Shown here piece by piece: positions 1 to 32,093 of a stretch of 32,093 bases of DNA. A program made the translations under genes and the position numbers. A model generated the notes under the pieces. That model was given only the letters and a program-made list of their open reading frames with translations, was not told the DNA's origin and ran no database searches. Within the stretch, counting starts at the first letter, position 1. Each line of letters starts with the position of its first letter. This DNA is from a virus, in IMG/VR virus record IMGVR_UViG_3300042321_001853, positions 1 through 32,093 of that record, one strand, 5' to 3'.

Positions 1-127
1 AGTCGCTCAATGAGGCTTTCCGGCTTTTTCCAAGGATGCTCGTCGTTGCTGAAAAGCCGGTCAGTAAACAGGCCCGTCCGGTTGCTCCAGTGCAACGACC
101 CGTGAAACTCCAGACCGTAGCAGGCGA
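1..127. repeat. Terminal direct repeat, left copy (assembly overlap)
   Basis: This segment is identical base for base to 31967..32093. An exact 127-base overlap at contig ends is what a de Bruijn assembler with k=127 leaves on a circular molecule, so I read it as proof of circularity and not as a biological terminal repeat. The methyltransferase frame is open straight through the joined ends, which supports this. A real short direct terminal repeat is possible but less likely. Confidence 0.9.
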
Positions 128-437
128 TGACCTCAACAAACCGGCTGTATTTCTTCGCGGTGTTCTTTGTGGATTCCGGCTTGACCCAGTGAAGCACCTG
201 ATCCGGCTTGAGCGTGAGCGAGCATAGTTCTTCCGGCCACATGAAGATCGCAGCCGGAAGTCCGATGTCGCTTGCCATCTTCGCCAGCGCGTCTGCATCC
301 CCATTTCCGTACACGGGGTCCGCGACCATTAGGCTCGCATCTTGTGGCGGCGGATTGTCCTGCCACCTACCGCGAATGAATACATTGCTAACCACGCGAT
401 GCAGCGGACCCGCGAGAGCGTCGGTTGATTTATTCAT
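1..437 (-). CDS. DNA methyltransferase, N-terminal part (gene crosses the contig ends)
   Basis: On the closed circle the frame from ATG at 437 runs through position 1 into 31966 and stops at 31849, giving 184 residues. This part holds residues 1 to about 145. DPVY at residues 40-43 is a motif IV (normally DPPY, NPPY or SPPW), and the C-terminal piece holds HPWKKPESLIERLIRNH and DPCAGS. The order motif IV then motif I is that of beta-class N4-cytosine/N6-adenine methyltransferases. The protein is short, with little room for a target-recognition domain, and the second P of motif IV is V, so activity is uncertain. The first 15 codons lie inside attC-like site 1; GTG at 395 is another possible start. 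No restriction enzyme is adjacent, so it would be an orphan, perhaps masking phage DNA from host restriction. Confidence 0.8.
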   Translation of the reverse strand, partial: MNKSTDALAGPLHRVVSNVFIRGRWQDNPPPQDASLMVADPVYGNGDADALAKMASDIGLPAAIFMWPEELCSLTLKPDQVLHWVKPESTKNTAKKYSRFVEVIACYGLEFHGSLHWSNRTGLFTDRLFSNDEHPWKKPESLIER

Positions 438-474
438 GGTTATATGTCGCGGGCCGCTGATCGCTGGCGTTCTG
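387..474 (-). mobile_element. attC-like recombination site 1
   Basis: An imperfect palindrome built like an integron attC. Paired segments are AAC 390-392 with GTT 469-471, GCGAT 396-400 with ATCGC 460-464, CAGCGG 402-407 with CCGCTG 454-459, and CCCGCGA 409-415 with TCGCGGG 447-453. G401 and A408 are bulged out of the same arm, as extrahelical bases are in attC sites. The spacer between AAC and GCGAT is unpaired, and the total length (about 85 nt) is normal for attC. It starts next to the stop codon of the 65-residue gene (478), the usual place for attC in a cassette. Placement of the bulges would suit the opposite orientation, so orientation is unresolved. Confidence 0.7.
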
Positions 475-477
475 TGG

Positions 478-675
478 CTACTTGCTCGCGTTTGGCGGTG
501 TCGCATACGGGCAATCGACCTTCTGAAATGCCAGAGCGTTCGGGAAGTAAATAAACCGCTGCGTCTCGGTGGCCCAAGGGTGCCGAAACCTGAACACGGT
601 GTCGGCAACGGAGAACCACAAGGCCACCACAAACAACGCAGCGACGACATACGGATTCAACCGACGATCATTCAT
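478..675 (-). CDS. Small single-pass membrane protein, putative cassette gene
   Basis: A 65-residue protein with one hydrophobic segment at about residues 8-24 (YVVAALFVVALWFSVA), a short basic N-terminus and a polar C-terminus; a small inner-membrane protein of unknown function. GAGG lies 7 bases before the ATG at 675, which supports this start. The gene is framed by attC-like sites 1 and 2, and the 10-base inverted pair GTTCTGTGGC (469-478) and GCCACAGAAC (699-708) sits at its two ends. That is what a cassette should show, because these halves would join as R' and R'' in the free circle. Small membrane proteins are common cargo in environmental cassettes. I recognise no family. Confidence 0.7.
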   Translation of the reverse strand: MNDRRLNPYVVAALFVVALWFSVADTVFRFRHPWATETQRFIYFPNALAFQKVDCPYATPPNASK

Positions 676-698
676 CTATCAACCTCGCCTTTCTACGC

Positions 699-749
699 GC
701 CACAGAACCAAGCGATGCTGCGGACGAGCCGCAGATCGCTGGCGTTCTC
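699..749 (-). mobile_element. attC-like recombination site 2 (short)
   Basis: A shorter relative of site 1: AAC 706-708 pairs with GTT 744-746, GCGAT 712-716 with ATCGC 735-739, CTGCGG 718-723 with CCGCAG 729-734, around the loop ACGAG, with G717 bulged out. Its left arm aligns with that of site 1 (AACCACGCGATGCAGCGGAC against AACCAAGCGATGCTGCGGAC, 18 of 20 identical) and both right arms contain GATCGCTGGCGTTCT. The stop codon of the 102-residue gene (748-750) touches its edge. At about 45 nt it is shorter than typical attC sites. Confidence 0.6.
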
Positions 750-1056
750 ACTTGTCATTCATCGCGACCGAGTACCGCGCGAGCTTCTCGGCCTTCAACC
801 ACTCGAAGTAGACGACGAAAACGATGTTCGCCGTGATGCCGTGCCGATCAAGTAGCACCTTCCGCAAAAGGTCGAGCTTGCACGCCCCGGCATGGGTGAA
901 CTTGTCCGGGAACGAGCACCGGAGGATCGTCGTCGGCGGCTCGGCCTCGGCGAACTGGTCGAGGAAGATCTGGGCCGGCGCGTCCTTCCACTTGCCGACC
1001 TCGTACACGGCATGGCACGCGTCCTGGAGCTGCTCGGCGGTCATGTCGGCGATCAT
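748..1056 (-). CDS. Hypothetical protein, 102 aa
   Basis: Starts at ATG 1056, which overlaps the TGA of the replication-like gene upstream (ATGA), so it is translationally coupled to it and part of the early operon. A second ATG (1044) is possible. The protein is soluble, with an amphipathic N-terminal helix (TAEQLQDACHAVYEVGKW) and a C-terminal half that resembles a compact alpha/beta fold; I do not recognise a family. Its stop codon lies at the edge of attC-like site 2, making it the last core gene before the cassette patch. Confidence 0.75.
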   Translation of the reverse strand: MIADMTAEQLQDACHAVYEVGKWKDAPAQIFLDQFAEAEPPTTILRCSFPDKFTHAGACKLDLLRKVLLDRHGITANIVFVVYFEWLKAEKLARYSVAMNDK

Positions 1057-2057
1057 CAGACGGCCCCCTTCAGTTGGGCGAGCACGGTCGCCCGCGCCCG
1101 CTCGATCTCGTCCTGGTCGTGGTCGTCGCGTGCCGCCCGGACCGCCGCGGTGTCCGGCGTGCCGGCCGCCTTCCGGGCCTTCGCCGCCAGGTACTCCTCG
1201 CGGCGGCGGGCCGCCTCGGGGTCGGCCGCGGCCCGGCTCCACTCGGCCGCAGCGGTCGCGGCCGGCTTGCGGTCGTCCGGGCCCGGCCGGGGGCCGTGAG
1301 CCTGGGCGGTGACGCGGCGCGGGTCGTCGAACTCCTGCTCGAGGAGCCGGGCCGTGAACCGCCGGCCGGCCTTCAGCCCGGAGAACTGGGCCAGGGTCAC
1401 CGGGCTCGTGAAGAACTGGCAGGCCGGGAGCCGCTCGATCGCCTCCAGGGCCTCGCGGAGCCAGCCAGGCTCGGCGAGCCGGTCGGCCGTCGCCGCAGGC
1501 AGGGCGTCGTTCCCGTAGGCCTTCACGCGGGCCGGCTGGGCCCGTGCCGCGGCGTTCCATGCCGCCCGCAGGGTCTCCCCGTCCCGAATCACGTCCGGGG
1601 GTGGAGGAGGGGGGGAAGATGTCCTCTCCTCTCCTCTGGTGCGCTTTTGCTGCGCTGGAGCGCACTCGGCCCGTGCGCTTTTGGTGCGCTTCGGCGCACT
1701 CTCAGCGCACGCCTGCCGTGCCCGGCCTGCCCTCTCGAGGTGCAGGGCTCGGGCTTTGGCAGACTGGGAAAACCTGCGACCCCACCCGGGAATTTCGGCC
1801 GTCCCGGCCTCGGCGAACCGGATCCAGCCGACGGTCTCGACCGCCTTCCAGAATCGCTCGTCGCCGCCGCACGTCCGGCCTAGCCTCGCGGGCGTGGTCC
1901 GGACCGTGCCGTCCTCACTGTTCAGGCTCGCCCACCCCCAGAGCTTCCAGAGGCGGTAGCAGACGACCTCGACCGGCTCTCCGGTGATGTCGATCAGCTC
2001 CTGGACCTCGGGCTTCTGGTCGAGGGCGATGTCGATAGGGAGCCATTCACCGGCCAT
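1056..2057 (-). CDS. Phage replication initiation-like protein (N-terminal winged helix)
   Basis: 333 residues. The N-terminal ~100 residues (WLPIDIALDQKPEVQELIDITG, then VVCYRLWKLWGWA) look like the winged-helix start of phage replisome organisers and DnaD/O-type proteins, which bind the phage origin and recruit helicase. A low-complexity linker with a run of six prolines (about residues 147-154) follows, then a helical domain with FFTSPVTLAQFSGLKAGRRF, a sequence style common near the end of phage replication proteins, and a charged C-terminal tail. It overlaps the next upstream gene by 11 bases. Position with the Sak4-like and SSB-like genes supports a replication role. The specific assignment is inference from pattern. 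Confidence 0.65.
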   Translation of the reverse strand: MAGEWLPIDIALDQKPEVQELIDITGEPVEVVCYRLWKLWGWASLNSEDGTVRTTPARLGRTCGGDERFWKAVETVGWIRFAEAGTAEIPGWGRRFSQSAKARALHLERAGRARQACAESAPKRTKSARAECAPAQQKRTRGEERTSSPPPPPPDVIRDGETLRAAWNAAARAQPARVKAYGNDALPAATADRLAEPGWLREALEAIERLPACQFFTSPVTLAQFSGLKAGRRFTARLLEQEFDDPRRVTAQAHGPRPGPDDRKPAATAAAEWSRAAADPEAARRREEYLAAKARKAAGTPDTAAVRAARDDHDQDEIERARATVLAQLKGAV

Positions 2058-2406
2058 GGGTCGCCCTCCACAACCTTCCCCCGGCCGTCCCGTGTCCCTT
2101 CGCCCTGGCGACGAATCCCGCCTCCTCGATCTGCCCGGCCCGCTTCAGCTTCTGGAACACCGCCCCGAAGGCCCGCGCGTCGTGGGGCACCAGGCCGAGC
2201 CGCTGGCAGTGATCGACGATCGCCTCGCCGCTTCGGGCGATGCCGTCGGCGAGCAGCTCGAGGACCGCGGCCCGGGCCCGAGCGGCGTCGAACGCGGTGA
2301 CCTGCTCGGCCTTCGCCGTGCAGGCCGCGGCCGCAGCCCGGCCGGCGGCCGCCGCGAACAGCGGACCGAGCTCGTGGTCCTTCGGCTGTCGGTAGTAATC
2401 GCTCAT
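2047..2406 (-). CDS. Small winged-helix-like phage protein
   Basis: 119 residues, start ATG 2406 with AAGGA about 7 bases upstream. The N-terminus is alanine-rich; residues from about 45 (AAVLELLADGIARSGEAIVDHC through FGAVFQKLKRAGQIEEAGF) have the spacing of a winged helix that reads DNA, as in many phage early proteins encoded next to replication initiators. It overlaps the initiation-like gene by 11 bases. The 166 bases between it and the SSB-like gene hold no convincing gene apart from its ribosome-binding site. Function inferred only from fold-like pattern and context. Confidence 0.65.
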   Translation of the reverse strand: MSDYYRQPKDHELGPLFAAAAGRAAAAACTAKAEQVTAFDAARARAAVLELLADGIARSGEAIVDHCQRLGLVPHDARAFGAVFQKLKRAGQIEEAGFVARAKGHGTAGGRLWRATHGR

Positions 2407-2572
2407 GCCACGTCCTTGTGAGTTGGCCCCGTGTCGTGGGGCGGTCGCCTGACGCCGGCCGGGTGGAGGTCCGACCGCATCAGGTGCCGGTGTTTCGTCG
2501 CGACCGCCGGCGGCGCTCTCCCCGCGGCCGATGAACGCAGCCGCTCGCGGCCCGGGAGCGGGCCGTGTCTCG

Positions 2573-3085
2573 TCAGAACGGGATGTCGTCGTCGGGCATC
2601 GCGGCCGCCGCGTCGGCCTTCTGGGTGGCCGTTCGTTTGGCCGGTGCCCGAGCCGCCGGCGGTGCGACCGCCCGCTCGACCGCCGGCTTCGCCGTGGCCG
2701 TTTCGATGGCCGCTTCGCACGGGACGAACTCGGCCACGTTGACCCAGGTCCCGCGGTCGCCGGCCTTGTGGTAGACCCTGGCCTTTACGCGGAGCCCCTC
2801 GAGGTCCGTGATCGGGAGGCCGGCCCAGGCCTCGCGGGTGATCCCGAGGGCCGTCCGCAGGGACGACAGGATCCGCCGGGCCCAGCTCGCGGCCTTCGGC
2901 ATCTTCGCGAAGACCCACCCATAGCGGCGGTCATCGTGGGCAAGCCGGATCTCGACCCGCTCGGCCGTGTCGATCACCGCCTTCACGGTGAACTCGTGGT
3001 CGCCCTCGGGCACGAGCTCGCGGGTCGGCGGGCTCGCGTCGGTGGCGGTCGTGTCGATCTCGTCGTCGATTCCCCAGCTCGGCAT
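2573..3085 (-). CDS. SSB-like / DUF669-type single-strand DNA-binding protein
   Basis: 170 residues. The body (about residues 25-130: HEFTVKAVIDTAERVEIRL, then WVFAKMPKAASWARRILSSL, then VKARVYHKAG) has the beta-rich pattern of phage single-strand DNA-binding and DUF669-like proteins. An alanine/proline linker leads to the C-terminus DDDIPF (165-170), the acidic tip by which SSB proteins recruit partners. It lies in the same operon as a Sak4-like ATPase, and the pairing of Sak4 recombinases with an SSB is known in phages. Together they should drive single-strand annealing or replication-linked recombination. Confidence 0.75.
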   Translation of the reverse strand: MPSWGIDDEIDTTATDASPPTRELVPEGDHEFTVKAVIDTAERVEIRLAHDDRRYGWVFAKMPKAASWARRILSSLRTALGITREAWAGLPITDLEGLRVKARVYHKAGDRGTWVNVAEFVPCEAAIETATAKPAVERAVAPPAARAPAKRTATQKADAAAAMPDDDIPF

Positions 3086-3142
3086 CCGGTGCCTCTCTCT
3101 TTCTTCGTGGTGGTGGTCTCGGTCAGTCGGTCGTGGGTTCGC

Positions 3143-3361
3143 CTACCAGTCGCCGCCGTATCTGGCGGACATGCGGTCAATCCATTCGTCCTCGCATCCG
3201 GCCGCGTAGGCGGCCTGGCCGTAGCCGGGCCGCACCGGGACCGGGCAGGGCCGCGCGTCCTGCGCGTTCGCGTTCGTCGCCTCGTCGGCGTCGACCGTGG
3301 GCTTCTCTTCGTCGGCGCGGTGCCGGGCCAGGGCCTCGGGGTCGCGAATCAGCTCGCTCAT
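3143..3361 (-). CDS. Hypothetical protein, 72 aa
   Basis: Start ATG 3361 is preferred over ATG 3379 because GGGGGA lies 6 bases before it. The upstream gene stops only a few bases earlier (TGA 3364-3366). The protein is acidic and hydrophilic, with a tail ending RMSARYGGDW. I see no recognisable domain. It is co-transcribed with the early replication genes. Confidence 0.6.
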   Translation of the reverse strand: MSELIRDPEALARHRADEEKPTVDADEATNANAQDARPCPVPVRPGYGQAAYAAGCEDEWIDRMSARYGGDW

Positions 3362-3363
3362 GT

Positions 3364-3618
3364 TCAGTCCCCCGTCCATGTATGGCCGCGGTCAATAAAC
3401 GTCTGCCGCCTGGGCTCGTACCGATCGAGCCGAGCGCGGACCTCCTCGTAGTCGCGCTGCCACCGCAGACGCTCTGCGGCGTGCGACTCGGCCAAACGCT
3501 GCAAGTCGCGAGCGAACGCCGCCATTCGTGGCATGTGCTGCCGCTCGAGGTAGGCCACGATTGTGTCGATCCCGATGGTGAGCGGCTCACGCTCGTGGAC
3601 GTTGGCGTAGCGTGTCAT
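3364..3618 (-). CDS. Hypothetical protein, 84 aa, predicted coiled coil
   Basis: Starts at ATG 3618, overlapping the TGA of the previous gene (ATGA). Residues about 25-70 are rich in R, E, L and A with a heptad-like pattern (AFARDLQRLAESHAAERL then WQRDYEEVRARLDRYEPR), suggesting a helical, possibly coiled-coil protein. No family recognised. Confidence 0.6.
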   Translation of the reverse strand: MTRYANVHEREPLTIGIDTIVAYLERQHMPRMAAFARDLQRLAESHAAERLRWQRDYEEVRARLDRYEPRRQTFIDRGHTWTGD

Positions 3619-3893
3619 TCGGTCACCGCCTTCCGCCGAATGTCCTCAGCCTCCGCGCGGATCTTGCCGGCCTGCTGGATCAGGCGGGCCGCGATGTCTT
3701 CGATCCGGACGGCGGCTTCGTCCATCGCAGCCGATTTGGTCTCGTGCCACGCGTCGCGGTCTTCACGCAAAACGGCACCGTGCCGCACAAGCGTTGTGCC
3801 GCCCATCGGCACCTCGGTGCCCTCCAATAGCCACCAGCCGACGCCGTCGGCGTTGATCCTGTCAGCGACCATCGGGACGAAAACGCTGCTCAT
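3615..3893 (-). CDS. Hypothetical protein, 92 aa
   Basis: Start ATG 3893 overlaps the stop of the Sak4-like gene (TGA 3890-3892). The N-terminal half is a small beta-like segment (FVPMVADRINADGVGWWLLEG) and the C-terminal half a long charged helix (AAVRIEDIAARLIQQAGKIR). It is coupled on both sides by ATGA overlaps, so its dose is tied to the recombination ATPase. No function can be named. Confidence 0.65.
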   Translation of the reverse strand: MSSVFVPMVADRINADGVGWWLLEGTEVPMGGTTLVRHGAVLREDRDAWHETKSAAMDEAAVRIEDIAARLIQQAGKIRAEAEDIRRKAVTE

Positions 3894-4813
3894 GTCGCGG
3901 CCTCCGTCTGCGGCTGGATCTGGTCGTGACGGGCCGCGACCAGGTCGGTCAGTTCCGACCACTCGTTTCCCGTGATCTGGTCCTCGCTCACGAGCTGGTC
4001 CAGGCGGTCGACGATCTTCCCGAGCGTCCGGACCGTGGTCGCCGCCCGGATGTAGCCGCGGATCTGCTCGACATCCGCCCTGGCGGGGGCCGGGGCAGGC
4101 TCGGGCTTCGGGGCCGGGGCAGGCTCGGCACCGGCGAGCCACTCGGCCAGCCGTTTCCCGGTCTCGACCGTGATCGGCTTCGGGTCGCCCGAGAAGATCC
4201 CGGTCCGGTCCTTCGACACGGTCGCGTAGTGCCCGTCGTGGACCAGGTCGAGAACGGTCGTGAACTCGTACTCGAGGCCGTCGCGGGCTTCGAGCTTCAT
4301 GCCGAGCTTCGCGACCTTCTTCTTCCCGTGGTCTTCGACCTGGGCGGTCTCGGTCTTCGATCGGCCGGTGCAGATGATGTGGGCCGACGACCGAAGGATC
4401 GCGTCGACGAAGGCCCGCCACCGCGGCGTGATCACCGAGAACGCCGACCAGGTGTTCCCCCGGAACTGGGCCTTCGCGATGTCGTCGACGAGCTCCAGGC
4501 ACCCGCCCTTGCCGGACCAGCAGTGAGTGACGGAGTCGACGACGATCACCTCGTACCCGGCCGCCTCGGCCGCGGAGATCGCCTCGACGTACCGCTCGGG
4601 CGTGAACGGCGGCTTCAGGTCGATCACGTCGAACTCGTGCAGCTCGTCGTACAGGTCGGACGACCCCTCCTCGGTGTCGATCACGACCGTGCGACCGCCG
4701 AGCCCCTTCGCCAGGAGCAGGGCCCCGAACGTCTTCCCGCCCCCGCTGGGGCTCGTGAGCAGGATCCGCAGCTTCGTCGCGGACCGCCTCGCCTTCCGAA
4801 TCGAAATCGTCAT
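3890..4813 (-). CDS. Sak4-like RecA-fold ATPase (phage single-strand annealing recombinase)
   Basis: 307 residues from ATG 4813, chosen because GGAGG lies about 8 bases upstream; an earlier in-frame ATG (4849) has none. Walker A is SPSGGGKT (21-28), followed by VVIDTEEG, and Walker B is VIVVDS (89-94) before an aromatic-rich loop. This is the layout of the AAA_24/Sak4 family, compact RecA-like ATPases that phages use for single-strand annealing with an SSB partner. The C-terminal ~80 residues follow an Ala/Pro linker and form a helical extension (IRGYIRAATTVRTLGKIVDR), perhaps for partner binding. The SSB-like gene lies 0.8 kb downstream in the same operon. Confidence 0.85.
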   Translation of the reverse strand: MTISIRKARRSATKLRILLTSPSGGGKTFGALLLAKGLGGRTVVIDTEEGSSDLYDELHEFDVIDLKPPFTPERYVEAISAAEAAGYEVIVVDSVTHCWSGKGGCLELVDDIAKAQFRGNTWSAFSVITPRWRAFVDAILRSSAHIICTGRSKTETAQVEDHGKKKVAKLGMKLEARDGLEYEFTTVLDLVHDGHYATVSKDRTGIFSGDPKPITVETGKRLAEWLAGAEPAPAPKPEPAPAPARADVEQIRGYIRAATTVRTLGKIVDRLDQLVSEDQITGNEWSELTDLVAARHDQIQPQTEAAT

Positions 4814-5094
4814 CGTGCCTGCCTCCTCGCTTCGTGAACACAGAACCATCCCGTCTCGCGGTACACCCGGAGAGCGGCGTCGCGATCGGCTCCATCCGAC
4901 CGCGACGTGATCGCGAATCCATCCCTGCCGGCATCCGGCCGGCCTCCGTTGCCGACCGGCTCCGCCGGCCAGCCCATCCCTGTCGTCTTCATCACTACGA
5001 GCCCGGCGATCGCCGCCGCGACGAACGCGGTCGAGATCCCGAGCAGGTAGCCGAGCGCGAGCGCTGCGGCGATCTGGTGGTGGGTCACTTCCAT
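4810..5094 (-). CDS. Small membrane protein, 94 aa
   Basis: Start ATG 5094; the stop overlaps the ATG of the Sak4-like gene. One long hydrophobic stretch at about residues 9-35 (AAALALGYLLGISTAFVAAA then IAGLVVM) predicts one, possibly two short, membrane passes. The soluble C-terminus is charged and contains WFCVHEARR. Unknown role; as an early phage membrane protein it might act in superinfection exclusion, but nothing in the sequence shows that. Confidence 0.65.
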   Translation of the reverse strand: MEVTHHQIAAALALGYLLGISTAFVAAAIAGLVVMKTTGMGWPAEPVGNGGRPDAGRDGFAITSRSDGADRDAALRVYRETGWFCVHEARRQAR

Positions 5095-5345
5095 ATCGCG
5101 CCGTCCTCGTCGAGTAGGTAGGGGCGGGCGTTCTCCAGGGCCTGGCGGGCCCGGAGGACGACGAGCCGGTTCACGGGCGACCCCGTCCGCTCGACCTCGT
5201 CGAGCAGGTCCTCGAGGGCACGGAGCGGCCGCCACGCGGCGACCACCAGGTGCCGGGCCAGCCGAGCCCCGCGGGCGATCGGGTGGTTCCGGTCGTGGAC
5301 GTTTCGGTGAAGGGCCGTGTCGGCCCGCGAGCAGTTTTTCGCCAT
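5085..5345 (-). CDS. Hypothetical protein, 86 aa
   Basis: Start ATG 5345. It overlaps the next gene by 10 bases. The protein is basic and helical, with HLVVAAWRPLRALEDLLDEV and a C-terminal LVVLRARQALENARPYLLDE; no motif recognised. It is the second gene of the early operon after the control region. Confidence 0.6.
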   Translation of the reverse strand: MAKNCSRADTALHRNVHDRNHPIARGARLARHLVVAAWRPLRALEDLLDEVERTGSPVNRLVVLRARQALENARPYLLDEDGAIWK

Positions 5346-5355
5346 GGTCGCGGCC

Positions 5356-5640
5356 TCAAAACGGGAGGATCTGGCCGGCCGGCCAGGGGCGGGCATCGAT
5401 GACGCGTTGCGCGACCTCGGCGTTCTCCGGCTTGACGACGACGAGCGGACGCTCGCCCTCGTTGTTGACGCGGACCACGCGGCCGGCCTCGGACTCCATG
5501 TCGGTGTGGGTCTTGAGGCGGTACGCGATCCGGTCGCCGACGCTGGGCAGCGTGCAGGCGATCGGGAACCCGTAGGTGTCGTGCATGCCGGCGATCGCGC
5601 CGGCGTATTCGCGTGCGTGGGGGTCGTTTTCGTGGGCCAT
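5356..5640 (-). CDS. First gene of the early operon, hypothetical protein of 94 aa
   Basis: Start ATG 5640 is preceded by AAGGAG at a 6-base spacing, better than the earlier in-frame ATG 5676. The middle (GFPIACTLPSVGDRIAYRLK through RPLVVVKPENAEV) looks like a small beta-barrel, with GDRIAYR and a GRVVRV turn recalling SH3-like folds, but I cannot name a family. It is the first gene after the candidate promoter at 5668..5695 and its operator, so it is probably among the earliest products. Confidence 0.65.
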   Translation of the reverse strand: MAHENDPHAREYAGAIAGMHDTYGFPIACTLPSVGDRIAYRLKTHTDMESEAGRVVRVNNEGERPLVVVKPENAEVAQRVIDARPWPAGQILPF

Positions 5641-5667
5641 CCGTCGCTCCTTCGTTTGGGTGGCGTA

Positions 5668-5695
5668 ACTGTACAAATGAACACCAGTTGGTCAA
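5668..5695 (-). promoter_or_regulatory. Candidate sigma-70 promoter for the early operon
   Basis: On the minus strand TTGACC (5695-5690) is a close match to a -35 box and TACAGT (5673-5668) a partial match to a -10 box, 16 bases apart, 28 bases ahead of the first early start codon. Another imperfect inverted repeat, AACTG (5667-5671) and CAGTT (5685-5689), lies inside it. Prediction by eye only. Confidence 0.45.
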
Positions 5696-5707
5696 ACGCT
5701 TTTTGAC
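5691..5707. promoter_or_regulatory. Inverted repeat overlapping the -35 box (candidate operator)
   Basis: GTCAAA (5691-5696) and TTTGAC (5702-5707) form a perfect 6-base inverted repeat around CGCTT. It covers the upstream half of the candidate promoter, the place where a repressor or activator would act. Confidence 0.4.
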
Positions 5708-5758
5708 GCGTGGCGCTCGGGGAAAACATCAAGTTGGGGAGTCGAAAATCGCGGCTGT

Positions 5759-5776
5759 CACGGTGTCGTGAAATGG
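5759..5776. promoter_or_regulatory. Operator-like repeat, copy 1
   Basis: The minus strand reads CCATTTCACGACACCGTG. It differs in one base from copy 2 (5922..5939) and contains the palindrome CACG-N4-CGTG (5759-5770). Two near-identical palindromic sites on either side of the 23-codon ORF are typical of operators of one phage regulator, possibly the helix-turn-helix protein encoded at 6000..6245. Confidence 0.55.
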
Positions 5777-5784
5777 CATACAGC

Positions 5785-5856
5785 CTAAGTGTCCAGGCCA
5801 GCCGCGAGAATCTTCGCCAGAACGATCAACAGCTCGAACCACAGCTCGGCGTTCAT
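5785..5856 (-). CDS. Hydrophobic 23-residue micropeptide in the control region
   Basis: The frame from ATG 5856 to TAG 5785 encodes 23 residues. GGAGG lies exactly 6 bases before the ATG, one of the best ribosome-binding sites in the genome. The peptide begins MNAELWFELL and continues with a mostly aliphatic helix ending AAGLDT, so it could lie in or on the membrane. It sits between two copies of the operator and just downstream of the candidate promoter at 5914..5943. It may be a leader peptide that controls downstream expression, or a small membrane-active protein. No family is recognised; evidence is the ribosome site and position only. Confidence 0.5.
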   Translation of the reverse strand: MNAELWFELLIVLAKILAAGLDT

Positions 5857-5913
5857 GTCGTGCCTCCTTGCACTGGTGACCACACCCTCGCGGTCATCCA
5901 TGACGCGACGGGG

Positions 5914-5943
5914 AGGATAGACACGGTATCGTGAAATGGTCAA
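5914..5943 (-). promoter_or_regulatory. Candidate promoter with operator copy 2 in its spacer
   Basis: Minus-strand TTGACC (5943-5938) and TATCCT (5919-5914) are 18 bases apart and fit a sigma-70 promoter. The spacer contains the palindrome CACGGTATCGTG (5922-5933), and the wider element CCATTTCACGATACCGTG (5939-5922) matches copy 1 in 17 of 18 bases. Repressor binding between -35 and -10 would shut the promoter. It would drive the micropeptide and the early operon. Confidence 0.5.
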
Positions 5944-5950
5944 GAGCGAA

Positions 5951-5965
5951 TCCAGAAAATCTGGA
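5951..5965. promoter_or_regulatory. TCCAGA-N3-TCTGGA palindrome
   Basis: A perfect 6-3-6 inverted repeat upstream of the candidate promoter at 5914..5943. A longer relative sharing CCAGA and TCTGGAA lies inside the metallophosphoesterase gene at 8968..8989. It may be a second regulator-binding site. The remaining bases between 5966 and 5999 show nothing else. Confidence 0.35.
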
Positions 5966-5999
5966 AACGCATGGTTTCAGGCCGGAAAGAGGGGATTTC

Positions 6000-6245
6000 T
6001 CAGCCTTCCTGCAATCCCTTACGCGGCCGGCCGCCGCGCTTCTTCTTCGTCGCGGAAGCTTCCTTGTTCCGCTTCTTGATCTCGTGCAGGAAATAGTAGA
6101 CGCGGCGGGGGGACTCCACGATCTTCGTCAGCTCGCCGCGGCGGGCCCAGTGCCGAATGTTGCTGGGGTCGATGTCGAGCATCTCGCCGGCCTCGTCGGC
6201 GGTCAGGATCGGCTTTCGGGTCGCGGGGTCGATGAACACTGCCAT
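6000..6245 (-). CDS. HTH (MerR/excisionase-like) regulator with AT-hook-like tail
   Basis: 81 residues. Residues 13-45 (ILTADEAGEMLDIDPSNIRH then WARRGELTKI) are a helix-turn-helix of the HTH_17/MerR type used by excisionases and small phage regulators; RRVYYFLHEI is the following wing. The C-terminus KKKRGGRPRKG (67-77) contains the GRP core of an AT-hook, which would add minor-groove binding. It lies between the operator region and attP/integrase, the standard place for an excisionase or lysogeny switch protein. Its own promoter should lie in 6246..6340. Which of the two roles it plays cannot be told from sequence. Confidence 0.75.
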   Translation of the reverse strand: MAVFIDPATRKPILTADEAGEMLDIDPSNIRHWARRGELTKIVESPRRVYYFLHEIKKRNKEASATKKKRGGRPRKGLQEG

Positions 6246-6340
6246 ACCTCGAGGGTAGTCGGCCCCGACCGCGAATCAACAGGCCCGGCGCTTGCCTTCG
6301 CCGGGCCCGTTGCCAACAGTTGGGTATCGGGAATGTCGAG

Positions 6341-6367
6341 TGGAGGCGAGGGGAGTCGAACCCTTCG
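6341..6367 (-). other. attP: Phage attachment site (attP) matching a tmRNA/tRNA 3' end
   Basis: The minus strand contains GGGTTCGACTCCC followed by CTCGCCTCCA, exactly the T-arm and acceptor end of a tRNA-like gene, with no rest of the tRNA upstream. The acceptor end in CTCCA resembles tmRNA (ssrA) 3' ends more than an ordinary tRNA; tRNA-Ser is an alternative. Many tyrosine integrases use such 3' ends as the core, so that insertion rebuilds the gene. It lies about 60 bases before the integrase start. Confidence 0.8.
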
Positions 6368-6425
6368 CGGGTGTGATGACATTCCGTACACTACAGGGCA
6401 TGGAAGCCATGAAGGGACAGAATCC

Positions 6426-7352
6426 ATGCCGATGCCGATTCGCGAACTGTTCGAGCGTTACTCACTCCTGAAGGGCCTCGACCGAAAGACGATCGCCCTG
6501 TATTCGATGCTCGCCGACCGCCTCGACCGATTCTTCGGCCGGCCGGTGACGACCCGAGACCTGGACGACATGCAGGTCGGCCGCTTCCTGCGGTGGCGCG
6601 CGGAAACCCCGGGCTGGCGCGGCCGCCTGCCGTCGGCGGCGACGGTCCGGAAGGACCAGAACATGATCCAGGCTGCGTGGCGGTACGCGGCGCGGAAGAA
6701 GATCGCCCGCGAGTTCCCCGACCTCGCGCCCGTCCGCGTGCCGAAGCGGCTCGCCGCCGGCCGGGCCTACACCATCGAGGACGTGTCGAAGTTGGTCCGC
6801 CGGGCCAGCCGGCGATTCGGCCGCACCGGCGGCCTGCCGTCGTCCTGGTGGTGGTCGACGCTGATCTACGCGGCGGTCTGCACGGGCGAGCGGTTCACCG
6901 CGCTTTCGAGTGTCCGCTGGGCCGACGTGGACCTCGAGCGGCGGCGGATGATCTTCCGCGGCGAGACCAGGAAGGGAAGGACGCGGGACATCGAGCGGCA
7001 GATCACCGCCGAGCTCGCCGACATGCTCGCCCAGCAGCGACGCGGGCCGAACGATCTCGTCTGGCCGTGGGACCGCCGCAGCCGCAGCCAATGGGCCAGC
7101 CTGAAGGTTTTGTGCCGGACGGCCGGCGTTCAGTACCGGGGCTTCCACGGCTTTCGCCGGACGGCCGCCTCCTACGCGGCCCTGATGGGCGGCCGGGCCG
7201 CGGCGACCCGCCTACTCGATCACGCGGACCCCGCGCTTCAGGCCGTATACGTCGATACCCTGATCTGCCCGGACGAGGAGTCGTCGTGCGCGGCCCTGCC
7301 GCCGCTCGACCTCGAGGACCGGCCGCCCGGGCCCCCGGCCCCGGCGGCGTGA
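6426..7352 (+). CDS. int: Tyrosine recombinase / phage integrase
   Basis: 308 residues. ATG 6426 has AAGGGA 8 bases upstream, so I start there although the frame is open far upstream. Residues 8-95 form the SAM-like core-binding domain (ELFERYSLLKGLDRKTIALY). The catalytic domain has R156 (CTGERFTAL), probably K183, H241 and R244 (FHGFRRT), H266 (LLDHADP) and the nucleophile Y275 (QAVYVDTL). It would integrate and excise the phage at attP just upstream. It lacks features I would expect of integron IntI. It is the only plus-strand gene and its stop codon abuts that of the MazZ-like gene (TGA|TCA) with no space, so a bidirectional terminator would have to lie in coding sequence. Confidence 0.93.
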   Translation: MPMPIRELFERYSLLKGLDRKTIALYSMLADRLDRFFGRPVTTRDLDDMQVGRFLRWRAETPGWRGRLPSAATVRKDQNMIQAAWRYAARKKIAREFPDLAPVRVPKRLAAGRAYTIEDVSKLVRRASRRFGRTGGLPSSWWWSTLIYAAVCTGERFTALSSVRWADVDLERRRMIFRGETRKGRTRDIERQITAELADMLAQQRRGPNDLVWPWDRRSRSQWASLKVLCRTAGVQYRGFHGFRRTAASYAALMGGRAAATRLLDHADPALQAVYVDTLICPDEESSCAALPPLDLEDRPPGPPAPAA

Positions 7353-7859
7353 TCACCCGGCCTGGCGCGGCGGCTCCTCGGGCGGCGTGCATCCCGGCCC
7401 GCGGAGCGTGCCGGCGTTCAGCTCGGGCCAGAGGGCCTCGGAGTGGATCGCGGCGAGGAGGCCCCAGGCCGCGTGGGGTAGGTGGTCCTCCGACCGGTCG
7501 CCCGCGAGGTAGCGGTAGACGTGCCGCAGCGCGTGGTTGAGCAGGTCGTGAACGGGCATCCCCCGTTCCCAGTTGTAATCGGAGTACTTCGCCGCGCCCT
7601 CGGCACACGTCCTGGCGACCGCCTCCAGGCCGATCGGTGAGATCAGATCATAGCGCGTCGCCTCCGCGTCGCTCGACCTGACCGCCCCCGTCGTGAACTT
7701 CACGGTCCCGCTGTCCGTCTCCTTCATCGCTCGCTCCTTCAGTTCTCGGATCATCGCCAGAGCGAACGAGGCTAAAGTCCCGCCCGTGCCAGTCCAGCAG
7801 TTGGCCGGGCCGAGCCGGCGGCAGAGCTGCTCGGCGGCCTGAAGGTCGGCGTCAGTCAT
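7353..7859 (-). CDS. MazZ-like dATP/dGTP diphosphohydrolase (DUF5664 type)
   Basis: 168 residues. Residues 69-145 carry the family signature: RYDLISPIGLEAVA (69-82), EGAAKYSDYNWERGMP (87-102), and the helix DHLPHAAWGLLAAI (125-138). Members are small MazG-related enzymes that split dATP and dGTP to the monophosphate and pyrophosphate; in phages with 2-aminoadenine DNA, MazZ supplies dGMP to PurZ. No PurZ or DatZ gene is present here, so a general nucleotide-pool or anti-signalling role is more likely. The N-terminal ~50 residues are extra; ATG at residue 45 is a possible internal start. The gene overlaps the one upstream by 8 bases. Confidence 0.8.
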   Translation of the reverse strand: MTDADLQAAEQLCRRLGPANCWTGTGGTLASFALAMIRELKERAMKETDSGTVKFTTGAVRSSDAEATRYDLISPIGLEAVARTCAEGAAKYSDYNWERGMPVHDLLNHALRHVYRYLAGDRSEDHLPHAAWGLLAAIHSEALWPELNAGTLRGPGCTPPEEPPRQAG

Positions 7860-8139
7860 TCCGTCGATACCCCAGCGACCACAGGATCCGCGCGAGGTCG
7901 CGGCCCGCCCCCGAGACGGTCTCCTCGGCCAGGTCCGGGAAAAGCTGGTGGATCGCCTCGTGGATCTCGGTCTCCAGCCGGGCCCGGCACCGGAGCCGCG
8001 AGTCGATCAGGACCTTCCGCTCGAGGTCGGGCCGCTTCTCGTCGGGCGTGATCGACCAGCCGGCGGCCCGGCCGCGGAGGCGGGCGTAGCGCCACAGGAC
8101 GCGGACGCCGCGGATCAGGAAATGGTGGTCCTCGCTCAC
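7852..8139 (-). CDS. Putative HExxH metalloprotein, 95 aa
   Basis: Starts at GTG 8139, which overlaps the TGA of the phosphoesterase gene (GTGA). TEIHEAIHQLFPDLAEETV contains HEAIH, the HExxH pattern of zinc peptidases, followed by LARILWSLGYR. Such short proteins with HExxH are frequent in phages and are related in pattern to the SprT/ImmA-like minimal metalloproteases, but whether this one cuts protein is unknown. No signal peptide, so it should act in the cytoplasm. Confidence 0.65.
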   Translation of the reverse strand: MSEDHHFLIRGVRVLWRYARLRGRAAGWSITPDEKRPDLERKVLIDSRLRCRARLETEIHEAIHQLFPDLAEETVSGAGRDLARILWSLGYRRND

Positions 8140-9365
8140 GCCAGCCTCCCGAGCTCCAGCCGGGGGCCGGCGACGTGCATCGCCCGCAGCCCGCCGGCCG
8201 GATCGTAGATGAACAGCTCCATCGCCCGCCGGGCCCCGACGAATCCACTCGCCGCGTGCCAGTCGTCTGCCGGCCCCAGGCTCGGGGCGATCCGCACGAG
8301 GACGCCGTCGATCGTCTCGATCGGCCGCTGCCACTCGGCCGCCTGGTGGTGGAGGTGCCCGGTATGGACCTCGCGGTAGGGGCTGGCGGCCCACGCCGCG
8401 GCCGCCTCGTGGGCCATGAGCTGCGGAAGCCGCCGCTTCGCGCGGTGGCCGTGGACGAAGCCCAGCAGGTTCCGGCCGTGGGTCAGGTACTTCCGCGGCG
8501 TGTAGGTCGCGTCGACCGTCACCCGCTTCGATCGGGCGTAACGCTCGACCGCGATCCGGTGGAAGGCCCACGTCAGGGTCTCGTCGTGGTTCCCGTTCAC
8601 GACGAGCACGTCGGCCGGCGCGACCTCGGCCGCCTTGTCGATCACGCCGACCAGGGCGTCGGTGCCGACGCTGATCATCTTCTGGAGCCGGCCGTCCCGC
8701 TCGAGCGGCGTCCCCGAGGTGGTCGTCCCCGAGGGGGTGTCGTAGTGGAACAGGTCGCCCAGGCCGGCGACGGTGATCCGGCCGGGGGCGTACTCGGTGG
8801 CCGCGTCGAGCAGCTCGGCCGAGGCCTCGCGGACGAGCCGGGCCGCGATGTCGAGATCATAGTCGGCCTCGCCGGTCGACCGGCCCCACGCGTACTTGCC
8901 GAAATGGGTGTCGGCCACGACCAGCACGGCCCAGGGCCTGTTCGAGGTTCGCGAACCGCGACCATGTTTCCAGATTCTGGAATCTGGAACACGTCGCCGG
9001 ATCGTGTCGCCGGCGGCGACGATCATCGCCTCGACCGCCTCGGCCACGCTCGGCCCGGCCTTCGGGCGGAGCCGGACGAAGACGCGGAAGAGCTCGGTCA
9101 CGACCGGCTGGCCCGTCTCGCGGTCCGCGGTGAGCCCTTCCCACTTCGTCGCCTCCGACGCCGCGACCTCGAACCGGGTCAGGTCGGCCTCGATGTGGGC
9201 GAGGAGATCCTCGACCGTGCGGATCGTCCGAGACACGCTGCGGGCCTCCACGGCATCGCCGGCGGTCTTCTGGGTGACCTCCTCGATCGTCAGGCCGTCG
9301 CCCCCGGCCGCCTTCGCGGCGGCCTTGCCGGCGACCCTGTCGGCTAATCTCGCCGCGCGAGCCAT
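8136..9365 (-). CDS. Metallophosphoesterase (calcineurin-like)
   Basis: 409 residues. The C-terminal domain has the full set of dimetal motifs: D152-T-H154 (ADTHFG), GDLFHYD (203-209), GNHDE (258-262), HGH (305-307) and GHLHH (336-340). The first ~145 residues are helical and charged, with no known domain, and a lower-complexity linker (about 123-144) carries two DNA palindromes. Phage members of this family include DNA phosphoesterases related to SbcD, so a DNA-processing role is plausible, but cyclic-nucleotide or protein phosphatase activity cannot be excluded. The 3' end of the small gene upstream overlaps it by 22 bases. Confidence 0.85.
   Translation of the reverse strand: MARAARLADRVAGKAAAKAAGGDGLTIEEVTQKTAGDAVEARSVSRTIRTVEDLLAHIEADLTRFEVAASEATKWEGLTADRETGQPVVTELFRVFVRLRPKAGPSVAEAVEAMIVAAGDTIRRRVPDSRIWKHGRGSRTSNRPWAVLVVADTHFGKYAWGRSTGEADYDLDIAARLVREASAELLDAATEYAPGRITVAGLGDLFHYDTPSGTTTSGTPLERDGRLQKMISVGTDALVGVIDKAAEVAPADVLVVNGNHDETLTWAFHRIAVERYARSKRVTVDATYTPRKYLTHGRNLLGFVHGHRAKRRLPQLMAHEAAAAWAASPYREVHTGHLHHQAAEWQRPIETIDGVLVRIAPSLGPADDWHAASGFVGARRAMELFIYDPAGGLRAMHVAGPRLELGRLA
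8946..8989. repeat. Two adjacent perfect palindromes inside the phosphoesterase gene
   Basis: GGTTCGCGAACC (8946-8957) is followed 10 bases later by arms TTCCAGATTC (8968-8977) and GAATCTGGAA (8980-8989) around TG. They fall in the linker between the two domains of the protein and the second is AT-richer than its surroundings, as if a binding site or small insert had been accommodated there. Confidence 0.5.
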
Positions 9366-9586
9366 ACGCGTAGCCCCTGGGGTCCGCAGAGCTCGATCCC
9401 GTCGGCGGCCGCCTCTTCGATCAACAGGTCCGCGAGGGCCGAGGCAGACCCGAGGCCCCCGGCCTGGAACCGGCGACGGACCTCGAGGAGCTCGGCCTGG
9501 TGCTCGGGCGAGAGCCGGGAGAAGAATCCGGTCTGGCGGACCGGCTTCGCCCTGGCCCGCTCCGCGACTCGATCCGCGAGTGACAT
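9344..9586 (-). CDS. Small helical phage protein, 80 aa
   Basis: Start ATG 9586 has GGAGG 4 bases upstream (close but strong); an earlier start at 9658 lacks one. The sequence FSRLSPEHQAELLEVRRRF followed by ADLLIEEAAADGIELCGPQG and LRVWL has the look of a small helical DNA-binding protein, a type often seen next to phage DNA-modifying genes. It overlaps the phosphoesterase by 22 bases, suggesting joint function. The 139 bases upstream hold no gene I can support. Confidence 0.6.
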   Translation of the reverse strand: MSLADRVAERARAKPVRQTGFFSRLSPEHQAELLEVRRRFQAGGLGSASALADLLIEEAAADGIELCGPQGLRVWLARRD

Positions 9587-9725
9587 TCCGCCTCCGTGCC
9601 GTCGGGCGGCCGATCCGTGGCCGTAGACTGACGCTACCCGATCAGGTGGGCGGGTCAACGGAAGGCGGGGCCGTGGATCCCGCCGGCAGGCCGAGCCATT
9701 TCTCGCCGAACGCGTTCATCGCCGA

Positions 9726-9986
9726 TCACCCAAAGAGAACCAAGAAACCCATTTTGAAATGTTTGGCCGCGATCTTTGCTCGCTGCGAGAAAGGGGCCGA
9801 GGACCGTCGCCGCGAAATGCAGTCCAGCAGCACAAGAAAAGGGCGCTGTAATGCAAATCCGACGCGGTTCATCCAGCGCTTTCTTGCTTCGCATCCACAA
9901 GGAGCCCCCGCGATGGCCTCGACGCGGGCCTTTGTTATGCCTGCAAAGCGAAAAATCGCTTCCGTTATGTCGCCTATGGCGAGCAT
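9726..9986 (-). CDS. Small Cys-motif phage protein, 86 aa
   Basis: ATG 9986 directly follows the TAA of the adhesin gene (TAAATG), so translation is coupled. Residues 3-44 (AIGDITEAIFRFAGITKARV then GAPCGCEARKRWMNRVG) match the style of a small conserved phage protein usually ending in a CGC-x2-R-K motif and N-rich end, found among tail and fibre genes. Here the sequence continues for about 40 more residues with a hydrophobic end (FLVLFG), possibly an extension or decayed tail. The DNA is clearly less GC-rich than its neighbours. Function unknown. Confidence 0.6.
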   Translation of the reverse strand: MLAIGDITEAIFRFAGITKARVEAIAGAPCGCEARKRWMNRVGFALQRPFLVLLDCISRRRSSAPFSQRAKIAAKHFKMGFLVLFG

Positions 9987-11054
9987 TTAGCCGCACCCGC
10001 AAAAAGGGTCGGAGGCGTGGCACCCGCTGAGCGCGGTCCCGTTGCACGTCGGAAGGTCAGTCGGGTGAGCCACGAACTTTTTCGAGCAAGGTGCCGGAGT
10101 CCTGCCGCCTGTGTAGACGCGACTACACGCCGCGTCGTTGAACGTCGCGCCGCCGTACACCACTCCCGGGAAAACATGAACGGATGAGTTGTTGAACACG
10201 GCTCCGCCGTAGACCACGCCTCCATTCAAAGATGAGCCGTTAAAGACTGCACCGCCGTAAACCGTCGCACTTCCGTGCGACGAGGTTCCGTTGAAAACTG
10301 CACCGTCGTTTACAACGCTAAAACCCCCACTGCCAGAGTTTGAGCGATCATTGAAGACAGCCCCCCCGTTCACCGTTGCGTTGTTCTCCCCGATAGAAGC
10401 GTCTTCATGGAATCGTGCCCCTCCGTTGACGACACCATCCAGTCCAAGAAATGAAAAGCCGCGAAAGACAGCGCCGCCGTTTACTGTGCCGCGAGTGTTC
10501 ATGTAGTTTGGGCCGTTGAACTGTGCGCCGCCGTTTATAATGCCTTCGAGAACACGAGGAGCGCTGCCAGGGGAGTTAAAAACTGTCCCGCCTGCGGTGT
10601 CGTGAGCGGTTCCAGTTGCGGTAACTTCAGCGCCGGAAACGATCACTCCGCTGCCCCAGACGTAGCACCTGCGAACCGTCTGCGGGCCGACGCGAGACGT
10701 ATCCAAGGGGGAGTAGATGTGGACAACAGCGGAAGCCGGCGGCAGCCCCGTAGCCCTCTTCACGAGGTTCGCTGCCGTTCCAGTTGACGGGCTGACATTC
10801 CTGCTGGACCACCAGTTACATATATTCCCCCAGTTTCTGATGTCAGCAGTCAAGGTCGAGCCGGAGGTCGAACTGCTTCCGTAGAAAAACCACGTTTCTC
10901 CGCTGTCGTCGCCAGGGTTTGCGACAAACGTCCACGCAACGCCGGAAGCCCACGTTCCGCTGGGAACCCAGTTCCCCTCGTCTTTTGGATCGGATCGCGG
11001 AAGTCCGTCAGAGACGGAGCAACCGCAGCACGTCCCGCACGGCATAAGAACCAT
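9987..11054 (-). CDS. Repeat-rich adhesin / receptor-binding protein
   Basis: 355 residues. From about 155 to 307 there are nine repeats with core GGAVFN (GGTVFN, GGAQFN, GGAVFR, GGARFH, GGAVFN, DGAVFN, GGAVFN, GGAVFN, GGATFN) spaced mostly 18-22 residues and joined by N/S/G-rich turns, the pattern of a right-handed beta-helix or beta-solenoid. The termini are cysteine-rich (CGTCCGC at 6-12, FCGCG at the end), suggesting disulfide or metal caps. The N-terminal ~100 residues (GETWFFYGSS, NWGNICNWW) would attach it to the tail. Its DNA is less GC-rich than the tail genes, which suggests recent acquisition or diversification. Confidence 0.6.
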   Translation of the reverse strand: MVLMPCGTCCGCSVSDGLPRSDPKDEGNWVPSGTWASGVAWTFVANPGDDSGETWFFYGSSSTSGSTLTADIRNWGNICNWWSSRNVSPSTGTAANLVKRATGLPPASAVVHIYSPLDTSRVGPQTVRRCYVWGSGVIVSGAEVTATGTAHDTAGGTVFNSPGSAPRVLEGIINGGAQFNGPNYMNTRGTVNGGAVFRGFSFLGLDGVVNGGARFHEDASIGENNATVNGGAVFNDRSNSGSGGFSVVNDGAVFNGTSSHGSATVYGGAVFNGSSLNGGVVYGGAVFNNSSVHVFPGVVYGGATFNDAACSRVYTGGRTPAPCSKKFVAHPTDLPTCNGTALSGCHASDPFCGCG

Positions 11055-11055
11055 G

Positions 11056-11403
11056 TCAGCACTCCGCCGCGATCAGGTACCAGTACCCGTTCCCGCCGCG
11101 GGCGACGATCACCCACTTTCCAGTCGCGACGTTCGCAAACTTGTTGACGCAGTTGGTGAGCGTGTCCGCCGGGGTCTTCTTCCCTTCGCTCGGCGGCGTT
11201 CCCTCCTCGAAGAGCTCGATCGTCGCGGTCGTGCCCTTGTTCCACGCGGCCGTCGTCTTACCGAGCCGCACGGGATCGCCGCCGTCGTCGCCGCCCTGGC
11301 GGAACATGATCGCGGACTGGTCGCGGTTCCCGCGCTCGTACGCGCGGGTCGCGGCCGCCATGCGACGCGCTGCGTCTTCGGTGAGTCTTACGGTTCGTGC
11401 CAT
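11056..11403 (-). CDS. Hypothetical protein, 115 aa, in tail operon
   Basis: Start ATG 11403 overlaps the TGA of the upstream gene. A helical N-terminus (LTEDAARRMAAATRAYERG) precedes a beta-rich C-terminus (GKWVIVARGGNGYWYLIAAEC). Position between a tail protein and the adhesin suggests a tail-tip or adhesin-linked virion component. No family recognised. Confidence 0.6.
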   Translation of the reverse strand: MARTVRLTEDAARRMAAATRAYERGNRDQSAIMFRQGGDDGGDPVRLGKTTAAWNKGTTATIELFEEGTPPSEGKKTPADTLTNCVNKFANVATGKWVIVARGGNGYWYLIAAEC

Positions 11404-12305
11404 CAGAGGATCGTCGGGCTCCCGAGGGCCGTCGCCCAGTTTGCGGTGGCGTACAGGTCGACGCCGGCTCCGCCTTTGATCACGCTCGGGGCCTGGCCGG
11501 GATCTTTCTGCGTGCCGTTTGTGTTGAGCGCGACAGGCTGCTTGACCGGCTTTCCGTCGTTCCCCAGGATCACCCGCTTCTGCCAGACGGGGCCGTTGTA
11601 TAGCTCCATGAATCCGACATCCCACGGCATCGCCTTCCAGGTGTCGGGCTCGTAGCGGAACTCCCACCGGCTTTCGATGAAGTCGATCGTTCCGGCGTCG
11701 TCGTCCCCGTCGAGCTTCGATATCGACTGCTTTCTCGCGCTCTTGAAATACGCCTTGTAGGTCTTCGCGGCCCCGCCGGCCCAGGTCCCGGAGTTCACCT
11801 TTCCGGCATACGCCACGATGTCGGCCTGGAGCGTTGCCTCGCTTTCGTAATACTTCGTCAGCGTCCAGCTCGTCTCCTCGCGTTCCTTCTCCAGGCCTTC
11901 GAGCGGATCGCCGGCCGCGTTCGTGATCGTGGCCCCGCTGTTGTCGGTGAACGCCGGGACTGTCGTCGTGCCGCCGGACCGCTCCCAGACATCCTCCGGG
12001 ATGCCGTTTTCCTTCATCACCTTATTCGGCGGCGGAATGTAATAGTTGATCGTCAACAGCCACCGCATGCCGTCGTCGGTCTCGGGCGCGAGCTCGAGCT
12101 CCAGGGCCTTCAGCTCGGGGAACTGAGGGTGCGGTGAGCCCCAGGTTATTCCCATGGTCGCGGTGACGCCGCCGATGATCTCGGCCTCGGTCGTCAGCGG
12201 TGAGTCGACGCGGATCGTCCACTTTCGGATAGCCCGCATGGACTCTCCGAACTTGCCCGACACGCTCGTCCCGCGGACCACGCGGTCGTATGAAACCCAG
12301 GCCAT
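11403..12305 (-). CDS. Putative tail-tip virion protein, 300 aa
   Basis: It lies directly after the tape measure gene, where distal-tail or tail-hub proteins are normally encoded. The protein is beta-rich with no hydrophobic segments (WTIRVDSPLTTEAEIIGGVT, MRWLLTINYYIPPP, RWEFRYEPDTW), compatible with a virion component. I recognise no family, so the assignment rests on gene order. Confidence 0.55.
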   Translation of the reverse strand: MAWVSYDRVVRGTSVSGKFGESMRAIRKWTIRVDSPLTTEAEIIGGVTATMGITWGSPHPQFPELKALELELAPETDDGMRWLLTINYYIPPPNKVMKENGIPEDVWERSGGTTTVPAFTDNSGATITNAAGDPLEGLEKEREETSWTLTKYYESEATLQADIVAYAGKVNSGTWAGGAAKTYKAYFKSARKQSISKLDGDDDAGTIDFIESRWEFRYEPDTWKAMPWDVGFMELYNGPVWQKRVILGNDGKPVKQPVALNTNGTQKDPGQAPSVIKGGAGVDLYATANWATALGSPTIL

Positions 12306-12308
12306 GTG

Positions 12309-13838
12309 TCACTCCATAGGGAACGCGGGGTCGGCTTCCTGGCCCTCGACGGCGTCGGCGATCCGCTCGAGCACGCCGAGCTGTCGCTCCTGCACGTCGC
12401 CGCCGGTGCCGCGCATGATCCGGAACATCTCGGCCACGCCTTCGGACGACCGCGAGTCGACCCCCTTCAGGGCCTGCGGCTCGACGGCGGCCGCGGCGGC
12501 CTCGGTGATTCGGCTGGCGGCCCCGGCTCCAGCCTGCGACACGCTCGCGGCCGATGCCTCCGCCTGGGCGACGGCGGCGTCCAGGGCGGTCGTGAGCGGC
12601 CCCGCGACCGCCTGGCCGATGGGCTGCGCGGTCTCGGCGAACGCGTTCTGGAACGCGGCGGCCGAGGCTGCGCCGGACTCCACGATCTGGGCGTTGATAT
12701 TGCTCGCGAAGGCTTCGGACCCGGCCACGATCTCGTCTATCGACGACGTGTCGAACCGGAGGAACTTGCCGATCTGCTGCGCGATGCTCGCGAGCCCGAG
12801 AACGGCCGCGTTGAAGCCGCCGATGATGCCCAGGAACAGGGCCTGGGCCGCCGAGAACACGCCGGCCACGATCGACGAGACGCGATTTAGGAAGTCCACG
12901 ACCGAGGCCCATTGGACGCCGACCTCGGAGACGTACTGCCAGACTCCCGAGAGGTTCGTGATCAACCAGTCGCCGATGCCGGCGAGGAACCGCGCCCCCG
13001 CGATGATGCCGTCCCCGATCGCCTGGCCGATGTTAGCCCCGCCGATGGAGCCGACGAACGACGTGAACGTGTCCGCGACCGCCTGGACGGCCGGGGCGAG
13101 GTACGCGACGACCTGGGTGACGATCCCCTCGATCGCCTTCCCCGCGAGCGTGAACGCGTCGTTCATTGCCTCCACGTCCTGGCCCTGGGCGGTCGTCAGG
13201 GCGAGACCGAACCGGTCGGCCTGTTCGACGGCCTGGGCGATGCCCTCGGCCCCGCCCGAGAAGAGCGGGAGCAGCTCGGCCCCGGCCCGGCCGAACAGGG
13301 CGACCGCGGCGGCGGACCGCTCGGCCTCCGACGGCAGGGCCGAGATCGCCTGGGCGATCGCCTGGAACCGCTCGGCACTCGACATGCCGCCGAGCTCCTC
13401 GAGGGAGAGGCCGAGGCTCCCAAACCCGGCCGCGGCCTCTTTCGAGCCGTTGGACGCGCGGATGAACGCCACGTCGGCCTTGGTGGCGGCCGCGGCGATC
13501 GAGTCCATCCCGACGCCGGCCAGGTCGCCGGCGAGGGACAGGCCGGCGAACTCGCCATAGGTCATGCCGAGCCGGGCCGCGAGCTTCGACTGACTGTCGA
13601 TCACGTCGGCCTGGGCCTGGCCCATGGAGACCAGGGACCGGACGTAGCCGGTGGCCGAGCTCGCGATCGAGCCGAAGAGCTGGGCCCCCTGGATCGCGAC
13701 GAGAGAGCGGATGCCGCCGCCCAGAGACGACACGCTCGTCTGCATCTTGCGCATCGCGGCCGACGCCTGGTTGACCCCGGTTACGAGCCCCGACGCGTTC
13801 GCGGTGAAGATCGCCGAGACCTTGCCGATTGCCGCCAT
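12309..13838 (-). CDS. Tail tape measure protein
   Basis: 509 residues, alanine/glycine-rich and helical, with the typical N-terminus (GKVSAIFTANASGLVTGVN then QASAAMRKMQTSVSSLGGG) and hydrophobic segments in the middle (LAPAVQAVADTFTSFVGSIG, IVAGVFSAAQALFLGIIGGF). Tape measures set tail length and guide DNA ejection; at roughly 0.15 nm per residue this one predicts a short tail of about 75 nm (rule of thumb). It lies immediately after the G/GT chaperone genes, the canonical order. Confidence 0.9.
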   Translation of the reverse strand: MAAIGKVSAIFTANASGLVTGVNQASAAMRKMQTSVSSLGGGIRSLVAIQGAQLFGSIASSATGYVRSLVSMGQAQADVIDSQSKLAARLGMTYGEFAGLSLAGDLAGVGMDSIAAAATKADVAFIRASNGSKEAAAGFGSLGLSLEELGGMSSAERFQAIAQAISALPSEAERSAAAVALFGRAGAELLPLFSGGAEGIAQAVEQADRFGLALTTAQGQDVEAMNDAFTLAGKAIEGIVTQVVAYLAPAVQAVADTFTSFVGSIGGANIGQAIGDGIIAGARFLAGIGDWLITNLSGVWQYVSEVGVQWASVVDFLNRVSSIVAGVFSAAQALFLGIIGGFNAAVLGLASIAQQIGKFLRFDTSSIDEIVAGSEAFASNINAQIVESGAASAAAFQNAFAETAQPIGQAVAGPLTTALDAAVAQAEASAASVSQAGAGAASRITEAAAAAVEPQALKGVDSRSSEGVAEMFRIMRGTGGDVQERQLGVLERIADAVEGQEADPAFPME

Positions 13839-14529
13839 GGTTTACTCCTCCGTGTCAGTCCCGGCAGGTCTGCCAACTTCGCCGCGAGCTCCTCGTCCGT
13901 GAGGGGCGTTTTCGATCGATGCTCGTCGCCTTCGCGATAGGTGATCAGGAACCGCTCCTCGTCGTGCCGATCAAACTTCCCGGTGAGCCCGGCCCGGATG
14001 ATGCTCGTCATTCGCCCGGCCCGGAGCCAGGGCTGGCCCCACGGCTCGATCAGATAGAACGCCAGCCACCGGACCATCTGCCTCCGCGGGATCTCGCGCT
14101 TCAGCTTTTCGACATCCGCTATCCCCAGTTCCAGGGCGAGCCGGTGGGCGAAAAGTTCCCACGGGTTCGCCCTCAGTCTTTTTTTTCGGTCTCCAGGTCG
14201 TCGTCGCTCGGCTCTTTCAGGAGGGGCATGCACCGAAGGGCGATCTCGTCGATCACCTTCGGGTTCCCGTCCGCGAGCGCCGCGAGGGCCTCGTCGGTCT
14301 GCGGGACGAGCCGCTCGCCGAACTGGTCGCACAGCATGATCTGCACGACCTTCGCCGCCATGGGTTTCCCGGTGCCCTGGTTCCGGTTCGCGTAGAGCCG
14401 CCACTCGTCGACATCCGCCGACGACGGGTTCCGGATGAAGACTTTTTTCCCGAGAGACCGGATCTCGATCTCCATCGGCTTCCCGTCGCGGGCCGCCAGG
14501 TCGAGCAGTTCGTCGAAGGTAAGCGTCAC
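13781..14529 (-). CDS. Tail assembly chaperone GT (product of -1 frameshift)
   Basis: The long product: 117 residues shared with G, then a slip at 14179..14185 into the -1 frame, reading RLRANPWELFAHRLALELG onwards for 132 residues, total about 249. The -1 frame has no start codon or ribosome site of its own at its beginning, yet encodes a protein-like sequence (WLAFYLIEPWGQPWLRAGR). This is the lambda G/GT arrangement, in which the rarer fusion brings tail tube subunits to the tape measure. The last 58 bases overlap the tape measure gene; the arginine/serine-rich end there may be dispensable. Confidence 0.85.
14173..14529 (-). CDS. Tail assembly chaperone G (zero-frame product)
   Basis: 118 residues, starting at GTG 14529 that overlaps the TGA of the preceding virion gene (GTGA). 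The sequence is acidic and helical (TFDELLDLAARDGKPMEIEI, RNPSSADVDEWRLYANRN, DEALAALADGNPKVIDEIAL) and ends in DDDLETEKKD just after the slippery run. The stop TGA lies 3 bases past the AAA AAA pair. Context (tail tube genes before, tape measure after) fits the family. Confidence 0.85.
   Translation of the reverse strand: MTLTFDELLDLAARDGKPMEIEIRSLGKKVFIRNPSSADVDEWRLYANRNQGTGKPMAAKVVQIMLCDQFGERLVPQTDEALAALADGNPKVIDEIALRCMPLLKEPSDDDLETEKKD
14179..14185 (-). promoter_or_regulatory. Programmed -1 ribosomal frameshift site (A AAA AAA)
   Basis: On the coding strand the zero-frame reads GAA AAA AAA GAC TGA. The eight A residues (14186-14179) give the slippery heptamer A AAA AAA followed by G, the best-known bacterial -1 site. 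Slipping gives AGA CTG AGG, which opens the downstream frame. I did not find a strong stem-loop directly downstream; the GC-rich sequence there could form one. Confidence 0.85.
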
Positions 14530-14930
14530 TCCAGGACTCCTGTCAGACGGAACACGGCCTCGCCGGTGGACCACTGCCCGGCTCGGCCGGCGTGTTTCCA
14601 GGAGACGAGGATCGCCTCGCCCGAGATGTAGTCTCCGGGCGTGTCGAACTCAATCAAGGCCTTTTTCCCGCAATCAAACACCGAGAACGACGGCGGGCCC
14701 CAGAATCGGAGCGAGATCGTCGGCGGCTCAATCGACGTGCAGTCGTACTGCTTCAGTACGCGGGCATCCGCCCCGGTGCCGACCACGGTACTCGAGACGT
14801 GGGTCTTCTCGAAGAGCTGGCCCGCCTGGGCGTCGACATCGTGGTCCGTCAGGTAGCCGATGCCGACGTTTCCGAACAGGACCCGCGTCGGGTATCCCGA
14901 TGTGCCATGCGACGAGATGTAACCGGGCAT
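14526..14930 (-). CDS. Putative tail virion protein, 134 aa
   Basis: Located between the tail tube candidate and the tail chaperone. Beta-rich, starting MPGYISSHGTSGYPTRVLFG and containing SIEPPTISLRFWGPPSFSVF; no hydrophobic segment. It may be a second tube-like or tail-associated protein. Evidence is position and soluble beta composition only. Confidence 0.6.
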   Translation of the reverse strand: MPGYISSHGTSGYPTRVLFGNVGIGYLTDHDVDAQAGQLFEKTHVSSTVVGTGADARVLKQYDCTSIEPPTISLRFWGPPSFSVFDCGKKALIEFDTPGDYISGEAILVSWKHAGRAGQWSTGEAVFRLTGVLE

Positions 14931-14943
14931 GCGTCACCCCTCG

Positions 14944-15348
14944 TCAGGTGATCGTCAGGCCCGCAGCGGTCACCTCGCCCGCGATCAGCTCCTCGAACGT
15001 GGCCGAGCCCTCGACGTAGGACGCGGTCTTCCGGGACACGCTGGCACTCGTCACGCGGTAGTTGCCGCTGCCGCCGGTGGTGGAGAGCGCGCCCTCGTCA
15101 CCCTCGACGATCTCGACGGAGTCCGACATGGTCCGGTAGGTGATCGTGAACTTCTTCGGATCGCGGGCCGGCTTGATCGGCGCGAGGGCCATCACGGCCG
15201 TCCCGCCGTGGGCGATGTCGAGCGTGGTCATATCGACCCGCTCCCGGGACGGGGCCGACTGCTCTCGCGAAATGTCGATGCACTTGTACGGGTTCGTCTT
15301 GAACGTGAACGTCGTGCCGTGCGAAGTCGAGAACGTCGGGTCGGGCAT
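14944..15348 (-). CDS. Major tail tube protein (putative)
   Basis: 134 residues, the usual place and size for a small siphoviral tail tube subunit: after the tail terminator and before G/GT. The sequence alternates beta strands (GTTFTFKTNPYKCIDISRE, KFTITYRTMSDSVEIVEGDE, NYRVTSASVSRKTASYV), as expected for the tube fold. Sequence identity among tail tubes is low, so this is mostly synteny and pattern. Confidence 0.65.
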   Translation of the reverse strand: MPDPTFSTSHGTTFTFKTNPYKCIDISREQSAPSRERVDMTTLDIAHGGTAVMALAPIKPARDPKKFTITYRTMSDSVEIVEGDEGALSTTGGSGNYRVTSASVSRKTASYVEGSATFEELIAGEVTAAGLTIT

Positions 15349-15407
15349 CGCGGAGCCTCCTGTGAGCTGGTGCGGTCGATTTTATGGGGTGGGTCGGGTG
15401 CCGAATC

Positions 15408-15821
15408 TCACTCGTGCCAGCGGACCTCGACCGAGAGCTCGACCGTGTAGGTCGGGGTCTCCCGGCCCTCGAGGTAGTCGGGCTGGCCGTCCCGCTCGTC
15501 GAGGACCAGGCAGTGATCGATCATCGTCCCGTGGTCCGTGCCGCGGAACCGGTCGATCGCCGCCGTGATCAGGCTCGCCAGGGCCCAAGCCGAGACGTAG
15601 TCGTCGGCGTAGACCGCCACGAGGAACCTGGCCGTCGGGGGCACCAGGGCCGGGAGCGGCTCGTCGTCGAGGGCGTCGTCGAGCGTCAGCTCGCGGGTCG
15701 TGCCCTCGCGGGCGTAGATCACGAAGGGCGGGTTTTGCGTGCCGGTCATGCCGACCGGCCAGGCCGTGCAAGACGTGGCGGCCTCGATCGACTCCTTCAG
15801 CCATACATGGGGCGTGGGCAT
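15408..15821 (-). CDS. Tail terminator / completion protein (DUF3168-like, putative)
   Basis: 137 residues. It follows the gp10-like protein and precedes the tail tube, the slot of the HK97 tail terminator. The middle AVYADDYVSAWALASLITAA and the C-terminal strand pair TPTYTVELSVEVRWHE fit the alpha/beta fold of those proteins, which cap the tail and join it to the head. Confidence 0.6.
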   Translation of the reverse strand: MPTPHVWLKESIEAATSCTAWPVGMTGTQNPPFVIYAREGTTRELTLDDALDDEPLPALVPPTARFLVAVYADDYVSAWALASLITAAIDRFRGTDHGTMIDHCLVLDERDGQPDYLEGRETPTYTVELSVEVRWHE

Positions 15822-15828
15822 GGTTTTC

Positions 15829-16392
15829 CTATCGTGGGGTGATGCCGGCGGCTATGCCGCGCTTCGACATGCCCGGGTTTGCTCCCGAGGCTCGCTCCGC
15901 CGCGGCCTTCTCCAGGGCCTTCGACATCTCGTCCGCGAGCTTCCCGGCCGCGACCGGCCCGAACTCCCTCATGGTCTTTCCGATCATGTCGTAGGGCCTC
16001 ACGCCAGAGGCCGTGCCGAACTGAAGCCAAATCGCCTTCCGGCTTTCGGGCCCGGCCTTGTACCCAAGGACGCCGTAGATGAACGCGTCGAACGCGGCGT
16101 TTGTTCCGGTCTGCCCGGTCCGCACGGTGACCGATCGCCGCAGCGCCCCGCTCGATCGCTTCTTCTCGCCCTTCTTCCGCCTCCCGCGTCGCGTGTCGAG
16201 CGGCGGCGTGTTCTTTCGCAGGATCGGAACGGCCGGCCGCAGCACTCGCCGCATCGCGGCCTTCAGGTGCTTCCTCGCGATGTGCCGCGGCAGCGTGCGG
16301 AACTCCTGCATCAGCGCGCCGATGTGGGCGTTCGCGTCGTAAGAGTTAGGCTCGAACGACGAGTTCCACGAGAGCGAGATCATGTCGATCAT
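15829..16392 (-). CDS. HK97 gp10-like tail completion protein
   Basis: 187 residues from ATG 16392, which overlaps the stop of the head-closure gene. It is basic (RRGRRKKGEKKRSSGALRRS) and contains YKAGPESRKAIWLQFGTASG, with W-L-Q-F/E-x-GT being the hallmark of gp10-type neck proteins (usual form WLEFGT). These proteins link the head completion ring to the tail. Gene order (connector, closure, gp10, terminator) is textbook. Confidence 0.8.
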   Translation of the reverse strand: MIDMISLSWNSSFEPNSYDANAHIGALMQEFRTLPRHIARKHLKAAMRRVLRPAVPILRKNTPPLDTRRGRRKKGEKKRSSGALRRSVTVRTGQTGTNAAFDAFIYGVLGYKAGPESRKAIWLQFGTASGVRPYDMIGKTMREFGPVAAGKLADEMSKALEKAAAERASGANPGMSKRGIAAGITPR

Positions 16393-16718
16393 GTCCGCTG
16401 CTCCTCGACCGTCAGCTCGAGGTCGTCGCCGCCCGGGGCCTCGACGACCGCGGAGACGTAGAGAAGCCGGTCGCCGCGGCTCGGCCACCGGAGCCGCATG
16501 TCGCCGGCGACATCGTCCCTGTACCGCGTGTAGACCGTCGCCGTGATGCCGCCGCCGACCTGGCCGCGGCGGGCCTGCTCGGAGTAGGTCGTGGCCTCGT
16601 AGGAGCCGAGGATCGTCGCGACGGTCTCCCAGGTCTCGACCGTGCCGCCGGCCACGTTCCGCGAGCGGACGGGCCGCTCCAGGACGAAGACCTCGCGGTA
16701 GCGTCCGGCCGGTCGCAT
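16389..16718 (-). CDS. Head-closure / head-tail joining protein (SPP1 gp16 / HK97 gp9-like)
   Basis: 109 residues; ATG 16718 overlaps the TGA of the connector gene, so it is preferred over the earlier ATG. The sequence YREVFVLERPVRSRNVAGGT followed by VETWETVATILGSYE is the beta-barrel head-tail joining family start, and GDRLLYVSAVVE a typical end. It closes the portal after packaging. Confidence 0.8.
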   Translation of the reverse strand: MRPAGRYREVFVLERPVRSRNVAGGTVETWETVATILGSYEATTYSEQARRGQVGGGITATVYTRYRDDVAGDMRLRWPSRGDRLLYVSAVVEAPGGDDLELTVEEQRT

Positions 16719-17278
16719 CACCAGCCCCCGTTCCACGAGGAGGCCGCGAGCAGGGCCTCGAACGCGTGGGGCAACTCGCCGCCGCCCTCGGTGTTTAGGA
16801 CGCCGCGGTTCTCGAACTGGTGGTTCACGAACGCCAGGATCGCCGAGCGGATCATGGGCTCGATCTGCGAGCCCGGGGCCGCCCCGGCCCAGTAGGTGAC
16901 GACGACCTTCTCGTTCGTGGCCGTGTCGAGCGTCAGCGTGGCCGGGAACGCGTCCTGGTCGACCTCGTAGTCGGCGGCCGCCAGGGCCACGCCGGCGACC
17001 GTCACGGAGATCGGGTAGGTCGCCGAGATCAGGACGGGCGGGGCCGGCAGGTGCAGCACGCTACCGCCGGCCTGCCAGGTCGCGCGGTACTGGGTCGCGA
17101 CGAGCGTCACGGAGAGCCGGCTTTCGACGAGCCGGCGGGCCGCGGCGATCTTGTCGAGAAGGAACCGGTCGAACTCCGTCACGTCCGCGAGCATGCCGCA
17201 CTGGGCCTTCGCGTCGGTCAGCGAGACCGGCTCGACGGAGGGCCACTGGAGAACGCGGATCGTGTCGGGCTTCGCCAT
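16718..17278 (-). CDS. Head-tail connector (gp6-like)
   Basis: 186 residues. WPSVEPVSLTDAKAQCGM then TEFDRFLLDKIAAARRLVES is the start of gp6/YqbG-type connectors (PVSLEEAKxHLR...IxxARxxVE). A beta insert (LPAPPVLISATYPISVTVAG) and a final helical part (IEPMIRSAILAFVNHQFENR) follow, the usual order. Twelve or so copies should sit under the portal. Confidence 0.88.
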   Translation of the reverse strand: MAKPDTIRVLQWPSVEPVSLTDAKAQCGMLADVTEFDRFLLDKIAAARRLVESRLSVTLVATQYRATWQAGGSVLHLPAPPVLISATYPISVTVAGVALAAADYEVDQDAFPATLTLDTATNEKVVVTYWAGAAPGSQIEPMIRSAILAFVNHQFENRGVLNTEGGGELPHAFEALLAASSWNGGW

Positions 17279-17300
17279 CGTTCCCTCCGGATGGACAGAA

Positions 17301-17332
17301 GGCCGGGGCCGGCATCCCTGCCAGCCCCGGCC
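17301..17332 (-). terminator. GC-rich hairpin after the capsid gene
   Basis: GGCCGGGGC (17301-17309) and GCCCCGGCC (17324-17332) form a perfect 9-base stem in the 78-base gap between the capsid and connector genes. On the transcribed strand it is followed by TTCTGTCC, not a full U-run, so it may be a weak terminator or an mRNA-stabilising end that keeps capsid output above that of downstream genes. Confidence 0.5.
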
Positions 17333-17356
17333 CCTGAAGAATCACGATCCGACCGA

Positions 17357-18580
17357 TCAGGAGGCGGCCTTCGCGAGCCGGGCGACGAACTCGGGGGCGT
17401 GGTTGGCCACGCCGAACCGGGTGTTCGCGACGTACAGGACCTGACGGTTCCGCATGAGAACTTCGCGGCCCGCCTCGATCTCGAGGCCGGTGTCCTTCAG
17501 CCCGACCGCGGTCGACATCGCGTAGTCGCCGTACAGGGCCAGCGTGGTGGCGGGGAGGCCCTTCACGATGTAGACCGGGGCACCGAACACCGTGGGAACC
17601 ACGCGGCCGCCGCCGACCGTGAGGGTCGTCTGCTGCGAGCTCCAGATCTTCATGAGGTCGACGTAGCCGGCCCGCGAGCAGACCCACGAGCTGGTCCCCA
17701 TCACGGTCTCGTCGACCTTGCCGACCACGTCGGCGAGGTTCGCGAGGGTCGTCGCGGCGTTGGCCGCGACGGTGATGGTGTTCCCGGCCGCGACCGCACC
17801 GGCGAGGCCGGTCACGGTCGGGTTCGAGGCCTGGCCCGCGAGCCAGAGGGCGTCGAACCGCTGGGCGTAGGCGAGCGAGAACCGCTCGGCCACGAGGCCC
17901 GCGATGTCGAGCGGGCTGTCCTCGATCAGCGAGCGGCTGATCGCGACGGAGGCCCGGATCTCGTGCATCGTCAGGCTCGCGACCGAGGACACGAAGTCCT
18001 GGTCGGTCGTCGCCGTGCCCTCGGCCACGATCGCCGCCGTGGCGTCGCCGACCTTCGGAAAATCGATCTTCTGGCCGCGGGGCCGGACGACCGTCGCGAG
18101 CTGGAGGGCGACCGAGGCGTACTGGAGCCGGTTGACGATCGCGTTATACAACTCGGTGTAGACGTACTCGGCACCGATGCCGTTGTAGGTCGGCGAGGTC
18201 TCGCCCATGGCCCGGGCTTCGCCGGTGCCGACGGCCTTCAGGTACTCGCCGACGGCCTGCGCCGCCTTCCGCGAGCTGAAGAGCTTCACGCCCGAGCGAA
18301 CGTCGGGGGTCTTGCTCTCGACCTCGTCGGCCGCCTCGGCCTTCGGCGAGCTGGGCGCGGTGCCCGTCACGGCCCGGAGGCTGGCGAGCCGGTCGTCGAG
18401 GGACCGCTCCGCGGCCGACTCCTTGCCGATGTTGTCGGCCTTCTCGCCGAGGGCGGCGAGCCGCTCCTCGATCCGGGTCCGCTCGGCGTCGTCGGCCGGC
18501 TCGAGGGCCCGGAGGCTCGTGATCTCGGCGGCGACCTTCGCGGCTTCATCCTGGAGGCGGGCGAGCTTCGGCGACGGCAT
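17357..18580 (-). CDS. Major capsid protein, HK97 fold
   Basis: 407 residues from ATG 18580, with AAGGA 7 bases upstream. Residues 1-100 form a charged coiled coil (LARLQDEAAKVAAEITSL, RIEERLAALGEKADNIG), the delta scaffold domain removed by the prohead protease. The shell part shows the HK97 pattern: AVVRPRGQKIDFPKV-type strand (LATVVRPRGQKIDFPKVGDA), SVASLTMHEIRASVAISRSL, then DSPLDIAGLVAERFSLAYAQ and the end VLYVANTRFGVANHAPEFV. Cleavage probably falls between about residue 90 and 105. Confidence 0.95.
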   Translation of the reverse strand: MPSPKLARLQDEAAKVAAEITSLRALEPADDAERTRIEERLAALGEKADNIGKESAAERSLDDRLASLRAVTGTAPSSPKAEAADEVESKTPDVRSGVKLFSSRKAAQAVGEYLKAVGTGEARAMGETSPTYNGIGAEYVYTELYNAIVNRLQYASVALQLATVVRPRGQKIDFPKVGDATAAIVAEGTATTDQDFVSSVASLTMHEIRASVAISRSLIEDSPLDIAGLVAERFSLAYAQRFDALWLAGQASNPTVTGLAGAVAAGNTITVAANAATTLANLADVVGKVDETVMGTSSWVCSRAGYVDLMKIWSSQQTTLTVGGGRVVPTVFGAPVYIVKGLPATTLALYGDYAMSTAVGLKDTGLEIEAGREVLMRNRQVLYVANTRFGVANHAPEFVARLAKAAS

Positions 18581-18642
18581 GGGGAGTTCCTTCGTGTTCG
18601 TGGCGGTGTCCGTACCGCTCGTCACGATATGACCGCCCGCCG

Positions 18643-18655
18643 CGGCAGAATCTCG
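18643..18655. repeat. 13-base repeat upstream of the capsid gene
   Basis: CGGCAGAATCTCG recurs exactly at 25761..25773, upstream of the portal gene. Here it sits in the loop and one arm of a small hairpin, CGCGGC (18641-18646) with GCCGCG (18655-18660). The 96-base gap upstream of the capsid gene holds nothing else I can name. Confidence 0.5.
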
Positions 18656-18676
18656 CCGCGTTCTACGATAGGACGA

Positions 18677-19000
18677 TCAGCGGTCCGGCTCGGCCGCGCC
18701 GATACGCGAGATGATCTCGCGTTGCCCGGCCGCGATCTCCTGGAGCGTCTCGGCCTGGCGGCCCTGCGTCTCGGCCAGCGAGCGGAGCGTCTCGCTCGTC
18801 GTCTTCAGGTACTCGGTGTGCGACTCCACGACCGGCACGACAACGGTGTCGTGGAGCGTGGCCGAGGCGGCGTAGAACATCCAGAGAATCACCGCCAGCA
18901 CGCCGGCCGGGATACCGATCGTGTTCAGGATCGCACCGGTGGGCCCGAGGGCCTCGATCAGTTCCGACCGCGTCACGTTTCGCTCCTGCTGTTCAGCCAC
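18677..19000 (-). CDS. Membrane-anchored coiled-coil protein, 107 aa (holin/spanin-like?)
   Basis: One membrane segment at about residues 24-45 (AILNTIGIPAGVLAVILWMF) followed by a long polar helix to the end (YLKTTSETLRSLAETQGRQA), i.e. an N-in, C-out or reverse type anchor with a coiled coil. It overlaps the previous gene by 28 bases. In lysis cassettes this shape is seen in inner-membrane spanins and pinholins, but there is no lysis motif that proves it. Last gene of the cargo block before the capsid gene. Confidence 0.7.
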   Translation of the reverse strand: MAEQQERNVTRSELIEALGPTGAILNTIGIPAGVLAVILWMFYAASATLHDTVVVPVVESHTEYLKTTSETLRSLAETQGRQAETLQEIAAGQREIISRIGAAEPDR

Positions 19001-19308
19001 CGGATCACGAGGGCCTGGACGATCGCCGAGATCGCCCAGACGAGGACGAGCGTCGTGAAGGCCATCCCGCAGTTCTCGGAGTAGACGGCCCGGACCCGCT
19101 CCTCGATCCGCCGGCGGATGCCGCCGGGGGCCGGGATCGCGTCGGGACCGGCGGCCCGGAGCTCGCCCTCCATGGCCGCGATCTGCGACAGGGCGACCCG
19201 GACGATCGCGTCGGACCGCTTCCGGCCCAGGAGCCGCCGCCGCATCGGCCGATCGCCGAGGGCCTGCCAGACGGCCTCGCGGGCCTGGTCGAGCTCGAGG
19301 GGCGTCAT
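18973..19308 (-). CDS. C-terminally anchored membrane protein, 111 aa
   Basis: ATG 19308 overlaps the TGA of the trypsin-like gene, so it is translated right after it. The first 80 residues are charged and helical (AREAVWQALGDRPMRRRLLG), then a membrane helix at about 83-105 (FTTLVLVWAISAIVQALVI) and a short polar tail. Possibly a holin or accessory of the exported protease. Unknown family. Confidence 0.7.
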   Translation of the reverse strand: MTPLELDQAREAVWQALGDRPMRRRLLGRKRSDAIVRVALSQIAAMEGELRAAGPDAIPAPGGIRRRIEERVRAVYSENCGMAFTTLVLVWAISAIVQALVIRWLNSRSET

Positions 19309-20129
19309 CGCGAGGCCTCGCAGACCGAGCACGCCGCGCGGGGGCCTGCGACCGTCGAGAGGAACGCGGCGACCCGGGTCGAGCAGGAGCCGACCGTCCG
19401 GCCCTCGCGTTCGCCGAACAGCACGCCGGCGAGCTCGCCCTCCGCGTTGAACATCGGGCCCCCGGAGTCGCCCTGGCGGGCCGTGCCCTTGATCTCGACG
19501 AACTGCCGGGGGTGAGACTTCGTGGGCGAGAGGTAGTCGGTCACCGGCCCGGTCTGCTCGAGGTACTTCCCCGGGCCATAGCCGGCGATCGTGATCGGGT
19601 CGCCGAGCCGGGGCGCGGTGGCGGCGATCGTCACGGGCGCGGCCTTCGGCCTGACGACCGCCAGGGCCGCGAGATCCCACGCGTCATCCCACGCGACGAC
19701 CGTCCCCTTCGAGGTCGTGCCGTCGGGCCACGACACGGTGAGCCCCTGCCGGTGGGTCCGGGCGACGTGCCAGTTCGTGAGGACGATCCCGGTCGAGCCG
19801 CTCGCCTGGACGAGGACGCCGGACCCGTAGATCCGACTCGGCCCGTCGGCGGCCGCGATCCGGCAGACCACGGGCCGGGGGCGGCCGCGGGCGGGGGCCG
19901 CGGGGGCCGACTCGACGGCGGCGACGACATCGGCGGAGGCACGGCCGACCGCCCCCGCCGGGGGCGGAGGCGGAGCCGGGGGCGGATCCGCGACGGTGCC
20001 CGAGCCGCAGCACACCGGGCACGGGTAGTGCATCGGGCCCGGGCCGACCAGGCGGTCGCCCTGGCAGTTGTCACAGTCGGCCGCGAGGGCCGCACCGGCG
20101 AGGATCAGCCAGACGAGTAGGGATCGCAT
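19305..20129 (-). CDS. Secreted trypsin-like serine protease
   Basis: 274 residues. Residues 1-16 are a signal peptide (MRSLLVWLILAGAALA) with probable cleavage before ADC. C19-x2-C22 and C37-x2-C40 form a zinc-ribbon or DnaJ-like knuckle; a proline-rich linker follows. The chymotrypsin-fold domain starts near 85: H121 (VLTNWHVA), D152 (AWDLAALAV) and S222 (RQGDSGGPMF) make the complete catalytic triad. It should act outside the inner membrane. A secreted active S1 protease inside a capsid operon is uncommon; roles could be lysis of a protein-rich wall, maturation of virion proteins or interference with host surface proteins. ATGA overlap ties it to the membrane protein downstream. Confidence 0.9.
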   Translation of the reverse strand: MRSLLVWLILAGAALAADCDNCQGDRLVGPGPMHYPCPVCCGSGTVADPPPAPPPPPAGAVGRASADVVAAVESAPAAPARGRPRPVVCRIAAADGPSRIYGSGVLVQASGSTGIVLTNWHVARTHRQGLTVSWPDGTTSKGTVVAWDDAWDLAALAVVRPKAAPVTIAATAPRLGDPITIAGYGPGKYLEQTGPVTDYLSPTKSHPRQFVEIKGTARQGDSGGPMFNAEGELAGVLFGEREGRTVGSCSTRVAAFLSTVAGPRAACSVCEASR

Positions 20130-20132
20130 CGG

Positions 20133-21008
20133 TCATCCGGCGGGCCGGCTCCAGTCGTCGGGGAGGGTCATGGAGGCGATCGCGAACGAGCCCCTCCACG
20201 CCGAGCGGGCGGTCCGCTCGGAGTCGAACCGGGTCACGTCATAGGAGTCCGGGTAGGCCATGAGCCGTTGATCGGCGATCCACCGCGCCCACGGCACGGC
20301 ATGCCCGCGGCGGCCGACGCTCACGACGAGCCCATGCAGGACGCAGCACACCGCCTCCTCGTAGCTCTTCGGGAAGATCACCTCGAGGGGCCGGAAATGC
20401 CTGGCGGTCTCCTGCCAGCCTTCGGGGAACCGCGAGACGGAGACCCAGGGCCCGCCCGACTGGTTCGCGTTGCCGCGGCCGCTCGTGCCCTGGAGAACGT
20501 GAGGGAGCCCGTACTCCCGCGGCTGGAGCCGGTCGGGGAGCATGCCGCGACGGACCGCGATCTCCAGGACCTGGCGGACGTTCGCGCCGCCCCACTGCCC
20601 GGGGTTCGCTTCGGCGTAGACGGAGAGCGGCGACAGCCAGACCGACCCGTAGACGGTGGACTCGGGGTAGCGGTAGCCGGCCCGGGGCCCGTCGCGGAAC
20701 GACACGCCCCGCGCGCGGTTCCGCGCGGCCTCGGCGTTCGCCCGCAGGGAGTGACAAGTACACTCGTGGGTCGGGTTCTGGTTCGTGTACCGGTCGATGT
20801 AGTTCACCCCCCAGAGACCGTGCCGATCGTTGTCGGCGGCTCGGTCGGCCCAGTCCTGGGGCTCGATCCACATCGAGTCCGGGAACTCGCGGGCCGCGTC
20901 GCCGCAGGCATCGCGGAGAGCGTCGGTCGTGTCCTCGGCCGCCAGGTGGTCGGGGTAGCCGTCGTGTTCGTCCGGGAACACATCGATCAGCCGCGGGTCG
21001 ATCGTCAT
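20133..21008 (-). CDS. Papain-like (C1-type) cysteine protease homologue
   Basis: 291 residues. The layout fits a papain fold: Q77 in YTNQNPTHECTCHSLRANAE with C83 or C85 as nucleophile, H236 in VGRRGHAVPWARWI, and DSYDVTRF after it where papains carry the Asn/NSWG region; RYPESTVYGSVWLSPLSVYA is the 'right-lobe' approach region. The usual GxCW is not kept, so activity is uncertain. No signal peptide is evident; it could be exported by a holin-type hole or act on the virion. The gene lies between an exported protein and the trypsin-like protease, 3 bases from the latter. Confidence 0.65.
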   Translation of the reverse strand: MTIDPRLIDVFPDEHDGYPDHLAAEDTTDALRDACGDAAREFPDSMWIEPQDWADRAADNDRHGLWGVNYIDRYTNQNPTHECTCHSLRANAEAARNRARGVSFRDGPRAGYRYPESTVYGSVWLSPLSVYAEANPGQWGGANVRQVLEIAVRRGMLPDRLQPREYGLPHVLQGTSGRGNANQSGGPWVSVSRFPEGWQETARHFRPLEVIFPKSYEEAVCCVLHGLVVSVGRRGHAVPWARWIADQRLMAYPDSYDVTRFDSERTARSAWRGSFAIASMTLPDDWSRPAG

Positions 21009-21400
21009 GGAACGGCCCTCACGATCTGCTCGGCGTCGGCCGGGGCCTGCACGATCGCGAGGACCGTCGAGCCCGACAGGACGACCAGGGCCGGCAGGCC
21101 GTCGGCCTTCGCGGCCGCGACCGCCTGGCGGAACTGCTCGGGGATCGTGCCGGCCCCGTTGGTGGTGTCGGCCTCGAGGAGCGTCGCGACGATCTGCCGC
21201 TCCCGGTTGAGCCGGTTCAGGCCGACCGTGACGCCGACCGGGACCGCGGTGTGGTCCTTCTCGTAGACGTAGACCGCCGCCGTCGCCGGGCCGGGGGCGG
21301 GCGCGGTGATCGACGGGACCGTGGGCCACGGGATCGCGGGGAGCGGCGGGAGACCGCCGAGCAGGACGAGCCCGGCGGCGAGCAGGACGAAGGGCCTCAC
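21005..21400 (-). CDS. Exported hypothetical protein, 131 aa
   Basis: An N-terminal signal peptide (RPFVLLAAGLVLLGGLPPLP) and a proline-rich stretch to about residue 40 precede a small alpha/beta domain: AAVYVYEKDHTAVPVGVTVG, EQFRQAVAAAKADGLPALVV and VLAIVQAPADAEQIVRAV. The last part has the strand-loop-helix pattern of thioredoxin-like proteins, but without Cys residues. Coupled by ATGA to genes on both sides. Function unknown. Confidence 0.65.
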   Translation of the reverse strand: MRPFVLLAAGLVLLGGLPPLPAIPWPTVPSITAPAPGPATAAVYVYEKDHTAVPVGVTVGLNRLNRERQIVATLLEADTTNGAGTIPEQFRQAVAAAKADGLPALVVLSGSTVLAIVQAPADAEQIVRAVP

Positions 21401-21636
21401 GCGCGGGTCTCCGGCTTCAGGAGCTCTGCGTGGAGCTGAAGGGCGATCGCGACGGCCTCGGTCTTCCCCTGGGCCCGGAGCCGGGTCGCGAGGTCCGACA
21501 CGATCCGAACGTCGTCGGTCGGGATCGCCGAGCCGGTGCCGAAGACCTTGAGGCCGCGGACCTTTCCGGCGAGCAGGAACAGGGCATACGCGACGAGGGC
21601 GATTCCCACGGCGTACTGGACGTAGGCGAAAGTCAC
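21397..21636 (-). CDS. Small N-terminally anchored membrane protein, 79 aa
   Basis: Starts at GTG 21636, overlapping the TGA of the gene before (GTGA), and ends overlapping the ATG of the exported protein. One membrane helix at about residues 4-24 (YVQYAVGIALVAYALFLLAG) and a short cytoplasmic or periplasmic helix. In size and shape it could be a holin-type protein. Confidence 0.65.
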   Translation of the reverse strand: MTFAYVQYAVGIALVAYALFLLAGKVRGLKVFGTGSAIPTDDVRIVSDLATRLRAQGKTEAVAIALQLHAELLKPETRA

Positions 21637-21917
21637 GATGTGGGCTCCTCGGGTAGGGAATCGGCGATGGTGTCGGCGATCGCGACGGTCTCGCGGACGA
21701 GATCGACGCCTTCGGGGGTCCGCAGCACGGCGGAGAGCCGGGCGGCGAGGCGGTCGTCGAATCGGCTCGCGGTCTTCTCGGCGACCCACTCCAGGAGGTC
21801 GCCGATGATCACGGCCCGCTCCCGCGCGTCGAGCGTGGTCGAGAGCCGCCGCAGGTAGCCGAGCAGGGGCGACCACGCGTGGAGGAGCCGGAGCTGATCG
21901 ACGATCGGGAGGGGCAT
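21633..21917 (-). CDS. Hypothetical helical protein, 94 aa
   Basis: A soluble, helical, Leu/Arg/Asp-rich protein (LRLLHAWSPLLGYLRRLSTT, GVDLVRETVAIADTIADSLP) without recognised domain. It starts at 21917 one base before the stop region of the next gene upstream and is coupled to the small membrane protein by GTGA. Confidence 0.6.
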   Translation of the reverse strand: MPLPIVDQLRLLHAWSPLLGYLRRLSTTLDARERAVIIGDLLEWVAEKTASRFDDRLAARLSAVLRTPEGVDLVRETVAIADTIADSLPEEPTS

Positions 21918-21918
21918 G

Positions 21919-22293
21919 TCACCTCCCGCGGAGGAAGGCGAGATACTGCTCGAGCACGCCGCCGGCGATCGCCAGGACGAGGGCCCGCACGGCCGGCCGC
22001 GCCAGGACCCAGAGCGGATAGGCGGCGACCGGGATCGCGTAGTCCGCCACGGCGTCGAAGAGCCGACCCACGGCGTCGAGGGCGAACGCCTTCTTCTCGG
22101 CCCCCGACATCAGCCGGACGCCTTCGAGGGCGGGCACGACGAGACGGAGCAGGGCGAGCAGGAGCTCGCCGAACTCGGCCCACGTCAGGCCGTCGGAGGC
22201 CCGGGCCTTCGCCGTCTGGATGAAGACGTAGACCTGATCCAGGATGCCGGACTCCTGCCCGGCGGCTGCGGTGGCGGCGGCGGTCGTGGTCAT
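21919..22293 (-). CDS. Hydrophobic helical protein, 124 aa
   Basis: ATG 22293 overlaps the TGA of the zinc-ribbon gene. The protein is mainly alpha-helical with moderately hydrophobic stretches (EFGELLLALLRLVVPALEGV, VAAYPLWVLARPAVRALVLA, GGVLEQYLAFLRGR). It may be a peripheral or polytopic membrane protein; with the other small membrane proteins nearby it is another holin candidate. No family recognised. Confidence 0.6.
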   Translation of the reverse strand: MTTTAAATAAAGQESGILDQVYVFIQTAKARASDGLTWAEFGELLLALLRLVVPALEGVRLMSGAEKKAFALDAVGRLFDAVADYAIPVAAYPLWVLARPAVRALVLAIAGGVLEQYLAFLRGR

Positions 22294-22445
22294 TTCTTGC
22301 GTCTCCAGACGGCATGGGCGGGGACGACCTGGCGGCGGCGTTGCCGGCAGGTCTGGCACTCGACGTAGCGGACCTGGCGGTCGCCGGCCCGCTTGCTCGA
22401 TTCGACGCGGCAGCGACCGCCGCAGGTGGGGCAGGTGCTCGTCAC
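22290..22445 (-). CDS. Zinc-ribbon protein, 51 aa
   Basis: Starts at GTG 22445, overlapping the TGA of the decoration-like gene (GTGA). C5-x2-C8 (CPTC) and C30-x2-C33 (CQTC) form a classic zinc ribbon; the C-terminus is very basic (RQRRRQVV, WRRKK), suiting nucleic acid or rRNA binding. Very small, but start, stop and overlaps on both sides fit the operon. Confidence 0.7.
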   Translation of the reverse strand: MTSTCPTCGGRCRVESSKRAGDRQVRYVECQTCRQRRRQVVPAHAVWRRKK

Positions 22446-23125
22446 GCCTTCACCCCGACGACGTAGATCTCGACGACCGCGACCCACTGGACCGTGAGGG
22501 CCACGGAGGCCCCGGTGGCGGTCGCCGGTGTCGAGAGCGTGATCGCCGTCCCGCTCGTGATGCTGGCGACCGTCGTCCCCGCGGGGATGCCGGTCCCGGA
22601 GACCGCCATCCCGACGACCATCGACGCGGTCGACGCGAGGCCCGTCACCGCGGTCGAGCCGTTCGTGGTCGCCCCGGTGGCCGAGATCGGGGCCGCGTTG
22701 TTCGTGAACTTCACGGTCCGCGACGATGCCGTGACGGGGAGACCGTCGACCGGCGCGTAGTGGATCGCCACGCCAGACTTGCCGACATTGTGGCCGGGGA
22801 TCTGCGACCATCCGTTCGTCGCCCCCGGCTCGACCCGAACAGTCGCCCCCGGCGACGTGTTCCGGATCGTCAAACTTTTGATGGACGCGGGCGACGCGTA
22901 GACCAGCGAGCCGAAGATCACGGACTCCAGAACCGACACGTCGAGCGTGGTCGACGCTGCCGCGTTGAGCGACAGAGACCCGGACCAGTAGAGGTTCGCC
23001 TGCCCGGTGCCGCTGCCGTCCGCGAGGTCGGTCTTCAGCGTCAGATCGCGGGCGATCTTCACCTCGCCGTCCGCGAGTAGCGTCCGGAACTGGACGGAGC
23101 CGGTGTGGGTGAGTGTCGATGGCAT
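22442..23125 (-). CDS. Putative capsid decoration / virion surface protein
   Basis: 227 residues, beta-rich throughout. Residues about 150-212 (GATTNGSTAVTGLASTASMV, VSGTGIPAGTTVASITSG) are a beta domain recurrent in phage virion proteins, where GTGIPAGTTV is the signature turn. The N-terminal part (TLTHTGSVQFRTLLADGEVK) is unknown. Coming straight after the prohead protease, in the slot of decoration proteins, it may coat the capsid or serve as a head fibre. Confidence 0.6.
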   Translation of the reverse strand: MPSTLTHTGSVQFRTLLADGEVKIARDLTLKTDLADGSGTGQANLYWSGSLSLNAAASTTLDVSVLESVIFGSLVYASPASIKSLTIRNTSPGATVRVEPGATNGWSQIPGHNVGKSGVAIHYAPVDGLPVTASSRTVKFTNNAAPISATGATTNGSTAVTGLASTASMVVGMAVSGTGIPAGTTVASITSGTAITLSTPATATGASVALTVQWVAVVEIYVVGVKA

Positions 23126-23137
23126 ATCGGCTCCCGC

Positions 23138-24124
23138 TTAGACGTGGGCCTTCATTCGGGCGACGGCGGCCGCGGCGGCGGCCCGGGCACCGGCCAGGGT
23201 CGAGACCCGCAGGGCCCGGGTCGGCTTCGCGTCGGTGCCCGAGACGATGCCCTCGGGGTAGTCGTCGACCCACACGTCGACCGTCAGGCCGGCGGCGGCC
23301 GCGGCGTCGCGCTTCTGGGTGCCGGCCCCGCAGAGGATCAGGTCGGAGACCTCGAGGTCCGCGAACGCGAGCCGCAGCTCCTCGCGGTTCGCCTCGTCGT
23401 TCTCGCGCCGCGAGATGCAGACCACGCGGTTCCCGGCGGCCGTCGCCATGCCGACGAACGAACGCCAGAGGCCGGGGGCCGCGGTCCAGGTCCGATCGTA
23501 GTCGAGCGAGATCACGAGCCCGCGGCCCTCGCTCCTGTGCTGGACGAGCCCGCGGGCCGCCTTCCATGCCGACAGGGAGCGAAGGCCGACGGAGCTATTC
23601 GGATAGGCGGCGTGGGTCACCGGAGAAACGTCCCAGATCGCCGCCTCGGTGATCGTGCGGGTCACGTTCCCGGCGGGATCCTCGTCCCACGACTCGCCCC
23701 GCGCTTCGGTGAGCGAAAACGCGAAGGACGACCCGAAGATGTACCGATCGCGGATCAGGGGCACGACCTCGGCCGTCGTCGGCGTGCCGACCGGCGGCGT
23801 GGCCCGGAATACGAGACCCTTGTCGGTCTCCTGGATGTCGAGCGTGCCGTTGGTGGTCCGGCCCAGGACCGCGGAGTCCTGGTGGTTGTACTTCGCGACC
23901 ACGTCGGCCTTGCCGCGCGGGTCGTTCGGTGCCCGGTCGAGGTACTTCCGGAAGGCCCCCGGCATGAATCGTTCCTTGAACCCGCCGAGGTCCACGCTCC
24001 ACTTGTTCCATGGGGGAGCCATACCGACGATCACGGGCCGGCCGTCGTCGCGGGTCTCCAGGCGGAGCTCGACATCGGGGTCCGCAGACTGCGACAGGTA
24101 GCGGGTCTCGATCTGGTTCGACAT
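23138..24124 (-). CDS. HK97 prohead protease fused to a HAD-like hydrolase domain
   Basis: 328 residues from ATG 24124 with GGAGG about 10 bases upstream; GTG 24130 is the alternative. Residues 1-180 are the prohead protease: PVIVGMAPPWNKWSVDLGG, ERFMPGAF, catalytic H81 (KYNHQDS) and S132/S133 (IFGSSFAFS), then SPVTHAAYPNSSV. It trims the capsid delta domain. Residues 202-295 look like a separate HAD fold: D208-Y-D210-R-T (motif I, DxDxT), S238 after the strand RVVCIS (motif II), K271 (motif III) and D287-D288 (VDDYP, motif IV). HAD domains of this kind occur as free phage proteins; a fusion to the maturation protease is unusual. No frameshift separates the two. Confidence 0.88.
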   Translation of the reverse strand: MSNQIETRYLSQSADPDVELRLETRDDGRPVIVGMAPPWNKWSVDLGGFKERFMPGAFRKYLDRAPNDPRGKADVVAKYNHQDSAVLGRTTNGTLDIQETDKGLVFRATPPVGTPTTAEVVPLIRDRYIFGSSFAFSLTEARGESWDEDPAGNVTRTITEAAIWDVSPVTHAAYPNSSVGLRSLSAWKAARGLVQHRSEGRGLVISLDYDRTWTAAPGLWRSFVGMATAAGNRVVCISRRENDEANREELRLAFADLEVSDLILCGAGTQKRDAAAAAGLTVDVWVDDYPEGIVSGTDAKPTRALRVSTLAGARAAAAAAVARMKAHV

Positions 24125-24126
24125 GG

Positions 24127-25734
24127 TCACTCCCCTCCGGTCTCGATCGGCGTGGCCGACAGTTCCGACACCCGCTTCCCGACCGTGAACTCGGTCGGCT
24201 CGTCGTCGAAGTAGACGCGGACGCTCGCGGCCGGCTCGGCCTCGGTGGCGGTGATCGCGTAGGGCGAGCCCTCGACGCCGAGGACGCCGTCGGTCATCAG
24301 GTGCTCGATGACGCCTTCGCCGCCCGCCCAGTAGACGCGCTGCCCGAGGCGGAAGCCGCCGGCCTCGGTCACGTCGTCGCCCGGGGAGTCGTCGGTCGTC
24401 TCGCCGGTGCCGTCGGCCTCGTCGTCCGGCGTGTCGCCGGCCGGCTCAGTGACGGCGGCGGGCGGCTCGACTCCGGCCGCCCCGGCCTGGGCGGCCGCGG
24501 CGTCGAGCGTCGAGAAACCGAGCTGCACGAACGTCTGGTTCGCCGCCGGCGTGTCGAGGAGATCGAAGTCCTCGCGGTCGCGGATCTCGTTCGGGGTGAT
24601 CGCCCCCATGTTCCAGAGCGACTGATACAGGGCCGCCCGGCCCGCGGTGTCGGCCCGCAGGATGCCGCGAGTGTCGAGCTTCGCGTAGACGTTCTCGCCG
24701 TAGACCGGCTGGAGCGCCATATCGACCGGCGACTCCATCCGGCGGGCCCACGGCAAGAGGCACCAGACCTGGGCGGAGAGGTGCTCCTGCTCCACGTTGG
24801 AAAATCGGGCCATCTTGGAATCGCCGAGGAGCGTACTTGGAACGCCCCAGTGACGGCATACGTCGGGCAGCACCGCGTCCCGCAGCTCTTGGAACTGCGA
24901 CGCCTCCATGCTGTTCGACTCGATCGGCTTGAGCCGTGTCTTCTTCGGGAGCACGGCGGCCTTCCCGCGGTTCTCGGCCCCGCCGTAGGCCTGGTGCAGC
25001 ATGTCCCGCAGGGCGTCGACCGCCGCGTCGGGGACCTTCTCGTCCGTCTCGAGGACCATGTCGGGCCGCGCGGAGTTGGACCAGAACGCGGTGGCCGCGG
25101 TGTCGAGCTGCCGCGCGAGGTTGATACTCGTCGCGTTCATCTCGGCCGGGGCGTGGCCGACGATGCCGTTATCCGAGATCCATCGCCAATGGAGCACGGG
25201 CCCGGGGATCGGCTCCCATTGGCCTTTCTCGGTCCAGAACTTGTAGGTGAGCGAGTAATCAACGGCCGACTGCTCGACCTTCACCCGGGACGGGTGGAGG
25301 GGGATGAGCTGCGTCATCCACCCGCGGTCGCCCGAGACCACGCGGGCGTAGCCGTTGCCGTGGAGGGCGGTCCAGTAGGCCTGGAGGACGTAGAAATCCC
25401 AGGCCGACTGCCAGTTGTTAGGGCGCTTCCGCAGCGTGTAGGCGCAGGGAAGGTCGGCCTTCTCGCGGCGGCCGTCGGGCCGCTCCTGCATGATCTGCAT
25501 CGGGCAGATGCCGACGGCCTGGGCGATCCACCGGACGACCCCGAAGATCGCCGACACGCGGACCGCGGTCTCGGGCCCCACGACCGACGGCAGGATGTCG
25601 CCCCACGTCCCCGGCACCGGGAGCGTGGTCCGTCGGATCGAGATCACGCGCGGGGCCGCGGCGGCCTTCGCCGGGGTCCGGCGGCGGCTGCCGCGGCCTC
25701 CGGGGGTGGCCGGGCGTTTTCTGGGGCTGGGCAT
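24127..25734 (-). CDS. Portal protein, HK97 type, with C-terminal SH3-like domain
   Basis: 535 residues. The core has the HK97 portal pattern: VVGPETAVRVSAIFGVVRWI, LRKRPNNWQSAWDFYVLQAY, GNGYARVV, IPLHPSRVKV, VLHWRWISDNGIVGHAPAEM and GVPSTLLGDSKMARFSNVEQ. After an acidic, Thr-rich linker, residues about 465-530 (FRLGQRVYWAGGEGVIEHLM, VRVYFDDEPTEFTVGKRV) form a small beta domain of the kind found behind some portals and prohead proteases. It makes the dodecameric DNA gate. The TGA lies 2 bases from the protease ATG. Confidence 0.93.
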   Translation of the reverse strand: MPSPRKRPATPGGRGSRRRTPAKAAAAPRVISIRRTTLPVPGTWGDILPSVVGPETAVRVSAIFGVVRWIAQAVGICPMQIMQERPDGRREKADLPCAYTLRKRPNNWQSAWDFYVLQAYWTALHGNGYARVVSGDRGWMTQLIPLHPSRVKVEQSAVDYSLTYKFWTEKGQWEPIPGPVLHWRWISDNGIVGHAPAEMNATSINLARQLDTAATAFWSNSARPDMVLETDEKVPDAAVDALRDMLHQAYGGAENRGKAAVLPKKTRLKPIESNSMEASQFQELRDAVLPDVCRHWGVPSTLLGDSKMARFSNVEQEHLSAQVWCLLPWARRMESPVDMALQPVYGENVYAKLDTRGILRADTAGRAALYQSLWNMGAITPNEIRDREDFDLLDTPAANQTFVQLGFSTLDAAAAQAGAAGVEPPAAVTEPAGDTPDDEADGTGETTDDSPGDDVTEAGGFRLGQRVYWAGGEGVIEHLMTDGVLGVEGSPYAITATEAEPAASVRVYFDDEPTEFTVGKRVSELSATPIETGGE

Positions 25735-25760
25735 GCCCGCCAGTTTCCCCCGGCGGCCCC

Positions 25761-25773
25761 CGGCAGAATCTCG
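25761..25773. repeat. 13-base repeat upstream of the portal gene
   Basis: Exact copy of 18643..18655, in the 40-base gap between terminase and portal, one base past the terminase stop. Both copies are in gaps ahead of a main head gene, so a shared promoter or RNA element is possible. Confidence 0.5.
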
Positions 25774-25774
25774 G

Positions 25775-27412
25775 CTACAGGAGTCGGATCTTCCAGTCGT
25801 CGAGGTTCGCGGCCTCGCCGGTGTCCTCGTCGGTGGACGCGAGAGCGAGCGCGTTCACGAGCGCCGCGATGCCGTCGATCTTCTCGTTACTCTTCGCCTT
25901 GTCGGGTTTGATCATCCCCGTGGGATCCGTGTAGACGCAGACATTGTTCGCGTTGAACGTCGCGACCGGGTTCCCGCCCGTGCGAAGCCGGCCCTCGACG
26001 ACCAGGGCCTCGAGCAGCTTGCAAGACGAGTTGAGGTAGGCCGTCCGCTGCGGGATGTCCTTCGTCGTGATGCCCTCGCGTTGTAGGAGCGTCTCCAGGG
26101 CCCCGGCCTGCCACGGGTCGCACCCCACGGCCTTGATCTCGTGGGCCTCGCCGAACGCGATGATGTCTCGAGCCACGGCCTCGTGATCGAGCCGGTGTCC
26201 GTCGGTCACGGTCACCCATCCGTCGCGGATCCACGCGTCGTAGGGGATGCCCTCGCGGACGCGGTCGGCCACGGTTTCGCTCGGGACCCAGTACTTCCAG
26301 ACGACGGAATAGGAGCCGTCGGCCTCCTTGAACACGAACGCGGCCGCGGTCATGTCGAGGTTCGAGGCCAGGTCGACGCCGACCCAGCACGGCCGGCCCT
26401 CGAGCGGGGTGAGCGGGGCCGAGCCGCACTTCGCCCAGTCGTCGCCCTGGAACCATCGGGCGTCGGCGGCCTGCCAGACGTTCAGCGAGTAGCGGAGGAA
26501 CTTCGACATCTTCCGCGGGTCGGTCTTCGCGTCCTGGTAGTCGGCCGCGAACTCGTCCTCGGGGAAAGCGACCCCCATCGACGGATTCGCCTTCCGCCAG
26601 ACCGCCGGCGACGCGTAGTCGTCGGTCTCGGCCGCGGCGTAGATCAGACCATAGAACGTCGGGTTCACCTTCGGGTCCGCGATCACGAGCTCGCAGTCCT
26701 GCCACCATCGCCAGCCGATGCCGTTCCGATCGGAGCCCGCCGTCGAGATCGAGATCACGAGACCGTTCGCGGTGCCGCGCGTGGCGTAGATCAGGGCGTC
26801 GACCAGATCCGGCGAGCGGAACGAGTGGATCTCGTCCAGGATCACGGAGCCGTTCAGGCCTTCGTTCCGCCAGGAGTCGGACGACAGGCAGCGGATCTCC
26901 TTCCCGGTCTCGCGATTGCGGATGATCGACCGCGAGTCGATTACCTCGAGGAGCTTCGAGAGCGTGGGCGATGCCTCGACCGATTGGCGGACCATTCGAT
27001 ACATGGTCCGGGCCTGGAGGCGGTCGTTCGCCGCGAGGAACACGTCCTGGGCCGGGGCGTGGCAGGTCGCCATGTACTGGGCGAGCTGCGACATCAGCGA
27101 ACTCTTGCGGTTCTTCTTCGGGACGAAGATCCCGGCCCGGCGGAAACGGAGCCGGCCGTCGGCGCGTCGCCAGCCGAACAGGGGCCGAAGGACCCGCTCC
27201 TTCTGCCAGTCGATGAGCTCGATCCGCTGCGGGTCGCCGCCGCGTTCGTCGGGGTGACGGCAGAGGGTCTCGATGAACTCGACCGGGGCCTCGGCGGCCT
27301 CGGCATCCCACTGGTAGCCGGCGACGTACTCGGGCCGCCGCTTCGGGTCAGCCGCGGACGCGGAGCTTCGCGAGGGTCGCGGCTTCGGGGTCTTCGACGG
27401 GCGCTTCGGCAT
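25775..27412 (-). CDS. terL: Terminase large subunit
   Basis: 545 residues. The N-terminal ATPase has Walker A VPKKNRKSS (97-105), where HK97-like enzymes normally read PxKNGKS, so one Gly is replaced by Arg, and Walker B VILDEIH (190-196), followed by the coupling motif ISTAGS. The C-terminal RNase H-like nuclease has D347 (VGVDLASN), D432 (GCDPWQ) and a late KIDGIAALVNAL helix carrying the third acidic residue. It pumps DNA into the prohead and cuts concatemers. Gene order HNH, kinase, TerS, TerL, portal is normal. The start overlaps TerS by 65 bases. Confidence 0.95.
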   Translation of the reverse strand: MPKRPSKTPKPRPSRSSASAADPKRRPEYVAGYQWDAEAAEAPVEFIETLCRHPDERGGDPQRIELIDWQKERVLRPLFGWRRADGRLRFRRAGIFVPKKNRKSSLMSQLAQYMATCHAPAQDVFLAANDRLQARTMYRMVRQSVEASPTLSKLLEVIDSRSIIRNRETGKEIRCLSSDSWRNEGLNGSVILDEIHSFRSPDLVDALIYATRGTANGLVISISTAGSDRNGIGWRWWQDCELVIADPKVNPTFYGLIYAAAETDDYASPAVWRKANPSMGVAFPEDEFAADYQDAKTDPRKMSKFLRYSLNVWQAADARWFQGDDWAKCGSAPLTPLEGRPCWVGVDLASNLDMTAAAFVFKEADGSYSVVWKYWVPSETVADRVREGIPYDAWIRDGWVTVTDGHRLDHEAVARDIIAFGEAHEIKAVGCDPWQAGALETLLQREGITTKDIPQRTAYLNSSCKLLEALVVEGRLRTGGNPVATFNANNVCVYTDPTGMIKPDKAKSNEKIDGIAALVNALALASTDEDTGEAANLDDWKIRLL

Positions 27413-27860
27413 GCGTGATGTCCTGGGGAATCCGGCCGGCGGCGGCCGCCGTCAGGCCGAACTCCCTGGCGAGCATGACGTAATCCCGCCGCGAGTCACG
27501 CAGGAGCCGGGCGACCGGCGAGGGGGCCTGGCCCTTGTCGGTTGCGGTGATCCAGCCCTCGGCGGCGACCTGCTCGGCGAGCTGCTCGGCATCGGCGAAC
27601 AGGTGGGCGAGGAGCCCGAACGTCTCGGCCCGGTCCGCGGTCAGGCGGCCGTCGGCCTCGAGGTCCGCGGCGTGGGCCTTCCAGAACCGGGCGGCCGCGG
27701 GCCTGGCGGTGACCGATGCGGGGGCCTTCACCGCGCGCGGTGCCGGGGCGGAGCCGGCGGCCGGGGGCGCGGAGCCGATCGCTCCGATCTGGGCCGCACG
27801 GGCGACCGCTGCTCGGCTGCGGGCGGAGTTGGGGTCGGGGTGGCGGCCGCGGCGGCCCAT
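27348..27860 (-). CDS. terS: Terminase small subunit (P27-like)
   Basis: 170 residues from ATG 27860 (MGRRGRHPDP). A basic start and an Ala/Pro-rich linker precede a helical domain: RFWKAHAADLEADGRLTADR then FGLLAHLFADAEQLAEQVAA, and SPVARLLRDSRRDYVMLARE with FGLTAAAAGRI, the typical end of P27-family small terminases, which recognise packaging sites. Its 3' end overlaps TerL by 65 bases. An upstream in-frame start (27914) exists but adds an unlikely N-terminus. Confidence 0.85.
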   Translation of the reverse strand: MGRRGRHPDPNSARSRAAVARAAQIGAIGSAPPAAGSAPAPRAVKAPASVTARPAAARFWKAHAADLEADGRLTADRAETFGLLAHLFADAEQLAEQVAAEGWITATDKGQAPSPVARLLRDSRRDYVMLAREFGLTAAAAGRIPQDITHAEAPVEDPEAATLAKLRVRG

Positions 27861-27918
27861 GGTAGTCGGCTCCGTTGCGAAAAAACCGTTCAGAAATACG
27901 CGCCGAGGGCACACGGTG

Positions 27919-28350
27919 TCATGGACACAATGGCAGGCCGGCGGCCGACCCCACCCCGTCCGCGAGCCGCTCTTCCAGCACGCGACGGAACCGCTCCGGT
28001 CGCTCGCGTGCGGCCCGATCGCGCAGCGTGCCCTGCTCCGCCTCGATCTCGTGCCATGTGGCCGACATGCGTCGATAGGTGACGTAGTCGCGTGCCTCGG
28101 GATACGCGTGGACGATCCACACGTCGAATGTCCCCGAGGAGTGAAGACGGACCGCGGCGTCGATCGCGTGCCAGCGAGCGGCTCTGGCGATCTCGCCGAT
28201 GTGGTCGGGGTAGTCGTGGTCCTCGATGTCTTCGGTCGTCATGGCATGGGCCAGGAGATCCATGTCGATGATCACGTCCCCGCGTCTCGCGTGCCGTCGG
28301 ACGAACGTCGTTTTCCCAGAGCAGATGTGACCGGTCACGATGTGAATCAC
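27919..28350 (-). CDS. P-loop kinase-like ATPase, 143 aa
   Basis: Starts at GTG 28350, overlapping the TGA of the HNH gene (GTGA). Walker A GHICSGKT (7-14) at the very N-terminus and DVIIDMDLLAHAM (about 25-37) are the layout of polynucleotide-kinase/zeta-toxin-like P-loop kinases; VWIVHAYPEARDYVTYRRM gives the later strand and Arg-rich lid. It may repair or modify nucleic acid ends during packaging, alongside HNH and terminase. The substrate is unknown. Confidence 0.75.
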   Translation of the reverse strand: MIHIVTGHICSGKTTFVRRHARRGDVIIDMDLLAHAMTTEDIEDHDYPDHIGEIARAARWHAIDAAVRLHSSGTFDVWIVHAYPEARDYVTYRRMSATWHEIEAEQGTLRDRAARERPERFRRVLEERLADGVGSAAGLPLCP

Positions 28351-28643
28351 AGTCGCCCCCGCCGCCGCTGCTCCTCGCGTGTCTTCTTCCCGTGGCACGC
28401 GTGGCACAGGACCTGGAGGTTCGCGTCGTCGTCGGTGCCGCCCTCCTCGAGGGGAACGATGTGGTCGACGTGGGCGGCCTTGGCATAGGCCACGCGTGAG
28501 CATGCACGACAGACGAACGCGTCGCGCGTCAGGATCCGCATGCGTCGCGCCCGCCAGTCGGCGGTCCGGTAGTGGGCGGTCTCCTTCGTGGCGGTGGTCC
28601 GCTTCATTCGGGGCGGCGACCATCGCTCGACGCGGGCAGGCAT
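28347..28643 (-). CDS. HNH endonuclease
   Basis: 98 residues from ATG 28643, which overlaps the stop of the fibre-linked gene. C45-x2-C48, H58-V-D60-H61-I-V-P (the HNH core), N75 and C80-x2-C83 with H84 form a full zinc-supported beta-beta-alpha HNH site (LVCHACHGKK-like end). In HK97-like phages an HNH protein beside the terminase is needed for DNA cutting at packaging, and the position here fits. Confidence 0.88.
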   Translation of the reverse strand: MPARVERWSPPRMKRTTATKETAHYRTADWRARRMRILTRDAFVCRACSRVAYAKAAHVDHIVPLEEGGTDDDANLQVLCHACHGKKTREEQRRRGRL

Positions 28644-29053
28644 CAGAGGGTCGATGCCTCGCGGAACGCCTGGTCGATCGCGTCGTCGTCCAGGCCGAGG
28701 GCCGCCCCGAGGGCCGAGAGCCACGGGCTCGACCGCTGGACCTCGAGACCATACTCCCACTCCACGCGGACGGACTCGCGGGTCACGTCGTCGGAGATCG
28801 AGCCGATCGCCGCGTCGACGGACGCGAGCGTCACGCCGTGCGAGACCAGCCAGAGGCGGGCCTGACGAGGGGAGATAGAAGGCGGAACGGGATCGGTCGA
28901 TGGGGCACGCTGCCAGCCCTGCGGCAGTTCATCATCCGGGACGGCCGTGCATCCCTCGGGCGGTGCCCATGCCTCGGGTACGTCGAGACGCACGAATGTG
29001 ACGACTCGCCCGTCGGCGTCGAGGATCGCGAGAGAGGTTGCGTTAGCGCCCAT
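28643..29053 (-). CDS. Tail-fibre-associated protein, 136 aa
   Basis: It follows the collagen-like fibre gene by one base. The N-terminus AILDADGRVVTFVRLDVPEA, PDDELPQGW, and the C-terminal helical part SPRQARLWLVSHGVTLASVD through VEWEYGLEVQRSSPW match a small phage protein often found directly after fibre genes (a chaperone or attachment piece). Known only by this pattern; exact role is unproven. Confidence 0.65.
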   Translation of the reverse strand: MGANATSLAILDADGRVVTFVRLDVPEAWAPPEGCTAVPDDELPQGWQRAPSTDPVPPSISPRQARLWLVSHGVTLASVDAAIGSISDDVTRESVRVEWEYGLEVQRSSPWLSALGAALGLDDDAIDQAFREASTL

Positions 29054-29054
29054 G

Positions 29055-30554
29055 TCAGTACCAGACGGTTATCCGAACAATCCCGTCCCCGCCGCTCCCG
29101 CCGGCCCCGCTGGAGAATCCGTTCAGCGATGCCCCGCCGCCGCCGCCGCCGCCGCCATAGGCGCCGCCGTTGCCGCCAGAGCCACCGGCGGTGAGCGTTG
29201 ACGCTGCGCCACCAGAGCCGCCGCCACCAGAGCCGCCCGCGGCGCCGGCAAGCCCCGCTTGCCCGCTGCCGCCGTGGGCGGCGCCGCCGGCAGGGCTGGC
29301 TATCGTGTTTCTCGTGATTTCTCTGTAGTACCCCGCGGCGCCAGAGCCGGGGACATTAGCGCTGGTAATACCGCCACCGCCGCCCCCGCCCTGCGCGCCT
29401 TGCGCGGAGTATCCGGGCACCGCCGCGGCGCCAGCCGCCCCACCAGCGCCGCCGCTTGCGCCGGTATAGGTAGAAGTCCATGCAGGCGAGCCGCCAGCCC
29501 CGCCGCTAGTGGTGCCGCCACCGCCGCCGGTCGTTCCGAAAGCGTACGCTAGGAAGTTTGCAGTCGAACTAATCTGAACGCTCGACGGCCCGCCAGAACT
29601 GCCGCTGTTGCCGTTCGCATCGTCAACTGACTGTGCTGCGCCACCAGCCCCGCCGGCTCCGACTATTACAGTGAGCCCACGAGACGACAGTTCTGCCGCC
29701 GGAAAAGTGTAGATCGTTCTGCCGCCGCCAGCGCCACCGCCGCCGCCGCCCCGAACAGTACCGGCTACGCCTCGCCGTCCGCTGCCGCCGCCGGAGCCGC
29801 CGCCAGTAACGTCGAGCGTTATAGCCTTTGCCGCAGCCGGAACCGTCCAGGTGTAAGCGCCGCCAGACCCGATCGCATCTGCCGGCTTACTTGATCGCGT
29901 GAACGTGTAGTTCTCGCACAGCGTCGCAGCGTCCGAGCCACCCGCACTGTGTGCCGAACCGTGAGCCCCGAGCCTCGCCGCGTCGAGCGTGCCGCTGGTG
30001 ATGTCGCTCGCGGCGTGGGTGTGTGCGGTCGGCGTCCGCGCGTCGGAGAGCCGCGCGTCGTTGCCGGCCGCCACGGTGCCGGCCGCGGTGCCGACGTTCA
30101 GCGTCGCCGCGCCGCCGAGCTGAAGCAGCGTCCGCGCCGTCGACGCGCTGGACGTGGTGAGCGTACCGCCGTCGTCGGTGGTGACGAATCTCCCGGAGTT
30201 CGTGTTATCGCCGATCAGGCCGTCGTTCGTGATGTTGCCGTGGGCGTGATCAGACGGAGCGAACGTCGCGGGCTTGTCGGTGATGCCGGCCCAGGTCGTC
30301 GTCCCTGCCGGCCCGGTAGGTCCCTGCGGCCCGGTCGCCCCGGCTGGCCCCTGCGGGCCTGCCGCACCCGTCGGGCCTGCCGGCCCGGTCGCCCCTGCTG
30401 GGCCCGTCGCCCCGGCTGGGCCTGTCGGCCCCTGCGGCCCGGCGGCCCCGGTGGGGCCCGCGGGCCCGACGCCGCCCGAGACGCTCGCGTTCACGGTCTG
30501 GCCGCTCGTCGATACCTGGACGTTCTGGTCGGTCACGGTAACGTCGATGCCCAT
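29055..30554 (-). CDS. Collagen-like and glycine-rich tail fibre
   Basis: 499 residues. After a short beta start (residues 1-28) come about 18 uninterrupted Gly-X-Y triplets (30-83, DNA 30305..30467), e.g. [14 protein letters not shown], which form a collagen trimer. Then a fibre-like [20 protein letters not shown] part typical of tail fibres. From about 245 to the end it is rich in GG and GGGG tracts (GGGGGGAGGG and [10 protein letters not shown]), like the polyglycine type II adhesin tips known from phage S16, ending [15 protein letters not shown]. Many of the tracts are GGN- or CCG-repeat DNA, prone to slippage. Probably the main receptor-binding fibre. Confidence 0.88.
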
Positions 30555-30874
30555 CAGCGCGTGACCTCCCAGATCCCCTCGAGGGCGGTCCGGGCGTCAC
30601 CGGCCGGCGGCGTCCAGACGAGCCGCCAGAGGTACGTTCCGGCCGGCACGTTCGCCGCGTTCGCGGCCGAGATCCCCACGTTCACCTGCCCGGTCGCCAG
30701 GTTGACCGCCGTCACGGCCAGGGCGGAGACCTGGGCGTAGGTCACCGCCGACACGATCTCGGCCGAGAACGTGTAGCCGGTCAGGGCGATCGAGAAGTCC
30801 AGGAGCTGCGACACGGCCTCGCCGCGTTTGACGACGACGTTCAGCGTGCCGGGCGTGGCGGATACGGTAGCCAT
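30554..30874 (-). CDS. BppU-like fibre/baseplate N-terminal domain protein, 106 aa
   Basis: A single small beta-sandwich: [53 protein letters not shown] and [12 protein letters not shown] follow the BppU/Ig-like family of baseplate and fibre proteins. Its stop overlaps the fibre ATG (TGATGG), so the two are made together and probably assemble on the same structure. Confidence 0.65.
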
Positions 30875-30883
30875 GGCACAAGC

Positions 30884-31228
30884 CTACGAGTCCGACTGCG
30901 GGACGAATCTCGGGTTCCAGCGACCGGCGGCCTCGTCCTCGCTCCATCGCTCGGCCCGCAGCTCGGCGGCGCGTCGATAGATCTCCTCGAGCGGGATGTC
31001 GACGAACTCGGGCTGCGGCGGGTACTCGACGCCAGGCCGAGGGCCACGCTGGCCCGGGGGCAGATCGGCGAGCTCGGCATGGAGAGCACGGTAGACACGC
31101 TTCTCGGGGACGCCGGCCGCCTGGGCGGCCTCGGCCCGCGTGGCCCCGTTGGCGATCGCCCGCCGGACGATCCGCTCCTGGGCGACCGTCAACATCCGCT
31201 CGCGCGGCTTCGGCGGCTTCCGCTTCAC
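30884..31228 (-). CDS. Helix-turn-helix protein, 114 aa
   Basis: Residues 13-48 (LTVAQERIVRRAIANGATRA then AGVPEKRVYRAL) are a homeodomain-like helix-turn-helix; the C-terminal half (FVDIPLEEIYRRAAELRAER) is a conserved-looking segment with a final Arg/Asp end. It overlaps RusA by 4 bases (ATGA) and precedes the late fibre and packaging genes, so it could be a late-gene activator. That is inference from position. Confidence 0.7.
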   Translation of the reverse strand: MKRKPPKPRERMLTVAQERIVRRAIANGATRAEAAQAAGVPEKRVYRALHAELADLPPGQRGPRPGVEYPPQPEFVDIPLEEIYRRAAELRAERWSEDEAAGRWNPRFVPQSDS

Positions 31229-31680
31229 GGGGGCGGCCTCCGGATCGTGACGCGGAGCCGGCCGGTGGCCCCCGGGGACGCGTACCGCTTCGACGCTGAA
31301 GACGCGACGATCTGCGAGTCGTCACGCCAGACCCCGCCGCCGGTCGTGATCGAGTCCCAGATCGCTTTCTCCAGGTTGTCGAGGTCCCCGCAGCCCTGGC
31401 CCGGGAACGGTGCGGCCGTCTTCCGAAGGGAGCGGCCGTCGGAGGTCAGGTGCGACTGCGGGCGGGTGAAGATCGCCTCGACGCCGATCTCGTGCGGGCC
31501 GGCGGTCACGTCCCAGCCGGCCCGGCGGGCCGCAGCCATACACGAGAGCGCGATCGCGGCCTTGTAGGTCTTGAGCCCACGCCGGTCCGGCGTGTAGGCG
31601 CGGCCGTTCGCGAACCGGGCCCGCGGCTGCGGGATCGGGTCGCCCGGGATCTCGAACGTGATCGCCGTCGTCGCATCCAT
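31225..31680 (-). CDS. rusA: RusA-like Holliday junction resolvase
   Basis: 151 residues from ATG 31680. EIPGDPIPQPRARF at the start and GCGDLDNLEKAIWDSITTGG with VWRDDSQIV are the RusA signatures; D99, D101 and D120 align with the three metal-binding aspartates and K105 with the conserved Lys. It cuts four-way junctions made by the Sak4-like recombination system, resolving concatemers before packaging. Confidence 0.92.
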   Translation of the reverse strand: MDATTAITFEIPGDPIPQPRARFANGRAYTPDRRGLKTYKAAIALSCMAAARRAGWDVTAGPHEIGVEAIFTRPQSHLTSDGRSLRKTAAPFPGQGCGDLDNLEKAIWDSITTGGGVWRDDSQIVASSASKRYASPGATGRLRVTIRRPPP

Positions 31681-31754
31681 GCGACCGCCCACGGTAGCGG
31701 GGCCCGCGGGCGAATCCAGCGACTACCGGGCGGGTGTGCTATGCGGCAGACGGT

Positions 31755-31855
31755 AACGCCGGGCCTCGCGTCTCGCGGCCGGGCGGCGCGGAACCGGCGG
31801 GGCGTTATGCGGAACGCCCGCCGCTATCGGGTTCCGCATACTCACTGGTTAGCAA
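31755..31855 (-). mobile_element. attC-like recombination site 3 (tentative)
   Basis: TTGCTAAC at the methyltransferase stop (minus strand of 31855-31848) is complementary to GTTAGCAA at the other end of the gene (minus strand of 392-385), the R''/R' pairing expected of one cassette. Downstream lies a perfect 10-base hairpin, TATGCGGAAC (31806-31815) and GTTCCGCATA (31831-31840), and a TAACG (31754-31758) to CGTTA (31803-31807) pair extended by CCGG; GTTACCG could be the far core. The paired arms are less regular than in sites 1 and 2. It could instead be just a terminator between methyltransferase and RusA. The rest of the 168-base gap upstream of RusA shows no gene. Confidence 0.4.
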
Positions 31856-32093
31856 ACATCGACCGAAACACTTCCGATCCCCAATCGCCTGCACACCATT
31901 TCCACCGTTCGACTACCCGCGCACGGGTCGTACACCGTGCCGCGTCCCGGCCAATGATTCCGAATCAGTCGCTCAATGAGGCTTTCCGGCTTTTTCCAAG
32001 GATGCTCGTCGTTGCTGAAAAGCCGGTCAGTAAACAGGCCCGTCCGGTTGCTCCAGTGCAACGACCCGTGAAACTCCAGACCGTAGCAGGCGA
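31849..32093 (-). CDS. DNA methyltransferase, C-terminal part (continues in 1..437)
   Basis: Residues from about 104 to the stop at 31849 (31967..32093 repeats 1..127). It contains HPWKKPESLIERLIRNHWPG, the region corresponding to the motif X to I approach in beta-class enzymes (family form HPTQKPxxLxERLIRxxS), and DPCAGSRTV, a motif I close to DPFxGSGTT, followed by VCRRLGIGSVSVDV. The stop codon TAA lies in the R''-like TTGCTAAC of attC-like site 3, the usual cassette layout. Confidence 0.82.
   Translation of the reverse strand, partial: ACYGLEFHGSLHWSNRTGLFTDRLFSNDEHPWKKPESLIERLIRNHWPGRGTVYDPCAGSRTVEMVCRRLGIGSVSVDVC
31967..32093. repeat. Terminal direct repeat, right copy (assembly overlap)
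   Basis: Identical to 1..127. Together they show that the true molecule is a circle of 31,966 bp; annotation of the ends should be joined. Confidence 0.9.

Follow-up and report, generated by a model that had tools for sequence, protein, structure and literature searches.

A phage genome with an attI-like site and two inverted gene cassettes: a probable integron platform without an integrase

The DNA analysed here, referred to as the window, is a whole IMG/VR record of 32,093 nt and represents a circular virus genome with a terminal repeat of 127 bp (1-127 = 31967-32093). A Pfam search showed that it encodes a terminase, an HK97-type capsid protein, RusA, an N6/N4 methyltransferase and an ordinary phage integrase, a gene content from which a temperate siphophage is inferred; the genome is read here as complete and the host as a planctomycete. 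At 29055-30554 and 9987-11054 lie a glycine-rich collagen-like tail protein and a protein in which NGGAVF-type motifs are repeated. The cassette region spans the point at which the circle was arbitrarily opened and is made up of the following features.

31225..31692, minus strand: RusA resolvase gene, the other flank of the array, on the same strand as the cassette genes (Pfam PF05866, E 5.5e-20)
31789..31848, plus strand: attI-like docking site, with the crossover after G31848 (between CCGCATACTCACTGG and TT); the match to contigs L137, L143, L148 and L149 ends here
31849..32093, plus strand: cassette 1 (methyltransferase), first part, absent from L137; GTTAGCAA pairs with TTGCTAAC of its own attC
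1..469, plus strand: cassette 1, second part, ending at the crossover G469/T470
437 to 1, then 31966 to 31849, minus strand: N6_N4 DNA methyltransferase coding sequence, 184 aa (Pfam PF01555, E 1.9e-8)
386..475, plus strand: long-loop attC of cassette 1, site A (70.9 bits and E 7.4e-20 with the host-attC covariance model; fold z -3.5/-3.9)
470..744, plus strand: cassette 2 (65-aa gene), between the crossovers G469/T470 and G744/T745
478..675, minus strand: gene for a small hydrophobic protein of 65 aa, reversed relative to attC; family unassigned, without a Pfam match
702..750, plus strand: short-loop attC of cassette 2, site B (42.1 bits and E 6.1e-11 with the host-attC covariance model; fold z -3.6/-3.8)
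745..1055, minus strand: phage flank past the array, the 3' portion of the adjacent phage gene, with its stop codon TGA at 750-748, also found in the empty site

A preliminary description of this DNA, made from its letters, had pointed to two palindromes sharing arms and bulges, and these are present as AAC..GTT structures: site A spans 390-471 and site B spans 706-746. The pattern of their 5' arm, with up to two mismatches allowed, occurs twice in the window against 0.03 occurrences expected in shuffled sequence, and the folding z-scores of both sites lie between -3.5 and -3.9. The suggested resemblance to attC was borne out by a covariance model built from 37 attCs, all from chromosomal arrays of bacteria of the same family as the planctomycete MAG G077 and with no window sequence used, which matches both sites at E-values that are rough because of the short calibration. 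The consensus fold of this model has the two unpaired bases in the 5' half that are typical of attC. It matched no third place in the window up to E = 5 and had no match in L137, a contig carrying the empty site; a search of Rfam gave no match. As a model independent of the window matches just these two places, and as the empty site aligns without a gap, the palindromes are beyond chance and are real attC sites, each a hairpin with R''/R' boxes and extra-helical bases. Two different R''/R' pairs had also been claimed, each fitting one gene, and both were found: GTTCTGTGGC (469-478) and GCCACAGAAC (699-708) frame the 65-aa gene, while TTGCTAAC (385-392) and GTTAGCAA (31848-31855) frame the methyltransferase gene.

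On the circle cassette 1 runs through 31849..31966 and then 1..469, the terminal repeat being counted once. Translation across the joint reveals that the stop codon of the methyltransferase is formed by the R' box. Its start codon (ATG, 437-435) lies inside the attC loop (MNKSTDALAGPLHRVV), a loop-start like those of viral loci L031, L067 and L068; the window's own loop has the start codon and no clear Shine-Dalgarno sequence. The enzyme probably serves anti-restriction. When the 65-aa cassette was sought in other sequences it was found in four further viral contigs (L002, L003, L004 and L005), and the BLASTN match to L003 and L004 covers 469-748, beginning at the G/TT point. The 65-aa protein has one hydrophobic segment and is 88-98% conserved in the four contigs; it is possibly, as a guess, a membrane exclusion protein.

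Comparison with relatives that lack the cassettes or carry different ones gave exact G/TT junctions. When the window flanks are joined (up to 31848 and from 745) they align with L137 over 302 columns at 92% identity with 0 gaps, and L137 is the empty site, in which CCGCATACTCACTGG is followed directly by TTCTCACTTG (ACTGG then TTCTCA at the junction). Contig L143, with a backbone 95% identical to that of the window, and contigs L148 and L149 carry other cassettes, inserted at the same base as in the window. Near-identical phages therefore exchange cassettes at one base, with G/TT boundaries and a precise empty site, and single cassettes that recur in differing contexts have moved as units. With different cassettes, or none, at the same base in relatives, these viruses appear to trade genes by way of the host's integron enzyme. 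L143, L148 and L149 also have in common an extra segment of ~190 nt between the last recognised attC and the phage flank, ending in GTGATCCCTGTCG, which is probably a degenerate last cassette.

By complementarity of R' and R'' the first cassette's far boundary could be placed in 79 viral arrays, 68 of them distinct; arrays were counted if they had just one candidate boundary, and a few chance ones may remain among them. A motif is common to these left boundaries, its most frequent form being TTATcGGGtCCGcATAAACACTGG followed by TT, and 35/68 end in CACTGG; some boundaries are chance matches, such as those of L012 and L051. Matches to the docking pattern in unrelated phages (L222 and L227, for example) were set aside because the 17-mer occurs there by chance. 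Host attI sites, located downstream of intI by the same procedure, are similar to the viral motif (z = 8.7 for the best pair, host site L202 against virus L034), with 43 of the 96 host-virus pairs above z 3 and a weak likeness in the other pairs. The window has, by similarity, an attI site at the start of its array. Because the motif is common to the viral boundaries and resembles host attI, the phage appears to own an attI-like site rather than to have been hit at a random target; the docking site also contains an inverted repeat, so it may possibly be a structure-based target instead of a true attI.

The 5'-arm pattern matched at least 119 stretches of IMG/VR. A two-arm finder then gave 312 sites in the loci examined and 0 in reversed controls, no locus having sites on both strands, and a scan of 257 Gb of bacterial genome sequence with a short-loop pattern matched only 4 contigs. 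A caveat that must be applied to this survey is that the pattern was derived from the window's own sites, so that other attC types are under-sampled, and that the records are for the most part contigs from metagenomes, many being fragmentary. In 178/202 viral cassettes the 8-mer of R' is complementary to that of R'', as a site rejoined on excision requires. Among 191 viral sites picked by fixed positions only, three free pairs covary, being Watson-Crick in 172/191, 190/191 and 187/191 against shuffled means of 96, 133 and 163, and loop lengths cluster strongly at 3-5, 9-13 and 42-45 nt. A terminase of the tested family was found in 14 of 33 array-bearing virus records. Among 87 cassette proteins were 12 DUF551 proteins, several DNA methyltransferases (N6/N4, C5 and Dam), one Mom and several HNH proteins, and the payload is one of typical phage accessory and DNA-modification genes. 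The preliminary view that phages rarely carry such cassettes holds for isolated phages and fails for environmental viral contigs, where this attC type is common. The attC core of the window type was matched by none of the isolated phage or plasmid records, and the terminases nearest to that of the window are less than 60% identical, so the phage has no cultured relative. A viral contig with a divergent attC type, loops of 43-88 nt and several forward genes (L014:85-4673) is perhaps host DNA or a second type of platform.

Orientation was scored with attC polarity as in host integrons, the attI side to the left and the unpaired bases on the 5' half. The longer ORF ran opposite to attC in 126 of 190 viral cassettes, forward in 16 and unclear in 48, a call made on ORF length in GC-rich DNA; for host arrays the corresponding numbers were 5, 16 and 3. 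The canonical arrangement, in which attC follows the ORF on its 3' side (typical, not absolute), is not that of the window, both of whose genes are reversed. Homologous gene bodies in new contexts gave 12 pairs that kept the site at the gene's 5' end and changed the other, and 0 of the converse, which indicates that a gene moves together with the site at its 5' end as one unit. A Shine-Dalgarno-like sequence with ATG, reverse to attC, was present in 139/185 viral long loops versus 3/40 host loops, and none occurred in the forward sense of the viral loops. The frame set by the loop ATG stays open for at least 50 codons in 127/136 cases, against 10 and 14 for the shifted frames. One arm of the attC would thus encode an N-terminal peptide, for example ..SAASRGS or ..SPASAGS. 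In 104 of 133 flanks, as a rough measure, the longest ORF points the same way as the cassette genes.

As the preliminary description had stated, no integron integrase is encoded: TIGR02249 was absent from the window and from the 32 other array-bearing virus records searched, and the window lacks the intI gene of a complete integron. In the MAG G077 (Planctomycetaceae), intI adjoins two reversed-gene cassettes of the phage attC family, and among the 398 genomes of its class G077 alone has a relative of the window's capsid protein (59%). The capsid gene lies on a contig of 40 kb on which 19 of 26 tested window proteins have matches, most at 40-78% identity, and which holds a prophage syntenic with the window phage. 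In other genomes of the family intI was found in 27/72 and the attC core in 21/72. Cyanobacteria were considered as the host and rejected. A contig of Cyanobium sp. FGCU52 (L133) has intI and some cassettes of the phage type, and among 42 genomes of Cyanobium full exact matches were found in this one only, two others having a single match with one mismatch; the window's capsid was found in none of 194 genomes of the class. With full matches in one genome and no capsid in the class, a guest relationship is more likely. At L133:10050-15820 the integron has intI adjoining a lipA-like gene and three cassettes with phage-type attC, one body of which is 92% identical to the viral contig L020. One protein body at L133:13158-13544 and L020:2009-2395 has differing attC-encoded tags (of the EPSPASAGS and MPPASAGS types), and the attC at the 5' end of the gene has thus been replaced or has diverged. 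Duplicated forward cassettes with different attCs on L133 resemble a toxin-antitoxin pair.

The reading favoured here, with a probability of roughly 0.8, is that the region is an integron platform without an integrase, in which an attI-like site of the phage holds two cassettes swapped by host IntI in trans, the inverted genes are read with the operon and the loops supply the start. The host's integron integrase would be present at infection or lysogeny and would recombine folded attC hairpins into the docking site and between attCs, so that near-identical phages come to differ in their accessory genes. The inverted genes of this phage would be read with the surrounding operon and expressed by read-through phage transcription, and this co-directional reading may be why inverted genes were favoured. 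Long-loop attCs would mostly provide the Shine-Dalgarno sequence and the start codon, so that every cassette would be translated as an independent unit. It is likely, too, that many environmental phages, probably of planctomycetes, run such a platform, with a shared pool of inverted-gene cassettes, loops as translation initiation regions and host IntI as the machine by which phages exchange accessory and DNA-modification genes.

It is improbable that a tyrosine recombinase encoded by the phage, and not host IntI, moves the cassettes. A gene of the Phage_integrase family is present in the window and in 15/21 array-bearing records, but the matches are weak and of ordinary phage integrases, none fits TIGR02249, and 6/21 records, some of them fragments, have no such gene; the matching prophage integrase, moreover, lies at an apparent tRNA gene, as expected for lysogeny. 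Very unlikely is the idea that the arrays are fragments of host cassettes (CALINs) gained by chance through illegitimate or homologous recombination and put to no recurrent use. CALINs are known from phages and such a route has been proposed for them (PMC9892861), and the attCs share their backbone with those of planctomycete chromosomes, yet chance gain sits badly with the exact G/TT empty site, with sister phages carrying other cassettes at the same base, with a single docking motif across dozens of viruses, and with reversed genes and loop start codons that are rare in host arrays. That attC polarity has been mirrored, the genes being in the usual orientation and a cassette being a gene with the site at its 3' end, can be dismissed: on its own strand every gene does have a site after it, and in a few bodies (L128/L020) the same protein bears different tags, but the mobile-unit test stands at 12 to 0 against it, the attI-like boundary lies on the opposite side, host arrays with forward genes show the same polarity relative to intI/attI, and such a crossover would break the methyltransferase gene about 15 codons in.

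With the platform without an integrase as the preferred reading, what looked like a chance oddity becomes a recurrent system, in which phages with a docking site would use a host integrase to swap accessory genes, DNA methyltransferases included. It would explain how the accessory regions of these phages come to be mosaic and would form a bridge between the chromosomal and phage pools of cassettes, and a single DNA element would act as recombination hairpin, ribosome-binding region and N-terminal coding sequence.

Class 1 cassettes (aadA7, attI1) have R''/R' boxes, a G/TT crossover and two extra-helical bases on the 5' half, as do those of the phage. They adjoin intI1, and their attC lies 3' of the ORF (PMC4670013), whereas the phage cassettes have attC 5' of the gene. 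Planctomycete chromosomal integrons are closer, with the same attC core, loop of 42-44 nt and bulge positions and a similar attI, but the phage is without intI, and the host genes are mostly forward and the host loops without a start signal. The window fits the definition of a CALIN (at least two attCs and no intI nearby), which does not foresee the attI-like site that the window has. Phages without intI that bear attC sites and cassettes, methyltransferase genes included, were described by Qi et al. (2023, PMC9892861), who reported 17 CALINs in isolated phages and found that five of six tested attCs of virulent phages were active with IntI1, so the kind is known. The text of that paper has no mention of start codons, reversed genes or Planctomycetes, and the literature searched, which did not extend to most subscription papers and preprints, gave no account of an attI platform that lacks an integrase and has inverted cassettes with starts of their own. 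Compared with the CALINs of Qi et al. the family of the window adds a dedicated attI-like site, inverted genes and translation starts in the loops, together with an empty site, exchange between sister phages and hundreds of sites. What looks new is a recurrently used platform of attI and cassettes without an integrase, whose genes are inverted relative to attC and whose attC loops carry a Shine-Dalgarno sequence and start codon.
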